Below are positions 1 to 62,072 of a stretch of DNA of 62,072 bases, piece after piece. The notes under the pieces were generated by a model. It saw only the letters and a program-made list of their open reading frames with translations. It ran no database searches and was not told the DNA's origin. The stretch comes from Methanoregula sp. (GTDB lineage Archaea; Halobacteriota; Methanomicrobia; Methanomicrobiales; Methanospirillaceae), in the NCBI GenBank assembly GCA_030694985.1, contig JAUYTV010000047.1, positions 1-62,072 on the forward strand, in the 5' to 3' direction. Every line of letters begins with the position of its first letter. The stretch's first letter is position 1. The position numbers were made by a program, and so were the translations under genes.

Positions 1-278
1 ACCATCATCGTGATAGTTCCCGCCCAGCGTGGCGCCTCATCGGACCACGCGGCGGGCAAGCGGTTGGATCCGAGCGATTGTAAACATTCCAGCCCAGATT
101 CACGTTTTATTTTTAGGGGCTGATATTTTACAATCACCTAATTTTTTTATCCGGTAACTGCACAAAGAGCAATCAGGGACAGACACTATCAGCCCTTTTT
201 TAATAGATCTGATATTACATATCGGATAGGTTTTTTCACTATGGTTAACGGTATGAATACAAAAATGTTTGAAAAAAA
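1..278. other. Left edge; no gene assigned
   Basis: No confident gene is seen. A short open frame runs off the left edge on each strand (roughly bases 1-110), so the tail or head of a neighbouring gene may lie here, but neither translation is recognisable. On the minus strand a run of seven T (bases 272-278) follows directly after the mtrH stop codon, which fits an archaeal oligo-T terminator for the mtr operon. Confidence 0.4.
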
Positions 279-1316
279 TTAAATGAGTTTAAAGATGGGG
301 TGGCTTTCTGATTTGCACTCGATCCCGAGCTGACGGGTCGCCTCAAGGACAGTGATGTCCGTGTAGGCCTGTGCGGTGATCATTGCTTCGACGTTCTCGA
401 TAGGTCCGTACATAATCAGGTCTGCACCGAGCGTGCTTGCAATCATGTTGCAGCCGATATCAGGAGCTGACCATGCTGCCTGCTTTATGCCTTCCATACC
501 GCCGAGGTAGTGGTGGGACATCTGCTTTAAGAGAACATCCTTACCTTCGTATCCTGCTGCGAGTACTGAGGGGGTCTTGCTCGTTCCCTTCCAGCGCTTG
601 AGCCAGGTCCAGGAAACGGTCATGTTGTGGTATGCACCACCGGTCGGGTATCCGTGGATGGCCTTGCATGCAAGGATCTCACGGTATGAGCCGCCGCTGC
701 CGAGACCGAGCGGGGTTGCTGCAGTGTCGAGAATCGGGCGCTTGATACCGCAGTACTCTGCGATCTCGAGCATACCCTTGGTCTGTCCTGCAACGCCACC
801 GGAGGTGAGCACTTTCTCCCTGCCGGTAACTGACGGATCTGCCGGGTTGAATGCAAGCACAATGGCTGCATCCACATCACTGTTCTTGAGTGCTTCGATG
901 CTCTCTGGCAGGATCGAACCGTTGATCGAGTTGTAGATCGCACGGTTTGCAAGGCCGACATCGGTTACGTACTTGCATGCATGGGCAAGTGCCGTTGGAA
1001 CTGATGAGTCCATTAAGAACGCGGTCTTGTTGTCAATTGAGTCGAACCAGCTGAAGTAGCTCTCGAATGCCTCGCCGTACTCCGCGATGATCTGGATGAA
1101 GTGCGGGATACCGGTCAGGTCTGAGAGGACCTGACAGCGGTTCCAGAGGGCTTCTGCCTTTGCTTTGTCGATAGTTCCTTTGTGGTCGTCAAGCACACAC
1201 TCGTGCTTGTTGTAGAAGATTGATGCACCCAATACAGTAGGGTACTCGCCGGGCTGTCCACCGATCTTGGTACCGTTGAAGTCCCAGACACTCTGTTCTT
1301 TTTCAAATCTGAACAT
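279..1316 (-). CDS. mtrH: Methyl-H4MPT:CoM methyltransferase subunit H
   Basis: MtrH transfers the methyl group from methyl-tetrahydromethanopterin to the cob(I)amide carried by MtrA, the first half-reaction of the sodium-pumping Mtr complex in the penultimate step of methanogenesis. It is a soluble TIM-barrel-like protein. The product is 345 residues, slightly longer than the usual ~310-320. The start MFRFEKEQ resembles family N-termini, and Gly-rich loops (ATPLGLGSGGSYRE, TSGGVAGQTKG) typical of MtrH are present. It is the last gene of the operon, 17 bp after the MtrA-MtrG fusion, and is followed by an oligo-T tract. Assignment is secure from sequence and context. Confidence 0.96.
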   Translation of the reverse strand: MFRFEKEQSVWDFNGTKIGGQPGEYPTVLGASIFYNKHECVLDDHKGTIDKAKAEALWNRCQVLSDLTGIPHFIQIIAEYGEAFESYFSWFDSIDNKTAFLMDSSVPTALAHACKYVTDVGLANRAIYNSINGSILPESIEALKNSDVDAAIVLAFNPADPSVTGREKVLTSGGVAGQTKGMLEIAEYCGIKRPILDTAATPLGLGSGGSYREILACKAIHGYPTGGAYHNMTVSWTWLKRWKGTSKTPSVLAAGYEGKDVLLKQMSHHYLGGMEGIKQAAWSAPDIGCNMIASTLGADLIMYGPIENVEAMITAQAYTDITVLEATRQLGIECKSESHPIFKLI

Positions 1317-1333
1317 ATTCGTTTACACCTCCA

Positions 1334-2071
1334 TTACACCATTGTCATTAATTTCTGGAACAGGAACAGCATCATCACAAATACGATAACGCCTGCCATG
1401 AGGCCGTAGAGAATACCGATATCCCGTCCAATCTTTCTTCCAACACGCTGCGCAACCTCTGCATCCACGAACTCGATCTGCTTCTCGATCTTGTCGAGTC
1501 GCTTCTCAATTTCGAGGAACTGGGGGTTTGCAGACGCAGAGCCAACTTCAGCGCCACCGGCAGCTTCCTTGACTTCGACGACAAAGGCTTCACCAGAAAA
1601 CGCACCCGGGTCCCGGGCTTTGAGTTCGTTGATCTTGGCCTTGATTGCGCCTAAGTCTTCGCTTTCCATGATGTTGACGATCTCCGTCTGGTCCTGGAAG
1701 CGCTTGATAGCTGCATCGTTGAGGTTCTCGATGAAGGGAATCGCACCCTCGGCACCGACAACCCTGCCGTCTTTGACTCCGCCTTTATGGAGTGCGCCTA
1801 ATGTCTGGCCTGATAAGTGGCCCTTGACTTCAGTACCACAGAACAGTATGAACCGGATATTGGGGTTGGCAATGACGTTTGCGATAACCTTCTCAAGACC
1901 GAGGTTTTCAGTCTTACAAGAACCGCACAATGCTGCTCCCGCATCACAGACACCCTGTTCATCGAGGTGTGAACCCATAGTGACTACAGCCACCGGGCTG
2001 TTTGCGTCTCCTGAATGGTAGTCACCCTTTACTAGCGGCCATCCACTTGCTGGTGATTTCTTGTCTGCCAT
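1334..2071 (-). CDS. mtrA2/mtrG: MtrA-MtrG fusion (second corrinoid domain on MtrG)
   Basis: This 245-residue protein has two parts. Residues 1 to about 172 nearly duplicate the cobalamin-binding domain of the neighbouring MtrA, including the [11 protein letters not shown] loop whose His85 corresponds to the cobalt-ligating His84 of studied MtrA. One substitution is obvious (Ala to Ser in the DPGAFxGEAF stretch). Residues from about 178 are not the MtrA tail; they match MtrG ([35 protein letters not shown]) and end in one membrane helix. No separate mtrG exists, and the gene occupies the canonical mtrG slot between mtrF and mtrH. The MtrG half probably keeps its structural role. Whether the extra corrinoid domain binds B12 and works is inference. 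The split point and full-length open frame are directly visible. Confidence 0.9.
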
Positions 2072-2072
2072 G

Positions 2073-2279
2073 TTATTTCACCACCAGTAATGCCGGTAAA
2101 ATGATCAGGATCAATGCAAGGAGTAATCCTGCAACAAATCCGACCAGGCCGGTTGCAGTGACTGCCGAGTCAATCTTGTTGGTCCTGACAAGGATCTGTG
2201 ACTTATAGCGGATGTTCTCCACCATATTATCGATCGCCACCATCCTGACAGGTCCTGTAGATTTTGCTTCTTCTGCCAT
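2073..2279 (-). CDS. mtrF: Methyl-H4MPT:CoM methyltransferase subunit F
   Basis: A small 68-residue Mtr subunit with a soluble N-terminal segment ([18 protein letters not shown], resembling other MtrF proteins) and one C-terminal membrane helix (about residues 43-65). It lies between mtrA and the mtrA-mtrG fusion, matching the canonical E-D-C-B-A-F-G-H order. A GTG nine bases upstream (2288) is in frame, but the ATG at 2279 follows a GGTGA ribosome-binding site overlapping the mtrA stop, so it is preferred. MtrF is usually described as resembling the N-terminal part of MtrA, and its precise role in the complex is unresolved. Confidence 0.88.
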
Positions 2280-2284
2280 CTCTT

Positions 2285-3007
2285 TCACCTCATCATCAGG
2301 ATTCCGACCAGTGCGAACGAGACGATCAGACCGATCATCAGACCTTCGATCTTACCTGCATAAACCCCGGCGGCAAACTTGTCCCGGTACCCGATGTCTG
2401 TAACCATCTTTTCGATGATTTTCATACGGGCGGTAATAAGTGCCATTTCACCGGAGAGCGGGCGTACTTCGCCACCTGACTCTTCAGCGCCACCGGCAGC
2501 TTCCTTGACTTCGACAACAAAGGCTTCACCAGCAAACGCACCCGGGTCACGGGCTTTGAGTTCGTTGATTTTGGCCTTGATTGCGCCTAAGTCTTCGCTT
2601 TCCATGATGTTGACGATCTCCGTCTGGTCCTGGAAGCGCTTGATAGCTGCATCGTTTAAGTTCTCAATGAAGGGAATCGCACCCTCAGCACCGACAACCC
2701 TGCCGTCTTTGACCCCACCTTTGTGGAGTGCGCCTAAGGTCTGGCCTGATAAGTGGCCCTTGACTTCAGTACCGCAGAACAGTATGAACCGGATATTGGG
2801 GTTGGCAATGACGTTTGCGATAACCTTCTCAAGACCGAGATTTTCAGTCTTACAAGAACCGCACAATGCCGCGCCTGCATCACAAACACCCTGTTCATCG
2901 AGGTGTGAACCCATGGTGACAACAGCCACCGGGCTGTTTGCGTCTCCTGAATGGTAGTCACCCTTTACGAGCGGCCATCCACTTGCTGGTGATTTCTTGT
3001 CTGCCAT
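2285..3007 (-). CDS. mtrA: Methyl-H4MPT:CoM methyltransferase corrinoid subunit A
   Basis: MtrA carries the 5-hydroxybenzimidazolyl-cobamide prosthetic group that receives methyl from MtrH and passes it to coenzyme M on MtrE; demethylation is coupled to Na+ export. The 240-residue product has the soluble corrinoid domain (residues 1-172, His85 in the [11 protein letters not shown] loop), a linker, and one C-terminal membrane helix (about 212-238), the normal MtrA architecture. Codons 1 to about 172 are nearly identical at DNA level to the second copy in the fusion gene. That suggests recent duplication or ongoing gene conversion. It follows mtrB by one base and is followed closely by mtrF. 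Confidence 0.96.
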
Positions 3008-3008
3008 A

Positions 3009-3302
3009 TCAGCCCACCTTGATCAACTGGAATGCAATGATCCCAGCAATGAATAATCCAACCGCAAGCCCGTACCAGAATGAGGTGATACTGCCACCAA
3101 TCGCAAGTCCTTTTTCCCTGTTGGGGAACGAGGCAAGCATGTTGCCTTCGCCTGCGAGCATGTTGACCAGATCATCGCTTGTTGCTTCGAGCACAGCGAC
3201 TTTCTCCAGAATCGGGGAGAATGATTCGCCAGCTGTCGTGATGATACCAACCATCGGGTCTGCAACAAGTCCGAACTCCGGAAGCACCTGAATGTATGCC
3301 AT
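3009..3302 (-). CDS. mtrB: Methyl-H4MPT:CoM methyltransferase subunit B
   Basis: A 97-residue Mtr subunit beginning [16 protein letters not shown], which matches the MtrB N-terminus, with one C-terminal membrane helix (about residues 73-95). In the complex MtrB is a small single-helix subunit associated with the MtrA/G stalk. The gene directly abuts the mtrC stop (3303) and precedes mtrA by one base, so translation is probably coupled. No anomalies are seen. Confidence 0.93.
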
Positions 3303-4157
3303 TTAGTGTCCCTCCGTATCAGGAATCGGCTTTGAATCAAGCCATGCTGCTGCATCGCGCTTTGACATCGCAAAGAACTGGCCGTATGTGTATAACCATC
3401 CGATAATTGCGACAATCAGCGAGATGAGTGCTGCACCAGCGCTGATAAAGGCAAAGGACATGACTGCTGCGACAATCATGCTCAAAAATCCACACTCTGC
3501 GGTAAGCATGAGCATACGGTCCTGTTTCCAGCCGGGTCCCAGGCACGCGTTGAACGGGTGCTGGATTGCAATTGCTCCAAGCAGGAATGCGACAGCGATA
3601 AGTCCGCCACCAAGGAATGAATTTGCATAGCTGGTGATGGGGAATCCAAGGAACGTGGCTGTTGATGTTGTCAGGCCGGTAAAGGTGAATCCACCGGTGA
3701 TCATTGCTGCAAATCCCATAACGGTAAGTGCACCAACCACTGCCATTTCGGTCAGTGCCTGGATCATGGCCGGGATCTTCATGTTCAGGATATTGTTCGA
3801 AACGTACCCGAGGATCAAACCAATGACTGCTGCGAGAACGAGGGCAACAATCGGAGCTAGCATACCATATTTGGTTGCGAGCAGCATCGCGATTGTACCC
3901 GAACCGAATGCGATCATACCTGCAGAGGGAACGCCGGTACCGATACCGTAGCTGCACAGCACCTTGATGGTGTGGCTGCCCCAGATCAGTGCAGCAACTA
4001 CTGCAAGTCCTCCGAAGAATGAGAACATCTGAGTGTTGGTGAACGCATTGAGGTACGTCAGATAGATGCACACGAGTGTGCTTACGAGGCCCGCAATCAT
4101 TATTTTATCGTGCGGGACGCCGCCTGCAATTACTTCAATTTTTACTGACATCTTCAC
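3303..4157 (-). CDS. mtrC: Methyl-H4MPT:CoM methyltransferase subunit C
   Basis: A 284-residue polytopic membrane protein with about seven to eight predicted helices. With MtrD and MtrE it forms the membrane core that couples methyl transfer to sodium translocation. The start MKMSVKIEV is preceded by a purine-rich ribosome-binding site just downstream of the mtrD stop (3-bp gap). Length and hydrophobicity are normal for MtrC. It is the third gene of the mtr operon and nothing unusual is seen. Confidence 0.94.
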   Translation of the reverse strand: MKMSVKIEVIAGGVPHDKIMIAGLVSTLVCIYLTYLNAFTNTQMFSFFGGLAVVAALIWGSHTIKVLCSYGIGTGVPSAGMIAFGSGTIAMLLATKYGMLAPIVALVLAAVIGLILGYVSNNILNMKIPAMIQALTEMAVVGALTVMGFAAMITGGFTFTGLTTSTATFLGFPITSYANSFLGGGLIAVAFLLGAIAIQHPFNACLGPGWKQDRMLMLTAECGFLSMIVAAVMSFAFISAGAALISLIVAIIGWLYTYGQFFAMSKRDAAAWLDSKPIPDTEGH

Positions 4158-4160
4158 ACC

Positions 4161-4994
4161 TCATATTGCAACGATCAGGATCGCTACGAATCCGCAGAGT
4201 GCCGAAGCAACAGCGGATGCAACGATTGCCCGTGGCCAGCGCTTGAACTTCGGGTCGTGGGGACCTTCAATCGTTCCGGTGATGTTGTATGCGGTCAGCA
4301 CTGCATTCACGAGGAACATAGCGACAGCGAACATACCGGCAACTGATACCGCAACAGGCAAAACCTGTGCATGGGTTGCACTCATCAGGGTTGGGAATGT
4401 TGCCTTGTAGAGATCCAGAAGGGCCAGGTAAATGAGTGTACCGCCTGCACCGGCAAGGATACCGCCAATTACGCCACCAACGAAGGAGACGAACGGAAGA
4501 CCGTGACCTTCAGTACCCTGGGATTTGAATTCCGCCTGCGAATCTCCGGTGATGGGGTCATGTAAGACTTTACCAGACGCGGCCGGGATACCCATACCAT
4601 AGACGTAGACAAAGTTCACCATCATACAGGTGATTGCCATCATCAGACCGCCACCAATACCTCCGGTGATCGTTGCAACGGTCGTACCCAGTGGTGCAGC
4701 CCATGCTCCACCGAAGAGTCCGGCAAGACCTGCACCAGCGGCAAGCATTGCGACACCTGTTGCAATACCCGGTGCCTGTCCCATTGCTGCGGGAGCACCG
4801 CCGACCGGTACGAAGTGAGTGCCGAATCCAATCAGGACACCGCCAACGATGACACCGATCAGGGCCGTGAGACCGAGGTTCGGTGAGACATAATAGCAGG
4901 CTCCGAGAATGATTATCAGGAGAACAACACCGACTGCCATTGCCGTCGGGTTCATTGCGCCGCCAGCCTGTGGTTTTGCTGCAACTGCGCTCAT
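4161..4994 (-). CDS. mtrD: Methyl-H4MPT:CoM methyltransferase subunit D
   Basis: A 277-residue membrane subunit with Gly/Ala-rich helices and the conserved loop MGIPAASGKVLHDPITGD around residues 134-151, characteristic of MtrD. It forms part of the Na+-translocating module with MtrC and MtrE. The ATG overlaps the mtrE stop by four bases (ATGA), indicating translational coupling. Family length and operon position are as expected. Confidence 0.95.
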   Translation of the reverse strand: MSAVAAKPQAGGAMNPTAMAVGVVLLIIILGACYYVSPNLGLTALIGVIVGGVLIGFGTHFVPVGGAPAAMGQAPGIATGVAMLAAGAGLAGLFGGAWAAPLGTTVATITGGIGGGLMMAITCMMVNFVYVYGMGIPAASGKVLHDPITGDSQAEFKSQGTEGHGLPFVSFVGGVIGGILAGAGGTLIYLALLDLYKATFPTLMSATHAQVLPVAVSVAGMFAVAMFLVNAVLTAYNITGTIEGPHDPKFKRWPRAIVASAVASALCGFVAILIVAI

Positions 4995-5890
4995 GCGTCT
5001 GCCTCCTTAGCTGCTGTGTAGGGTCCGTAGTTCTTGCGTGCCCAGACCTCGATGTACCGGTCGATGACGGTGAAGACGAGGATCATAAGAACGCCTACTG
5101 CGATTGCACCCCAGCCTGCGTAGATCCTCTCAAAGAGAATGGTACGCCAGATTTCTAAGAAAACAATCAGACCAAAACAGATACCGGATGCTGAACCCCC
5201 AATCTTGTGGGTAAAAAATCCGTTGTCAATCGAGTTGCGCTCGCCGGCTTCGGCATAGCGGACGATGTTACCTGATGCAGAGATCGGCACACCTGCGCCA
5301 AACTTCTGGTTCTGGTACTGACGTTCCTTACCATAGTACGGGTTGCCCGTCGCAGATCCTGCTGCACCGAGTGCAATACCCCAGATCAGTGCGAGCAGTG
5401 GCAGCGGGAACGGGTGTCCCAGAGCGCCATTGATCAACTGACAGAGTGCTACAGTACAGAAAATTGCGATGAACGCATGTGCCATGGTGACCGTTGTCAT
5501 GGACTTAATAATATCCACATAAACGGGCTGACCGAACTTGGCAAGACTTGCTGTTCTGCCAAGGTACGCTGTCGTTGCGTAAACGCCCTGAACAAAGACT
5601 GCAAGAATACAGCCGAGGACGATTGCAAGGATCGCGTTGACTTGCATAGCCATAAAAGCCCATGCCAGGCCTGCACCTAGTGCACACCAGAGACCGTATG
5701 CCGGGGGTTCACCAGCGACCGCCTTGTTGAAGATGCGGTGCAGGAATCCCATCTGCGGTGCGAGCTGAACCTGTGAGTTCGGGTCACCTTGTGATCCGAT
5801 GTTGGATTCAGTATCTTCCGCAGAACCGGCTACAGTGGCAAGAGCTCCTGTCAATGCAGTAATTCCAATGCCAAATACAATATTTTCCAT
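4991..5890 (-). CDS. mtrE: Methyl-H4MPT:CoM methyltransferase subunit E
   Basis: The first gene of the mtr operon. Its 299-residue product has about six to seven membrane helices and the polar loop ATGNPYYGKERQYQNQKFG seen in MtrE. In structural models MtrE is the membrane subunit closest to the coenzyme M methyl-transfer site and is implicated in Na+ passage. The start (MENIVFGIG) follows a GGAGG-type ribosome-binding site. A 320-bp AT-rich stretch upstream should hold the operon promoter. Confidence 0.95.
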   Translation of the reverse strand: MENIVFGIGITALTGALATVAGSAEDTESNIGSQGDPNSQVQLAPQMGFLHRIFNKAVAGEPPAYGLWCALGAGLAWAFMAMQVNAILAIVLGCILAVFVQGVYATTAYLGRTASLAKFGQPVYVDIIKSMTTVTMAHAFIAIFCTVALCQLINGALGHPFPLPLLALIWGIALGAAGSATGNPYYGKERQYQNQKFGAGVPISASGNIVRYAEAGERNSIDNGFFTHKIGGSASGICFGLIVFLEIWRTILFERIYAGWGAIAVGVLMILVFTVIDRYIEVWARKNYGPYTAAKEADA

Positions 5891-6210
5891 TTAGCCTCCT
5901 CCCCTCGTGCGATGAACGAGAGTATTCAAAATGCAATGCCACCAACATCGAGTTAAACTCTTTGTGGTTAGTGTAAATTTGGTGAGCGGTTCATTAAAAG
6001 GTTTCGAATTAGTTTCGGCGAGAACTGAGTATATTACGCCCATTTTAAAAATCGGAGGCGTATTCGGATTTATTTAATCATGTGGATTTGTGTTAACGAA
6101 AAAAAAGTTGTGTTGCAGGCAATCGGGGTTGCGTTATTGACGATATTTATGAAATAGCCCAATAACGGGCAGCAACAGATGTTTCGTATGCATAAGATCT
6201 GCAACAGGAC
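5891..6210 (-). promoter_or_regulatory. mtr operon leader and promoter region
   Basis: No gene is seen in these 320 bases. On the minus strand a CGAAA motif followed by CTTTTAAT (about 5992-6006) resembles an archaeal BRE/TATA pair and would give a leader of roughly 75-85 nt before mtrE. A second AT-rich candidate (CGTAATATAC, about 6030-6040) lies further upstream. Next to the channel gene's 3' end, GTTATTG and CAATAAC (about 6132-6165) form a 7-bp inverted repeat. The start site cannot be fixed from sequence alone. Confidence 0.4.
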
Positions 6211-7029
6211 TTATGTCCCTTCCGGTGGCCGGTTTATGAGTTCCCTTTCAATCCGGTCCAGCTGTTGCTGCATCTGCTGGTTTAGCCGGTTCTGTTCATG
6301 GAGGGCATTTCGGATCTGCGAAATATCAGTGTCTGCCCCTGACATGTCCTGTCCATTATTCTCCGTTGAATCCGGTGCAAGGAGTTTGTTTGCGATAAAA
6401 CCGGCCAGGGTGCCAATGAGGCCGACACCCATGGTCATTACAGCGACTCCTACCAACCGTCCTCCTGTGGTTACCGGGTAACGGTCGCCATATCCTACTG
6501 TAGTGAGAGTGACGTATACCCACCACATCGCGTCAGAGGCTGACTGGATATTTGCATTCGGAGCTGCCCGTTCAGCCATGAGTACAAAAAAGGCCCCGCT
6601 CTCAATGACGAGCATGACGCAGAAGATGACGATGTAGAGCACGCTATCAGCCTTATGTTTCTTAAGCTGGCTGAGTATGTTCCGGCCTCCATACTTTTTT
6701 AAAAGCCGGTACGCCTTGAAGATACGAAAGAGCCGCAGTATGCGCAGGGCGGGGATGCTTGCGAGGAGGTCTGCCCACCCCCAGTCACGGAAGAAATAGT
6801 ACTTCTTTGATTGGGCAGTGATGAAGCGGTACAGGAAATCAGAAAGGAAGATGATGGTTAAGAAAAAATTGAATGTGATAATAACGTTCAGGGCATCGGG
6901 ATCGATACCGGGAATCCAGATGATGAAGAGGTTGATGACGGACAATATGGAGACGAGGATGATGAAGATCTCGTAGCCGGGATCTTTCATGTCCTGCATG
7001 TCGGTATTTGCTTTGATTCCTTCATCCAT
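6211..7029 (-). CDS. Voltage-gated-type potassium channel (Kv superfamily)
   Basis: A 272-residue protein with six predicted membrane segments. An Arg/Lys-rich S4-like segment (about residues 92-112, LRILRLFRIFKAYRLLKK) is followed by a pore loop with the selectivity filter TTVGYGD (about 177-183). The C-terminal 45 residues are Gln-rich and probably coiled coil (NRLNQQMQQQLDRIEREL), likely a tetramerisation tail, replacing the RCK domain of many prokaryotic channels. It is expected to conduct K+ in the cytoplasmic membrane. It is monocistronic and converges on no neighbour. Voltage dependence is not proven. Confidence 0.88.
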   Translation of the reverse strand: MDEGIKANTDMQDMKDPGYEIFIILVSILSVINLFIIWIPGIDPDALNVIITFNFFLTIIFLSDFLYRFITAQSKKYYFFRDWGWADLLASIPALRILRLFRIFKAYRLLKKYGGRNILSQLKKHKADSVLYIVIFCVMLVIESGAFFVLMAERAAPNANIQSASDAMWWVYVTLTTVGYGDRYPVTTGGRLVGVAVMTMGVGLIGTLAGFIANKLLAPDSTENNGQDMSGADTDISQIRNALHEQNRLNQQMQQQLDRIERELINRPPEGT

Positions 7030-7287
7030 GGGCGTGTTTCCCCTTTTTAATCACTTGTATTCTCGTGCCGTAATATAAAAACCGGTAGGATTCAGATCCT
7101 GATGACCGCAACGATGTGAACCCAGAGGATTAGATCCTTAGGGCCTTTTTTAAAAAGTTATCCGCCTCCATGCTCGTGTTTGATTACTGGACATAACAGG
7201 ACATGACAGTAAATTACAGCAGTAACCTGTAGATTTACCGGGATCCATTTCCCAAACTATAAAACACCCCGGGCCCGGAAATATACT

Positions 7288-7563
7288 ATGGAACGGATCA
7301 TCGCCGTAGCAAAGGGTCAGGTCCAGGGAGTGGGATACCGGCACTATATCTCAAATTGTGCTCAGGCGACCGGGGTGCATGGATATGTCAAAAATCTTCC
7401 TGATGGCACTGTTGAGATGGTAGCCGAGAGTTCTCCTGCCGCCATTGCAGATTTCATCCGCCTGGCTCATGCCCGTAGTGACCCAGTGATACATGTCGAG
7501 GATATCGTGGTTAAGAACAGTCCTGCAACTGAAAAACTCCACGGTTTTCATGTCTATTGGTAA
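7288..7563 (+). CDS. acyP: Acylphosphatase
   Basis: A 91-residue small acylphosphatase that hydrolyses carboxyl-phosphate bonds in acylphosphates. The signature GQVQGVGYRHYISNCA (about 10-25) provides the catalytic Arg of the phosphate-binding loop. A second motif, GYVKNLPDGTVEM, carries the catalytic Asn. Length is typical. The gene stands alone, with AT-rich sequence (AACTATAAAACACC) about 30 bp upstream of the ATG that can serve as the TATA box, giving a nearly leaderless message. Confidence 0.94.
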   Translation: MERIIAVAKGQVQGVGYRHYISNCAQATGVHGYVKNLPDGTVEMVAESSPAAIADFIRLAHARSDPVIHVEDIVVKNSPATEKLHGFHVYW

Positions 7564-7619
7564 CCGGGGTTTTTAAAAAGGCCGTGTGCCTCCCGGCAAC
7601 TTTTTCCCTGGTACAGATC

Positions 7620-7735
7620 AGTGTTCCAGCCTGTCGCTTACCGACCCAAAGCCGGTTAGCAGCAGCAACTGCGTCATCTGCTCCCTCTGCATATGCATCA
7701 GCCCCGACCTGTTTCCAGAGCATACTCCGGGTGTG
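7620..7735 (-). pseudogene. Possible remnant of a corrinoid-protein C-terminus
   Basis: Between the convergent acyP and arsC genes, a minus-strand frame encodes WKQVGADAYAEGADDAVAAA, which resembles the C-terminal helix region of methyltransferase corrinoid (B12-binding) proteins, where (I/V)GAD-Y-A..A..AV is common. Nothing N-terminal to it is preserved, and the frame soon becomes unconvincing. It may be a gene relic or chance resemblance. Confidence 0.22.
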
Positions 7736-7750
7736 GTTGAACTTTAAGCA

Positions 7751-8160
7751 TCAGATTTTTGCAAATGTTGCATCGATCCACCTTATGATCTCATCCCGCA
7801 CCTTCCGGAATCCGGCCCGGACTTCCTCATCGGACCCGGTAAATGCCGAAGGGTCCGGGAAACTCTGGTAGATTACCTCCTGTGCTCCCGGAAAGAACGG
7901 GCAGGCTTTTTGTGCAGAATCGCAGACCGTAACGACCGTTTCAATCCCTTTCCCGAAGAGATCATCGATGAGTTTCGAACGGTGACCCGAGATGTCGATC
8001 CCGATCTCCTTCATAACTTCGATTGCTCTCGGGTGTACCCGGGTTACTTCGGTTCCGCCACTGAATACTTCGTACCGGTCGCCATACTTTGCATTCATGT
8101 ACCCTTCCGCCATCTGGGAGCGTGCGGAGTTGTGGGTGCAGATAAATAAGATCTTCTTTT

Positions 8161-8164
<4 letters not shown>
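7751..8164 (-). CDS. arsC: Arsenate reductase, thioredoxin-coupled LMW-PTP type
   Basis: A 137-residue ArsC of the low-molecular-weight phosphatase fold, reducing As(V) to As(III). The P-loop [13 protein letters not shown] (Cys9-x5-Arg) is the nucleophile site, and two further cysteines in [15 protein letters not shown] form the disulfide relay of thioredoxin-dependent enzymes. It overlaps the acr3 stop by four bases and is the last gene of the operon. A mini-thioredoxin and ferredoxin:thioredoxin reductase encoded upstream in the same operon are plausible electron donors; that link is inference. Confidence 0.93.
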
Positions 8165-9240
<1,076 letters not shown>

Positions 9241-9348
9241 AATGCATTCACCCCGTTTGTGGTAATGCGGTCATTCCCCATAGCCATCATCATATATCTC
9301 GTACCCTCATCCAGTACCTTCATTTCTCCACGTCCCTTTTCCAATTTC

Positions 9349-9786
9349 TTAAAGAATCCGCTCAAGGATCTCCACGGCATCGCGCACGCAGGCAGGGCAT
9401 TTTGTTTTGAACAGGTTCGCCTTTGCGGCTCCATCGTACTCAGCCTGAACGCTCAGGTTGTGCCCGAGGATGCCGGTACATTTCACCGAACCGTGCTTAT
9501 GAGTAAATTCCTGGATGAACTGCCGGGTGAGCGCCCGGGTCTTCTCGGTCGCACCCCCGTCATCACCCGGTACTTCCTTGCCGTACTTCAGGCCGATCAC
9601 CATGATTGCGCCGGATACCGCGCCACAGATATTCCCGGTCCGGGAAATTCCCGCACCAAAGCCGCACGCAATCTTCCGTGCCATCTTTTCCTCAAGGTTC
9701 AGATCTCTGGCAAATACCGAAAAGACCGACGCCGAACAGGTGATCCCGGTTGAAAAAATTTTCATGGCTTCATCAGATTTTGTCAT
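9349..9786 (-). CDS. C_GCAxxG_C_C family redox protein
   Basis: A 145-residue protein of the C_GCAxxG_C_C family (putative redox-active, possibly metal-binding). The conserved spacing is visible: an early Cys (ITCSAS), CGFGAGISRTGNICGAVSGA in the middle, and a C-terminal KTKCPACV. Members often lie beside reductases and cytochromes, but no reaction is established. The ATG overlaps the stop of the upstream DGC protein by four bases, placing it firmly in the arsenic/thiol operon. Confidence 0.82.
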   Translation of the reverse strand: MTKSDEAMKIFSTGITCSASVFSVFARDLNLEEKMARKIACGFGAGISRTGNICGAVSGAIMVIGLKYGKEVPGDDGGATEKTRALTRQFIQEFTHKHGSVKCTGILGHNLSVQAEYDGAAKANLFKTKCPACVRDAVEILERIL

Positions 9787-10166
9787 ATTTTGCTTCCCGG
9801 AACTGATCTGTTGTCAGATTCCTTATGACTCCCGTTGTTCATGATAGCACAGACAACTTTTTCGATCTCATCGTACTGCACTTCGCCCATCCCCTTCTTC
9901 TCAATGCCGAGTTCTGTCGCGATAATGTGGTGATCGGGTGCGATGCGGGATGAGGAGAGTTTTTTCTTTGCGCAACAATCCCAGCACCCATCGATCACGA
10001 TCACTTCGTCTGCATCCCCGATCTCTGCTTCGAGCGTTGCGGTGGACTGCTTGGCATGCATCCAGACATATTGTTCCGGCCTGCGCTGCATCAACATGAG
10101 GGCTGCCTGTGTCGTCAGTTTGCCGGTATTAGAGATACCAGAGCAGGTGACCAGCGCGTACGTCAT
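9783..10166 (-). CDS. DGC-domain putative zinc-binding protein (copy 3)
   Basis: A 127-residue member of the DGC family, named after the DGC motif (here VIDGCWDCCAKKKL, about 58-71). The N-terminus TYALVTCSGISNTGKLT holds another conserved Cys and a P-loop-like Gly/Ser stretch. An upstream in-frame start would add 33 residues encoded by the FTR gene region; the ATG at 10166 has an AAGGA site and gives the family-like start. It overlaps the FTR stop (ATGA). Cysteine-rich motifs suggest metal or metalloid binding; function is unknown. Confidence 0.82.
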   Translation of the reverse strand: MTYALVTCSGISNTGKLTTQAALMLMQRRPEQYVWMHAKQSTATLEAEIGDADEVIVIDGCWDCCAKKKLSSSRIAPDHHIIATELGIEKKGMGEVQYDEIEKVVCAIMNNGSHKESDNRSVPGSKI

Positions 10167-10462
10167 TTTCGTTCCTTCATCACCGGCCCGGCTGCATCCT
10201 TCCTGTAGTAGAGCTGGCAGTGGCAGTTCCCGTCTTTTTCGATCTCGTCGTGGTGGTAGATACACGGGCAGATGATCGCACGGTCCTTTTCCAAATCCTT
10301 AGACCGGAGCCGGCATGGGCAGTATCGCTCCCCGAACTTCTGCTCGTTGCGTGCCAGCCCACGGATTACGGTATCGAGTGTGTTTTTGTCCGGGTTCAGC
10401 ACCCAGCTGTTCTCCCGGGCATACCCTTCAGCCCATGTCTGGATGTCCTCATCAGCAGTCAT
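10163..10462 (-). CDS. Ferredoxin:thioredoxin reductase catalytic subunit
   Basis: A 99-residue protein with the seven-cysteine FTR-beta signature: CPC, then about 16 residues, CPC, then about 8 residues, CHC (residues 48-82, RYCPCRLRS, IICPCIYHHDE, GNCHCQLYY). This enzyme uses a 4Fe-4S cluster next to a redox disulfide to reduce thioredoxin with ferredoxin electrons. Methanogens carry such stand-alone catalytic subunits. Being in one operon with a mini-thioredoxin and ArsC suggests a dedicated ferredoxin-to-thiol path. Confidence 0.92.
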   Translation of the reverse strand: MTADEDIQTWAEGYARENSWVLNPDKNTLDTVIRGLARNEQKFGERYCPCRLRSKDLEKDRAIICPCIYHHDEIEKDGNCHCQLYYRKDAAGPVMKERK

Positions 10463-10484
10463 TTCCGTTCGCCCCTTTCATGTA

Positions 10485-10931
10485 TCAGCAGGTCCCGTTG
10501 CACCCGCATCCGCAGCCGTTCTTATTTCCCTTCGCACCGTCACCCGTCTTTCCCTCTCCCTTCCAGCAGGCAGAGACCACCTTCTCGACATCGTCCGATG
10601 AATATTTCTTTGAAGGGCCCTTGGCTATCCCGAGTTCCGTGACAACGATGTGCTGGGCAACAACGACGCCTTTCTCGTCAGCGATCTTCTTTGCGCAGAT
10701 GAGCGGGCACCCGTCAAGGACGAGCACCTCGTCTGCCACTTTTGTTCCGGAAACAAGGACTTCGGCTCCGGTTGCAAGGAGCGCTACGCAGGACGGCGAA
10801 CCGTAGCCCTCTTCAGCAAGCTGGATCGAGGCAAGGTTTGTGATCTGCCCGACATTTGCAACCCCTGAGCAGGGGAATATGATTCGTTTCTTCTCGTTCT
10901 GTCCGCATGAACATGATGGTGTTTCTGCCAT
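10485..10931 (-). CDS. DGC-domain putative zinc-binding protein (copy 2)
   Basis: A 148-residue DGC-family protein. It has an N-terminal Cys pair (PSCSCGQNEKKR), the Gly-rich motif FPCSGVANVGQITN, the name-giving VLDGCPLICAKKIA (about 75-88), and a C-terminal CGCGCNGTC tail absent from the other two copies. The tail looks like a metal-binding site. The ATG at 10931 follows AGGAGTG and is preferred over a GTG nine bases upstream. It starts 5 bp after the thioredoxin-like gene. Confidence 0.82.
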   Translation of the reverse strand: MAETPSCSCGQNEKKRIIFPCSGVANVGQITNLASIQLAEEGYGSPSCVALLATGAEVLVSGTKVADEVLVLDGCPLICAKKIADEKGVVVAQHIVVTELGIAKGPSKKYSSDDVEKVVSACWKGEGKTGDGAKGNKNGCGCGCNGTC

Positions 10932-10936
10932 TTTTT

Positions 10937-11173
10937 TCACTCCTTTAACAAGTTTTTGATCTCATTTACGTCAGCTACCCGGCCTTCTGCAACAACTTCT
11001 CCGTTGATGAGGAGGGCGGGGGTGAGCATGACCCCTGCTTCAACGATCGCATCCAGGTCTTCTACCTTTACTACCTCTGCGGCAATGCCGAGTTCCTTTA
11101 CCGCAGCCTGCACGTTGTCAAACAGCCGCTTGCACTTTGCGCAGCCGGTTCCGAGTATTTCAATCTTTGTCAT
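10937..11173 (-). CDS. Mini-thioredoxin (redox-active disulfide protein)
   Basis: A 78-residue thioredoxin-fold protein starting MTKIEILGTGCAKC. The active site is GTGCAKCKRL (C-A-K-C), and the cis-Pro loop is LTPALLINGEV. This small family lacks the N-terminal extension of classical thioredoxins and is common in methanogens next to ArsP-type permeases. It probably receives electrons from the FTR encoded two genes downstream. A TTG start twelve bases upstream exists, but the ATG with GAGAGAG before it is more likely. Confidence 0.9.
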   Translation of the reverse strand: MTKIEILGTGCAKCKRLFDNVQAAVKELGIAAEVVKVEDLDAIVEAGVMLTPALLINGEVVAEGRVADVNEIKNLLKE

Positions 11174-11209
11174 GGTCTCTCTCAAGATGTGATTTCAATT
11201 TTTTTTGTA

Positions 11210-11480
11210 TTAGTCATTTGCGATGCTTCTGCGGTGTTCTTCCATGATCGAACGGGTGTATGCTTCCGCAACGCCCGGGGGAACATAGTTGTATACCCGG
11301 ATCTTCTTTATCAGCGCCTCGCTGAATAGCAGAATCATTTCCCAGGTTCTGTTCCTTCACATCTGTGATACTCTCGTCAGGCATCGTGATGCCGGTCATG
11401 ATCCCGTTGATCGGAATTTGCCGGATGCGCCGGAGCGCTTCTGACGCACAGCAGGTTTTGTCATCTGCCAAAATCACCAC
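11210..11480 (-). pseudogene. Small permease-associated Cys protein, frameshifted
   Basis: Two frames together make one ~90-residue protein. The N-terminal part (GTG start at 11480, overlapping the permease stop) reads DDKTCCASEALRRI...INGIMTGI...NLGNDSAI. The correct continuation lies one frame over, SEALIKKIRVYNYVPPGVAEAY and on to EEHRRSIAND, with its stop at 11210-11212. In the annotated frame the protein instead runs into unrelated sequence ending at 11214. Removing one base near 11320-11328 restores a single frame. It is either a true frameshift mutation or a sequencing/assembly error. The intact form resembles small Cys proteins found after ArsP-type permeases; function unknown. Confidence 0.75.
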
Positions 11481-12547
11481 CCCATGTTCCCAAAGATGAA
11501 TCCTGCCATCGTTGAGAACACGATCACAAGGCCCGCATACACCAGCGTCTTCTTCGCCCCTATTATCCGGTAGATGACCAGAAGGCTCGGCAGGCTGACA
11601 CTCGGACCCGTGAGGAGCAGGGCGAGGGCGGGGCCCTTTGCCATGGATCCCGAAAGATACCCCAGCGTTGTCCCGATGACCGGCACTTCAAGCAGGGTTG
11701 GCATGTAGAGAATTGCACCCACAAGTGCTGCAAGGAAGTTCGCTTGTAACGAATTGTCACCAAAGTACGGCTTGAATGTTTCAGGGGGGAGGAAGAAGGC
11801 AAGCACCCCGAGCGCGAACGTGCCGATGACAAGGATGGGGAAGATCTTCCTGGCCAGGTCCCATATCTCAAGTCCCCAGTCGGTTATCTCGTCCCGGGTA
11901 AAGTAGTAGATCAGGAGGAACGCGACTGCCATCGAGAGGAAGTACACGATCAGGAGCCGGTAAAAAACATCCAGCGCCGATGTGCCGATCAGGAGGATCG
12001 CAACCAGAAAGACAAAGAACGCCGGGATCACCCATTTCGGCCGGGTATCCTCTTTTGCCATCACGGCCCTGCGGGCAGCGGCATGGGTCTTAGTGGTCTC
12101 CTCATCATGTGCCGGAAAGAGACTCATCATGATAAGCCCGATTACGATTGACAGCACAATTGCTGCTACCGCCCGGGCGATGCCGAGATCGAGGCCGAGC
12201 ACCTGAGCTGTGTACACGATGGCAAGGATATTGATCGCCGGGCCTGCGTACAGGAACGTGATCGCCGGTCCAAGCCCACTGCCCTTTTTGAGGATGCTGG
12301 CAAACATCGGGAGGATGGTGCAGCTGCATACTGCAAGCACGGCCCCCGATACCGATGCAATCCCATAGGAGGTGCTCTTCCTGGTTTCCGGGCTGAAATA
12401 TTTCAGGATTGCATCTTTCTTGATAAACGATGCAATGGCCCCGGCAATAAAGAACGCCGGGATCAGGCAGGTCACGACATGCTGTGAGAGGTACCCAAAC
12501 AGGGTATCCCATCCCATCAGGAGTGAGCCGATTATTGGATCTGTCAT
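11474..12547 (-). CDS. ArsP-type permease (DUF318/UPF0718 family)
   Basis: A 357-residue membrane protein with about ten helices in two halves separated by a polar loop (about 150-170). The motif AVCSCTILPMF (about 73-83) is the conserved Cys-x-Cys helix of this permease family, and TGPSVSLPSLLVI sits near the C-terminus. Characterised relatives (ArsP) export trivalent organoarsenicals; others are uncharacterised. The neighbouring ArsC, Acr3 and mini-thioredoxin support a metalloid or thiol-adduct substrate. Substrate is inference. Confidence 0.87.
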   Translation of the reverse strand: MTDPIIGSLLMGWDTLFGYLSQHVVTCLIPAFFIAGAIASFIKKDAILKYFSPETRKSTSYGIASVSGAVLAVCSCTILPMFASILKKGSGLGPAITFLYAGPAINILAIVYTAQVLGLDLGIARAVAAIVLSIVIGLIMMSLFPAHDEETTKTHAAARRAVMAKEDTRPKWVIPAFFVFLVAILLIGTSALDVFYRLLIVYFLSMAVAFLLIYYFTRDEITDWGLEIWDLARKIFPILVIGTFALGVLAFFLPPETFKPYFGDNSLQANFLAALVGAILYMPTLLEVPVIGTTLGYLSGSMAKGPALALLLTGPSVSLPSLLVIYRIIGAKKTLVYAGLVIVFSTMAGFIFGNMGW

Positions 12548-12556
12548 CGAAGTACC

Positions 12557-12949
12557 TCACACTAATGGGGGTGAGAATGTTGCCAGCAGGAGCAACCCTT
12601 TGTCTCCGGCCTCGACGCGGTGCACCTGATCCGAAGGCATAACCCCGACAACACCGGGAGTGTAGGGAATCTTTGTTCCGGCAAGCGTGCAGGCCCCGGC
12701 ACCTGTCAGCACATCATGGATCTCCACCTGATCGACATGCGTGTGATCACCAATGACGCAGCCGGGATCAATTCGTACGTGATGCAGGCTCATACGCCCC
12801 CCGGTTTCTTTTCCTGTCACCAGGTGCCGGAGAAAGACCCCGGCAAACTTTGGGTGCGGATTCCAGGGCAGGGATTTGGTTGGAACAGTCTGCCAGTTTG
12901 CAAAAACCGCCCCGTGCCGGTTTTTGCTCTGGTTACTTGTGCAGCACAT
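12557..12949 (-). CDS. Cupin-domain protein
   Basis: A 130-residue single-domain cupin. The metal-binding cupin motif is visible in IGDHTHVDQVEIHDVLTG (about 67-84, with His-x-His and a later Glu), and the second motif is around MPSDQVHRVEAGDKG. The N-terminus has a Cys pair (MCCTSN). Cupins of this type can be enzymes or ligand sensors, and no reaction can be assigned. It sits between a DGC gene and the permease, in the same operon. Confidence 0.85.
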   Translation of the reverse strand: MCCTSNQSKNRHGAVFANWQTVPTKSLPWNPHPKFAGVFLRHLVTGKETGGRMSLHHVRIDPGCVIGDHTHVDQVEIHDVLTGAGACTLAGTKIPYTPGVVGVMPSDQVHRVEAGDKGLLLLATFSPPLV

Positions 12950-12960
12950 GGTTCCTCCGC

Positions 12961-13344
12961 TTATGCTTTCTTCACAGCGTTGACAATGGTCTGCACATCG
13001 CTCTCTGCGTACGCAGGTCCGGGTGTTTTTGTGATGCCGAGATCGGTAATCAGGACATAGTGGTCAATCAACAGGCCTTTGTCGTCCATGATCTTCTTTG
13101 TGCAGGCGACCGGGCAGCCATCAATAACGATCCGCTCATCAGCTGTTTTTCCCATGCCAACCAGTTTTTCAATACCCCCGCCGACACCAGCGAGACACGA
13201 GCCCCCGCCATACCCTTCGCTTGCCAGCCGGCACGCGGCCGCGTTGGCGAGTTGTCCGACATTCGACCCGATACCGGAGCAGGAGTAGATGATCCGGTTT
13301 TTACCCTCTGCTCCGCAGCTGCAGGATGATTTCTGTGTTTCCAT
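12961..13344 (-). CDS. DGC-domain putative zinc-binding protein (copy 1)
   Basis: The first gene of the arsenic/redox operon: a 127-residue DGC protein with an N-terminal SSCSCGAEGKNR, the Gly-rich YSCSGIGSNVGQLAN and the motif VIDGCPVACTKKIM. It is closest to copy 2 but lacks that copy's Cys-rich tail. Starts at 13353 and 13344 are both possible; the latter aligns with copy 2. It is transcribed away from arsR, with the TATA-containing dyad between them. Confidence 0.83.
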   Translation of the reverse strand: METQKSSCSCGAEGKNRIIYSCSGIGSNVGQLANAAACRLASEGYGGGSCLAGVGGGIEKLVGMGKTADERIVIDGCPVACTKKIMDDKGLLIDHYVLITDLGITKTPGPAYAESDVQTIVNAVKKA

Positions 13345-13358
13345 GGTTCTCATTCCAT

Positions 13359-13374
13359 TTCAATTTTTGTTGAA
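13359..13374. promoter_or_regulatory. TTCAA-N6-TTGAA dyad upstream of DGC operon
   Basis: A short inverted repeat, TTCAA with TTGAA six bases apart, lies at the expected transcription start of the minus-strand operon. It resembles the CATTTCA/TGAAATG dyad on the arsR side, so it may be a second binding site for the same regulator. This is seen in sequence only. Confidence 0.4.
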
Positions 13375-13387
13375 TTAATGTAAACAG

Positions 13388-13408
13388 GGCAAGATTATAT
13401 ACCTTGCC
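13388..13408. promoter_or_regulatory. Divergent arsenic promoter: TATA inside GGCAAG/CTTGCC dyad
   Basis: A perfect 6-bp inverted repeat, GGCAAG and CTTGCC, brackets the nine bases ATTATATAC. The centre reads as a TATA box on both strands. On the plus strand it lies about 27 bp before the arsR ATG (leaderless transcript). On the minus strand it predicts a start near 13370, just ahead of the DGC gene. A regulator bound here would block TBP in both directions. Confidence 0.65.
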
Positions 13409-13429
13409 ATTTCAGATTAATTTGAAATG
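13408..13429. promoter_or_regulatory. CATTTCA-N8-TGAAATG operator over arsR start
   Basis: A perfect 7-bp inverted repeat, CATTTCA and TGAAATG with an 8-bp AT-rich spacer, covers the predicted arsR transcription start and includes the arsR ATG itself. Size and position fit an ArsR-family dimer site for autorepression. Binding is inference. Confidence 0.6.
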
Positions 13430-13831
13430 CAAAAGAAAACCGAATGCTGTTGCGGGACGCCGGAACAAGACGGTGACCCGGGAACAGAACTGCCGGAATC
13501 TATCCAGGCGGAACTCGATGCCATGGGCGGACTGGATGCACTTGCGGGGCGTATCCCCCAAAAGACAAAACTGGAAGTGAAGAGTAAAGTCTACCAGGCG
13601 CTCTCCGACCCGATACGGCTATCTATCCTCTATATCATCAGGGACCAGCCGCTTTGCGTCTGTGTCATCAACCGCTTCATGCGGCTCTCCGGCTCGAAAC
13701 TCTCGTACCACCTTAGTATTCTAAAAACGAACGGCCTGATCGAAGGAGAGTATAACGGCAACTGGATCATCTACTCTGTTACGGAACGCGGACGCCGGCT
13801 GCTGCAATGCACAGAGTACGCGGGAACGTAG
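13427..13831 (+). CDS. arsR: ArsR-family As(III)-responsive repressor
   Basis: A 134-residue winged-helix repressor. The N-terminal ECCCGTPEQ adds a Cys triplet. The helix with QPLCVCVINRFMRLSG carries the CVC metalloid-sensing pair of classical ArsR proteins, followed by the recognition region GSKLSYHLSILKTNGLIEG and the wing GNWIIYSVT. It diverges from the arsenic/redox operon and heads a three-gene plus-strand unit. Dyads in the intergenic region are likely its operators. The start codon lies inside one of them. Confidence 0.93.
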   Translation: MQKKTECCCGTPEQDGDPGTELPESIQAELDAMGGLDALAGRIPQKTKLEVKSKVYQALSDPIRLSILYIIRDQPLCVCVINRFMRLSGSKLSYHLSILKTNGLIEGEYNGNWIIYSVTERGRRLLQCTEYAGT

Positions 13832-13841
13832 GGAAAATGAA

Positions 13842-14327
13842 ATGGCTGGAATGAACCTTTTACATTCTCTGGTAGTGACTGGTCTCCTAATCCTGTTTCT
13901 TGCAGTTACAGGCTGCACCGGGGTCTCCTCCCAATCCGGTACAGCGGCCGCTGTTCAACCGTCAATGACCAGCGCCGGCGCTCCCATTGAAAAGGTCGAG
14001 GTTTTCCATTTCCACGGAAACAATCAGTGCACGTCCTGCATTGCAGTTGGCAAACTCGCGGAAAAGACGGTGAATGAAAATTTCAAACCAGAACTTGCAT
14101 CGGGACGGGTTGTATTTGCCCATATCAACTACGATCTTCCTCAGAACGTTGCCCTTGCAACAAAATACGGCGTTACCGGGTCATCGCTCTGGATAGGGGT
14201 TTACGATGCGAACGGGTTCCATCAGAAAGAGGATATCCGGGTGTGGTCCCTGACCGGCAACAAAGATGCCTATAATTTCTATCTCACGCATCTTATCTCA
14301 AAACGTTTGAACGGGGATCTTTCCTGA
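13842..14327 (+). CDS. Thioredoxin-like lipoprotein (ArsF-like)
   Basis: A 161-residue exported protein. The signal peptide ends in a lipobox (FLAVTGCTG, about 20-28), so it should be membrane-anchored outside the cytoplasm. The mature domain is thioredoxin-like with a NQCTSCIAVG redox motif (about 64-73). It resembles ArsF-family proteins linked to nitrophenyl-arsenical reduction in bacteria. Paired with the adjacent CcdA/ArsG-like membrane protein (2-bp gap), it could receive electrons across the membrane. The substrate is unknown. Confidence 0.78.
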   Translation: MAGMNLLHSLVVTGLLILFLAVTGCTGVSSQSGTAAAVQPSMTSAGAPIEKVEVFHFHGNNQCTSCIAVGKLAEKTVNENFKPELASGRVVFAHINYDLPQNVALATKYGVTGSSLWIGVYDANGFHQKEDIRVWSLTGNKDAYNFYLTHLISKRLNGDLS

Positions 14328-14328
14328 T

Positions 14329-15063
14329 ATGGATCTTCTGAATTTTCTAGGGACTATGGGGGAAAGCCCGGTCCCAATCGTTGCCGCTTTCTTCATCGGG
14401 CTGATGACGGCGATCAGTCCCTGCCCGCTTGCCACCAATATTACCGCGATTGCGTATATCTCGAAAAGGATTGACAGCAGCCGGCACACGCTTCTCACCG
14501 GGTTTGTGTACACGCTCGGCCGGATGGCAGCCTATATCGCGGTCGCCTCAATCATCGTGTTCTTCGGTATGAATATCCAGATCATTGCCCTTGGACTCCA
14601 GCATTACGGAGAAAGGCTGCTCGGACCTTTTCTCATCCTGTGCGGTATCTATCTTCTCGACATTGTGCATTTCGACCGGCTGCCCGGGGGGGACTGGTTC
14701 TCCGGGTTCACGTCCGGCATTTCGGCACGGCTGGCGGAAAAGGGATACCTGGGAGCGTTCCTGCTCGGTGTGATCTTTGCGCTGAGTTTCTGCCCGTTTT
14801 CCGCTGTGCTCTTCTTTGCCATGCTGATCCCGCTTGCGATTGGTGCCGGTGACCCGGTATTCATTCCGGCTGTGTTTGCCTTTGCAACCGGGTTACCGGT
14901 CATAGTGATCTCGTTCCTGCTTGCACAGGGGATAGGGAAATGCAAGGGGACTATTAAGAAAATCGGTGCAGCTGAAATCTGGATACGAAGAGCGGTTGCT
15001 GCGGTTTTTATTGTGGTCGGGATTTACTACATTGTTATCATTTACGGGGCCGGGCTATGGTAA
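14329..15063 (+). CDS. CcdA/ArsG-like membrane thiol transporter
   Basis: A 244-residue membrane protein with six to seven helices and paired Cys motifs in helices 1 and 4 (TAISPCPLATNITA and ALSFCPFSAVLFF). These are the two redox cysteines of the CcdA/DsbD-beta fold, in the variant seen in ArsG-family proteins. It probably passes cytoplasmic thiol electrons to the neighbouring extracytoplasmic thioredoxin-like lipoprotein. ArsG relatives are also annotated as aromatic arsenical efflux permeases, so transport is an alternative. It is the last gene of the arsR unit. Confidence 0.82.
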   Translation: MDLLNFLGTMGESPVPIVAAFFIGLMTAISPCPLATNITAIAYISKRIDSSRHTLLTGFVYTLGRMAAYIAVASIIVFFGMNIQIIALGLQHYGERLLGPFLILCGIYLLDIVHFDRLPGGDWFSGFTSGISARLAEKGYLGAFLLGVIFALSFCPFSAVLFFAMLIPLAIGAGDPVFIPAVFAFATGLPVIVISFLLAQGIGKCKGTIKKIGAAEIWIRRAVAAVFIVVGIYYIVIIYGAGLW

Positions 15064-15103
15064 ACATGAATATATTCATGGTTCAGCCCATATGAGCTGG
15101 AAA

Positions 15104-15733
15104 TTATTGCTTCCAGACCTCGACCATGGATTGATCGCCATGATACCCGACAAACTCTGAAAGGTCGGGCAGCCCGATTCTTCTCTTTTTCTGTCTCACA
15201 TCGGAAGGATTGTAAAAGGAGAGGAATTTTTCATCGATGCCGGTCACAACGACCCAGTGAGGACAGTCTTCCCCGTCACAGAACCATGAACTGGTCACGA
15301 TCAGCGGTACGTGATTTGAAAAAAGAGCTTCACGGAGGGTCTTTCCGGTGATCGTTGTCTTTCTTTCCCGGACGTGCAGTTTTTTGCATCGCGCTCTTCG
15401 CTCTGAGAACTGTTCCCTGAGTAACAACATGGCCGGATCGTCAAGAGATGGCACAAACTTTTCTGCAAAATCGATCCCTCCCGTGCTGCTGGTAACGCGT
15501 GCAGAAAAACCCCGGGTTGTTGCTGAAAACGCGAGGCCATATCTGCTGGTGCCGCAGACCGCGACGAGGTTTGCCTCCCTCCAGAGATCGATCTCCAGAT
15601 CCTTTCCCGGCCGCACACCGGGCTCCAGATATTTCATGGCCATCATCAGGCAGGCCGGACCGCATGTGAAGTCATAGTGCTGCCGGTAAAAAGGAATACT
15701 CAGATGAATTGCCGCTTTGAGATCAGCTTGCAT
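15104..15733 (-). CDS. C39-like papain-fold peptidase (DUF3335-type)
   Basis: A 209-residue protein with a Cys-protease-like triad: QHYDFTCGPACLMMAM (Cys about 24), CPHWVVVTGID (His about 164) and FYNPSD (Asp about 180). This matches the peptidase C39 group usually found beside RimK-type ligases, though no ligase is present here. It has no signal peptide, so it should be cytoplasmic. It converges on the arsR unit. Substrate unknown. Confidence 0.8.
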   Translation of the reverse strand: MQADLKAAIHLSIPFYRQHYDFTCGPACLMMAMKYLEPGVRPGKDLEIDLWREANLVAVCGTSRYGLAFSATTRGFSARVTSSTGGIDFAEKFVPSLDDPAMLLLREQFSERRARCKKLHVRERKTTITGKTLREALFSNHVPLIVTSSWFCDGEDCPHWVVVTGIDEKFLSFYNPSDVRQKKRRIGLPDLSEFVGYHGDQSMVEVWKQ

Positions 15734-15925
15734 GTCCTACCCCATTCTTGTGTGTGGATTGGATGGCTCTGTATTTCGATGTTCCTTTTGTTAAAGAGAG
15801 CAGAATAATTACCTGTCCTTTTATAATTTCAGGATCGTACAAAATGCTATCCTTGATGTGAAAGAGGAGCGTGTCGTTTTTGTAACGGTCGGAACCTTCA
15901 TTACTTCTCATTCCCATCGCATAGT

Positions 15926-16120
15926 ATGTACGATATCAAAGCCAGCAAGAAGATGGGCGATAGCATTCTTATCTCATATGAAGAGAATGGCACAAACAAA
16001 TACGAATCATACAATTTCTACGAACTCCTCAACATGAAGATCAATTCACTCGACCTGCTCGACCGGCCCATGTCATACCGTGTCGACCCGAAGGCACACA
16101 GGATTGTCTCAAATAAATAA
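15926..16120 (+). CDS. Small hypothetical protein
   Basis: A 64-residue acidic-to-neutral protein (MYDIKASKKMGDSILISYEE...) with no recognised domain. Its composition and the ATG at 15926 look like genuine coding sequence, and it lies in a 470-bp stretch otherwise free of genes. Nothing points to a function. Confidence 0.45.
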   Translation: MYDIKASKKMGDSILISYEENGTNKYESYNFYELLNMKINSLDLLDRPMSYRVDPKAHRIVSNK

Positions 16121-16154
16121 TTTTTTATTCCGCAGATTTTTTTTTAAACAGTCA

Positions 16155-16435
16155 GCACTAATGAGCGAAAATATCTGTACCCAAATTCCGGCACTCTCTT
16201 GACCGCTCCGGTAGCCCGGACACATTTTTCGGGAGATCGGATCACTGTTTTTTTAACATCTTCTCATCTACCCGTTGTTCTGGTTTACACTTCCAACCGC
16301 TTCACATGCCTGTCCGGCTCGAAGCTATCCTGCCACCTCAATATCTTAAAAGAGGGTGGGCTTATCAAAGGAGAGTATCACGGGAACTGGATCATCTATT
16401 CACTGACTGATACCGGGCGGGAATATCTCTGGTAA
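16155..16435 (+). pseudogene. Degraded arsR copy
   Basis: The final ~45 residues (NRFTCLSGSKLSCHLNILKE and GEYHGNWIIYSLTDTGREYL) closely match the C-terminal half of the ArsR encoded at 13427-13831. The preceding part is garbled: the CVC metal-sensing pair is gone, an upstream fragment ends at an in-frame stop (about 16199), and no intact start-to-stop ArsR frame exists. It is a decayed paralogue, with a start-like ATG at about 16161. Confidence 0.75.
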
Positions 16436-16729
16436 ATTTTTCTTTCCTGAATCAGAAGGGAAACACGGAGCTAATATGAACCCCCGTTGCGGTTGTGGAT
16501 ACAGCTGCCCGGACGTGCTCAATGGAGTCCCATTCAGGTTTTATTCCTGCTGCACAGGTCATCCAGAAACGGAATCTTATAAAGGGATGTAAAAACCATT
16601 GAGTGCATCCTGAAACGTTATGGTGGATGAGGGCAATAAAACGTAAAACCAAACCCCGTCAACATCACAACCTTTATCCAGTATCCCGCCGATGATTCGG
16701 TCAGAAGATGATTTTTTCCGGGTTGTACC

Positions 16730-17236
16730 ATGCTCGATGAGCCCGCCCGTATCCTGATTGCCGCAGCGCTGTGCTGGATCAATTTTGTAGCTATTGATGT
16801 ATTTTTTAAGTTACCCGGCAGCGGGGGCGTTTGCGGGGCAACTGCGATTGCAGAGGAAGTGGAAAAGGGCGGCGGGAACCTGCACGGCGGCTTCATGCTG
16901 GGAAACATCGTATCATCTCCCGATGCTTCAGCAGGCACGCTCCTTGCTGCCTGCGGGGTCTACTGTGCGGGACTCCCCGGGGGTCTTTTTGCTGCCCTGC
17001 TCGTGTATATCGGAAACCGCATCTGTTACGATCCCGGCTACGCGGGCACAACTGGCGCGATCACCGCGACATTCCTTGTCTACGGCATGACCCAGGTAGG
17101 GTTTGCCGCTTCGGACTTCATTGCCGGCATGGTGATTGCGATCCTCACCATACAGGGCATCTCCCATGTGCATTCCAGCCGGCTGATTGCCCGGCTCTGG
17201 GATCTCAGGAACCGGCTGCTGGGAGATCATCCATGA
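16730..17236 (+). CDS. ehaB: Energy-converting hydrogenase A membrane subunit (EhaB-like)
   Basis: A 168-residue membrane protein with about five helices and the polar loop MLGNIVSSPDASAGT. It opens the eha operon and precedes an EhaC-like gene, the position of ehaB. The exact letter is by position more than by motif. No convincing ehaA was found in the ~290 bp upstream. It overlaps the next gene (ATGA). It should belong to the membrane arm that couples ion flow to ferredoxin reduction. Confidence 0.6.
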   Translation: MLDEPARILIAAALCWINFVAIDVFFKLPGSGGVCGATAIAEEVEKGGGNLHGGFMLGNIVSSPDASAGTLLAACGVYCAGLPGGLFAALLVYIGNRICYDPGYAGTTGAITATFLVYGMTQVGFAASDFIAGMVIAILTIQGISHVHSSRLIARLWDLRNRLLGDHP

Positions 17237-17478
17237 TCGCGATATACCTCTGCGCCATAATCGCGGTGTATGCAGCCCTGCGGATCATTACCGAGCGCAA
17301 TACCATGCGCAAGCTGCCATTTCTCAATGTCATCTCGTTTGCCGTAACTGCGATTATTGCGCTGCTCCTCCCGCATCCGCTCACCATCCTTGCAGCAGCA
17401 GCGTTCTTTGTCGGGTCTACGTTTGAGTCCAACGCGATCGCCAGTACCTGGTCCGGGGGGATGAAGCGCAATGGATGA
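17233..17478 (+). CDS. ehaC: Eha hydrogenase subunit C (DUF2109)
   Basis: An 81-residue hydrophobic protein with three helices (MIAIYLCAIIAVYAAL...). It starts inside the ehaB stop (ATGA) and ends overlapping the next start, typical of the tightly packed eha operon. Size and order match EhaC, a small MrpF-like antiporter-type subunit. It is easy to miss because a longer out-of-place start in the same frame lies upstream. Confidence 0.72.
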   Translation: MIAIYLCAIIAVYAALRIITERNTMRKLPFLNVISFAVTAIIALLLPHPLTILAAAAFFVGSTFESNAIASTWSGGMKRNG

Positions 17479-17704
17479 GATCATCATGGCTGCTTCAGCC
17501 ATTCTCATCCTCATTGGTATGATCTCAGCAATTGTCAACCTTGATCCGTTTGACAAGCTGATCTCGCTCTCGATCCTGATCTCCGGGATCTTCCCGTTCA
17601 TTGTCGATAGGGGATTACTTGACGTGGCAATAGCACTGGCACTGATCGCCCCACTCTCAACTGTCTTCATCCTGATGGCCTGCCAGAAGAGGGCGTCATC
17701 ATGA
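17471..17704 (+). CDS. ehaD: Eha hydrogenase subunit D (DUF2108)
   Basis: A 77-residue membrane protein with three helices. The motif NLDPFDKLISLSILISG (about 23-39) is characteristic of the EhaD/MrpG-like small subunit family. Overlaps of 8 bp with ehaC and 4 bp with ehaE indicate coupled translation. Confidence 0.75.
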   Translation: MDEIIMAASAILILIGMISAIVNLDPFDKLISLSILISGIFPFIVDRGLLDVAIALALIAPLSTVFILMACQKRASS

Positions 17705-17952
17705 TCGCCGGTTATGCCCCGGAATTTATCCTTGGCCTTGTCGTTTTAGTGGCCGGCACAATTGCAGTTGCGTTTCCCCAGCCAAAAAATTACCTGACCC
17801 GGCTTATCAACCTCGAAATCCCGGCCTTTGGCCTGCTCCTCCTCATGCTCTCGTACAACGAAGCGCTCGCCCTGCTTACGTTTGGGGCAATATCCGTGCT
17901 CTCGACATTCATCTATGTCCGGGTCATCCAGAAGAAGGAGGCGGCAGCATGA
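17701..17952 (+). CDS. ehaE: Eha hydrogenase subunit E (DUF2107)
   Basis: An 83-residue membrane protein with two to three helices and the motif LTRLINLEIPAFGLLLLMLS, resembling MnhC/NuoK-type small antiporter subunits and EhaE. It overlaps both neighbours by four bases. It should form part of the ion-translocating membrane module. Confidence 0.77.
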   Translation: MIAGYAPEFILGLVVLVAGTIAVAFPQPKNYLTRLINLEIPAFGLLLLMLSYNEALALLTFGAISVLSTFIYVRVIQKKEAAA

Positions 17953-18392
17953 TCATACGCAGGATCTCGCATATCCTGTGCAATTATGATAATCTCACCC
18001 GCCTTTTTGCGGGGGCCTGCCTGCTCCTGTTTATTGCCGGCATCCTGCTCCTCCCGCTCCCGTATAGCGAGAAGCAGCTCTATCCCAAGACTTTTGACCG
18101 GAACAGCTCGCTCGACCCGTACGATCGCGGGGGACCGCCATTTACGCAGGTGACTATTGTCTCCCAATACCCGGAGAACTCCCCGACCGCAGGTCTCGTG
18201 ACATCCTACCTGACACCGTTTTCCCTGTTCCTGTCGCAGGTGACCCTGCACCTCGGCACAACCATCGTCTCTCACCCGGGAGGAATCATTGATGAAATCC
18301 TGTACAACACCCGGGGACTGGACACCGTTGTCGAGGCCACGATCCTCTTCATCGCGTTTGCCATTGCCTCGTATATCTACAGGAAGGGCTGA
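17949..18392 (+). CDS. ehaF: Eha hydrogenase subunit F (DUF2106)
   Basis: A 147-residue protein with an N-terminal helix, a ~70-residue polar loop (YSEKQLYPKTFDRNSSLDPY), and two further helices ending in a short basic tail. Length and the conserved PYSEKQLYP-like start of the loop match EhaF. It lies between ehaE and ehaG with 4-bp overlap and 2-bp gap. Confidence 0.74.
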   Translation: MIIRRISHILCNYDNLTRLFAGACLLLFIAGILLLPLPYSEKQLYPKTFDRNSSLDPYDRGGPPFTQVTIVSQYPENSPTAGLVTSYLTPFSLFLSQVTLHLGTTIVSHPGGIIDEILYNTRGLDTVVEATILFIAFAIASYIYRKG

Positions 18393-18394
18393 CC

Positions 18395-19000
18395 ATGTGG
18401 GGACAATACAGTTACGGGATACTTGTTGTGCTGGTTGCCGGTGTCATTGCATTCTATGCCCTTGCACGGGAGCGCGATGACCTTCATAAGCTCCTCCTCC
18501 TCGATCTGGTTGAGATCGTGGCGATCGGGATAATCGCGCTGCTCGGCACCGATCTGGCAGAAGCCCTGATCCTCCCGGGCCTGACGGTAGGAATAGCCGA
18601 ACTTCTGGCCCTTTCCCAGATCTATTGCACCAAGGAGGGGATCTGCGAGCGGCCGGTTCGGGGTCTAAACATCGAAGTGATCGCAAAGGGTGACGCACCG
18701 CTCATCATCTCGATCTTCCTTATCGCGTATGGCATCATACTCTCGGGTTTCACCGGGGGCGGGGTGGCAGGACTCGGCCTTATCTTCCTCTTCATCTCCC
18801 GCATGTATAGGGAGGACATAAACCTGCTCGAGATGGCAAGCGGCATCTCGTGGGCGCTCTGGATCTTTGCGTTCTTTGTCTTTATGTTCCTCCCGCAGTA
18901 CTGGTTTATCGCCCTTATGGGCGCTGCGATCGGCATCCTCCTGAAAGTGACCGCGAAGATGTCCCTTGTCGGGACCATGTGGGGGGAGCACCGTGATTAA
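18395..19000 (+). CDS. ehaG: Eha hydrogenase subunit G (DUF2105)
   Basis: A 201-residue membrane protein with about six helices, beginning MWGQYSYGILVVL. The segment LLLLDLVEIVAIGIIALLG and the Cys-containing loop QIYCTKEGICERPV are typical of EhaG. Its stop overlaps the GTG start of ehaH by eight bases. Confidence 0.76.
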   Translation: MWGQYSYGILVVLVAGVIAFYALARERDDLHKLLLLDLVEIVAIGIIALLGTDLAEALILPGLTVGIAELLALSQIYCTKEGICERPVRGLNIEVIAKGDAPLIISIFLIAYGIILSGFTGGGVAGLGLIFLFISRMYREDINLLEMASGISWALWIFAFFVFMFLPQYWFIALMGAAIGILLKVTAKMSLVGTMWGEHRD

Positions 19001-19652
19001 TCTTATCGGAGGAGTGCCCCTTTATGTGCTGGAGTTTGGTGACGAACTCGTGTACTTCACGCCTTACACGATCACCCTCTTCCTGCTTGCCCTCACCTTT
19101 ACCGTGCTCGTCCTCATCAGCCGCCCGGAAAAGCAGGTGGATATCGCCTTTGGGGGCGATGCCTACCGTACAAAAGAGATCAGCGTCTCTGAGATGCGGT
19201 TCCGGCGCTTCATGGCAATTGCCTGCGGTCTTGCCACCATGGGCGCGATGGTGACCGGGGATATCTTTAACTTCACCCTCTTTACTGCCATGGTCGGAAT
19301 CACCAATGTCGGTATCGTTGCTGCGGTAAAGAGCCTGCATGTGCAGGATGCGGCGTACCAGTACGGGCTGGTGGCCCTTGCAGCGACCGTTCCGCTATTT
19401 GCAGGTGCAGCCATCTATGCAGCGGTAACCGGCTCGCTCTCGATGATCGAGCTGATGAAAGGTACGCTTCCGGCCGTTCCGCTGATAGCAAAGGGAATGC
19501 TCATGCTCGGGGTGATCGGTGAAGGTATGGCCCCTTTCTATGCAGCAAAGGCCGAGATGTTCCGTGCGCCCGGTGCCCCGTATGTGATCATGTGCTCGCT
19601 CTCTTCGCTGCTGTTATTCCTGCGGGTAGTTGAGATCGTTATGCTGGGGTGA
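18993..19652 (+). CDS. ehaH: Eha hydrogenase subunit H, antiporter-like
   Basis: A 219-residue polytopic protein resembling a shortened MrpD/NuoN-type antiporter subunit, including EGMAPFYAAKAEMFRAPGAP near the C-terminus. A GTG at 18993 preceded by GGGGGGAG is the likely start, because upstream in-frame codons lie deep within ehaG. EhaH is one of the larger membrane subunits and a probable ion channel of the complex. Confidence 0.78.
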   Translation: MINLIGGVPLYVLEFGDELVYFTPYTITLFLLALTFTVLVLISRPEKQVDIAFGGDAYRTKEISVSEMRFRRFMAIACGLATMGAMVTGDIFNFTLFTAMVGITNVGIVAAVKSLHVQDAAYQYGLVALAATVPLFAGAAIYAAVTGSLSMIELMKGTLPAVPLIAKGMLMLGVIGEGMAPFYAAKAEMFRAPGAPYVIMCSLSSLLLFLRVVEIVMLG

Positions 19653-19861
19653 TCGAGATGAAACGAACAACGGTTGTGCGAATCTTCTGGGCGGGTGCGG
19701 CAGTCTGCGTAGTTGCATCCGTCCTGTTCTTTATGGGAATTATTCCGCTCCCCGTCTGTGCAGCCCTGCTGATCGTGGCATTCCCGGTCACGGTTCTTTC
19801 ACTCTTCTTCTGCTGGATGGCAGGAGAGTTTGGAGGTGACATCCCGTTCATCGGGTACTGA
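19649..19861 (+). CDS. ehaI: Eha small membrane subunit (EhaI position)
   Basis: A 67- to 70-residue protein with two membrane helices. GTG at 19649 overlaps the ehaH stop; an ATG three codons later (19658) is also possible. It sits between ehaH and ehaJ, the ehaI slot, but is shorter than some EhaI proteins, so the letter is by position. Confidence 0.6.
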   Translation: MIEMKRTTVVRIFWAGAAVCVVASVLFFMGIIPLPVCAALLIVAFPVTVLSLFFCWMAGEFGGDIPFIGY

Positions 19862-19862
19862 T

Positions 19863-20711
19863 ATGATTGCAGAACTCATCCTTGCCACCTTCTTTGGCCT
19901 GCTCCTTTTAGGTATCCACCGGAAGATCATTGCCCGGATCCAGCGGAGGCCCGGCCCGCCCATCTGGCAGGAGATCCTGCACATGCTCAAGTTCTCGTTC
20001 AAGACCACATGGATCCCGAAAACGGCAACCCCGGTCCTGTTTGTCGGCGTTGTCCTGATCGCAATCGGTATCTGGACGGCTGCCTTTTACATACTTGTCA
20101 GCGGGGGGAGCATTTTGGTTATTTTAGGGATCTACATGCTCCACAAGATCGTTGAGCATGGGTTTGGGCTCTCATCCGGATCGCCGTATGGGAAGTATGG
20201 CGGTGTGCGGTCGGTCATCTCGGCAGCATCAGAGATCCCGCTCTTTGTCAGCGTTGCCGTGATCGCGGTCTACACGCACTCGCTGGACCTCTCTGCGATT
20301 ATGCAGTACCAGCAGGTACACGGCCCGCTGCTCATCATTGCATTTCCGGCTGCCTGTGCGATGTTCCTTGTGATCCTCTCAAAGATGCCCTTTGGTCCCT
20401 TCTCTATTGTGGAGGCAAAGGAGCTGGTGAGCGGGTACAAGACCGAGCACTTCGGCATCTGGCGTGCCGGCCTTGAGATCTGTAACGGTCTGAAGACTTT
20501 TGTCCTGCTCGCTGTCTTCCTTGCGGTATTCATCGGGCCGCTCTCCCTGCCCTGGCTTCTGGTTGGTATGATCCTGCTGATTGTGATTCTTGCCTTTGCC
20601 TGTGCACTCACCCCGATGATGTCGCCTTTTGATTCCGTGACCATCCAGATGCTGGTAACTGCCCTGATGCTTGTGTATGCAGCAATAGTTCTGCTGGTGG
20701 TGCACCCATGA
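19863..20711 (+). CDS. ehaJ: Eha hydrogenase subunit J (NuoH-like)
   Basis: A 282-residue membrane protein with about eight helices. It belongs to the NuoH/HyfC family that connects the hydrogenase module to the membrane arm. Conserved features are RIQRRPGPPIWQEILH (about 24-39), the KIVEHGFGLSSGSPYGKYGG loop, and acidic residues in PFSIVEAKELVSGYKTEH. The ATG at 19863 lies one base after the preceding stop. Confidence 0.85.
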   Translation: MIAELILATFFGLLLLGIHRKIIARIQRRPGPPIWQEILHMLKFSFKTTWIPKTATPVLFVGVVLIAIGIWTAAFYILVSGGSILVILGIYMLHKIVEHGFGLSSGSPYGKYGGVRSVISAASEIPLFVSVAVIAVYTHSLDLSAIMQYQQVHGPLLIIAFPAACAMFLVILSKMPFGPFSIVEAKELVSGYKTEHFGIWRAGLEICNGLKTFVLLAVFLAVFIGPLSLPWLLVGMILLIVILAFACALTPMMSPFDSVTIQMLVTALMLVYAAIVLLVVHP

Positions 20712-20950
20712 TCCGTGAAGCGATCCTCTTTGGAGGTGTATTGTACATCCTCATCACCATCGCCCAGATTATTGACCGACCCTCGATCTGGGCTGAAGGC
20801 GTTATTGTTGCAGTTGTGCTTGCCATTGCGACAGCGTACTATCTCATAAAAGATGAGCAACGGCTCCACACCGCAGAGATCGTTTCACTCTGGGCAGCCG
20901 TGCTCCTGTTCTTGGTCTACGGAGCGCTCAAATACGGGGGACTGCTATGA
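20708..20950 (+). CDS. Eha small membrane subunit (EhaL/EhaK-like, DUF2104-type)
   Basis: An 80-residue protein with three predicted helices (MIREAILFGGVLYILITIAQ...). It overlaps ehaJ and the DUF1959 gene by four bases each. Size and position fit EhaL (or EhaK); the family cannot be fixed from sequence inspection alone. Confidence 0.65.
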   Translation: MIREAILFGGVLYILITIAQIIDRPSIWAEGVIVAVVLAIATAYYLIKDEQRLHTAEIVSLWAAVLLFLVYGALKYGGLL

Positions 20951-21336
20951 CCACGTACCTCTTCGAGCAGGACCTCATCACCCAGAAATACCGGATCCTC
21001 GTTGCAATGCGGCACGACAGCCTCGTGCGGAAGATTGCACGGGAGCTCGATATTCCTGTACAGGAGTTGCGAAGATACTTGATCGAACACCTCGACATGA
21101 TTCAGTTGGAAAACCTCCCCGCCCGGGCTGAGATGGCGGACGATCATGCCGATCTGGGCGATGCCATTGCACGAGCCCTGGGACGGGAGAAATATACGAT
21201 TTATCTCAGGATACTGTCCGGTGCAGCAATGGATGCAATTGTTAACGAAGTGAATACACGGGTACATGCAGGTACTCCTGTGGATGACGCGGTTGCTTAT
21301 GGCAGGACACAAGTAAGAGAGGCATTGAAACTATGA
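20947..21336 (+). CDS. ehaM: Eha hydrogenase soluble subunit M (DUF1959)
   Basis: A 129-residue soluble, mostly helical protein of the DUF1959 family, which is specific to Eha complexes and therefore the best discriminator from Ech or Mbh hydrogenases. The motif RILVAMRHDSLVRKIARELD is near the N-terminus. It immediately precedes the small hydrogenase subunit with 4-bp overlap. Molecular role unknown. Confidence 0.82.
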   Translation: MTTYLFEQDLITQKYRILVAMRHDSLVRKIARELDIPVQELRRYLIEHLDMIQLENLPARAEMADDHADLGDAIARALGREKYTIYLRILSGAAMDAIVNEVNTRVHAGTPVDDAVAYGRTQVREALKL

Positions 21337-21788
21337 ACATTCTCCAGTGGATAAAAAACAAGGTGCGTTCACGCTCGATCCATGTGGCCTACGTGGATGT
21401 CGGTTCCTGCAATGGCTGCGACATCGAGGTGCTTGCCTGTTTAGCCCCCCGCTATGATATCGAACAGTACGGCATCTTTGTCCACAACAACCCAAGGGAA
21501 GCCGATGTCCTGCTCGTGATCGGTGCCTATACCCCCGGATGGGAAGAGAAACTTGCCATGGTCTGGGATAAGATCCCCTCACCTAAGGCCGCGATCACCA
21601 TCGGCAACTGCCCGATCTCCGGGTGTCTTTTCGATCGCAAAGGTTCATTTGTCGATCCACCGGTAAAAAAGCACATCCCGATCGCCGCTGAAGTCCCGGG
21701 ATGCCCGCCCCGTCCCACCGAGATCCTGCAGGCAATTCTCTCGGTCCGTGATACGGTCTTTTCAGACTGGGAGGAGGAGCACCCATGA
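21333..21788 (+). CDS. ehaN: Eha hydrogenase small subunit N (NuoB-like)
   Basis: A 151-residue [NiFe]-hydrogenase small subunit of the NuoB/EchC type. The four cluster ligands are visible: VGSCNGCDIEV (two Cys), IGNCPISGCLF and PGCPPRPTEI. These hold the proximal 4Fe-4S cluster receiving electrons from the NiFe site. It overlaps ehaM and ehaO by four bases. Confidence 0.92.
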   Translation: MNILQWIKNKVRSRSIHVAYVDVGSCNGCDIEVLACLAPRYDIEQYGIFVHNNPREADVLLVIGAYTPGWEEKLAMVWDKIPSPKAAITIGNCPISGCLFDRKGSFVDPPVKKHIPIAAEVPGCPPRPTEILQAILSVRDTVFSDWEEEHP

Positions 21789-22870
21789 AGCGGATCGTGG
21801 ATGTGAACATCCCGCTGGGGCCCATTCATCCCTGCTTTAAAGAACCCATCCGGCTCAAGTGCGAGGCGAAAGGAGAACGCATTACCGGCGCCGAAGTCGA
21901 ACTCGGGTACATGAAAAAAGGGATCGAGCGGATCATGAAGGGGCGTCCGTGGCAGGAAGTGATGTTCCTTGCAGAACGCGTCTGCGGGATCTGCTCGGTG
22001 ATCCACAACATGGTCTTTATCGAGGCAATGGAACAGATCAGCGATATCTCCGTTCCGCCACGCGCCGCGTATCTCCGGGTGATCGCAAACGAACTGGACC
22101 GTATGCAGAGCCACATGCTCGCCAACTTCTCGTACTGCTATACCATCGAGCACGAAACCCTTGGCATGTACCTGCTCGACTTACGTGAGCAGGTGATGGA
22201 TGAACTCGAGCGCCTGACCGGTGCCCGGGTCACCTGCGCTTACATCATCCCCGGTGGCGTCCGGTGCGATATCCCCAAAAAGGAAGCAGAAGCTTTGCTG
22301 ACAACGCTCGACCGGATGGAAGCGGACCTGCGCCGGTATGCCGGGATGTTTGAAGGCGGCCCGATGATCGCCCTGCGAAGCCGGGGGGTCGGGATTCTCA
22401 CGCTTGCGGCAGCAGAGCGGGCCCATGTGGTCGGTCCGACTGCCCGGGCAAGCGGGATTGCGGTGGACTGCCGTACGAACCATCCAACGTACCAGAAACT
22501 CGGTTTTCTCCCGATCACCCGGCCTGATTGCGATAACTTTGCCCGGGTGATGCTGCGGTTCGATGAGCTCTTCCAGAGTATCGGGATTATCCGGAAATGC
22601 TTAAAGGAACTCCCAAAAGGTATTGTTCGGGGCGGTGGCGTCTGCAAAGCAGGAGAGATACGGTACAGCGGCGAAGCCCCACGGGGAGAGCTGACATACT
22701 TTATCAGGAGCGATGAGTTCGGGCGGATCGTGGAGATCCAGATCCAGACCCCGTCTATCATGAACATCGAGGCGTGCTGCCACGAGATGATCATCGGGTC
22801 GGATTCGATTGCCGATGTCACCTCAACGTTTGTGTCAGCAGACCCTTGTGTTGCCTGCACGGAGCGGTAA
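21785..22870 (+). CDS. ehaO: Eha hydrogenase large catalytic subunit O
   Basis: A 361-residue group 4 [NiFe]-hydrogenase large subunit. Ni-Fe ligands are present as RVCGICSVIHN (about 66-76) and DPCVACTER at the C-terminus. The protein ends right after this second motif, as usual in group 4 enzymes that need no long C-terminal cleavage. In Eha, H2 oxidation driven by ion gradient reduces a low-potential ferredoxin. Confidence 0.93.
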   Translation: MKRIVDVNIPLGPIHPCFKEPIRLKCEAKGERITGAEVELGYMKKGIERIMKGRPWQEVMFLAERVCGICSVIHNMVFIEAMEQISDISVPPRAAYLRVIANELDRMQSHMLANFSYCYTIEHETLGMYLLDLREQVMDELERLTGARVTCAYIIPGGVRCDIPKKEAEALLTTLDRMEADLRRYAGMFEGGPMIALRSRGVGILTLAAAERAHVVGPTARASGIAVDCRTNHPTYQKLGFLPITRPDCDNFARVMLRFDELFQSIGIIRKCLKELPKGIVRGGGVCKAGEIRYSGEAPRGELTYFIRSDEFGRIVEIQIQTPSIMNIEACCHEMIIGSDSIADVTSTFVSADPCVACTER

Positions 22871-22871
22871 T

Positions 22872-23486
22872 ATGAGTTCGTCGCTGGTCTGGTACTTAAG
22901 AGAGTTTGCCCGCGTTGAGTGGATTAAGAAATTCCTCTTTGCAAAGACCGCTCCACTCGTCACCCCCACGCATTTCCGGGGATTTCCGGAACCTACGGGA
23001 AAGACCTGCACGCATGCCCTCTTCTGCATGATGGCCTGTCCTGCGCCCGGTGCAATTGAGGTGGTGCATGCCGGCGATGGCTGGATACCGAAGATCCACA
23101 AAGGACACTGCATCCGCTGTGGGCTCTGCGTGGAAGCGTGTCCGAACGGGGTGTTAAAAAGCGGAAGGATCCGTGAGACCATGGAACGCGAAGGTACGTC
23201 GCTGCTCTTCTCGTTCCGGATAGCGATTGATACGGAACTCTGCACCGGTTGTGGGAACTGCTGTACTGCGTGTCCGGTCAACAAGCAGGCCGATGCCCAG
23301 ATGGGGGCAGGCGGGCATTCCTCGAATGATGACGTGATCATGCGGGTGCAGGAAGGCGATATTGTGGTGATCCACGAGGACAAATGCACGGGTTGCAAGA
23401 CCTGCGAAGTCAGTTGCCCGAACGGTGCCATCCGGATTGCCCGGATCCTCGAAGGATACCAGCAGCCCGTGCAGGAGGGATTTTAA
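22872..23486 (+). CDS. ehaP: Polyferredoxin subunit of Eha
   Basis: A 204-residue iron-sulfur protein. Three complete 4Fe-4S motifs are seen: CIRCGLCVEACP, CTGCGNCCTACPVN and CTGCKTCEVSCP. A fourth Cys group (CTHALFCMMACPAPG) near residues 48-62 is atypical. It lies between the hydrogenase and formylmethanofuran dehydrogenase genes, making it the obvious electron carrier linking the two. ATG at 22872 follows the ehaO stop; longer in-frame starts overlap ehaO and are unlikely. Confidence 0.82.
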   Translation: MSSSLVWYLREFARVEWIKKFLFAKTAPLVTPTHFRGFPEPTGKTCTHALFCMMACPAPGAIEVVHAGDGWIPKIHKGHCIRCGLCVEACPNGVLKSGRIRETMEREGTSLLFSFRIAIDTELCTGCGNCCTACPVNKQADAQMGAGGHSSNDDVIMRVQEGDIVVIHEDKCTGCKTCEVSCPNGAIRIARILEGYQQPVQEGF

Positions 23487-23879
23487 GTGAAGTGCATTCT
23501 TAACACCGGCCGCACGGTTCCGCAGGGGGCTTATGTCGAGCACAAGGGATCAGATGCCTATCGTAGCGTGGCATCGGCTGGTTTCCTGAATCCCGTAGAC
23601 ATGATGATGTTGGGAATCGAGGATGGGGACCGCATCCGGGTCACTACGCCTGCCGGCCATATCGTTCTTACTGCCCGTCCCGCTGAGGGAGTGGCACGCG
23701 ATGAAATCTTTGTTGCGATCGGCCCGTATGCCAACCACGTCATCTCTTCTGAGACCCATGGCACCGGGATGCCGGACTTTAAGAGCCAGTCCGCAGATGT
23801 TGAGCCCACCAAAGAACCGTTAAAGAGTGTTGGGGAACTCATGGAAGCTCTCGGGGGGTTACACTATGATCGAACATGA
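23487..23879 (+). CDS. fwdD: Formylmethanofuran dehydrogenase subunit D
   Basis: A 130-residue molybdopterin dinucleotide-binding domain protein, with MLGIEDGDRIRVTTPAGHIV and FVAIGPYANHVI motifs. In Fwd/Fmd it forms the pterin-cofactor site together with FwdB. It starts GTG immediately after the polyferredoxin stop and overlaps fwdB. Whether the metal is tungsten or molybdenum cannot be told. Confidence 0.88.
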   Translation: MKCILNTGRTVPQGAYVEHKGSDAYRSVASAGFLNPVDMMMLGIEDGDRIRVTTPAGHIVLTARPAEGVARDEIFVAIGPYANHVISSETHGTGMPDFKSQSADVEPTKEPLKSVGELMEALGGLHYDRT

Positions 23880-25155
23880 TGTGGTCTGCCCCTTCTGCGG
23901 CTGCCTTTGCGATGATCTCGAACTCGAGACTGAAGAGGGAAAGATTGTAAAAGTGCAAAACGGCTGCGCTCTTGCAGAGTCAACGTTCATGAACGATGTC
24001 CGGCTCCCGGCCCCGATACGGCGCACGGAAACCGGCTGGGAAGATATCTCCTATACCGAGGCTATAAAAGAAACAGCAGAGATCTTACAGGGTGCAGACC
24101 GGCCGCTTCTCTATGGGTGGAGCAGCACGCATGTCGAGGCACAGAGCATTGGCGTGCATATTGCCGAACTCATTGGAGCTGTTATAGACAATACAAGCAC
24201 CGTCTGCCACGGCCCGTCCATCCTTGCCATCCAGGAAGTTGGCCATCCCGGCTGTACGCTCGGGCAGGTAAAGAACCGGGCGGATGTGATCATCTACTGG
24301 GGATGCAACCCGGTTGAGGCACATCCCCGCCACATGAGCCGGTATACCACGTATGCTACCGGTTTCTTTGTCCCAAATGCCCAGCTGGAGCGCACGGTGA
24401 TCGTTGTCGATACCCGCAGGACAGACACTGCCGGTATCGCTGACGAATTCGTGCAGATCGAACACGGTGGGGATTACGCAGTGCTCTCCGCCCTTCGGGC
24501 AATTGTCCGTGGAAAAACATCAGTCATCCCCGCCAAAATCGCCGGTGTTTCTAAAGAGCAGCTGATCCGGATCGTTGAGATCTGCAAAACCGCAAAGTTC
24601 GGGGCGATCTTCTTTGGACTGGGTCTTACTATGAGCCGGGGAAAATACAAGAACATAAGAAATGCAATCGAGCTCACTGATGAACTCAACCGGCACACGA
24701 AATTTGTGATCTCCCCGCTGCGGGGGCATGGGAATGTCTATGGCTCCAATGAAGTCTTCACGTGGATGACCGGCTATCCCTTTGCCGTTGATTTTGCCCG
24801 GGGCATTGCGTTTTACAATCCCGGGGAGACGACTGCTGTTGACATTTTGCGCAGGGGCGAATGCGACGCCGCTCTCATCGTGGCAAGTGACCCGGGGGCA
24901 AACTTCCCCCGGGATGCTGCAGCCCACCTCGCAAAGATCCCGACCGTGATTATCGATCCGCACGTGAATGCTACTACTGCGTTATCCCGCATCCATATCC
25001 CCTGCACTGCTGCGGGTATCGATGCAGCAGGGACTGCGTACCGGATGGATGGGGTACCCATACGTTTGAAAAAAGTGATTGACCGCGGGTACATGGATGA
25101 TGCGGAGATCTTAAAAAAGATCTATGATCACCTGAACGGGGGGAAGGGGCCATGA
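23866..25155 (+). CDS. fwdB: Formylmethanofuran dehydrogenase subunit B (catalytic)
   Basis: A 429-residue catalytic subunit that reduces CO2 to formate with ferredoxin electrons. N-terminal CPFCGCLCDDLE plus a later Cys (QNGCALAE) bind a 4Fe-4S cluster. Cys in NTSTVCHGPS (about 116) is the metal ligand that is selenocysteine in some homologues; here it is plain cysteine. The start ATG at 23866 lies inside fwdD; a longer upstream start is unlikely. Confidence 0.94.
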   Translation: MIEHDVVCPFCGCLCDDLELETEEGKIVKVQNGCALAESTFMNDVRLPAPIRRTETGWEDISYTEAIKETAEILQGADRPLLYGWSSTHVEAQSIGVHIAELIGAVIDNTSTVCHGPSILAIQEVGHPGCTLGQVKNRADVIIYWGCNPVEAHPRHMSRYTTYATGFFVPNAQLERTVIVVDTRRTDTAGIADEFVQIEHGGDYAVLSALRAIVRGKTSVIPAKIAGVSKEQLIRIVEICKTAKFGAIFFGLGLTMSRGKYKNIRNAIELTDELNRHTKFVISPLRGHGNVYGSNEVFTWMTGYPFAVDFARGIAFYNPGETTAVDILRRGECDAALIVASDPGANFPRDAAAHLAKIPTVIIDPHVNATTALSRIHIPCTAAGIDAAGTAYRMDGVPIRLKKVIDRGYMDDAEILKKIYDHLNGGKGP

Positions 25156-26852
25156 CCGAGTTATGGGTAAAAAATGCCTGCGTCATTGACCCGATCCGGG
25201 GCATCAACGGCGAGATTATGGATATCGCGATCCGTGACGGGAGGATCGTGGAGTCAGTCTCGGACCGGGCAGATGTGATCGATGCCCAGCGTTGTCTCAC
25301 GCTGCCCGGCGGCATCGACTCGCACACCCATGTCAGCGGTACCAAGGTTAACTTCGGGCGGTACATGAGCCCGGAGGACATGCGGGCGGGACGGACAAAA
25401 CGCAAAGGGAAGATGCATGTCACGAGCGGCTACTATGTCCCGACAACGTTTGGCAACAGCTACCGGTACAGTGCCATGGGATACACGACCCTGCTCGAAG
25501 GGGCGATGGCTCCATTAGAAGCCCGCCATACCCACGAGGAGTTCACAGCAACTCCCCACCAGGACATGATGGCAAACACCCTCTTTGACGGCAACTGGGC
25601 AGTCATGGATGCAGTGCGGGAAAAGGACATTCGGAAGACGGCAGCAGTAGTTGCATGGACGTTAAAAGCAGCACGGGGATACGGTATCAAACTGACCAAC
25701 CCCGGCGGCACCGAAGCGTGGGGATTTGGCGAGGACTTGACCGGCATCCATGAGATGGTTCCGCATTTTGCAGTAACGCCCGCTGAGATCATCACTACGA
25801 TGATCCGGGCAAACGAACTGCTCAAACTTCCTCATTCGGTTCACCTGCACTGTAACAACTTGGGAAAGCCCGGCAACTACCAGACAACACTCGAAACATT
25901 CGACATTGTGCCTGACTTAAATCCGGCACGCCAGACCCTGTACGCCACCCATGTGCAGTTCCATGCGTACGGCGGCGGGACGTGGAAGAACATCAGTTCC
26001 AAGGCAGAAGAGATCACCCGTTCGGTCAACATTAAACCCCAGATTGTCATGGACATGGGCCAGATCATGTTTGGCCGGACCATGACCATGACTGCTGACG
26101 GGCCTATGGAGTTTAACCTCCACTGCCTCCACCACAACAAGTGGAGCAACCACGATGTGGAGCTGGAGACCGGATCCGGTATCATCCCGGTAACGTACTC
26201 GAAGAAGAGTGCCGTGAACTGTATCATGTGGGCGATCGGTCTTGAACTGGCACTTCTCACGAAAAATCCGTACCAGTGCCTGCTTGAGACCGACAACCCC
26301 AATGGTGCACCGTTTGTGAAATATCCTGAGATCATCGGTCTCCTGATGAGCAAACGCTATAGGGATGAAGAATGCGCCACGCTGGCAACCGGTGTTGAGC
26401 AGAGAACCTCGCTCTTTGCGCTTGAACGGGAGTTGGACTGGCACGATATCGCCGTCATGACCCGGGCTGGTCAGGCAAAGGCATTAGGCATCGTTAACCA
26501 GGGTAAAGGCCATCTCGGGATCGGTGCGGAAGCCGACATTGCCATCTACCCGATCCGGACCGATTCCGTTGACCCGGCCCGGGAATACCGGAAAGTGGTT
26601 GAAGGGTTCCAGAAGACCCGGTACACGATCAAGCGGGGACGCGTGGTTTCGCGGGAGGGGGAGATCATTGTTGACGGTGCAAATGCCACCTTCTGGGTCG
26701 ATGCGAAGGTGCCTGAGGATCTCAAAATGGAAAATGATCCGGAGTTCATTAAGAGATTTGAGCAGTTCTACACGGTGAGGATGAGCAATTATCCGGTGCA
26801 GGACGTGTACCTCCCCCGCGGGCGGCGCATAGAAACAGAGGTATTTACATGA
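25152..26852 (+). CDS. fwdA: Formylmethanofuran dehydrogenase subunit A (amidohydrolase)
   Basis: A 566-residue amidohydrolase-fold subunit that condenses formate, delivered through an internal tunnel, with methanofuran. Binuclear metal ligands include GGIDSHTHVSG (about 54-64) and HSVHLHCNNLGKPG (about 227-240). The downstream HVQFHAYG and ETDNPNGAPF motifs are typical. It overlaps fwdB and fwdC by four bases. Length is normal. Confidence 0.95.
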   Translation: MTELWVKNACVIDPIRGINGEIMDIAIRDGRIVESVSDRADVIDAQRCLTLPGGIDSHTHVSGTKVNFGRYMSPEDMRAGRTKRKGKMHVTSGYYVPTTFGNSYRYSAMGYTTLLEGAMAPLEARHTHEEFTATPHQDMMANTLFDGNWAVMDAVREKDIRKTAAVVAWTLKAARGYGIKLTNPGGTEAWGFGEDLTGIHEMVPHFAVTPAEIITTMIRANELLKLPHSVHLHCNNLGKPGNYQTTLETFDIVPDLNPARQTLYATHVQFHAYGGGTWKNISSKAEEITRSVNIKPQIVMDMGQIMFGRTMTMTADGPMEFNLHCLHHNKWSNHDVELETGSGIIPVTYSKKSAVNCIMWAIGLELALLTKNPYQCLLETDNPNGAPFVKYPEIIGLLMSKRYRDEECATLATGVEQRTSLFALERELDWHDIAVMTRAGQAKALGIVNQGKGHLGIGAEADIAIYPIRTDSVDPAREYRKVVEGFQKTRYTIKRGRVVSREGEIIVDGANATFWVDAKVPEDLKMENDPEFIKRFEQFYTVRMSNYPVQDVYLPRGRRIETEVFT

Positions 26853-27610
26853 GAGTGATCCTCGAGAGCAAAGTACGGGCAAAGCCGAATCTCCCGATCG
26901 AAGCAGAGGCAATCATCCCCCGCAATTTCTTAAAAGGTACTGACCTTATCGTCTATGAGGGCAACAAGGAGCGTACGCTATCAGAGATGTTCTGGATTTT
27001 TGTCGAAGGAACCGCCGTCTCTCCCGAAAACATCGAAGTGATACTCAAAGGCGATACTTCGCGGATCAAGCGTGTCGGCGAGTACATGGATACCGGCAGT
27101 ATCGTGATCGAAGGAGACATCGGCATGCACTGCGGGAACTTCATGAGCGGCGGGACGATCGAGATCCGCGGCAATGCCGATTCCTGGCTTGGCAGGGAGA
27201 TGCGGGGCGGGACGATCCTCTGCCGGGGCAATGCCAGTCATTACTGTGCAACCGGATACCGCGGCGAGAAGAAAGGGATGCAGGGTGGCAAGGTAGAGGT
27301 GTTTGGCAATACCGGGGATTTCTGCGCTGAATACCTTGCCGGCGGAACCGTGCACATCCATGGCAGTGCCGGAGATTTCCCCGGTGTGGAGATGCGGGGC
27401 GGCGAATTAATCATTGAAGGCGACGCCACCCGGCCCTGCGGGAATATGAAGAGCGGCTCGTGCGTAATTTTAGGTACGGTGCACGATATGCTTCCCACCT
27501 TTGAAAAGAGCGGGCGCAGAGTGCTGCCTGAGTGGAAGATTACGGCGGATGTGTACAAGGGCGATGTGGCAAACCGGGGGAAAGGCACCCTCTGCGTGCG
27601 GAGTGAATAA
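26849..27610 (+). CDS. fwdC: Formylmethanofuran dehydrogenase subunit C
   Basis: A 253-residue right-handed beta-helix protein with repeated Gly-Gly-x-Ile units (for example FMSGGTIEIRGNADSWLG, MRGGTILCRGNA, LAGGTVHIHGSAGDF), as in the GltB C-terminal domain. It scaffolds the Fwd complex. It is the last gene of the continuous eha-fwd run; fwdE, fwdF and fwdG homologues are not in the window. Confidence 0.95.
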   Translation: MRVILESKVRAKPNLPIEAEAIIPRNFLKGTDLIVYEGNKERTLSEMFWIFVEGTAVSPENIEVILKGDTSRIKRVGEYMDTGSIVIEGDIGMHCGNFMSGGTIEIRGNADSWLGREMRGGTILCRGNASHYCATGYRGEKKGMQGGKVEVFGNTGDFCAEYLAGGTVHIHGSAGDFPGVEMRGGELIIEGDATRPCGNMKSGSCVILGTVHDMLPTFEKSGRRVLPEWKITADVYKGDVANRGKGTLCVRSE

Positions 27611-27701
27611 GGGTATCTCCTGTATCCTCAATGGACATGCACTGGAGAGGAGATTGCGATTGTTTACGGGAATTGGAAAAAGACGAAAGAAAAAAGGATG
27701 A

Positions 27702-28454
27702 TTATGGACTCTGCCGGACGATGACCGATGCTGATTCGTCAAACGGGTTCTTCCGCATTGCAAGGCTGAAGAGGTACGGGTAATGGTTCCTGAGATATTC
27801 CATGTATTTGACCCATTCAGGAATCAGCTGCGAATAGACACGCTGGATATCTTTTGTGAGATGATCAAGGTCTGATGGGGGGAGTATGGAGAGATCGTCC
27901 CGTGCCTTTACTTCTTCGGTCAGGTGGTTGATGGCAAGGATGAGATCGGTGAATGTTTCGTGTTCAAAGACCATCGGGTTTTCTACAAGCCGGAGTAAAA
28001 AGTCCTCGTGACTGATGAGAAAATTCTTCAGGGCATCCCTGTCCACATGCCCGATATCGATACTGCACGTGTGGTCCTTTAAGCAAACCTGTACATCCTT
28101 AAACATTTCATTGTTCCAGTCAGTGCCGATAACAAGGCGCTCTTTAACGCTGTCGATCGTGGAATCCACCCGGACCAGCTGGGCGAGAAGAGGCGTCCCG
28201 ATTGTGGAAAAGAAGGTCCCGATGACCATATTCATTTTTTCCATCCGTCGCTTCCGTTCACGGGATTCAAGCATCTGGTCAATGATGAGCGTGACGATGA
28301 GCACCTCGATCGGAATAAAAGCTATATCCCCGACAAGGAATATGAACAGGTGATGCGAGTCGTGGAAGAGCAGGTAGTGGGCGGTAAACAGTGCAAGAGA
28401 TAACGTAACCAGACCTATCCCTGCGATGAGTTTCCACCGGGTATCTTCTTTCAT
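27702..28454 (-). CDS. Hypothetical two-helix membrane protein
   Basis: A 250-residue protein with two N-terminal membrane helices (about 9-31 and 37-61), a basic stretch (ESRERKRRMEKM), and a ~185-residue cytoplasmic, mainly helical domain. No known family was recognised. It converges on fwdC and has a ribosome-binding site before ATG. Frame and composition are clearly coding. Confidence 0.75.
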   Translation of the reverse strand: MKEDTRWKLIAGIGLVTLSLALFTAHYLLFHDSHHLFIFLVGDIAFIPIEVLIVTLIIDQMLESRERKRRMEKMNMVIGTFFSTIGTPLLAQLVRVDSTIDSVKERLVIGTDWNNEMFKDVQVCLKDHTCSIDIGHVDRDALKNFLISHEDFLLRLVENPMVFEHETFTDLILAINHLTEEVKARDDLSILPPSDLDHLTKDIQRVYSQLIPEWVKYMEYLRNHYPYLFSLAMRKNPFDESASVIVRQSP

Positions 28455-28684
28455 GTAGTTTTCCTATGGGATGTTGATTGTGATAATTAATTCCTTAAAA
28501 CCAGTAACTCATGTGATGAAATTTTTTCACAGGAATCAGTAATTCTCCGGCTTCATTCTATGAGACAACCGGGCACGTCAGAAAAAAAGATCCTCGCATC
28601 CCGGCAGCGGGATTGCACCCCATCCCCGTTTCATGGAACAACTCCTGCGATGATGATCCCAACCGATCTTATGGGTGTGTCAAA

Positions 28685-28740
28685 AAGGGGTTAATTCCCG
28701 TTCCTCCTGCGGGAAATCTTCCCCCGCCCGGAGTGGCCTC
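28685..28740 (-). terminator. Hairpin and T-run after 28741-29088
   Basis: On the minus strand, just after the stop, GCGGGGGAAGATTTCCCGC can fold on itself and is followed about 20 bases later by CCCCTTTTT. This looks like a 3' end for the atwA operon. The remaining ~230 bp to 28455 show no gene. Confidence 0.4.
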
Positions 28741-29088
28741 CTACCCGTGTTTGCCACAGTCTGCTTTGCAACAGGCCTGCATGCCTGTATGTTGTAAAAT
28801 TTTCGGGAGACCGGCAACGGTCATAACCTTCCGCTTCACGAGATACCGGCATTTCGGCGGATCAGAGGTTTTGATCTTTTTCACCTTCTCGATCCTGACA
28901 ACGATATAGGGGCACTGGCCAAACGGCCCGAACTCCAGCCTGCGCAGGAACCCCGAGATTGTGTTGTACTGGTAGCGGGTTAGTTCAAACCGTTGCCGGA
29001 GTTCGTGCACTGTGACCCACCGTTCATCGGTGCCGTTTTCCACCATGTACTGCTCAAGCAGTTCAGGTATATCAGAATATTTTTTCAT
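28741..29088 (-). CDS. Unnamed ~110-residue family protein (copy A)
   Basis: A 115-residue protein beginning MKKYSDIPELLEQYMVENGT. It is paralogous to the product at 32351-32683: shared features are an IPDLLE-type start, a WVTV-E-R motif, SGFL(R/K)(R/K)L, a PFxxCPY-VVRIEK segment and a basic R(Y/F)xx(K/T)... strand. The first copy adds a C-terminal Cys-rich tail (MQACCKADCGKHG). The fold looks like a winged helix plus beta strands. It is the last gene after mrp in the atwA operon. Function unknown. Upstream start candidates lie in the mrp-proximal gap; the ATG at 29088 matches the paralogue. Confidence 0.78.
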   Translation of the reverse strand: MKKYSDIPELLEQYMVENGTDERWVTVHELRQRFELTRYQYNTISGFLRRLEFGPFGQCPYIVVRIEKVKKIKTSDPPKCRYLVKRKVMTVAGLPKILQHTGMQACCKADCGKHG

Positions 29089-29135
29089 CCTGCCACATCT
29101 TAGCGATTTTTTCAGAATTGATAAAAAAAATCCTA

Positions 29136-30008
29136 TCAGGACTCGACCAGTTTCACGAGATTTTCCATCACAGCATCCACAGCCTTCCACGTGGGTGTAT
29201 CCGCATGGCGGAGGACATATGGTCGTCCCTCATCTCCGGCTTTTACCATCTCCGGGTCAAGGGGGATTGCACCGAGATACGGGACATTCAGATCTTCTGC
29301 TGCTTTCTTTCCGCCACCCCTGCCAAACAGGTCAATGGTATCGCCGCAGTGGGGGCAGATCATCCCGCTCATGTTCTCGATGATGCCAATGACCGGAACT
29401 TCTAATTTCTGGATGAATTTCACCGATTTGACAGCGTCCAGCACAGCCACATCCTGTGGTGTTGTCACAATGACTGCACCTTTCACGTTTGGTGCCAGTT
29501 GCGCAATCGATAAGGCTTCATCTCCGGTGCCCGGGGGCAGATCCACGACAAGGTAGTCAAGCGCTCCCCAGTTCACTTCTTCAAGGAACTGCTGGATCGC
29601 TGCCATCTTCATTGGTCCGCGCCAGACAACCGGAGTGCTTGTATCCGGCAGCAGGAACGCCATCGACATAACCGCAAGCGTTCCGGTGACATGCACCGGC
29701 TCGATGTGCTTTTCCAAAACGGCCGGTTTCTGGCCTTCGATGCCCAGCATCTTTGGGATATTGGGGCCGTGAAAATCGAGATCAAGGAGTCCCACATTCC
29801 TCCCGTGGGCGGAAAGTGCAGAGGCAAGGTTAACCGAGACTGTGGACTTGCCAACCCCGCCTTTCCCGCTGAGCACAAGGATCACGTGCTTTACGTCAAT
29901 TTTTGATCGCGGCGGGAGTCCTTTCTGGGGTTGGGGTGCCGGTCCGGAAGAGCAGCTGGAACAGTTCTCATCGCATTTCGTATCTTTGGCAGGTGTATGG
30001 TGTGTCAT
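29136..30008 (-). CDS. Mrp/NBP35-family Fe-S carrier ATPase
   Basis: A 290-residue P-loop ATPase of the ApbC/Mrp/NBP35 group. N-terminal Cys motif CDENCSSCSSG (about 11-21) is followed by the deviant Walker A SGKGGVGKSTVS and by MICPHCGD with the CxxC used to bind a 4Fe-4S cluster at the dimer interface. It probably delivers Fe-S clusters. It lies between atwA and the small copy A protein; a role in assembling clusters for methyl-coenzyme M reductase activation is inference. The start ATG at 30008 is preferred over one 13 codons upstream. Confidence 0.9.
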   Translation of the reverse strand: MTHHTPAKDTKCDENCSSCSSGPAPQPQKGLPPRSKIDVKHVILVLSGKGGVGKSTVSVNLASALSAHGRNVGLLDLDFHGPNIPKMLGIEGQKPAVLEKHIEPVHVTGTLAVMSMAFLLPDTSTPVVWRGPMKMAAIQQFLEEVNWGALDYLVVDLPPGTGDEALSIAQLAPNVKGAVIVTTPQDVAVLDAVKSVKFIQKLEVPVIGIIENMSGMICPHCGDTIDLFGRGGGKKAAEDLNVPYLGAIPLDPEMVKAGDEGRPYVLRHADTPTWKAVDAVMENLVKLVES

Positions 30009-30064
30009 GGTAAAAATCATCCTTGGTAATGTGGGTAACTGCTGCATCCGCAGTGGGCCTGATC

Positions 30065-31651
30065 TCAGTCACTATCATTCATGCCGGCGAGTACTTCAGC
30101 AGTCTTTCCAATCTCTATCACTTTTCCGCCCCGCATGAGTGCCACACGGTCACAGACATCCCGGACAAAGTCCATGTCATGCGAGACCACGATAAAGGTC
30201 TCGTCCATCTCGTCGCGGGCGTGCAGGATCGAGTGCTTTACGTCCTGTTTGGTTATCGGGTCCATGGTGCCGGTCGGCTCGTCGAGGATCACAAGGCGCG
30301 GCTCTCTTATGAGTACCTGGGCCATTGCTACCCGGTGCCGTTCGCCATCGGAGAGTTCTGACGGGTACCGGTTGAGGATCTCCTTTGCCCGCTCTGGTTC
30401 AAACCCGGCCATGGCAAGGGTAACGAGCGCTTTTCTCATTGCCAGCTCCTTTGGAAATTCAAGTCCGATTGAATCCGTCAGGTTGTCGAGCACGTGTCGG
30501 TGCGGGAAGAGATCATATTCCTGGTGGAGGAGACCGATATACTCCTTGGCCCTGCCCCGCTCTTCTATGCCGGGTTTTGTCATGTCTACCCAGTCGTCGC
30601 CGATCCGGATGTTCATCTCGCCGCTGGTGGGTTCGATTATTCCGGCAATGATCCCAGACAGCGTGGTCTTTCCCGCCCCGCTCTTGCCGACAATGCCAAA
30701 GATCTCTTTCTGGGCTACATCGAACGTGACTGCGTTGACCGCTTTTACCACACCGCGATCCACGGATATGTAGCGCTTGGTCACATCCCGTGCCGACAGG
30801 ATCTTCTCCCCAAACTCTGCTGGAGCGGTCCACTCTTCCTCATGCTGGCCTTTGACAAACGAACGAATCACTGTTTTTGGTGCACCGATCTTTTCGATCT
30901 TCCCATCAACAAGGAGGATCGCACGGTTCGCCATATCCTCTATCACCTGCGAGAAGTGCGAAGTGACGATCATCCCCATTGCGTTTCTCTGCGCTGCTTC
31001 TTTGAGCATGCTGTGTACAATGCGGGCGGTTTCAGGGTCGAGCGTGCCGGTCGGTTCATCGGCAAAGAGCATGGTCGGGTCCTTTGCAAGCTGCCGGGCG
31101 AGCACTACCCGCTGCTTCTCACCGCCCGAGAGATCGCGGGCTATGTGCAGCATCCGGTGCGAGAGCCGTACCTGGTCGATGAGATCTGCTGCTCTTGTGA
31201 TTGCATGCTCCTGCGGGTAATTGATATCATCGAGCGCATGGAGCACGTTTTCGATCACCCGGTCATCGCCATACAGGGCGAATGTGCGCTGGAACATGAT
31301 TGCAGTGCGGTGCATCACCCGGGCTTTCATGCCATTGGTCTCGCTGCCCCAGAGATCAACGTCCGTTGCGATCAGTTTTCCTCCGCATGATGGGCAGCAG
31401 TTGCCAGCCCGGCTCTGTACTTCCATGTGATCGCAGGTGTTGCAGGCGCTCATGTGGTAGATCACTGAACCGCTGGTCGGGGGCTGCTCAACGCCCCTGA
31501 GCAGGTGCATGAGCACGCTCTTTCCCGCCCCGCTCCTGCCAATGACCCCGATGATCTCACCTTTGTGGATCTCAAAGGAAATGTTGTTTAAGACTTTTTT
31601 TCCTTCAAACTCCATGCAGAGATTCTCAACAGAAAGAAATGGTGTGGTCAT
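30065..31651 (-). CDS. atwA: Methyl-CoM reductase activation component A2
   Basis: A 528-residue soluble ATP-binding protein with two ABC cassettes. Cassette 1 has Walker A GRSGAGKSVLM and signature LSGGEKQRV; cassette 2 has GKSGAGKTTLSG and LSDGERHRV. Cassette 1 holds a zinc-finger-like insertion (CNTCDHMEVQSRAGNCCPSC, about 79-98), which is the mark of component A2 and distinguishes it from importer ATPases. A2 takes part in ATP-dependent reductive activation of the Ni(I) F430 enzyme. It is preceded by a DUF5320-like gene and followed by mrp. Confidence 0.93.
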   Translation of the reverse strand: MTTPFLSVENLCMEFEGKKVLNNISFEIHKGEIIGVIGRSGAGKSVLMHLLRGVEQPPTSGSVIYHMSACNTCDHMEVQSRAGNCCPSCGGKLIATDVDLWGSETNGMKARVMHRTAIMFQRTFALYGDDRVIENVLHALDDINYPQEHAITRAADLIDQVRLSHRMLHIARDLSGGEKQRVVLARQLAKDPTMLFADEPTGTLDPETARIVHSMLKEAAQRNAMGMIVTSHFSQVIEDMANRAILLVDGKIEKIGAPKTVIRSFVKGQHEEEWTAPAEFGEKILSARDVTKRYISVDRGVVKAVNAVTFDVAQKEIFGIVGKSGAGKTTLSGIIAGIIEPTSGEMNIRIGDDWVDMTKPGIEERGRAKEYIGLLHQEYDLFPHRHVLDNLTDSIGLEFPKELAMRKALVTLAMAGFEPERAKEILNRYPSELSDGERHRVAMAQVLIREPRLVILDEPTGTMDPITKQDVKHSILHARDEMDETFIVVSHDMDFVRDVCDRVALMRGGKVIEIGKTAEVLAGMNDSD

Positions 31652-31661
31652 TTGTATCCCT

Positions 31662-31817
31662 CTAATTTAGTTGCGTGGTATCCGGGTTTTCTTTCGCATC
31701 TGCAGGTGCATCCTTTCTCTGGCACGGGGAGCACTTTTCATCTTTTTTGCAGTGGCCCAATTTCCTGCCAATAACCCGCCCGCGTTTGAGTGGTCCGGCT
31801 CCGTCAAAGTCTGGCAT
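31662..31817 (-). CDS. DUF5320-like small Cys protein
   Basis: A 51-residue protein, too short for usual gene-finding. It starts MPDFDGAGPLKRGRVIGR, matching the MP-x-DG-x-GP...G start of DUF5320 proteins, then has GHCKKDEKCSPC with three Cys and a His. A ribosome-binding site (GAAGGATC) precedes the ATG. It is the first gene of the atwA operon, with a 10-bp gap to atwA. Such proteins accompany Mrp-type ATPases and NifX-like proteins. Function unknown, metal or cluster binding likely. Confidence 0.75.
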   Translation of the reverse strand: MPDFDGAGPLKRGRVIGRKLGHCKKDEKCSPCQRKDAPADAKENPDTTQLN

Positions 31818-31844
31818 AGATCCTTCAATATCCTAATCGATTAA

Positions 31845-31862
31845 TTACACTTATGAGCGTAA
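31845..31862. promoter_or_regulatory. Dyad TTACAC-N6-GCGTAA at atwA operon promoter
   Basis: An 18-bp inverted repeat directly downstream of the minus-strand TATA element (TTAAATATTTAC, about 31861-31872), so it should cover the transcription start and block RNA polymerase when occupied. A close match lies at the same place in front of the next operon (32992-33009). Confidence 0.62.
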
Positions 31863-31895
31863 ATATTTAAGCGTAGTGAATTAAAAAAGAGAAGA

Positions 31896-32300
31896 TTACG
31901 CAGATGGAGTTTTATCGTGAGCGTTCCTGTGCTCTCCTTTTCTGCGATGGCACTTCGGGCACTGGCCTTCTGCCGCTTTCCGGCATCCGGCCATCTCGAT
32001 ACCCTTGCCATTTACCAGTGCATCTGCAATCTTTTTTCGGGTTTCATGCAGATCGCGCCATGCAGTTTTCCTGGAGACTCCCAGTTTTGCTGCCGCTTCT
32101 TCCTGTTCAAGTCCTTCGAGATCGATAAGACGAATCAGTTCAATCTCTTCAGGTTTTAAAGAGATCACAATTCCGTCTTCATGCGGGCAGCACCGGGGTT
32201 CATAACAACGTGACTCCCCGGTCCCTTCAATGATGCGCCGGACACGGGGTCTTCCCCTGCGGGGGCAAAGGGGCAATTCAGTTTCTCCGTTGTCCGTCAT
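31896..32300 (-). CDS. DUF134 family HTH protein
   Basis: A 134-residue DUF134 protein: N-terminal Cys/Arg segment (CPRRGRPRVRRII, CCPHEDG), then a sigma-70 region 4-like helix-turn-helix (LIDLEGLEQEEAAAKLGVSR), and a Cys tail (GCRKAAEGQCPKCHRRKG). Members are predicted DNA-binding proteins, often beside Mrp ATPases and NifX-like genes. It is the last gene of the operon starting at 32984 and the best local candidate for binding the two shared dyads; that is inference. Confidence 0.85.
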   Translation of the reverse strand: MTDNGETELPLCPRRGRPRVRRIIEGTGESRCYEPRCCPHEDGIVISLKPEEIELIRLIDLEGLEQEEAAAKLGVSRKTAWRDLHETRKKIADALVNGKGIEMAGCRKAAEGQCPKCHRRKGEHRNAHDKTPSA

Positions 32301-32350
32301 TGTTTTTGTCTCCTTATGATCAATAATACTCTTGAGAGGAATTAATGTTC

Positions 32351-32683
32351 TTACTGCTGCGTGGATGAATGGGCACGTGCCGGACGGATTTTTTTTATAT
32401 TCCGTGATTCAGGTCTTAAGGTGATAAAATAGCGTTTGATCATCCGCGTATGCGGGGTGTTTACCATCATTTTTTCAATTCTTACCACCCGGTACGGGCA
32501 GGTAAAAAACGGACCCTGGTACAGCTTTTTTAAAAAACCTGATATTGCGGGCGATGCATGCTTATCCATTGCAAAAAAGGTGCGGAACTCAGGCACCGTT
32601 ACCCAGAGCCCGTCCCCGTCATGTCCCTGCATATACTCTTCGAGAAGATCAGGGATCGCATGATAATCGGTAATCGTTCTCAC
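32351..32683 (-). CDS. Unnamed ~110-residue family protein (copy B)
   Basis: A 110-residue paralogue of the product at 28741-29088. It shares HAIPDLLEEYMQGHDGDGLW near the start, WVTVPEFRTFF, SGFLKKLYQGPFFTCPY and VVRIEKMMV, but has a basic, Cys-free tail. It lies between the Cys/His-rich gene and DUF134. No family name was recognised. Confidence 0.75.
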   Translation of the reverse strand: MRTITDYHAIPDLLEEYMQGHDGDGLWVTVPEFRTFFAMDKHASPAISGFLKKLYQGPFFTCPYRVVRIEKMMVNTPHTRMIKRYFITLRPESRNIKKIRPARAHSSTQQ

Positions 32684-32717
32684 CGTTCCGCGCAGTTCAT
32701 CAGTTTTTTATTGAGAT

Positions 32718-32984
32718 TTAATGACAGCGCGGGCCATGCCCGCAGCGGTTGCGTGCTTCTTTACCGGCATCGCCGGACCCGCAGCAGCAGGAATCGGTAA
32801 ATTTCTGGGTGGACGTGCATTCATCCCGGTGGCTTATGCCCTCTTCATGGTGCTCGTGGACCTCCCCGCATGCGCAGGTGTGTTCGGTGCTGTTTGGTTC
32901 AGTGGATACTGCTGGCTGGTTCCTGTTGTTTTTTTGTGTAGTTGGTTCTGGCATGTATGTCACCATGGGTACGGATTTTTCCAT
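32718..32984 (-). CDS. Cys/His-rich metal-binding small protein
   Basis: An 88-residue hydrophilic protein. The N-terminal half is low complexity (Pro, Asn, Thr), followed by HTCACGEVHEHHEEGISHRD, DSCCCGSG and a CGHGPRCH end. The many Cys and His residues suggest metal or Fe-S handling. An in-frame start exists at 32999, but the TATA element predicts a transcript starting near 32986, making the ATG at 32984 leaderless. A plus-strand frame overlapping this region is an artefact upstream of the hydrolase gene. Confidence 0.65.
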   Translation of the reverse strand: MEKSVPMVTYMPEPTTQKNNRNQPAVSTEPNSTEHTCACGEVHEHHEEGISHRDECTSTQKFTDSCCCGSGDAGKEARNRCGHGPRCH

Positions 32985-32991
32985 ACTATAA

Positions 32992-33009
32992 TTACACATA
33001 TGCGCATAA
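32992..33009. promoter_or_regulatory. Dyad TTACAC-N6-GCATAA at second operon promoter
   Basis: The same 18-bp inverted-repeat pattern as at 31845-31862, again just downstream of a minus-strand TATA-like element (TTTAAATTAAT, about 33009-33020). The plus-strand hydrolase gene starts 117 bp away and could share the site. Confidence 0.6.
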
Positions 33010-33125
33010 TTAATTTAAACCATTGCAAGCTGACAGCCTTGCGGATCAACAGGGCTTTTCCCGTGCTTACCCTCTCATGGCAAAAAAGAAAAGGCTCATC
33101 CCTTTTCCTGAACGATATTCTTGGT

Positions 33126-33977
33126 ATGACGCCCCGCCTCACCCTTACGGTCCTTATCGACAATACCTTGCTCACGGACGATAATTTCTGTGCCGAGGCC
33201 GGGCTCTCGTTTTTCATAGAAACTGCTGAAAAGAAGTGCCTGTTTGATACCGGCTTGTCAGGGATGTTCCTCACAAATGCAGAGAAGATGAAAATCAGCC
33301 TTCGGGACATGGACTTCCTCGTCCTTTCGCACGGTCATATCGATCACACCGGAGGACTGCCCGCCCTCGCCCGGTACCTCGCTGTCGCAATGCCGGAGGG
33401 GAGTCAGCCCCGGGTGCCACACATCATCGCCCACTCCCGCTGTTTCTGGCCCAAAGAAAAAGATGGGAAGGAAAACGGCTCGGCAATCAGCGAGGAGGAG
33501 TTACGCCGGCAGTTTCCGGTCAGCCTGTCCGAAAAACCGGTCTGGATTACCGATGATCTTGTCTTTCTTGGGGAGATCCCACGGAGGTTTTCCTTTGAGC
33601 AGGATGATACTGCCAAACGCATGATTCACACCCCAGGCGGAGCCATTGAACCGGATAACCTGCCTGACGACACGGCTCTTGCGTTCCGTTCAGCAGAAGG
33701 ACTTGTCATCATCACCGGGTGCTCGCACTCGGGAATCTGTAACATAACGGAGTACGCAAGGGAAGTCTGCGGGGAACGAAAGGTTGTTGATATCATCGGC
33801 GGGCTGCACCTTTTATCACCGGGTCCAAAACGGCTTGCAAAAACGGGGAAATACTTAAACCGCCTTCACCTCAATGCCCTGCATGCCTGCCACTGCACCT
33901 CGCTTCCGGCTAAACTTGCCCTTGCAGGCTATTGTCCCATGCAGGAGGTTGGTGTAGGAATGAAGATTGCATGGTAA
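33126..33977 (+). CDS. Metallo-beta-lactamase-fold hydrolase (COG1237 type)
   Basis: A 283-residue MBL-fold protein. The metal motif SHGHIDHTGGLPAL (H-x-H-x-D-H, about 65-78), TGCSHSGICN and a C-terminal HACHCTSLPAK are all present. COG1237 members are often annotated as dihydropterin-ribofuranosylaminobenzene phosphate synthase, from methanopterin biosynthesis, but the assignment is weak. ATG at 33126 gives the family-like start MTPRLTLTVLIDN. It diverges from the DUF134 operon. Confidence 0.85.
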   Translation: MTPRLTLTVLIDNTLLTDDNFCAEAGLSFFIETAEKKCLFDTGLSGMFLTNAEKMKISLRDMDFLVLSHGHIDHTGGLPALARYLAVAMPEGSQPRVPHIIAHSRCFWPKEKDGKENGSAISEEELRRQFPVSLSEKPVWITDDLVFLGEIPRRFSFEQDDTAKRMIHTPGGAIEPDNLPDDTALAFRSAEGLVIITGCSHSGICNITEYAREVCGERKVVDIIGGLHLLSPGPKRLAKTGKYLNRLHLNALHACHCTSLPAKLALAGYCPMQEVGVGMKIAW

Positions 33978-34010
33978 TGTCAGTGAAATCCGGGAAATAA
34001 GGGTAAATAT

Positions 34011-34307
34011 TCACGTTTTACAATCGTCAGGTTCTTTCCCGTCCACCTTAAGATTCCTGCCAACATGCCGGAAAAACTTCCAGTGCAGGAGCATGTGGAT
34101 GATGAGCAGGGCGGCAAATACCAAGGTTGAGTAATTATGCATCGTAACCCATTGGTGGCGGGTAATACCCAGGTAGGTTACCCAGCTGTTCCCCCGTCCC
34201 CCTCCCGATGGTAGTACAAGATACAGCACAAGACCGGTGATCAGTGTTGGGATGAATGTGATCAGGCAGCCGATATCGACGATTGCATTGATGGTGACGC
34301 GTTTCAT
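34011..34307 (-). CDS. DUF4405 membrane protein
   Basis: A 98-residue protein with three helices and conserved His residues (TRHQWVTMHNYSTLVF, IIHMLLHWKFF), the pattern of DUF4405, which resembles the haem-binding helices of cytochrome b. Haem binding is possible but unproven. The ATG at 34307 is preferred over one 13 codons upstream. Confidence 0.8.
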   Translation of the reverse strand: MKRVTINAIVDIGCLITFIPTLITGLVLYLVLPSGGGRGNSWVTYLGITRHQWVTMHNYSTLVFAALLIIHMLLHWKFFRHVGRNLKVDGKEPDDCKT

Positions 34308-34590
34308 GTGATGGTCCTCATATCTGATGTGATGGTATATTGGCAATTAAAACAATTGGTGGTGGCAAGGTGGAGTTCCTTTTTATCTGTCAGGTTATCC
34401 GACCCTTCCTGCCAGAGGGGAGTCCGGTTGGTTTTTTACCTGTTGATGATTGTATCAAAGATCAAAGGGGGTATCTTATTGCCGGTTGCATACTTTTCAC
34501 ATGGAATAATTCCCGTAAGATCTCAAGCTCAAGAGAGAGCACAGCACAATGAAGCTTAAATAAAAAATTCATCCTCGTAAATAACGCTCC

Positions 34591-35508
34591 TCATACAAGC
34601 CGGATGAGATTTTCCCTGCCTTTCCTGACTTTTTGTATTGTCCCCCGATTATGGAGACCGTTGAGTGCAACACCCACCGTTGATTTGGGAATACTGAGGT
34701 TCCTGACGATCTCTGACTGGTAAAGTTCTCCCCCATTATCGGTAAGCAGCTGGATAATGCGCTCTTCAAGTGTTTTGATCTCCCCCTCGGACAGGACTGC
34801 GACTGGTTCTTCCGGCGCATTTGTTTTTTTGCGTTGCCTTACTACAAGGAATAATCCAAAACCTGCCAGAACAATAATTATTATCCCAAGACCCGGAACA
34901 ACCCATGTCAGCGGAAATGTTTGTTTTTCAAGGATTATCCGGGGCTCACCGGCCCCAAATGAACGTTGGCCATACCATATGAGCCCGTTGCGTACCTGAT
35001 CGGGGGATGGCTCAATGCTCTTTACGGTGTAACTGTCAGGATACCGGATAACGAGTGTATTATCTTTTTCAAGATAGAGACCGCCAACAAACGCATCGCC
35101 GATGTTTATGTCAGATCCTGGCCGGGCAAAGCCATTCCATGTACACGAGTAAAAAATTACACCGTATGTACCTGTAGGAGATGTCTGAATCGCTGCATCT
35201 CCGGAAAAACTACTGGTTTTTATGGGACGGGCAGTGGCAATTGTTGCCTGTGCTGCGGATCGCGTCATTAAATCCTGGAACTGTGGGAGATAAACCGATT
35301 GCAGGTCTTGTGAAAAGTTATTAAATGCAGTCCTGTCGGCTTCTGTTGCAAGAAGGGTCCGGTACTCCACATGCCAGACTGCTGAACCATCTTCATGAAC
35401 CTCGATTGTGTAGGTGATGGAATAGGACGGATCGGCGGCTGATACGCCAGCGGTAAAACCCAGCAGGAGCACCAGTACAATAATACCACTGTACATCGCT
35501 ACCACCAT
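34591..35508 (-). CDS. Membrane-anchored winged-helix regulator
   Basis: A 305-residue protein with a signal peptide (cleavage after GVSA), an extracytoplasmic beta-rich domain (about 25-190), one membrane helix (about 203-225), a basic stop-transfer (RQRKKTN), and a cytoplasmic winged helix (GELYQSEIVRNLSIPKSTVG). This archaeal architecture suggests a one-component sensor whose DNA-binding part faces the cytoplasm. Ligand and targets unknown. The divergence from no gene upstream leaves the adjacent DUF5667 gene as a likely target. Confidence 0.78.
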   Translation of the reverse strand: MVVAMYSGIIVLVLLLGFTAGVSAADPSYSITYTIEVHEDGSAVWHVEYRTLLATEADRTAFNNFSQDLQSVYLPQFQDLMTRSAAQATIATARPIKTSSFSGDAAIQTSPTGTYGVIFYSCTWNGFARPGSDINIGDAFVGGLYLEKDNTLVIRYPDSYTVKSIEPSPDQVRNGLIWYGQRSFGAGEPRIILEKQTFPLTWVVPGLGIIIIVLAGFGLFLVVRQRKKTNAPEEPVAVLSEGEIKTLEERIIQLLTDNGGELYQSEIVRNLSIPKSTVGVALNGLHNRGTIQKVRKGRENLIRLV

Positions 35509-35610
35509 ACCAGGTCACCTTCATGTATCACTAATATGTCCGGGTATAAAAATAAATTACTGTCATCACCCGCATTGCCGTGTGATCCAACAGAATTCCC
35601 ATTGCCGTAA

Positions 35611-36486
35611 TTACCTGCCCTTTGATTTTCCCTGACCGCCAACATCCGCATTTCCATTTCCGTTCCCATTATTTTCTCCCTGGTTATCTGGTCCGCCCAT
35701 GTTATTCCGGACCTGGCCAGTCACTGTCGGTGCCGGGCTCGTTTTGGCAGGTTGCGTGGTTGTTATGGCCGGACCGGAAGATGTATTCTTATTTACCTGC
35801 GCATTCTCCCGCTGCTCGTTTCGAACCTGCTCTTCAGTCTGGTTAAGCTTGCCCTTTCCATTTCCATTGCCCGCACGGTCCTGTTCCTGTACTTCCTCTC
35901 TATAGGTTCCAGGAGGTGTTACGTTGCCCTGTCCGTTTGTACGCCCAAGCCTTATTGCGTTCTTTTCTTCAAACTTCTGCCCGAGCATAAGACTGTTATT
36001 GTGAGCCCTGACAAGTCCGGTATTGTTGGGGTGAGTGAGCATGAGGTTGGCAAGTACCTGCTCGTGTTTTGCAGTCATCTCCCGTGCATGTGACAGTCCG
36101 GTTGCATTGGATGGAATATCAGCCAGCGAGTTTTTTGTAAGATTGAGTTTCTGCTGGTACAGATTAAGTGCCCGCCCGGCATACTGTGTCCTGTTGGTTT
36201 CCAGTTGCCGTTGTACTTCAGCAAGGCGAAGATTTGCATGGTTCATTCTTTTCTCCAGTCTTTCAGTCTGGTTAAACGTAAATGACTCATCAAGGTCTTC
36301 CATTGCAATCTTCAGACCATAGAGTGCATTGTCAGCTCCTATGGAATCTTCATGCACGGATAAGCCTGCGGGCACACTAGTATCCGGTGTGATAGTCAGC
36401 GGGTCTGCCTGTGCTGCTGCAATTCCCGTTGTGCAGAGCAATGCAAGCACTACCAACCCTGAAAGCATCATTATCCTGTTTTGCAT
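35611..36486 (-). CDS. Exported DUF5667-type protein
   Basis: A 291-residue secreted protein. The signal peptide ends in IAAAQA. The core (about 50-190) has the DNALYGLKIAMEDLDESFTF motif typical of DUF5667 and is helical. The last ~90 residues are Asn, Gly, Gln and Thr-rich low complexity ending in GQGKSKGR. It lies just upstream of the membrane-anchored HTH gene on the same strand. Role unknown, perhaps cell-surface. Confidence 0.75.
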   Translation of the reverse strand: MQNRIMMLSGLVVLALLCTTGIAAAQADPLTITPDTSVPAGLSVHEDSIGADNALYGLKIAMEDLDESFTFNQTERLEKRMNHANLRLAEVQRQLETNRTQYAGRALNLYQQKLNLTKNSLADIPSNATGLSHAREMTAKHEQVLANLMLTHPNNTGLVRAHNNSLMLGQKFEEKNAIRLGRTNGQGNVTPPGTYREEVQEQDRAGNGNGKGKLNQTEEQVRNEQRENAQVNKNTSSGPAITTTQPAKTSPAPTVTGQVRNNMGGPDNQGENNGNGNGNADVGGQGKSKGR

Positions 36487-36812
36487 ATTGTCTCTCCGAT
36501 TTTTCGGCCGTTGCCGTTAGTTCCCTGTTGAATCCTTATGAAATTAAGCATGGTGAAAATCCATAAAAAGCCAGAGGGTTTGTGAGCGTTCAGGTTTTTA
36601 ATTGATTGTACCTGATCGTTCAGAATTTAAAATAAGGCTCGTTCTACAGGATTTTTTTTTAAAAAAGATTTGCAGGAAATTCTGGCCAGATCTGTTGTGG
36701 TGGTTCCTTAAGCGCGCGAAACAAAAAGACGGGTGATGCAGGTTGAACGATTCCGCAGAATAAAAAAATGTCCGGTATCATGGTATTTTCATACCGGGAT
36801 ACAATGAAAAAA

Positions 36813-36864
36813 GTATAGTCGAATTGCTGCCAATGGGGGGCATCAAGCAAGCGATCGACTATAC
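36813..36864. repeat. 10-bp inverted repeat downstream of cbiN
   Basis: GTATAGTCGA at 36813-36822 pairs perfectly with TCGACTATAC at 36855-36864, with a 32-base loop. A smaller hairpin (GGTATTTTCATACC) is at 36782-36795. It follows cbiN on the minus strand and may be a 3' structure. The 36487-36898 stretch otherwise shows no convincing gene. Confidence 0.4.
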
Positions 36865-36898
36865 GAAATCTCTCGCTTAACAATCACATGTTCTATGT

Positions 36899-37210
36899 TT
36901 ATTCCGCATTCTTCCCCTGTGCCTGACCGAACCAGAAACCAAATACCCCTCCGACAAGAATGCCGCCAAAAGCCGCCTGCAATGCAAACAAACATGCTTC
37001 AATCTCCCCGCTTGGCGGTTCCCACTGAGCGATTAAAGGCTGGAAATTCTCAACAGGATTACCAGAAAGTTTTGCGACGAGTCCTGAGCCCACATTATCC
37101 GAACCGGCAAATTCCGCCCCACTCATGGTCGCACTCGTGTACAGGAACATGGCACAGAATGCAACAATGGCAATTCCGGTCAGGAGTTCGAGTGTATACT
37201 TGTACGCCAT
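36899..37210 (-). CDS. cbiN: Cobalt ECF transporter accessory subunit CbiN
   Basis: A 103-residue protein with two helices joined by an extracytoplasmic loop (GSDNVGSGLVAKLSG). CbiN works with CbiM to capture Co2+. It follows cbiM directly (shared base at the boundary). Cobalt supply matters here because Mtr uses corrinoid. Confidence 0.9.
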   Translation of the reverse strand: MAYKYTLELLTGIAIVAFCAMFLYTSATMSGAEFAGSDNVGSGLVAKLSGNPVENFQPLIAQWEPPSGEIEACLFALQAAFGGILVGGVFGFWFGQAQGKNAE

Positions 37211-37902
37211 CAGGACTCACTCCGTGCCGCATTGATCTTTTCTTCTGAGAATATTTTGAGGCGGATCAGGATATCGGGTTTGAGCATCAGGATATACTTA
37301 AACACCAGTGCAAGGACAATTCCTTCAACAATTGCAAGGGGTATTTGCGTTACGGCAAATATTCCCATGAACAGGATAAATGAACTCATAAAACCGCCCG
37401 TCTCTGCCGGGTAAGCGAGTGCCAGTTGAAGGGAGGTTGTTACATACGTGAACATATCTGCAAGAGCGGTTACGAGAAATACCGTTACGTAGATATTTAC
37501 CGAAGTGTCCCGGAGTAACCGGTATACGCTATATCCTGCCAACGGTCCGACAATACCCATGGATACGATGTTTGCTCCAAGAACCGATAGTCCGCCGTGG
37601 GCTAGGAACAGGCTCTGGAACAGGAGAACAATTGCACAGACTACTGCAGTTATCCATGGTCCAAACGAGATTGTTGAAAGCCCGGTCCCGGTTGGATGGG
37701 AGCAACTGCCCGAAACTGATGGGAGTTTTAAGGAAGACAGGATGAAGATAAATCCCCCTGTAACCCCCAGCAGGGGAAGTGCCTCCCGATCCAGGGCCAG
37801 TACTTTTTTCAGCTGATATATGCCGAGCATCAGGCAGGGCAGTGCGATGATCCACCAGACCAGGCACCATTGCCACGGTAAAAATCCTTCCATGATATGC
37901 AT
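37210..37902 (-). CDS. cbiM: Cobalt ECF transporter substrate subunit CbiM
   Basis: A 230-residue membrane protein. The ATG at 37902 gives the essential N-terminus MHIMEGFLPWQW, whose Met-His forms the metal site; upstream starts would bury it. GSCSHPTGTGLS is another family motif. The ATPase (CbiO) and transmembrane (CbiQ) genes that normally follow are missing from the locus. Confidence 0.93.
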   Translation of the reverse strand: MHIMEGFLPWQWCLVWWIIALPCLMLGIYQLKKVLALDREALPLLGVTGGFIFILSSLKLPSVSGSCSHPTGTGLSTISFGPWITAVVCAIVLLFQSLFLAHGGLSVLGANIVSMGIVGPLAGYSVYRLLRDTSVNIYVTVFLVTALADMFTYVTTSLQLALAYPAETGGFMSSFILFMGIFAVTQIPLAIVEGIVLALVFKYILMLKPDILIRLKIFSEEKINAARSES

Positions 37903-37930
37903 GATAATACAATACAATTTTACTTGTTTT

Positions 37931-37945
37931 AACTTAATATAAGTT
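37931..37945. promoter_or_regulatory. Palindrome AACTTAATATAAGTT at cbiM promoter
   Basis: A perfect 15-bp palindrome (5-bp arms, AT-rich centre) lies 29 bp before the cbiM ATG. The minus-strand reading contains CTTATATTAAG, a likely TATA box, so a regulator here would compete with TBP. A metal-responsive repressor is a plausible reader. Confidence 0.5.
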
Positions 37946-38113
37946 GCTTAGTGGGTTTCAAATATCATTCCTTTAATTATTTTCACTTCTGACCGTGTGG
38001 ATTTCCGGTCCATATACTTCACAGATTGTTAACTGATTTTTATGCACTGGTAATTCTTAATGCTAAATGAAAATTCTTTTATAAGATTTGATGCTACTTA
38101 GATTGAAATTCGT

Positions 38114-39271
38114 ATGAAAAAAATTATTGTTAGCACCCTGATCATTGCAGTGATTCTTGCGGTACTTCTGGTATCTGCCGGATGCATCGCCCAGAGCCCT
38201 CCACAGACTTCTGCACAAATGAATCCCCAGACCGCACCGCAAGCCGATACCGGAAAAATCTCTGTGATCGATATGGCTAACCGGACTGTTGATGTCAAAA
38301 AGGATCCCCAGCGGATTATTGGTGTTGGTGCCGGTGCCCTGCGGATGATTGTCTATCTCGAGGCCGCCGATCGTGTGGTGGGAGTCGATGATCGCGAACA
38401 GTTGAAGTACAATTCTTCCGGGTTTGGCATGCCATCCGGTATCGACAAACCCTACAATCTGGCAAATCCCACCCTCTCAACTCTACCTTTCATTGGCGGA
38501 AAGAGCGGTGACCCGGAACTGATCGCAGCGCAAAACCCTGATGTGGTCTTCTATACATTCGCTACAGGAAAGGATGCACAGGCTTTGCAGGAAAAAAGCG
38601 GTCGTCCGGTAGTAGCCCTGACAACAGGAGATCTCGGCAAGAACAAGGATGTCTTTTACCAGTCGTTGCGGCTGATGGCAAAAATTCTTGGTAAAGAGCA
38701 GCGGGCTGAGTCGATCACCTCGTACATTGACGGAACAATAAAAGATCTCAACGATCGGACAAAGGACATTCCGGCAGATAAACGCCCGCGTGTGTATGTC
38801 GGTGGGATTGCATTCAATGGAGCGCATGGCTTCCTCTCCACCGATCCTGCGTATGCCCCGCTGCTTATGGTCAATGGCAATAATGTTGCGGCCTCTGCCA
38901 GTGTCGGTGGACAGATGATGATCGACAAGGAAAAACTGCTGGACTGGAAACCCGAAGTCATCTTTGTCGATGAAGCGAGTTATGCGCTCGTTAAAGAGGA
39001 CCTAAAAGACCCGGTCTACCAGTCACTTCCGGCAGTGAAGAACGGTCGTGTTTATGGAGTCATGCCGTACAACTGGTACGCCAACAATTACGACACGGTG
39101 CTTGCTGATGCGTACTATGTCGGAAAGACGCTCTATCCCGAACAATTTAGCGATGTGGACCCTGCACAGAAAGCCGATGAGATCTACACAATGCTTGACG
39201 GAAAACCGGTGTACAGCGAGATGAAGAGGCTCTTTGGTGGCTTTGTGCCGTTCTCAGCACTGGTGAAATGA
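38114..39271 (+). CDS. Metal/corrinoid ABC transporter binding lipoprotein
   Basis: A 385-residue substrate-binding protein of the FepB/BtuF class. The lipobox is SAGCIAQ (about 19-25), followed by a Gln/Pro-rich linker and two lobes; IVYLEAADRVVGVDD and NPDVVFYTFATG are typical. It heads the cluster, with a TATA element (CTTTTATAAG, about 38073-38082) upstream. The ligand, an iron chelate, cobalamin or other metal complex, cannot be told from sequence. Confidence 0.85.
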   Translation: MKKIIVSTLIIAVILAVLLVSAGCIAQSPPQTSAQMNPQTAPQADTGKISVIDMANRTVDVKKDPQRIIGVGAGALRMIVYLEAADRVVGVDDREQLKYNSSGFGMPSGIDKPYNLANPTLSTLPFIGGKSGDPELIAAQNPDVVFYTFATGKDAQALQEKSGRPVVALTTGDLGKNKDVFYQSLRLMAKILGKEQRAESITSYIDGTIKDLNDRTKDIPADKRPRVYVGGIAFNGAHGFLSTDPAYAPLLMVNGNNVAASASVGGQMMIDKEKLLDWKPEVIFVDEASYALVKEDLKDPVYQSLPAVKNGRVYGVMPYNWYANNYDTVLADAYYVGKTLYPEQFSDVDPAQKADEIYTMLDGKPVYSEMKRLFGGFVPFSALVK

Positions 39272-39281
39272 GGATGAGGCG

Positions 39282-40328
39282 ATGTGCGACAATACGGCCC
39301 CGGTTCCTGATCTTGCGGCAGTGCCGGGCATATCCACGGCTAACCCGCTCTCCTTTCTCGATGACGCGCTCACGGGAGTACGCCAGTACCATGCGGTGAT
39401 GACCGCCCTTGATCTCGGGTTGTTTGACATTCTCCGGGAGCAAAAGAGCGGGCCGGAATGTGCCCTGGCACTGGGATGCAGACCGGAGATAATCACTCTC
39501 CTGTGCGAAGGGTTAGTCACATTCGGCCTGCTGGAAAAGACAGGAGAACAATTCCGCGACAGTGAGATCACGCTGAACTGCTTTGTTGCTGGTGCCCCGT
39601 TCCCGCAGCAGCATGCTATTGCCTTCCAGCGGAAGCTGGCAGGATACTGGGCAGATCTTTCCCGTATTGCAAAAGACGGCCCGGTAACCTGTGACCGTGC
39701 GCAGATGTTTCGGGATGTGATCATCCCGTCCATGGCAGAGAACTGCCGGTGCGGGCTCCTCCAGCAGGTGACTGCCCGCGTTGCAGCGATTCCGGAATTT
39801 CCTGCTGCCCGAAGGATGCTTGACCTGGGCGGAGGACACGGCCTGTATTCGATTGCATTGTGCCAGAAAAATCCCGCACTGGATGCAGTAGTCTTCGATC
39901 TGCCTCCTGTAACGGGTGCCACGCGGGATTTCATCAGCAGGTACGGTGCCGATCGGGTGAGTGTCCGGCCCGGGGATTTCTTTAAGGATCCGCTGGGCAG
40001 TGGGTATGATATCGTCTTTTCATCGTCTAATCCCGGAGGCAAGGTGCCGGACCTGATCCCAAAGATTGCCGATGCTCTCAATCCGGGTGGACTGTTCATC
40101 AACAAACAGGCCCTCGATGATACCCCGTTTGATCCCTGGCTCAGCCTTGAATGGAATCTCTGGACCTTTGACGGCGTGCAGAAACAGGCAGCCCGGTATG
40201 TTTTTTCCAACAGTGTCCCGTTTGCGGAATACAACCGGCTGCTGGCTGACCATGGATTTGTAGTGCGGGAGATTGTGCCTATCGATGCACAATCGGCCAT
40301 GACCATTGCAGTGAAGGTTGTGAAATGA
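39282..40328 (+). CDS. SAM-dependent O-methyltransferase-like protein
   Basis: A 348-residue methyltransferase with an N-terminal winged-helix dimerisation domain (about 20-100, LTGVRQYHAVMTALDLGLFD) and a class I SAM-binding fold (MLDLGGGHGLYSIAL, about 183-197), like plant-type O-methyltransferases. It lies between binding protein and permease in the importer operon, so it may modify the imported ligand. The usual catalytic His cannot be confirmed. Confidence 0.82.
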   Translation: MCDNTAPVPDLAAVPGISTANPLSFLDDALTGVRQYHAVMTALDLGLFDILREQKSGPECALALGCRPEIITLLCEGLVTFGLLEKTGEQFRDSEITLNCFVAGAPFPQQHAIAFQRKLAGYWADLSRIAKDGPVTCDRAQMFRDVIIPSMAENCRCGLLQQVTARVAAIPEFPAARRMLDLGGGHGLYSIALCQKNPALDAVVFDLPPVTGATRDFISRYGADRVSVRPGDFFKDPLGSGYDIVFSSSNPGGKVPDLIPKIADALNPGGLFINKQALDDTPFDPWLSLEWNLWTFDGVQKQAARYVFSNSVPFAEYNRLLADHGFVVREIVPIDAQSAMTIAVKVVK

Positions 40329-40355
40329 TCTTTCGATCTACCATGCGGACGAAAA

Positions 40356-41429
40356 ATGCATCTTGATACCAGTGCAGTCAAAGAACCCGGGGCCTATACC
40401 GGTTACATCCGGAAAAAGATCCTCTTCCTCTGCGCCTGTACAGCAGCGCTCGTTCTTCTGGCATTCGTATCATTGGGCGTTGGAAGTGTCACAATTCCTT
40501 TCTCTGATGTGATCCAGACACTGGTATACCACTCCTCGGGAAATGTCGAGATGATTGTCTGGAATATCCGGCTCCCCCGGGTGCTTGCCGCCATAGTCTG
40601 CGGGATCGGGCTTGCAGCAGCGGGTGTCGTGATGCAATCAGTATTGAGAAACCCGCTGAGTTCTCCCTACACGTTAGGTGTCTCGCAGGCAGCAGCGTTT
40701 GGGGCAGCAGTTGCAATTACCCTGTTCGGTGCCGGGACACTCGGCCGGCTTATCTCAGACGCGATTGTGGTCAACAACCCGTACCTTGTCACTATCTGTG
40801 CATTCCTGTCATCGCTGATCGCAACTTCTGTTATCCTTCTCGTGGCGAAATACCGGAGCACATCACCAGAGGTAATGATCCTTGTCGGTGTCGCACTCGC
40901 GGCATTGTTCACGGCCGGGACAACCTTTCTCCAGTATTTCTCCAGCGCCGAACAGATCGCAGCTATCGTATTCTGGACGTTTGGGGATGTGGGACGGGCA
41001 ACGTGGAGTGACCTTACAATCATCGTTGCCGTCATCACCCCCTGCCTTATCTATTTCATGGTAAAGCGCTGGGATTACAATGCGCTCGACAGCGGCGATG
41101 AGACTGCAAAGAGTCTTGGTGTTAATGCAGAACGCGTGCGGACGATCGCAATGTTCCTCTCATCATTGATTGCCGCAGTTGTGGTATCGTTCCTTGGCAT
41201 TATCGGATTCATCGGTCTTGTCAGCCCGCACATGGTAAGAAGGATTATCGGAGACGACCAGCGATATCTCTTTCCCGGCTCCTGCATTGTTGGAGGTATA
41301 ATTCTTCTTGGTGCTGATACCGTTGCCCGGATTATTATTGCACCCGCTGTGCTCCCTGCCGGGGTGCTCACTGCATTTCTTGGAGCCCCGCTCTTTCTCT
41401 ACCTGCTTATAAGGGGGAACCCTTCATGA
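40356..41429 (+). CDS. FecCD-family ABC permease
   Basis: A 357-residue permease with about ten helices. Typical motifs are RLPRVLAAIVCGIGLAAAG and a GFIGLVSPHMVRRIIGDDQR coupling segment. Class II importer for iron siderophores, haem or B12. It ends overlapping the ATPase start. Confidence 0.92.
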   Translation: MHLDTSAVKEPGAYTGYIRKKILFLCACTAALVLLAFVSLGVGSVTIPFSDVIQTLVYHSSGNVEMIVWNIRLPRVLAAIVCGIGLAAAGVVMQSVLRNPLSSPYTLGVSQAAAFGAAVAITLFGAGTLGRLISDAIVVNNPYLVTICAFLSSLIATSVILLVAKYRSTSPEVMILVGVALAALFTAGTTFLQYFSSAEQIAAIVFWTFGDVGRATWSDLTIIVAVITPCLIYFMVKRWDYNALDSGDETAKSLGVNAERVRTIAMFLSSLIAAVVVSFLGIIGFIGLVSPHMVRRIIGDDQRYLFPGSCIVGGIILLGADTVARIIIAPAVLPAGVLTAFLGAPLFLYLLIRGNPS

Positions 41430-42238
41430 TCCTGAGCGTAGAAGACCTGTCGTTCCGGTACAACAGCCATCCGGTTCTTAAAGATGTCCGCTGCCAAGCC
41501 CGGCCTGACGAGATCGTTGCAATTCTCGGGCCGAACGGGGCCGGTAAAACCACCCTGCTGCGCTGTATGAATGCCATGCTCCGGCCTAAAACCGGGACCG
41601 TCATGCTCGGCGAACAGGAAATCTTTTCATTATCCCGAAGGGAGATCGCCCAGTCAATAGCCCATGTCCCGCAGCACGTAGAACCCCCACGGGTGACTGC
41701 CTTTGATGCGATCCTGCTCGGGCGGCGCCCGTGGATCGGGATGAACGTGCGCCAGAATGATATCTTAAAAGTCCAGGCGATCATCGAACAGCTCAGTCTT
41801 TCGGATCTTGCACTCCGCCACGTGGATGCAATGAGTGGCGGGGAACTCCAGAAAGTTGCTATTGCCCGTGCACTCGTGCAGGAACCCCGTGTTATGCTGC
41901 TCGATGAACCGACCAGCAGTCTTGACTTAAAAAACCAGCATGAGATCATGCGGTTCATCCGTTCCATTGTCCACACCCATCATCTCACTGCTTTGATGAC
42001 CATGCACGATCTCAATCTTGCCTTACACTATGCTGACCGCTTTATCCTGCTCAAAGATGGCATGGTCTTTGCAGCGGGGGGTGAAGAGGTGATCACTGCA
42101 AAACTGATCGAAGAGGTATATGGTGTACCGGTTGCAATCAGGCGCTGGGGTGGGAGATGCGTAATTGTACCACATGCTGATGCAGATGCTTCTCTGGAAT
42201 CACCAGGGATTTCTGGAGGGACGGTGATGGGTATGTGA
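41426..42238 (+). CDS. ABC importer ATPase (FepC/BtuD-like)
   Basis: A 270-residue ATPase with Walker A GPNGAGKTTLLR (about 35-46), signature MSGGELQKVAIARAL, and Walker B VMLLDEPTSSLDL. It energises the adjacent FecCD permease. Overlap with the permease is four bases. Confidence 0.93.
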   Translation: MILSVEDLSFRYNSHPVLKDVRCQARPDEIVAILGPNGAGKTTLLRCMNAMLRPKTGTVMLGEQEIFSLSRREIAQSIAHVPQHVEPPRVTAFDAILLGRRPWIGMNVRQNDILKVQAIIEQLSLSDLALRHVDAMSGGELQKVAIARALVQEPRVMLLDEPTSSLDLKNQHEIMRFIRSIVHTHHLTALMTMHDLNLALHYADRFILLKDGMVFAAGGEEVITAKLIEEVYGVPVAIRRWGGRCVIVPHADADASLESPGISGGTVMGM

Positions 42239-42376
42239 CACCCAAATCTTTATCTCACGAAATTTCAACAAAATCGCCTCAAATATCCATCTGATATTTT
42301 TTTGTACGTCTTTTTATGATGACAAAAAACAAAGTAATTCATTCTGTAAAAAAGAACATTTCCCTCACGTGATCCT

Positions 42377-42991
42377 ATGAGCCAATCGATAAAAACCTAC
42401 AATGAAGCTGTTGCCTTTCACGGCCACGCCTGCCCCGGACTTGCCCTTGGCTACCGGGCAGCAGAGTACGCAATGGACGCCCTCCGGGCCGGCCGCTCTG
42501 ATGATGAAGATCTTGTCTGTATTGTGGAAAACGATGCCTGCGGTGTCGATGCCATCCAGTTAGTTGCCGGTTGTTCGGTGGGAAAAGGTAACCTGATTCT
42601 TCACGACTTCGGGAAGCATGCCTATATGTTCATCGACCGGAAATACAACCGTGCGATCCGCCTTGTGCAGAGGCCGGAACCGGTTGTGCAGCGAATTGAC
42701 CCGGTGGCATCAGCACTGAGGGAAAAAGTGATGGGCGGGACTGCAACACCCGCTGAGCACAAAGAGTTCCACGAGCGGCAGGCTGCGGTGATCGATAAGG
42801 TCCTCAAAATGCCATTCGATGAACTGTTCATTGCGCAGGAAGTCAAACCGGAGATTCCCGTGCGGGCAAAGATCTTTGCATCCGTCCCGTGTGCGAAATG
42901 TGGTGAGATGGTTGCCGAGCACCGGGCCCGGGTCCGTGATGGGAAGTTCATCTGCATGCCCTGTGCCGGCGAGTATGGCAGAGGGTGGTAA
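42377..42991 (+). CDS. FmdE-family protein
   Basis: A 204-residue FmdE protein: the FmdE domain (FHGHACPGLALGYRAAEYAM, about 13-32; NDACGVDAIQ) is followed by a zinc-ribbon of the TraR type (CAKCGEMVAEHR...CMPC, about 175-200). The family name comes from association with formylmethanofuran dehydrogenase in M. thermautotrophicus, but many members accompany metal importers as here. Function unknown; metal insertion has been proposed. Confidence 0.9.
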   Translation: MSQSIKTYNEAVAFHGHACPGLALGYRAAEYAMDALRAGRSDDEDLVCIVENDACGVDAIQLVAGCSVGKGNLILHDFGKHAYMFIDRKYNRAIRLVQRPEPVVQRIDPVASALREKVMGGTATPAEHKEFHERQAAVIDKVLKMPFDELFIAQEVKPEIPVRAKIFASVPCAKCGEMVAEHRARVRDGKFICMPCAGEYGRGW

Positions 42992-43106
42992 ACTTCTGCC
43001 TTTACTCCGTGTTCATTAAGATGGCAAACGATATCCATCAAAGACTATTTTTGACAACCCCCGTGGGGTAATAATTATCATCTCCCACCCAGACAGTTGA
43101 TCTATC

Positions 43107-43589
43107 ATGGCCACAAAAGAAATCTTCCACGGTGTTCCTGGCATCCTCCGCCCGTTTAAGGAATTTGTCGAGGCAAAGGGATTGAAAAAAGGCGACCAGA
43201 TTGTGTATTACGGTGTTCCGGGCACCTGCACACCGTTTGTCGAACTGCTCGCATTTGCCCTCCGCTCGCTTGAGCCCGAGCAGGTCTTTGTCCCGTTCGT
43301 GGACGAGAGCCGGGCAAAGAAGCTCAGCTTTGTTGAGCATGTTGGCATGCAGGTAAGCATGTCGCCAGTGACGTTCAAGCCAAAAGTTATCGTCATCATG
43401 GGCGGGCTCTCGATGCCAAACGTGCCGGTGAAAGCAGAGCAGGTGAAAGTTGTTCTTGACAAATATCCCGGTGCAGCAGTGATTGGTGTCTGTTTCATGC
43501 ATATGTTTGAAAAAGCCGGGTGGCTTTCAACGGTATCGTTTAACTGCCTGATCGATGCAAACATTGATCCGGTTGAGGTTACGAAATAA
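43107..43589 (+). CDS. DUF2124 family protein
   Basis: A 160-residue methanogen-specific DUF2124 protein (ILRPFKEFVEAKGLKKGDQI, YYGVPGTCTPFVELLAFALR). It looks like a Rossmann-type fold with a Cys after GT. Function unknown. It follows the FmdE gene on the same strand by 115 bp. Confidence 0.85.
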   Translation: MATKEIFHGVPGILRPFKEFVEAKGLKKGDQIVYYGVPGTCTPFVELLAFALRSLEPEQVFVPFVDESRAKKLSFVEHVGMQVSMSPVTFKPKVIVIMGGLSMPNVPVKAEQVKVVLDKYPGAAVIGVCFMHMFEKAGWLSTVSFNCLIDANIDPVEVTK

Positions 43590-43738
43590 TCCTGGACTTC
43601 TTAAAAACCGGATGAACCGAAAAGAGCGGGGGCATCCTCTCTGCCCGATCCCCCGGCAATGGACCCGATGGTGTAACCAACCCCCATTTCACCAAAACCT
43701 TTTCCCCCGCCCCGGCAAACAACCCGATAGAGTACTTT

Positions 43739-43948
43739 ATGGATATCCAGCAACTCTATGTTACCTTTACCAATAAAAAGGTCGTAACAAGCATGCTCCT
43801 CCTCGGAATTGGCCTTGGGCTTGTCCTCTCTGCCATGATACGTTACCTTGCGGGGAAGTGGTACATGCCAACGGCTTTTGTGGGCATCTGTCTTGTTGTG
43901 GCTGTCGTGTACATGTACTGGCTCGACAGGCAGGACTTGTCAGATTAA
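43739..43948 (+). CDS. Small two-helix membrane protein
   Basis: A 69-residue protein with two helices (about 17-35 and 43-60). The ATG follows GTACTTT with no clear ribosome-binding site. No family recognised. Composition and charge pattern support a real gene. Confidence 0.6.
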   Translation: MDIQQLYVTFTNKKVVTSMLLLGIGLGLVLSAMIRYLAGKWYMPTAFVGICLVVAVVYMYWLDRQDLSD

Positions 43949-44118
43949 GCAACACGATCGGTTGAGTACCAGATCAAAAATCACCAGAGGGCCCCCAACC
44001 AGGCCCGTTGAATTTTTCCGGCACAGGCCCCAATTCCTTTTAATGCTGTCAGATACGGTGTTCTTTTCCAACATGATTGCATGAAAATACACACTGAAGG
44101 TACGTTTTTGTCATCAAC

Positions 44119-44151
44119 TGACAATAGTCAACAAAACTAAGTTTATTAGTT
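44119..44151. promoter_or_regulatory. Tandem dyads before 44182 gene
   Basis: Two inverted repeats are adjacent: TGAC-AATA-GTCA (44119-44130) and AACTAA-GTTTA-TTAGTT (44135-44151). A TATA box (CTATAAAC, about 44156-44163) follows directly, about 26 bp before the ATG. They look like operators upstream of a leaderless gene. Confidence 0.45.
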
Positions 44152-44181
44152 GAGACTATAAACATTTTAAGAGTACTTCTT

Positions 44182-44481
44182 ATGCAAAATCCGCACATTC
44201 AACTGATTGAATCTGTCTGTAACGAAGTCCTTCCCAATATGGTGAGGATATACGAGTCGAATAAGATGAGTAGCGCTCTCGATCAGAATCAATTTGTAAC
44301 ACTTCTCGAACAGAAAATTGAGTGGGCAAACAAGTCTCTTAAAAAGTTGTCTCCTGAAGACCAGATCACCTACCGGATAAAAATCGACCAGGCATATGCA
44401 GAAAATATTGACCGTTTACGAAAAGATCCGAAAATTCATCAAACCTCCAGCCGGCAAAATGTGCCGGTGGATCATTGTTGA
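44182..44481 (+). CDS. Hypothetical helical protein
   Basis: A 99-residue soluble, charged, helical protein (MQNPHIQLIESVCNEVLPNM...). No family recognised. It is preceded by a good TATA box and probably leaderless. Confidence 0.65.
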   Translation: MQNPHIQLIESVCNEVLPNMVRIYESNKMSSALDQNQFVTLLEQKIEWANKSLKKLSPEDQITYRIKIDQAYAENIDRLRKDPKIHQTSSRQNVPVDHC

Positions 44482-44873
44482 TTTTTTTTACTGACAGACG
44501 GTCTTAATCAATTTTTTGGGGCTCTTTTTTATTTACTTTGGGTTAAAAAAAAGGCTCATTGCAATGTTGAACAGGTACCCCATGTATTGAGTAAAATATC
44601 ACGAGGGAGGCGGATGCCTTCATACCCCCTAACACATTAAACGCCGCCGCACCAAAACAGGGTTCCCCCTTGGCGGTTTTAATGAGGAAATGTTAAACTG
44701 CCTCGCCCTGCCGTGCCTGAAGATAGACCCATGGGCAAGAAACCCTCACATTTATTTTTGTATTGTATCTTACCCTCACGAAATATGGGAGAGCAAAAAA
44801 ACCTTCACTTGCCGGATTGCTGTACACTTTCAGGATACCAGGTTTTTATTGTAATAACTCTGAAGATGCAGGT
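44482..44873. other. Gene-free stretch with long hairpin
   Basis: No gene is supported in these 392 bases. The segment 44634-44690 holds an imperfect inverted repeat: CATTAAACGCCGCC pairs with GGCGGTTTTAATG around a loop of about 25-30 bases. It could be a terminator or a small mobile-element remnant. Confidence 0.45.
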
Positions 44874-45680
44874 ATGCAGTGTATTGATTTCAACCGGTAT
44901 GTCGATGCCTTTCATGTGCTGGAGAGGTACTCGGAAGAATACCCGTTCATGCTGGACCATCTCCTTATGATGGCAAACGATCATTACCCCGGGGGACTCT
45001 CGCTTTTGGATATCGGGGCAGGGACCGGTCGTTTTACCCGGTCGTTTTTAGAGAACTGTAAGGTACCGGTCCACTCGTATACCGCAATCGAGCCATCACC
45101 GGTTCATGTCAACCAGCTTCAAAAAAACCTTCGCCACATATCTATTGAAAAAGAGATTATACCGGCATTTTTTGGACCACAGACAATGTTTGATAATAAA
45201 TTCGATCTCATCCTCCTCTCCCACAGTACCTACTGCTTTTTACCGGATCCTGAGCCCTTCCTCCTCAATGCCTTTACCTTTCTCAAAGAGGGGGGTCGTG
45301 CGGTCATTTATCACGGGAGCCCGTCGAACTTCTGTAACCTCCTCAACCTCATCTATAACGATGAACTCCCGGCAACAAGAGTTGTAGACCCGACGTTCAC
45401 CAGCTGGGATGTCAGGGATATTCTTGAGAAAAATGGCATTTCCCATACCGTTTCATACCTGCCCGGGTTTTTACGGGCAGGCGAGATATTCCAGCCGGAG
45501 AATGATTTCCTGCTCTGCGATCTTATTACCTTCTCGTTCATGGTGGAATCAGAATCACTCCGGCCGGGGATGCTCACAAGGGCTAAGGAGCTCCTCAGGC
45601 AGCTTGCGTACCCGTCCTGTGAAGGCCCCCTCCTGAACCTGGGGGTTGATGCGATCGTTGTTGGTCCTTTAAGTTCGTGA
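44874..45680 (+). CDS. Class I SAM-dependent methyltransferase
   Basis: A 268-residue methyltransferase. SAM motif I is LSLLDIGAGTGRFTRSFLE (about 43-61), acidic loop IEPSPVHVNQL follows, and motif IV is FDLILLSHSTYCF. No N-terminal dimerisation domain. The ATG at 44874 gives the natural start; upstream TTG in the same frame is unlikely. Substrate unknown. Confidence 0.83.
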   Translation: MQCIDFNRYVDAFHVLERYSEEYPFMLDHLLMMANDHYPGGLSLLDIGAGTGRFTRSFLENCKVPVHSYTAIEPSPVHVNQLQKNLRHISIEKEIIPAFFGPQTMFDNKFDLILLSHSTYCFLPDPEPFLLNAFTFLKEGGRAVIYHGSPSNFCNLLNLIYNDELPATRVVDPTFTSWDVRDILEKNGISHTVSYLPGFLRAGEIFQPENDFLLCDLITFSFMVESESLRPGMLTRAKELLRQLAYPSCEGPLLNLGVDAIVVGPLSS

Positions 45681-46121
45681 TATCATTATAATATGAAAAG
45701 TTTTTTTTGGAACTTAACTTCGCCACTTTGCTATCGCTGACGCTAACGTTTTTAGCTCCTTTGCATTTTTTGTGGGGGAAAATTTGTTTTTCTGATCAAC
45801 AGAGTAAAGGGGCTGCTGCCGTTACCTCCCCGGATTTGGGTCGGTGCGATGCTGTGTTGGGTTTTTGCCTTGGCAGGCGGGTTATTGCTGGCACCCGGGA
45901 TACCATGTCCCTTAACCAATGTCTTAAAAAAAGCCCGTTATCTTTGACAGGGGCAATAATACAGAGTAGTTTCGTTATTGAAGATACCGTCTGAACAACG
46001 CAGCAGGGTTATGGGGTATCCTTAGTATCGCCCATCACCCCGAATCTTTTAAAGCTCACCGTCCAATTTAATGATTACGGGGAGGCCATAGTTACGGCCT
46101 CAGGATTCAACGGAGAATTGA
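45681..46121. other. Gene-free stretch
   Basis: About 440 bases with no supported gene. It starts with a T-run (after GAAAAG, about 45702-45709) that could end the methyltransferase transcript. A TATA-like CTTTTAAAGC (about 46048-46057) is suitably placed for the phosphatase gene. Confidence 0.4.
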
Positions 46122-47246
46122 ATGAAGTTCCGCAATACGCTCATTATCCTTGCCTGCATTTTCCTCCTGGCAGGATTTGTAACCGCTGAGGAGACTGCCT
46201 TATCAGGAGACGGGATTGTCTCTTCTGATAGTTGTGGTTCCATGTTCAATCTCATGGAGGCAAACCGCCTGAGTATACCCGGACCCAGCATTGTTGACAT
46301 CAATGAAGAGAGCGGCAACATCCTGGTGAGGGGGCCGCTACCCCTGCTTGTCCGTGACGGCAGCGGCAATTCGGGCGGATGCAGGCCCCAGTCCAAATGG
46401 GAGTTTGCCTATGATGGCATCAATGAGATGTTAAAGCAAGACAAGGACTTTGTCCCGGATTACCTGAAGGGAAGCGGCAAGGGATCCAAGCTGACGGTAC
46501 AGCTCCGGAATTTCGATCTTAAGGATTACAAGGTCATTGATATCAGCCTCCTGAATACCGATGGGAATAGCTACCTGTTCGAAATCGAGAACAAGTCATT
46601 CGGAGGCATGCCGGCCCGGTGTTCGATGAATATCCCCGAGGGATCCCTTCGCGGGCAGCCCGCAGGCCTCGTCCAGTCGCCCGTTGCCAGCTGTGCTCCC
46701 GGACAGGATGAATGCATCCGTCAACAGATGCTTAAAGACAGTCCCACCTCCTGCAGTTATGCCAATCTTATCTCCCAAATCAACACCCTGATGAAAACAA
46801 AGGGAGATAAAAAACTGCTGATATACTACCACTGCCGCCACGGCATGGACAGGACCGGCGGCGTCTCGATCGGGTATCTCTCCACAGCGTTCCCGTCCAT
46901 CAGCATTGAAGATGCCATCACCTTTGACAAGTATCTTGGAAATGACCATTTCGACCCGAACAGGGTCCGGGACAAGGCCGGGTGGCACTCAAACGACGAT
47001 ATGACCGCACTTGCCCGTATGTACTGCAATGTAACAACGAATTATAATCCCAAATGCTGGGCTCCGGAACCGACCCGGATAAACCTCCCGGGCAGTGAGG
47101 TGCACAGCCACCTGCCGGGACAGGATGTTGCACCCGTTGTCACGTACGTCCCCGCACCGGTACATACAATAGAACCCTCCCCGGTCCAGACGCCGGTACC
47201 GGGCGGAAGGTATGACCCGACAAAGTCAGGGGTTCCAAATTTCTAA
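46122..47246 (+). CDS. Exported phosphatase with Cys-x5-Arg motif
   Basis: A 374-residue protein with a signal peptide ending near FVTAEE. The central domain has YYHCRHGMDRTGGVSIGYLS (about 237-256). The HC-R-H-G-M-D-R-T loop fits the HCx5R(S/T) active site of dual-specificity and inositol-phosphate phosphatases, closest in form to CxxGxDRTG. A general-acid Asp cannot be fixed. The C-terminal 50 residues are Pro-rich (PVHTIEPSPVQTPVPGG). It should act outside the cell on phosphorylated ligands. Substrate unknown. Confidence 0.72.
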   Translation: MKFRNTLIILACIFLLAGFVTAEETALSGDGIVSSDSCGSMFNLMEANRLSIPGPSIVDINEESGNILVRGPLPLLVRDGSGNSGGCRPQSKWEFAYDGINEMLKQDKDFVPDYLKGSGKGSKLTVQLRNFDLKDYKVIDISLLNTDGNSYLFEIENKSFGGMPARCSMNIPEGSLRGQPAGLVQSPVASCAPGQDECIRQQMLKDSPTSCSYANLISQINTLMKTKGDKKLLIYYHCRHGMDRTGGVSIGYLSTAFPSISIEDAITFDKYLGNDHFDPNRVRDKAGWHSNDDMTALARMYCNVTTNYNPKCWAPEPTRINLPGSEVHSHLPGQDVAPVVTYVPAPVHTIEPSPVQTPVPGGRYDPTKSGVPNF

Positions 47247-47298
47247 GAGGGATCTATCCCGAACAGAATTTATAATTTTTTAGTTGCCTTGATCCGTT

Positions 47299-47790
47299 TC
47301 AGAGGTCCGCAATGATTTTTTTAACAATCATCTCAAAATCCTCTTTTTCGCAATCGATGGTTATGCCGGCATACTTCTCATACAGCGGGACCCTCTCGTT
47401 ATACATCTCGTAAAGGGTCTCGCCCCGGGTGAGCACAATGCCCCGGGTCGTGATGTTTCTTAATCTTTTTTCCATTTCGTCAAAGGAGATCTTCAGATAC
47501 ACAACAACGCCATCCCGGGTGAGATGCTCCATTGCCCTCTTGCTAAAAACCGCACTGCCCCCTGTGGCGATAACCGCATGGTGACCGTGAAGGGAGAGGA
47601 TAGTTTCTTCTTCGATGGTTTTGAAGGCATCGGGCCCTTCTGTGTCGATAATTTCCTGTAAGAGCCTTTTGCTCTTTTCCTGTATCGCGATATCGGTGTC
47701 GATAAAATTCATGCCCGTGGTTTTTGCCAGGATCACTCCCACGGTGCTCTTGCCCGCGCCGGGCATTCCGATGAGGATGATGTTTTTCAT
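47299..47790 (-). CDS. Shikimate kinase-like P-loop kinase
   Basis: A 163-residue protein of the AroK/GntK class: Walker A GMPGAGKST (about 8-16), FIDTDIAIQ with the Asp of the DTD motif, and NERVPLYEKYA. It lacks the Arg of the FRxxE substrate motif (it reads FKTIEEE) and has GGS instead of GGG. Methanogens normally use a GHMP-type shikimate kinase, so a different small substrate is possible. A decayed copy lies at 50441-50520. Confidence 0.78.
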   Translation of the reverse strand: MKNIILIGMPGAGKSTVGVILAKTTGMNFIDTDIAIQEKSKRLLQEIIDTEGPDAFKTIEEETILSLHGHHAVIATGGSAVFSKRAMEHLTRDGVVVYLKISFDEMEKRLRNITTRGIVLTRGETLYEMYNERVPLYEKYAGITIDCEKEDFEMIVKKIIADL

Positions 47791-47873
47791 GGTGGGATCC
47801 CTGTTTTTTGTTTTTCGGCTGTGGGTATATCAAATGTGCGAGGCGGAATCATACCGGAATCGTTACATTCCCC

Positions 47874-48446
47874 TCATAAGCCTGAACAGATCTCTCTGAT
47901 GACAGAATACATATCATCAACGGAAGTTGTACTCCTGAATTCCTGCCGCGTTGCATGAAAATTAGGTTCCCTGCTCCAGACGCTATCCCAGGCACATTCG
48001 ATTGAGTCGTGAATAGCCGGTACAGAATATTCAATCGGTCCCCATTGGAACGGTGCGGGAATATTCTTCTGCCTCTGCAAGGCCCGGGTTATACAGGTGT
48101 CTAACGGAAGCACAAGCCAGATTACCGAAACAGGGATTGTGGAGCAAAGAAGGTTTTTCCGGACTTCATCCACGTGAGGCCCCCCTCCGGAAAATTCCAG
48201 GATTGCCGGTGTGGAGTTCCCACATATCTCAAGAAAATGATCCCAGGCGCAATCCTCTCCTGAGACTGTACCATCACCATAACGGATCCGGCATTCATCA
48301 ATCGAGGCGTACGGGAAACCGGTATCCCGTGCCAGGTATTCCGCAAGAGTTGTCTTTCCGGATCCCAGCGTCCCGATTACCAGGATTTTTTGTGGGCTGA
48401 TAACGAGCCTTTCAGCGTTTTTAAAAACCATGCGGGTCCATATCAT
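47874..48446 (-). CDS. P-loop kinase of the adenylate-kinase type
   Basis: A 190-residue protein with Walker A VIGTLGSGKTTLAEYLA (about 23-39) and ASIDECRIRYGDG, resembling shikimate/adenylate-kinase-like NTPases that phosphorylate small molecules. C-terminal half is not recognised. An alternative ATG lies at 48431. It is upstream of the shikimate kinase-like gene on the same strand, 84 bp apart. Confidence 0.72.
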   Translation of the reverse strand: MIWTRMVFKNAERLVISPQKILVIGTLGSGKTTLAEYLARDTGFPYASIDECRIRYGDGTVSGEDCAWDHFLEICGNSTPAILEFSGGGPHVDEVRKNLLCSTIPVSVIWLVLPLDTCITRALQRQKNIPAPFQWGPIEYSVPAIHDSIECAWDSVWSREPNFHATRQEFRSTTSVDDMYSVIREICSGL

Positions 48447-48752
48447 TTCCGGTTCACAGAATATTTAGTTCGAACTGTAAAATAATCCTTAATCGTTGAA
48501 AACGGGGTACGGAAAAATTCTTGTATGCCGTTGACTGGTGAAATTTTCCCGGAACAAAAGAGTGACATGTCAGAATACGGGTTTATAGCCGTGGGTGGCC
48601 ACTCGGGATTATTTTTTTAGTACGGGGTTTGACGAAGAGGGTTCACCAGTTCACCCGGGGATGTGTTGGCGGGCGGGGATCACAGAAGATATGTGCATTG
48701 TTCGGTTCACATGTTGTACATGATCTTACCCGTATGTCTGGGTCAACTTAAT
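48447..48752. other. Gene-free stretch
   Basis: No gene is supported in these 306 bases. A GC-rich segment followed by ATTATTTTTTTAG (about 48585-48621) may be a terminator on the plus strand. Nothing resembling a tRNA or known RNA was seen. Confidence 0.4.
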
Positions 48753-49571
48753 TCAATCATTAATTATTTTTTCACCTTCAAGTGGTTTGATTACATCTCG
48801 ATAACGTTCTACATCGATTCCCAAATGAAAAGCAGCCCTCTCTGAAATTTCCTTCGTTATCGCATTGAATCCAGTATTACAATCTTCTGGATATTGGCTC
48901 TGAATATCTGCGAGTATTTTTTTATAACTTTCAGATGAATGCCACAGAATCGAATAGATATCACATGCATCCTTTACTAGCTTATCATCCTTCGTCCGAT
49001 AAGGAATTGATCTCAGTTTCGTTGCCAGCAAAATATATGGTGGGGGTATCAAAATATCCAAACCATCAAAATTGATCAACACTCCAGTCCCTTCATCAAA
49101 AACTCTTCCAAGTGTTGGTTCATCAAGAACATTAAAACCAAAAACTTTCTTTTGCATCGGATGGATGTTATCGACCATCATATCCACATATAAATAGAAT
49201 AATTCGTGAATTGGAATCTTTCTTGCATCACATTCTGTAACGGTTTCCCGATTTTCTCTCCTCATCATTTTACAATATCGACAAGAACCGTGTGGTAAAT
49301 AACCGATCTCTTGAATGATAGCAATAGCTTTAGCAAAAGTACTATCCCTTAATTCAGATTCATCAACGTTAGGATCAATGTGAAAACATACGTCAATATC
49401 TCTGGATCCAAGATATTGAGATCCATGTTCATCCTGGTATGAATCATTTACCGTCACATAAACTGCCCATCCGCCGAGAAGTAAAAATGGCTCTGGCAGA
49501 CGGGTGACAATATGATTCAGTGCGCCAAACGCGGATTCGCTTTCAACTTTTTCATACAATTCATTAGACAT
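48753..49571 (-). CDS. AbiEii-like nucleotidyltransferase (toxin)
   Basis: A 272-residue nucleotidyltransferase-fold protein. LLLGGWAVYVTVN (about 31-43) and GSRDIDVCFHI (about 55-65) carry the Gly-Gly/Ser and the two metal-binding Asp residues of the polymerase-beta superfamily. CRYCKMMRRE is an unusual Cys pair. It overlaps the upstream wHTH gene by eight bases and fits the toxin of type IV (AbiE-like) systems, which may act by nucleotidylating RNA or protein. The exact family needs a profile search. Confidence 0.74.
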   Translation of the reverse strand: MSNELYEKVESESAFGALNHIVTRLPEPFLLLGGWAVYVTVNDSYQDEHGSQYLGSRDIDVCFHIDPNVDESELRDSTFAKAIAIIQEIGYLPHGSCRYCKMMRRENRETVTECDARKIPIHELFYLYVDMMVDNIHPMQKKVFGFNVLDEPTLGRVFDEGTGVLINFDGLDILIPPPYILLATKLRSIPYRTKDDKLVKDACDIYSILWHSSESYKKILADIQSQYPEDCNTGFNAITKEISERAAFHLGIDVERYRDVIKPLEGEKIIND

Positions 49572-50166
49572 GGTAAATCCGTTTTATGAGAATCTCTGCT
49601 GCCTCTCCACATTCAGCACCTTCCCTTATTAAATCTATAATTAGTTGTTGAATGGATACTACGGGCCAATCTTCAACCTCATGCTTTTCAAAAAAAACAT
49701 GTTGGTCATTTAAATAAATCCTCACATTTCCTTTGCCAACATAGCCATTTTTTACCAGGTGATTTTGCCATTTATCGATGTCCTCGTCTCTGATATATAT
49801 TTGGTAATATCTGGGAAACAAATAATTTCCAATGATGTTTTCGGCAAAATAGCCCGTGAGTGCATATTCCATTTTGGCCGTTTTTAAAGCATCTTTAGGG
49901 TTTTGAATATTGAATTCTCTATAGTAAACTGGACCACGGTGTTCAGCCCAATAGTTGAATAGCTTTTTTATGTCTGAAATTTCACGATTTTTTAATAGAC
50001 CCTCTCTTTCCAAATCACCTAAAATTGTATGGACATAAGGATAACTTACCTCTGCTAATTTTGCTATTTTATATCCAGAAGGTTTTTTTATTTTATTGCT
50101 AAGTAAAATCCTGTAAACACGTTCTTTTTTACTTCCAAAATATTGATATATATTTTTCGTTATCAT
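49564..50166 (-). CDS. AbiEi-like antitoxin/regulator
   Basis: A 200-residue protein with an N-terminal winged helix (KPSGYKIAKLAEVSYPYVHT, about 28-47) and a C-terminal domain with WPVVSIQQLIIDLIREGAEC (about 167-186). That pattern matches the AbiEi antitoxin family, which represses its own operon. It precedes the nucleotidyltransferase as in AbiE loci. Ribosome-binding site AGGTGAAG is present. AT content is higher than in neighbours, suggesting transfer. Confidence 0.75.
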   Translation of the reverse strand: MITKNIYQYFGSKKERVYRILLSNKIKKPSGYKIAKLAEVSYPYVHTILGDLEREGLLKNREISDIKKLFNYWAEHRGPVYYREFNIQNPKDALKTAKMEYALTGYFAENIIGNYLFPRYYQIYIRDEDIDKWQNHLVKNGYVGKGNVRIYLNDQHVFFEKHEVEDWPVVSIQQLIIDLIREGAECGEAAEILIKRIYHV

Positions 50167-50185
50167 TTTTCTTCACCTCTTGTAA

Positions 50186-50295
50186 AGTATATCGCAATTT
50201 TCCATTATACTTAACTTTAACCTATATATCGTAATTTTCTATTATACTTAAGTTTAACCTATATATCGCAATTTTCCATTTTCTTAAGTTTAACC
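50186..50295. repeat. Three 37-bp tandem repeats at AbiE promoter
   Basis: Three direct repeats with exact 37-bp period, each containing TATATCG(C/T)AATTTTC, CATTATACTTAA and GTTTAACC. The third unit is one base shorter. They end about 20 bp before the wHTH gene and include TATA-like sequence in each unit, so they are probably operators or iterons for the antitoxin. No spacers of variable sequence are present, so it is not a CRISPR array. Confidence 0.85.
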
Positions 50296-50440
50296 AATTT
50301 ATTGATTCAAACCAAGACATAAGAGTTAATGATTGCTACAAGACGGGGAATCACCGTCATCATCATAGTCATCGTCATTTTTCTCTTCCATGTCATTATG
50401 ATAAGAAGTTATTTGATCTGCAAAAGTCTGTCATGAAAAG

Positions 50441-50525
50441 CTCGTTGCCCCTGGTCGTGATGTTCCTAAGTCTTTTTTTACATCTCCTCATTGGAGATCT
50501 TCAGGTAAACAACAACAAAACATCA
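50441..50525 (-). pseudogene. Fragment of shikimate kinase-like gene
   Basis: The minus strand here encodes VVVYLKISNEEM and, one frame over, KKRLRNITTRG, which match VVVYLKISFDEMEKRLRNITTRG in the kinase gene at 47299-47790. A frameshift and stop codons interrupt it, and no other part of the gene remains. Confidence 0.75.
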
Positions 50526-51056
50526 TCAATATACGAAAGGTAGAGTTTCACCTCACGCTTCAGACATAATGACTACGGAAAGCACATCATCTCGGATCAA
50601 CAGTTTTAAGGAATCAGAGGTGACCAGATCAACTTGTTTTTTTCTGTTGTCCATAAAGAAAATTTTAATGCCACCTCATAAAACGTAAACCGATCTGAAA
50701 TAGTTGATAAAGACCGGGGTTTTTATGGAGCAGATCAGGGGTGTTTTAACCGGGGAGGTCTTTTAAGATCACGCCAAAGAGGAGATTTTTCAAACAAAAT
50801 AAGAAAAGCTGGTTATTGAATCAGGGTTTGATCCGCTTCCCCCCTGCCATCTTTTCAAATACTTCGTGAGTCTTTACCATCGCAACCGGGTTCATCCATC
50901 ATCTTTTGCAGCGTGAAGCCTGAATACAACCTTCCGGAACCGATGCCCGTTAATTAAAAAAAATCCGCGTCGCGGTCTGGTTTTTTTAAAAAGTGTGGAG
51001 AAATCACAATATCTATCATAAGCCAACACCTTATACTCAATCCGGAAAGGAAGGGT
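50526..51056. other. Gene-poor stretch after kinase fragment
   Basis: No intact gene is supported. A minus-strand frame near 50820-50900 reads MNPVAMVKTHEVFEKMAGGK before stopping, which looks like the tail of a lost gene but is not recognised. The rest is AT-rich. The final ~60 bases should hold the SET gene promoter. Confidence 0.35.
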
Positions 51057-51563
51057 ATGCTGGCGGAATTATTTGAGGTAAAAGAGACGGCAAATAAAGG
51101 AAAGGGGCTGTACGCCCGGCAACTAGTACCAAAGGGGACGATAATCTGTTTTGAGTCAGCCGGTTACCGGGTAATACCGGCAGAAGAATATGAGACAATG
51201 TCTGAATCAGCAAAAGAGCACGTTTATCGCAGGGATGATGGTACCTATATTGCACCATCGGACGATTCAAAATACTTTAATCATTCCTGTGATGCAAATG
51301 TCTTAGACTCCCGGCTCGGATTCGATATTGTTGTTAAGGCCATCCAGAAAGGCAAAGAGGTGACCTATGACTACAGGGCCTTCTCCTTTAAGGAAATGCA
51401 ATGCCATTGCGGGGCAAAAAATTGCTGCAAATTTATCACGTACGAGCACCCGGTTCCGGAAAAGCTCCGGCTTTCCTGGGCGAAAAAGGTTGATTCTGCA
51501 TTGAGGCAGGTAAACAAAGTTACACAGCCGCTACAAGAGAAAGTCAGGTACAGGATCGGATAA
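51057..51563 (+). CDS. SET-domain lysine methyltransferase
   Basis: A 168-residue SET protein with no other domain. GKGLYARQLVPKGTIICF, YFNHSCDANV (about 82-91), KGKEVTYDYRAF and a post-SET-like CHCGAKNCCKF (about 121-131) are all present. SAM-dependent lysine methylation of a chromatin or ribosomal protein is the usual role; a methanogen SET protein is known to modify the chromatin protein MC1. Target here unknown. Ribosome-binding site GGAAAGGAAGGG. Confidence 0.88.
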   Translation: MLAELFEVKETANKGKGLYARQLVPKGTIICFESAGYRVIPAEEYETMSESAKEHVYRRDDGTYIAPSDDSKYFNHSCDANVLDSRLGFDIVVKAIQKGKEVTYDYRAFSFKEMQCHCGAKNCCKFITYEHPVPEKLRLSWAKKVDSALRQVNKVTQPLQEKVRYRIG

Positions 51564-51646
51564 GGAGATCGGCGTGTAGTGGCGCAACACCTGGAATCGT
51601 TATCTTTTTTCATCCTGCCGGAAATGTAGCGGGGAGGGGGTCATGT

Positions 51647-51710
51647 GTGGGGATTTAACGTTATCAACCAAGACGATCGCCCACTGCCGGCGTGGGCTTG
51701 CCCGGAATTG
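51647..51710. repeat. Repeated non-coding element, copy A
   Basis: It shares the pattern GGGGATTTRACG...GCCC-x-TGCC-x-G-GTGGGCTTGCCCGG with the copies near 58309, 59671 and 61317. It lies 60 bp after the stop of the DUF4143 ATPase gene. Weaker match than the others. Confidence 0.55.
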
Positions 51711-51766
51711 AAAAGTTAATTGAGATTCTCCCATGAATCCTGCGAAATCTTTCAGCAGTATCCCCT

Positions 51767-53185
51767 TTATGGATCGTGTCGTTTGGATCCGGGACGGTCT
51801 GGTTGTTTGATATTCCGGATGAATTCATCCATAGATGCATATGTTTTCCCTTTTTCTTTTGCGAGGTTCACGGCAACATTTTTAATTTTCTTAACATACG
51901 CAGGTTTGATGACTGATTCCGGGGGGAAGTCAATATCATCCCGGTATTCGATGAGCCATTTCCAGACCGGCAGCACCTGTATGACCGCATTACCCAGCGT
52001 AATGGTCTCCTCCTGGTGGTACGTGAGGATAAGACCGGCAGCCAGATTATGCATGTTCATCGCACCGGCAATGCCGCCAAGTTCCCGGTCCCGGTTCTCC
52101 CGCGTGAGTTCATAACAGACCTGGATCGCGCCGGTTATCTTTCCCTTGTCTTCCGTGACAAAATCGCACTCTTTGGGGTTCTTAAAGAAATATACGGATT
52201 TTCCCCGGCGCAGGAGCTCTATGAGTACGAGATTTTCAAGTATCCTGCCAATGTCTTCTGAAAACCTGAATGCGACAGCATTTCTCATGCCGGTATCGAT
52301 ACAGTAGAGTTTCTTCTCGTTGACGTACTGCTTTTTTAAGGAGAAATCGTACCGGAAGATCTCAAAGATAAGGTACGCCTCTTCTAAAAAACCGACATAA
52401 TCCCGGACCGACACAACACTTTTGAACCCGAGCGTGTTTTTTAAGGCATTGTACGTTGCGGCATTTGCAGTATTGGTAAAGAGGTAGTGGGCGAGTTGCC
52501 GGAATCCCTTAACCTCCCGGATCTTAAACCTGCTGATGATGTCCCGGAACAGGATGTCGTCATAGCACCGCTTGAGGTAATCCGTGTCGCCATATTTCAG
52601 GTACTCAGGAAATCCCCCTCCGGCAAGATACCGGTCGAACTCCGCGAGTATGGCGGCCTTCTTCTTTTCCGTGATCCGGTCAGTGTCAATCGATCTGAAC
52701 AAAAGGCATTCCCGGAACGAGAACGGGTACAGGGCGATTTTGGTATACCGCCCGGTAAGGTGTGTCCCGAGTTCAGCCGAGAGGAGATTTGCATTGGAGC
52801 CGGTGAGGAAGACTTTGTACCCCTCGTCATGGATCCTCCGGATGAACCGCTCCCAGCCGGAGACATTCTGGATCTCATCGATAAAGAGGACTTTAATGCC
52901 CGGAGAAGTCTTTTCGAATACAAGCATCAGGGTGGGAAAATCTGACAGGGAAAAGTCCATGAGCCGGTCATCATCGAAGTTGATGTACAGGAAATCGCTG
53001 TACTGCGCTGACAACTGGCGCATGAGCGTTGACTTGCCGCACCTCCGTATTCCGGTAATAACGACAATCGCATCGGTCTTTACGAATCGAACGGTTTCGA
53101 TCTCCCGGGGTATACCGGGGTTGCGGGAAAGGAACAATTCTTTTTGGGTGAGTACGAGTTCTTCGAGCTGTGGGGTCGGGATCAT
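51767..53185 (-). CDS. AAA ATPase with DUF4143 domain
   Basis: A 472-residue protein with an AAA_14 ATPase domain (Walker A TGIRRCGKSTLMRQL, about 44-58; Walker B IKVLFIDEIQNVSGW) and a DUF4143 nuclease-like C-terminus (FFKNPKECDFVTEDKGKIT, about 335-353). Common in archaea as stand-alone genes; roles are unknown, with mobile-element or defence links suggested. An alternative start is at 53197. Two identical-core dyads lie directly upstream. Confidence 0.85.
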   Translation of the reverse strand: MIPTPQLEELVLTQKELFLSRNPGIPREIETVRFVKTDAIVVITGIRRCGKSTLMRQLSAQYSDFLYINFDDDRLMDFSLSDFPTLMLVFEKTSPGIKVLFIDEIQNVSGWERFIRRIHDEGYKVFLTGSNANLLSAELGTHLTGRYTKIALYPFSFRECLLFRSIDTDRITEKKKAAILAEFDRYLAGGGFPEYLKYGDTDYLKRCYDDILFRDIISRFKIREVKGFRQLAHYLFTNTANAATYNALKNTLGFKSVVSVRDYVGFLEEAYLIFEIFRYDFSLKKQYVNEKKLYCIDTGMRNAVAFRFSEDIGRILENLVLIELLRRGKSVYFFKNPKECDFVTEDKGKITGAIQVCYELTRENRDRELGGIAGAMNMHNLAAGLILTYHQEETITLGNAVIQVLPVWKWLIEYRDDIDFPPESVIKPAYVKKIKNVAVNLAKEKGKTYASMDEFIRNIKQPDRPGSKRHDP

Positions 53186-53186
53186 A

Positions 53187-53201
53187 TACATTACCAATGT
53201 A
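53187..53201. promoter_or_regulatory. Dyad TACATTACCAATGTA at ATPase start
   Basis: A 15-bp palindrome (6-bp arms) immediately before the ATG at 53185, expected to cover the transcription start. A near-identical palindrome lies 33 bp upstream. Confidence 0.65.
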
Positions 53202-53219
53202 TGCTTTAAGCAATTTATT

Positions 53220-53234
53220 TACATTACTAATGTA
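53220..53234. promoter_or_regulatory. Dyad TACATTACTAATGTA upstream of ATPase
   Basis: The second copy of the 15-bp palindrome, differing from the first only in the spacer. The probable TATA box (AAATAAAT on the minus strand, about 53211-53219) lies between the two sites. Confidence 0.65.
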
Positions 53235-53290
53235 TAAAATGTTTTACACGCCAGAACACGATCGTTGTTGTCTGGCTGGTGCGGGATGAT

Positions 53291-53371
53291 GAGGAGGGGG
53301 CGGCCGTGTGGTATGTGGCCTCATGTCGATTCGTGTGATGGTGTGGCGGAGTTCGTTCCCTCTTTCGTGGA
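53291..53371 (-). pseudogene. Degraded GIY-YIG gene fragment
   Basis: GAGGGGGCGGCCGTGTG and GATGGTGTGGCGGAGTTCGTT blocks match the 5' region of the gene at 61382-62072; on the minus strand NELRHTI is still readable, but the rest is scrambled by indels. The surrounding 53235-53656 has no supported gene; a 61-codon frame at 53408-53593 on the plus strand has only a TTG start. Confidence 0.65.
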
Positions 53372-53656
53372 CTGTTATATCGTCTTGTCCGGCAGTGGGG
53401 CAGCACATTGTTTCAGATCTTTGATCTGATTGAAAAAAAGACAAACGCAATCCTGAATGCACGTACAACAATATCAAATGCAAATCGTGCAATCAAGAAG
53501 CAGATCCTTGTTGCGCGACAGAAGCCAAGGGGAATTGAGGTTGAAGATTCTTTAAGGAGGTTAATTCCAGATGATTACTACGGGAAGGATTAGAAAACTG
53601 CCACCCACCCGGTTCCCCCGCGTGGATGCGGTTTTCATCCCATATGCCTTATAGGG

Positions 53657-54004
53657 TTACAGGTCAAGTTGAAAACGGATGGCCTCGTGAATCTCATGCA
53701 TCAAGGCAACATCGCATATCTCACCAATCTCTTTTTCCAGCCGGCGCTTGTCAAGAGTCCGGATCTGGTAACATAATGCGATTGATTCCATGGATAAATT
53801 TCCTGAGGCCTTGGGAATAAGCACTTCATTGGGATAAATTACACGCGCCACTGACTTACGTGAGGTTAATGGTACGATATTTACTACGGGAAGCATCTGA
53901 TTCAATTGTTCACGGCTGACCACAAGCACCGGTCAATGACCTGATTGTTCAGATCCACAAACGGGCTCAAGAGATGCAAGAAAGATATGCCATTGATACT
54001 TCAC
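53657..54004 (-). pseudogene. MazF/PemK-like toxin, frameshifted
   Basis: The downstream frame encodes PVLVVSREQLNQMLPVVNIV, VIYPNEVLIPK and ICDVAL, typical of MazF. The N-terminal part (WHIFLASLEPVCGSEQS) lies in another frame, starting at a GTG (54004) that overlaps the antitoxin stop. Eight bases stand where nine are needed between EQS and PVLVVS, at the conserved GSEQSGxRPVLVVS loop, so a single-base deletion has broken the toxin. Confidence 0.82.
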
Positions 54005-54252
54005 GTCTCATGCTCCCACCATTCACTGTCTGCTGTTGAGAATGAGTTCATTGTTTCATTGAGATCAGCCATGAAGAGCGGATCATTTGTTGCTTGTTTC
54101 ATGCGATTTAACTTACCTGCCTCGATATCTGCGACACCATCTTGGGGCAGACTACGTTCAATCATCCGGTATTCTTCCATAGGTAAGATGACGCCGATTG
54201 GTTTACCATCAGCATCTTTGATAATTTGCCGTTTAAGAACGGATATCGACAT
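54001..54252 (-). CDS. MazF-partner antitoxin
   Basis: An 83-residue antitoxin with an N-terminal Phd/YefM-like strand-helix (QIIKDADGKPIGVILPMEEY) and an acidic C-terminus (NSFSTADSEWWEHE). Frame intact; overlaps the broken toxin's GTG by three bases. Confidence 0.78.
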   Translation of the reverse strand: MSISVLKRQIIKDADGKPIGVILPMEEYRMIERSLPQDGVADIEAGKLNRMKQATNDPLFMADLNETMNSFSTADSEWWEHET

Positions 54253-54599
54253 TTCAAACCTCCTGAATGCTTGAAAATCCCACGCTTCATTTGGATAGTA
54301 TTTGGTTTAACCGTAAAAGCCAGTAATTATCAGGTCTGCTCACAATCCCAAAGGGGAATTAATTTAAAACCTGATGAAGATTACCGGGCACCCGTTAAGG
54401 GGGAGAGTCTTAGCATCTCCTCTTAGTTGCTTCCCACGGGTTTACTGAGTATCCGTGTATGGTTATTCTATTATTAGTTCTGCATTTATAGGTTTTATCC
54501 CGTATTCATCAATAATATCCCCCATTGTATTACAACAACCCTACACATCCGACCATCACCATACCAAAAAAATATCCCGGTCTCATACCAGAGCAAACG

Positions 54600-54830
54600 A
54601 GCCCGGATCATCGGAAGCCATACCGAAACGGATCTCGAAAGCCCAGAGCGAGGGGGCGGCCGTGTGTGGATCATTCCATGGCATCAGGTCTTTTCGTTTG
54701 ATGGTGTGGCGGAGTTCGTTCACACGTTGGTGTACGGTTCTTCTCGTTTCACCGATGTACATGAGGAAGTCTTTTCCGGTTGGCCTGATGCGGTTGAGGC
54801 CCGGGGGAAAGGGGGGATGGTCGGGGTAAG
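54600..54830 (-). pseudogene. N-terminal fragment of GIY-YIG gene
   Basis: An open minus-strand stretch encodes KDFLMYIGETRRTVHQRV followed by NELRHTIKRKDLMPWNDPHT and AAPSL, overlapping exactly the first residues visible in the gene at the right edge (62071). It therefore shows what precedes that gene beyond the window: a GIY-YIG motif (MYIGETRRT). After PSLW the sequence diverges and stops. The rest of 54253-54990 has no supported gene. Confidence 0.8.
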
Positions 54831-54990
54831 TGTCAGGGAGGAGTGATATAAGGAATTGACAACAAATGACACCCCGGCAAACAAAAGCACATTTTCTTCT
54901 TCCTATGGAATAAAAAACAGAGGGGTGTGAAAAAAAGGTTATCAGAGATGCCCAGTACAGAGTATTAAAGAATAATCGGCAGAGGTTCTG

Positions 54991-55250
54991 ATGAAAACTT
55001 TCTTTATTAAAATCAAGGAACCGGCCGAAGAATGGTTAAAAAAATACGATACGAACATCCAGCGGCGTTTTAAAAAATAAAATCAGGAAGTTACAGGAAA
55101 ACCCGGAACTTCATGGGAAGCCGTTACGAAAACCGTTACACGGTTACTGGGAAATCTATTTTTTAGAAAAAGTTCAGGATATTTTACACCATTGATCGAG
55201 TCAATCATGTTGTATATATCGAGGCAATAAACCACAAGGATGAATGTTAG
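54991..55250 (+). pseudogene. RelE-like toxin with two frameshifts
   Basis: Three frames together make a RelE/ParE-type protein: MKTFFIKIKEPAEEWLKKY, then KIRKLQENPELHGKPLRKPL and GYWEIYF, then FRIFYTIDRVNHVVYIEAIN plus HKDEC. The first frame stops at 55078, the second at a TGA after ILHH. It converges on the antitoxin gene at 55247-55468 with a 4-bp overlap. Confidence 0.82.
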
Positions 55251-55468
55251 ATTCCTAAGTCTTTTACAACATCTTCAAAGTCACGGGATTTGACATTCTT
55301 TGCTTTGCCTTTTTTAATCTGTGCCATGACATCCCGGTCAGCAAGGACTTCGATAGTGCGGTTCATGGAGTCATATTCATCTTTGGATATGGTCACCCAT
55401 TCTGTTTCATGCCTTCCGTGAACGAGTACTTTATTCATATATACCGATGCATTGTCATTTTCAGACAT
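55247..55468 (-). CDS. Antitoxin-like protein (RelB/Phd type)
   Basis: A 73-residue protein with ETEWVTISKDEYDSMNRTIEVL and a basic tail ending EDVVKDLGI, similar to antitoxins of RelE-type modules. It is intact and, unusually, opposite in strand to the decayed RelE. It could be partner of that toxin after inversion or belong to another module. Confidence 0.68.
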   Translation of the reverse strand: MSENDNASVYMNKVLVHGRHETEWVTISKDEYDSMNRTIEVLADRDVMAQIKKGKAKNVKSRDFEDVVKDLGI

Positions 55469-55714
55469 TAAACAATGAGGTATCGCTCATTTGAAAATGA
55501 TGAGAGGGGTAAGAAATTTTTTTTTGCATTTCCGTATCCAGCCCCCGATGATCTGTAGGGCAAAAGCCCGTGTTGACAAAGTCAAATCCCCATTTACAAC
55601 CGCACTTCAGACTGGCACTCTACAATTAAGAAGCCAAAAAAAATCCGAAATACTCTGGCATGAAAAAAAGGTCACGGTAAAATCACCCCGGTGAATTTTT
55701 TTAATGAAGGGAAA

Positions 55715-55918
55715 TCACCGGAACTTCTTTCGGCGTTCCTTTATTGCAGCCATAACAGCATCAAAATCTGTTTCGAGCCATTGTTTACGCTCTTTTGTGT
55801 AATCCCCGCTTCCGTGAGTGTAACTCTGGATGAAGCGGATTGCATCTGCTGGTCCGAGATTCTTTACCAGTACCCGGAATCCCTTTATCCTGATCTCATG
55901 TAATGTTTTTATTTCCAT
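55715..55918 (-). CDS. Small antitoxin-like protein of a PIN module
   Basis: A 67-residue protein, MEIKTLHEIRIKGFRVLVKN and then SYTHGSGDYTKERKQWLETD, matching the GDYTxER-x-WL family that pairs with PIN-domain toxins. It lies downstream of a truncated PIN gene on the same strand. Frame intact. Confidence 0.68.
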   Translation of the reverse strand: MEIKTLHEIRIKGFRVLVKNLGPADAIRFIQSYTHGSGDYTKERKQWLETDFDAVMAAIKERRKKFR

Positions 55919-55976
55919 CCATCGTCACCTCCATCAACCAATTAACAGGATTATGTACTTGGATAGTTATCTTGTC

Positions 55977-56261
55977 TTAGTGTTTCTTAATAGATTTTAT
56001 GAGGGTGTCATCTGTTGTCATGAAGACTGCGCCCGCCTTTTTAAGAGGTCCGCAATGATTTTTACCGGTTTGTCTGATTTTTTTGATTTCTTTTGTATCG
56101 GGTATGATGGGATAGAACCTGATTTTATTGTCCCTTTCACTATCAGGCACCTTCTCAATACCGTTGAAAGAGGACAAAATGTATGTCACTATCTTAGAGA
56201 ACAGAGACTCTGCCACGCAATAATTATGTAAAAGAACATTCCCGTAAATGTGAGAATTCAT
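55977..56261 (-). pseudogene. Truncated PIN-domain toxin
   Basis: The C-terminal portion (PDSERDNKIRFYPIIPDTKE and KKAGAVFMTTDDTLIKSIKK) matches the end of PIN ribonucleases, including the TTDD motif. The helix with the central acidic residue (usually a DALH or DAxHLA motif) is missing between GKNHCGPL and KAGAVF, and the N-terminus is not PIN-like. Probably inactive. Confidence 0.7.
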
Positions 56262-56264
56262 TTC

Positions 56265-56365
56265 GTGCTATTCCTGAACTGGCACTCCGGCGCTTTCCGG
56301 TAGTGCTCAGAATAATTCCCCATCAGATCATTTTCCCATTCCTTGAGTTGGTGTGGGAGAACCGT
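56265..56365 (-). pseudogene. C-terminal fragment of GIY-YIG gene
   Basis: Minus-strand translation LPHQLKEWENDLMGNYSEHY and RKAPECQFRNST is nearly the same as the last 33 residues of the gene at 61382-62072 (HHLKELENDLMGNYFEQ, RKAPEYQFRNST). Only this piece remains. Confidence 0.82.
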
Positions 56366-56508
56366 GTTTTTTTTGCACCCTCCCTATTGCTCACCGTGAT
56401 ATAAGCGTGACTTGATGATGAGTGAGAGTTATTCTGAATGGGAGGGTCTTTTTACGGGAAATGAAGGGATGGTCATACCATCTTTATAAAAAAGAGGAAA
56501 TGTGTTTT

Positions 56509-57858
56509 TTAAATATCCACACTATCGTAGATCAGGTAACCCTCCTTTCTCAAGCGGGTTTTACCTTCGATTTTTCCTGCGCAGAACAGGGCATAATTCC
56601 GTTGTGTGTAACGGTCGGCATGCACACATTTCGCCTTCTCTTTGAGTTGTGCGAGAAGCTTACCTGCTTCAGACTGACTGATATTTCCCCATTTGCATTC
56701 TCCAAAGACTACCGATAAGGATTCATCATTTATTGCAACCAGATCAATCTCATCTTCCTTGTACCACCAGTGGCCGGTACGATATCCCGACAGAACGGTC
56801 CCGGCAAACTCATCCCGCACAAATGCTTCGAACTGCTTTCCGAAGTAAGTGTTTAAGTCAATCGATGACAGGTCAAAACGCCCGGTCTCGATCTCCTGCC
56901 GGTGGGAGAAAACAAAACGGTACCAGAAATCAAAGACCCGGTCCTTTATCCGGTAAATTCCCTGCCGGGCATTCCCCAGGATCGGAACCTCCTTTACAAT
57001 AAGTCCCAGGCGAATCATCGATTCAAGGTACGGATAGATGTGCCGGGTGTCAAGCCCGGAGAACCGGGCAATTGTCGTAGGTGCAGTGTTCCCGAGCGCC
57101 ACTGCATGAAGGACCGACTGGTAGATCTTGAGTTCCCTGAACTCCTGTGAGAGAATGAAGTACGGTTCGTGATAAAAATACCCGTATCGGTTAAAGAACT
57201 CCTCGCGATAAAAGGAATCAGCGCTGTCATAGGTGCTGGCTTTGAGAAGATATTCCGGTATTCCCCCGATAGACAGGTAAACTTTTAAGGAATCAGAAAA
57301 CGAAAAATGGAAGAATTGGTGGGCATAGGAAAAGGTTAGTGGAGAGAGAAGCATGTCCCGTGTTCTTCTGCCGTAGAGGGGAGATGTGGATGAGAGGGCG
57401 AGATCGCTCATCAGTGAGAGTATTGAGCCGGATAAAAGGAGGCACCATTCTGAACCGGCGAGGCTGTGATCCCAGACTTTCTGGAGTGTTGAGAGAAGTG
57501 ACGGATCATTTTTGATGAGGTACGTGAATTCATCAATAACAAGGTAGGTTCTCTTGTTGAGCGGTTTTTGTGCAATATACAAAAAGATCTGCTCCCAGGT
57601 TTTTATTTCAAGTGTGGCAAGGAGCGGATCGGAAAAATACTCGGCACACCGGGCTTTGAACTGGGCGATCTGGATATGCGGGGATGTATCTTCAGCGATA
57701 TAGAGGATCCCCGGTTTATCCCGAATGAATTCACTGATGAGCCGGGTCTTTCCAACTCTCCTGCGCCCATAGAGGATGATGAGGCGGCCACCGGGATTCT
57801 GCCACTCCCGCTCAAGCAGAGAGCGTTCCTCTATCCGGTCAATGAATTCTCTAATCAT
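56509..57858 (-). CDS. Archaeal AAA ATPase with DUF234 domain
   Basis: A 449-residue protein: Walker A ILYGRRRVGKTRLISEF (about 28-44), Walker B TYLVIDEFTYLI, and C-terminal DUF234 with KEDEIDLVAIN and VVFGECKWG (about 365-392), a PD-(D/E)xK nuclease-like pattern. It is a stand-alone gene of the archaeal ATPase family. Substrate unknown. The start codon lies inside a 14-bp palindrome. Confidence 0.87.
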   Translation of the reverse strand: MIREFIDRIEERSLLEREWQNPGGRLIILYGRRRVGKTRLISEFIRDKPGILYIAEDTSPHIQIAQFKARCAEYFSDPLLATLEIKTWEQIFLYIAQKPLNKRTYLVIDEFTYLIKNDPSLLSTLQKVWDHSLAGSEWCLLLSGSILSLMSDLALSSTSPLYGRRTRDMLLSPLTFSYAHQFFHFSFSDSLKVYLSIGGIPEYLLKASTYDSADSFYREEFFNRYGYFYHEPYFILSQEFRELKIYQSVLHAVALGNTAPTTIARFSGLDTRHIYPYLESMIRLGLIVKEVPILGNARQGIYRIKDRVFDFWYRFVFSHRQEIETGRFDLSSIDLNTYFGKQFEAFVRDEFAGTVLSGYRTGHWWYKEDEIDLVAINDESLSVVFGECKWGNISQSEAGKLLAQLKEKAKCVHADRYTQRNYALFCAGKIEGKTRLRKEGYLIYDSVDI

Positions 57859-57880
57859 GATTAGTACTAATCACGATTAG
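57851..57880. promoter_or_regulatory. Two CTAATCAYGATTAG dyads over ATPase start
   Basis: CTAATCATGATTAG (57851-57864, perfect palindrome) and CTAATCACGATTAG (57867-57880, one mismatch) stand 16 bp apart. The ATPase ATG is within the first. Between them TGATTAGTACTAATCA forms a third, overlapping palindrome. Confidence 0.68.
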
Positions 57881-58308
57881 GAATAAAAAGATGCCGCCGT
57901 GTTTCTGCTTGCTGCACGGGTCCAGATCGATCGCACCCATGCAGATGAGCACCGCATCTGGTATTGCATGTATCCCCCGACATATACGAACCCCAACCCT
58001 CCGGCCATTCTCCCTCATAACTCTCCTGTAAGAATGATCGCGCTCACCCCGGCATCCCGGTCAATCCAATCGGCTCTCACCAGCCCGCAGACATGCGGTG
58101 AGAGATTACAAGAAATTGAGGATGAGGTAGGGGAGGGGCATTAGTTTTTTAAAAAATGCTTTTGCGGGCGCTTTCATATCCGCGTTTTGTTTCTGATTGC
58201 AATGGGGGCCGCGAGTTTGTGGTCTTGGTTCTGCCAAAAGTTTTCTCTGGCTCTTGTCATTGGGCTAAAATAGTGATCTGTAGGAGGCGGGGCTTAGGTT
58301 TTGCTGAA
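57881..58308. other. Gene-free stretch
   Basis: About 430 bases with no supported gene. Short frames are open on the plus strand (57899-58144) but show no family and no ribosome-binding site. Presumed gene debris. Confidence 0.35.
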
Positions 58309-58370
58309 GGGGGGATGTTACGCTCCTCGTGGCTGTTGCCCCAGCATTTGTGGGAATGCCTCACAGGTTT
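58309..58370. repeat. Repeated non-coding element, copy E
   Basis: GGGGATGTTACGCTC...GGCTGTTGCCCCAGC...GTGGGAATGCC aligns with copy C (GGGGAT...TTGACGCTCA...GGCTGATGCCCCAAGCC...GTGGGCTTGCC). It ends about ten bases from the Fic gene stop. Confidence 0.65.
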
Positions 58371-58381
58371 AAAAAAAATGA

Positions 58382-59532
58382 CTACTGCCCGGTTCCCCGC
58401 TCGATGATCCTGAGGTAATCGACAAAGAGATATTTCTTGTATCGTTTTTTCCCGGTGATCTCACGGAGAATCTCCAGTTTTTCGAACTGGTCAACCAGAT
58501 CATAGGCGGGTTGGTGACTGATATCAAGCCCTGAGCTGATATCGGCAACGGTGACGATGGGTTTTGTGAACAGGAGGTCGAGAAGCCGGACCGCATTCAA
58601 CCCCCCGGCGTTATTTTTTACAAGGGTATCGAGGAGCCGCTCCTTGAGCACGATGATCTCCCTGGCATTGGCAAGAGCTTCTTTTGAGACTTCGATGATG
58701 CCGCGGAGGAAAAATTTCAGCCACGACTCCCAGTCTCCTTCGATCCGGATTTTCTGGAGATGATGGTAATATTCCTCCCGGTGTTGTTTTAAGTATATGC
58801 TCAGGTTAAGGATAGGGCGGGCAAGAATGCCTTTCTGGCAGAGATAAAACGTGATGAACAACCTTCCCAACCGGCCGTTTCCGTCTATGAACGGGTGAAT
58901 GGTTTCGAACTGTGCGTGAACGAGTCCGATCTTGATTAAGGGCGGGATCCTGTCATCAGTCACAATGAACGATTCAAGGTCTGCTAATAATTCCGGCACT
59001 TTTTCCGGGGGCGGAGGAACGAAGGTTGCCAAATGCCGGTTCGAGCCAGACGGCCCGATCCAGTTCTGTACCGTGCGGATCTTTCCTGGTTCTTTCTTGC
59101 CGCTGCGTGTCCCCTTGAGGAGGATTGAGTGGATCTCCTGGAGGATCTCTACGGAAAAGAGCTCGTGGCTCGTACGTTTCAGTCCCTCATCCATTGCCCG
59201 GATATAGTTGATGACTTCTTTAACTTCGTTGATGTCATCAGTGGGGACCATAGCTGCTTAGAACTCAAGTACGCCCTGGAGCGAGGCTTCTGTCCCCTCA
59301 ATCTGGGAACTCAGCAGTGCTTCTTTTTCACGTACATGGCGACAAAGAGATCTGCGTTAGGGAGGACGGTCGTCATACCGTCAAGTCGTGCGAGGGCCCG
59401 GTCTGCTTCTGACAGAAGGTGATGGAGTTCGTCATCGAAATGGATCGGGGGTTCCGGGGGCAGGGGTTTTGGTAGATCTGCCTGGGATCCTCCTTTCTGT
59501 TGTACCGTGAGACCCATCCGGCTTTCCATCAT
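58382..59532 (-). pseudogene. Fic-family AMP transferase, interrupted
   Basis: A Fic protein split into an N-terminal piece (59532-59311: LLSEADRALARLDG, LFVAMYVKK) and a C-terminal piece (59251-58382: HPFIDGNGRLGRLFI catalytic motif, then a winged helix). Between them lies the inhibitory-helix coding sequence ALLSSQIEGTEASLQGVLEF in a third position: one base is missing after MYVKK, and GAG-TTC is followed by TAA. So one deletion plus one nonsense codon have broken a typical ~370-residue Fic. The downstream piece could still be translated from ATG 59251 without its inhibitory motif. Confidence 0.85.
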
Positions 59533-59622
59533 AATTCTTCTCCTCCAGAATATGGTTCGGGATTTTGCGTTTAATTCTGGCCAGCCAGAGTTACACGCGA
59601 TTATGTTGTTTAAATCTGTTTA

Positions 59623-59732
59623 ACCAGAATAAGGTTGGGGTGGTGTGGGCCGGCACAGGGAGTGGCTGTGTGGGGATTTGACGCTTCAACAGGGGCGTAC
59701 TGCCCTAAACCTGCGTGGACTTCCCCCGGAAG
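59623..59732. repeat. Repeated non-coding element, copy B (extended)
   Basis: It contains CCAGAATAAGGTTG, then GTGGGGATTTGACGCTTCAA, AGGGGCGTACTGCCC and CTGCGTGGACTTCCCCCGG. The same blocks in the same order occur at 61284-61380. It lies 40 bp after the HNH gene stop. Confidence 0.7.
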
Positions 59733-59773
59733 CGGGTAACCGGGTATGAAAAAGTCAAAGGGTGTCAGCCCCT

Positions 59774-61039
59774 TTATAAAAACCGGCTCTTCAACTTCGC
59801 CACATCCGCCGGCAAATCCAGCACATGCATCTTCCGGTGGCAGTTGGGGCAGAGGAAAACAGTATTTTCAATAACATCCTCTCCTCCCCGGGACAGCCAC
59901 CGGATGTGATGGGTTTCGAGATAGGGTTCCCCATGTACGGTACTGAAGGGAGCTGGCTGGTTGCAGAGCTGGCAGATGCCCCGGGTCTCGCGTTGTGCCG
60001 GTGCCGGAACGAGCGGTTCCCGCTTCAGTACCGGCAATGTTTCCCCAAGCATCCGGCGACCCTTCAGGGAGTACGGTGCCGTGGTGCCGGGTGATGCTGA
60101 GGTGTCAGCTTTCCTTCGGGCGAGCTCCTTTTTTGTCTCCTCCAGGTCCCGGTGGTGGAGGGGGGGACGCTTGTGCCCTACGAGTTTTAACGGGAAGATG
60201 TACACCTCGCGTATCATCTTTTCAATGTCGGTCTGTCGCGAGAGGAAAGGCTTGTCTGAGGGTTCCACTTCGCCCATGTACACATAGTGTCCCGTTTCAA
60301 ACACCTCAAAGAGGCAGAGACGGACGCCATGGGTTTTTGCATCCACGAGCATTTTGTTCTCGGGAAGTGCAATGCCCTCTTTGCCCCCCAGTCCCCTCCC
60401 CGTGTAGTGGAAGAAGTTGTTCACCCAGGCGTCCTCATAGGGGAGCCGGGTGTGATCCGAGACGAGCACGAGAGAGCCGGTCTTTGGCGAGTGCCGCATG
60501 GTTCCTTCGGGACTGCAGTGGAAGATCGCCCGGAGGGTCTCGTTGTCAATGGTATCGCCGGGTTTGAGCGGCACGTGGAATTCCACGGGTTCTGCTCCCA
60601 CTACAGGAGCGTCTTCAAACTCTACATCATAGTGATGGGGGTTCTGCCGCCGGGTAAAATACAGGGACGGGGTGTCGGGGGATTCGCCCCGGCTTTTTTT
60701 GAAAAACTCCAGCCACGTGGGATAGGCCGTGTGGAGCACTGCGGCAAAGTCCGCTCGCCACATCATCCTTGTCCGGGGGGAGAGGTGACTGGTCATCTCG
60801 ATGAAGGCATCGAAGCGCTGTTCCCCGAGCCAGAACACAACTGCCCGTTTTTTACCCGGCTGTAAGTTGCCGACTTCGAAAAATTCCCGGCACTTTTCGG
60901 GGATGATGGTTTCGCGGAAGAGGAAGAACGGCCGATCGGTCTTCTTTATTACAACGGGGCCGGGTTCTGCGGACCAGGAGAGGGAGTGGAAGTCTTCGTT
61001 GTACGGATCTTCTTCGGGAGACGGGGTATGGTTGTGCAT
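59774..61039 (-). CDS. McrA-like HNH endonuclease (type IV restriction)
   Basis: A 421-residue protein with three parts: an unassigned N-terminal domain (about 1-160), an SRA-like domain (GDTIDNETLRAIFHCSPEGT, VSDHTRLPYEDAW, FFHYTGRGLGGKEG, about 165-290), and a C-terminal HNH nuclease (CQLCNQPAP, ETHHIRWLSRGGEDVIENTV, CPNCHRKMH, about 355-410). This order is that of ScoMcrA-like enzymes that cut modified or phosphorothioated DNA. Intact frame. Confidence 0.82.
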   Translation of the reverse strand: MHNHTPSPEEDPYNEDFHSLSWSAEPGPVVIKKTDRPFFLFRETIIPEKCREFFEVGNLQPGKKRAVVFWLGEQRFDAFIEMTSHLSPRTRMMWRADFAAVLHTAYPTWLEFFKKSRGESPDTPSLYFTRRQNPHHYDVEFEDAPVVGAEPVEFHVPLKPGDTIDNETLRAIFHCSPEGTMRHSPKTGSLVLVSDHTRLPYEDAWVNNFFHYTGRGLGGKEGIALPENKMLVDAKTHGVRLCLFEVFETGHYVYMGEVEPSDKPFLSRQTDIEKMIREVYIFPLKLVGHKRPPLHHRDLEETKKELARRKADTSASPGTTAPYSLKGRRMLGETLPVLKREPLVPAPAQRETRGICQLCNQPAPFSTVHGEPYLETHHIRWLSRGGEDVIENTVFLCPNCHRKMHVLDLPADVAKLKSRFL

Positions 61040-61283
61040 GTTTATTGCTTCCGGAAGATTTGGCAGAAAGAGGGATAAGGGTTGTTGGTGGGGATTTGAT
61101 TCCGGAGGTTTGACAGATCCGCCAATGCCACGTGAGCTTCCCTGTCCAGTTACATGCCCGTTACATAAACTCCTCCATCATTATGAAGAGGAAACGGGAT
61201 AATTCCTGCAATTTTGGCCTTCTTCTTTGTGCATATACACATGCCAGTTACATTGGCCGCTAATGCTTGGGAAGTCTGGTTTC

Positions 61284-61383
61284 CCAGAATAAGGTTGAGT
61301 GGAGAGGTTCTGGAGTAATGGGGATCAGATTTGACGCTCAATGGGGCTGATGCCCCAAGCCTGGGTGGGCTTGCCCCGGGGTT
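61284..61383. repeat. Repeated non-coding element, copy C (extended)
   Basis: The best-formed copy. It starts CCAGAATAAGGTTG and contains GGGGATCAGATTTGACGCTC, then two neat hairpins: GGGGCTGATGCCCC and CAAGCCTGGGTGGGCTTG. It ends at the stop codon of the GIY-YIG gene. The rest of 61040-61283 shows no gene; a partly similar segment (GGTGGGGATTTGATTCC...CCACGTGAGCTTCCC) lies at about 61089-61142. Confidence 0.72.
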
Positions 61384-62072
61384 ATGTGCTGTTCCTGAAC
61401 TGGTACTCCGGTGCTTTCCGGTTCTGCTCAAAATAATTCCCCATCAGATCATTTTCCAGCTCTTTGAGATGATGCGGGAAAACCGATGGGGCTATGATTT
61501 GGTACGAGAACTGCAGCGATTTCTTATCCCAACTTTTCCGGCTGTGATCAATCAGCCGCTTGCCAACATCTGCGGACTGGCCGATATATACGATCTCGTG
61601 TGTTCCGGAATCCGCGAGCAGGCACAGGCCGGCACCGTAGGTACTGTTCCGGACATTTTCCGCATCAAGCGATATCCAAGCCGACCACTCCAGGCCCATC
61701 CAGTCCAGGTCCCCGGGAGATCCGGTTGTTTCCAGTGGTGCAATGCTCGGCCATCCCGCCGGGTTATCCTTCTGGCCCGCTTCAAGTTTCCCGCCGCGTA
61801 AGTTCTCTTTCCGGTTGGTGGACATCCGGTAGCGCGGGTGGAACCGCTTAAAGTTGCAGAGCGTCGATGCACCGTGTTCCTGCCGGTACCGGTACAGGAG
61901 ATAACTCACCATCCCCCGCCTGCCATTTATCGAGGCATCGAGCGGGGCGGCGGAACATTCGTACTCGAACCCCTCTGCATCCTGCCAGGCCCGGAGCGAG
62001 GGGGCGGCCGTGTGGGGATCGTTCCAGGGCATCAGGTCTTTTCGTTTGATGGTGTGGCGGAGTTCGTTCACT
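61382..62072 (-). CDS. GIY-YIG-domain protein (5' end beyond window)
   Basis: At least 229 residues, continuing past the right edge. The visible N-terminal part (NELRHTIKRKDLMPWNDPHT) probably ends one GIY-YIG domain whose core is outside; the copy at 54600-54830 supplies the missing MYIGETRRT. A second GIY-YIG module is near the C-terminus (GLCLLADSGTHEIVYIGQSA, DVGKRLIDHSRKSW). The frame is open. Function unknown; a nuclease is likely. Fragments of this gene lie at 53291, 54600 and 56265. Confidence 0.75.
   Translation of the reverse strand, partial: VNELRHTIKRKDLMPWNDPHTAAPSLRAWQDAEGFEYECSAAPLDASINGRRGMVSYLLYRYRQEHGASTLCNFKRFHPRYRMSTNRKENLRGGKLEAGQKDNPAGWPSIAPLETTGSPGDLDWMGLEWSAWISLDAENVRNSTYGAGLCLLADSGTHEIVYIGQSADVGKRLIDHSRKSWDKKSLQFSYQIIAPSVFPHHLKELENDLMGNYFEQNRKAPEYQFRNST

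Follow-up and report, generated by a model that had tools for sequence, protein, structure and literature searches.

The gene at the mtrG position of the mtr operon in a Methanoregula sp. appeared to encode more than MtrG. A first-pass annotation of a 62,072-nucleotide stretch of its DNA (the window) had read this gene as an MtrA corrinoid domain joined to MtrG and had proposed that each Mtr protomer would hold two corrinoid domains. This raises the questions whether the fusion is genuine, whether it is particular to this genome, and what a second MtrA domain might do in the Na+-pumping Mtr complex.

The fusion gene and its place in the mtr operon

The operon in the window has the order mtrE-D-C-B-A-F-[A]G-H, in which the fusion gene lies between mtrF and mtrH and a canonical mtrA-1 lies upstream (Table 1). 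The frame of the fusion gene starts with ATG and encodes 245 amino acids without internal stop codons. The Pfam MtrA domain (PF04208) was matched by residues 4-173 with 275 bits (E 2e-82), covering positions 1-171 of the 173 profile positions and thus representing a complete N-terminal MtrA domain. In the same frame, residues 184-235 matched Pfam MtrG (PF04210; 80 bits, E 1e-22). This match and the alignments with the chains 9qtq_S and 8q3v_G identified the C-terminal part as MtrG, which replaces the MtrA anchor. The protein passed the cut-offs of both the NCBIfam mtrA and the NCBIfam mtrG models. The architecture assigned by the first-pass annotation was therefore confirmed with exactly the same gene boundaries.

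Table 1. Coordinates of the mtr genes and of the domains of the fusion gene in the window
Feature	Position	Strand	Evidence
mtrH, methyl-H4MPT methyltransferase	279..1316	(-)	PF02007
mtrA-2b / mtrAG fusion gene (245 aa), encoding an MtrA corrinoid domain followed by the stalk and membrane helix of MtrG	1334..2071	(-)	Pfam, NCBIfam
MtrG part of the fusion, profile positions 11-62; sole MtrG of the genome	1367..1522	(-)	PF04210; aligned with 9qtq_S, 8q3v_G
MtrA corrinoid domain of the fusion, with His85	1553..2062	(-)	PF04208; PDB 5laa, 5l8x, 9qtq
mtrF, between mtrA-1 and the fusion	2073..2288	(-)	PF09472, 82.8 bits
mtrA-1, canonical MtrA; has a membrane helix of its own at the C-terminus	2285..3007	(-)	PF04208; TIGR01111, 337 bits
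mtrB	3009..3302	(-)	PF05440
mtrC	3303..4157	(-)	PF04211
mtrD	4161..4994	(-)	PF04207
mtrE, Na+ site subunit	4991..5890	(-)	PF04206

His85 of the MtrA domain is presumably the cobalt ligand, i.e. the lower ligand of the cobamide. The His85 loop of the fusion (11 residues) was intact, as had been noted before, and aligned with the MtrA chains of the PDB entries 9qtq, 8q3v, 5laa and 5l8x. Canonical MtrA (mtrA-1 and these four structures) shares the corrinoid fold and the histidine ligand with the fused domain but ends in its own anchor helix, whereas the fusion ends in MtrG. The stalk and membrane helix of MtrG from the cryo-EM complexes of M. marburgensis (8q3v) and M. mazei (9qtq) aligned with the fusion with 52.8 and 63.5 bits, respectively; unlike the fusion, however, these MtrG proteins are 72-86 amino acids long, carry no MtrA domain and have the N-terminal segment present. 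The earlier statement that MtrA and MtrG are separate in studied complexes is true of these two, which both come from outside the order Methanomicrobiales.

The genome assembly comprises 2.49 Mb in 58 contigs at 96% completeness; MtrA was matched twice in it and MtrG once, each time within the mtr operon. The PF04210 profile search of the whole assembly revealed no free-standing mtrG, and the only MtrG is the fused one, as the first-pass annotation had claimed.

Two further observations concern other parts of the window. The region 7751-9240 (-) looks like an arsenic resistance pair: it encodes a protein of the low-molecular-weight phosphatase family, by family arsenate-reductase-like, beside a transporter of the SBF family that appears to be of ACR3 type. 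At 23827-27610 (+), three adjacent genes resemble the formylmethanofuran dehydrogenase B-A-C set: the product of one matches molybdopterin oxidoreductase weakly, and the other two encode an Amidohydro_3 and a GXGXG protein.

Distribution of the fusion and its earlier description

Genomes with MtrG made up 179 of the 232 surveyed in the order Methanomicrobiales, and 116 frames with fused MtrA and MtrG were read, some loci covering the same gene twice. A stand-alone MtrG with a closed 5' end was not found among the loci read in the order (three were cut by a contig end), nor did the survey of the order reveal any loss of the second MtrA domain. Every readable mtrG of the order thus proved to be fused to an N-terminal MtrA domain. 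The gene order E-D-C-B-A-F-(A)G-H was found in every complete locus save a few broken or collapsed assemblies. The nearest named loci to the window belong to Methanoregula and other Methanomicrobiales genomes (81-95% identical). Outside the order but within the same phylum, the MtrG matches listed (about 110) all lay in frames of 73-143 amino acids and were separate. Among the matches listed, these started at MtrG profile positions 1-4, compared with positions 5-11 in Methanomicrobiales, which indicates that the start of MtrG was replaced in the fusion.

Such a fusion could in principle result from assembly or sequencing, if a collapsed mtrA repeat had been joined to mtrG. In related genomes, short-read assemblies are indeed interrupted at this near-identical repeat of 525 bp. 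Among the short MtrG frames of the survey (80-170 amino acids), 17 of the 20 that were fetched ran to a contig end inside the repeat, and four short-frame loci (G135, G210, G167, G164) had a broken reading frame; in G167 mtrA-1 is broken too, G164 has neither mtrF nor the anchor of mtrA-1, and one base of G210 is undetermined. These four broken frames were taken for assembly error. A few further loci (L035, L041, L046, L106) look collapsed, with the MtrA-G fusion directly after mtrB and without the mtrA-1 anchor and mtrF, most likely by assembly collapse of the repeat rather than by recombination. In the contig of the window, however, both copies are resolved by 21 distinguishing nucleotides, the same fused frame occurs in single-contig genomes from several genera, and the fusion was already present in a survey of complete genomes in 2015 (PMC4632066). 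An artefact is refuted by these independent complete genomes, and the probability left to it is negligible.

The novelty implied by the first-pass annotation did not hold. In the complete Methanomicrobiales genomes known at the time, eight in number, Wang et al. (2015; PMC4632066) had found between mtrF and mtrH an additional mtrA joined to mtrG, which they termed mtrA-2b and whose MtrA domain is homogenised with mtrA-1 by long-lasting gene conversion. The fusion, its fixed presence in the order and the parallel in Methanococcales were thus all published in 2015, and the same gene was found again in a genome-wide study in 2018 (PMC6053082). The gene of the window agrees with mtrA-2b in domain order, in placement relative to mtrF and mtrH, in the order of archaea and in homogenisation with mtrA-1; no difference in architecture was found, and the window adds one more member. 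Methanococcales and Methanocella arvoryzae have an analogous MtrA-F fusion, mtrA-2a, which likewise places a second MtrA domain, homogenised with mtrA-1, on a single-helix stalk subunit, but its partner is MtrF instead of MtrG and its origin is independent (PMC4632066). It is virtually certain that the gene is mtrA-2b, encoding an MtrA-MtrG subunit that is standard in Methanomicrobiales. The gene architecture and the family are already known and are ordinary for the order.

Gene conversion and selection on the second MtrA domain

The first 175 codons (525 nt) of mtrA-1 and of the fusion differ by 21 nucleotides and by one amino acid (A159S), so that the two MtrA domains of the window are 99.4% identical at the amino acid level. 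The similarity begins at the ATG and ends abruptly at about nucleotide 526-527; the two genes are unrelated in the 40 nucleotides that precede the ATG and again beyond nucleotide 526. Sharp limits of this kind are expected of a block homogenised through gene conversion between the two copies. Across the order (46 non-identical genome pairs of paralogues), the MtrA copies of the same genome had a median amino acid identity of 98.8% and were sister pairs in 38 of 46 genomes.

This similarity raises the possibility of functional redundancy, in which the second domain would be a gene-conversion duplicate of mtrA-1 with at most a dosage effect and no distinct role. The high identity within genomes, the prevalence of sister pairs and the homogenised tract from the ATG to codon 175 in the window are all in line with redundancy. 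The differences between the paralogues are, however, mostly synonymous, with pooled pN 0.012, pS 0.107 and pN/pS 0.11 over the 46 genomes. His85 is a histidine in all 46 second copies and in all 45 readable first copies, the loop 79-86 is invariant in both copies of the 46 pairs, and no corrinoid-site residue varies in the second copy. Most second copies could have stayed alike through conversion alone; the two effects are separated in Methanomicrobium and, less so, in a few Methanoculleus-type genomes.

Methanomicrobium is the informative case because conversion can mimic selection. In its two genomes (L073, L076), the only genus in which purifying selection was assessed independently of conversion, the two MtrA domains are 83% identical with dS 0.84-0.91, and the copies cluster by copy and not by genome. 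Conversion has, judging from these sequences, ceased there long ago. The fused-copy orthologues nevertheless have a dN/dS of 0.058 and 98% identity between the species and keep the corrinoid residues, including His85, whereas the mtrA-1 orthologues have a dN/dS of 0.076 and 96% identity. The fused copy is thus at least as conserved as mtrA-1 after conversion ceased, which points to purifying selection on the fused domain in its own right. Moreover, no domain loss was found across the order, and both mtrA paralogues were reported to be essential in Methanococcales (Sarmiento 2013, as cited in PMC4632066). Redundancy is rather unlikely on this evidence. On account of the invariant His85, the pN/pS of 0.11 and the selection in Methanomicrobium, the second MtrA domain seems to be retained in its own right. 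What these data add to the known picture is the invariance of His85 in 46 of 46 second copies, the pN/pS of 0.11 and the selection in Methanomicrobium.

A different explanation was considered from the [KR]DPGA motif of MtrA, which we take to be a connectase recognition site and which is conserved in nearly all copies of the order; one mtrA-1 copy has DPGN at residues 154-157, compared with DPGA in the other aligned copies. PF09894 (the MJ0548 family), which is presumably connectase, was found in 60 of 159 genomes of the order and is absent from most of the genus Methanoregula; the profile search gave no match in the genome of the window. A connectase that swaps domains between the MtrA-1 and MtrG anchors was rejected as a general explanation, since PF09894 is patchy and the fusion is order-wide.

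A putative second corrinoid shuttle in Mtr

The AlphaFold2 model of the fusion comprised a globular domain, a low-confidence linker at about residues 170-182 and one helix (183-244), and the modelled MtrA domain matched 5laa and 5l8x at about 2 A. In the cryo-EM structure 8q3v, the N-termini of the stalk helices of MtrA, MtrB, MtrF and MtrG lie at the cytoplasmic end. As the N-termini of MtrA and MtrG are both cytoplasmic, a domain borne by MtrG is on the correct side of the membrane. MtrA in the cryo-EM complexes has a flexible linker on which its domain moves back and forth between MtrH and MtrCDE. The M. mazei protomer (9qtq) contains two MtrH, with active sites facing opposite ways, and one MtrA domain, and its authors considered it sterically unlikely that MtrA reaches the distal MtrH.

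The fusion could instead provide a structural or docking element, which may hold the MtrH dimer or stabilise the stalk and would not carry methyl groups. In M. mazei the N-terminal segment of MtrG contributes to a small beta-sheet at the docking site of MtrH. This segment is replaced in the fusion; the first 5-10 MtrG residues are missing or substituted, so that MtrH docking may differ. The corrinoid-site residues, including His85, are however invariant in the second copy, which would be needless for a purely structural job, and such a role is quite improbable.

The reading that we prefer, at a probability of about 0.65 as a whole, is that the gene is mtrA-2b and contributes a second corrinoid shuttle to the Na+-pumping Mtr. 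The MtrG helix of the fusion would take its usual place in the membrane stalk, and a disordered linker, about 13-15 residues long, would tether the fused MtrA domain in the cytoplasm, as with the MtrA-1 domain. The fused domain most likely binds cobamide with His85 as the lower ligand and would take up methyl groups at MtrH and pass them to coenzyme M at MtrCDE. From its conserved residues, the fused domain is probably, though by no means surely, such a working second shuttle. Each protomer would then hold one MtrA-1 and one MtrA-G, i.e. two tethered corrinoid shuttles, which would lift the ratio of shuttles to MtrH active sites from 1:2 to 2:2; the second shuttle may serve the other MtrH or may raise shuttle availability.

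The interpretation given by the first-pass annotation stands in so far as the MtrA-MtrG reading with two corrinoid domains per protomer fits all sequence evidence and selection appears to keep the second domain; its implied novelty fell to the earlier description. The literature searched contained no protein, corrinoid count or structure of Mtr from Methanomicrobiales and no experiment on the raised methyl-transfer capacity or changed Na+ coupling that the annotation had suggested, and the proteomic literature searched contained no peptide evidence for the fused protein in this order.

A more specific proposal can be made tentatively, at a little short of even odds, from the sequences compared here: Mtr of this order may have two independently selected, cobamide-loaded MtrA domains per protomer on different stalk helices, one per MtrH active site, with kinetics or Na+ coupling unlike those of the solved single-shuttle complexes. 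The lineages for which Mtr structures have been solved have a single MtrA domain in each protomer, whereas Methanomicrobiales and, through the other fusion, Methanococcales appear to have two.
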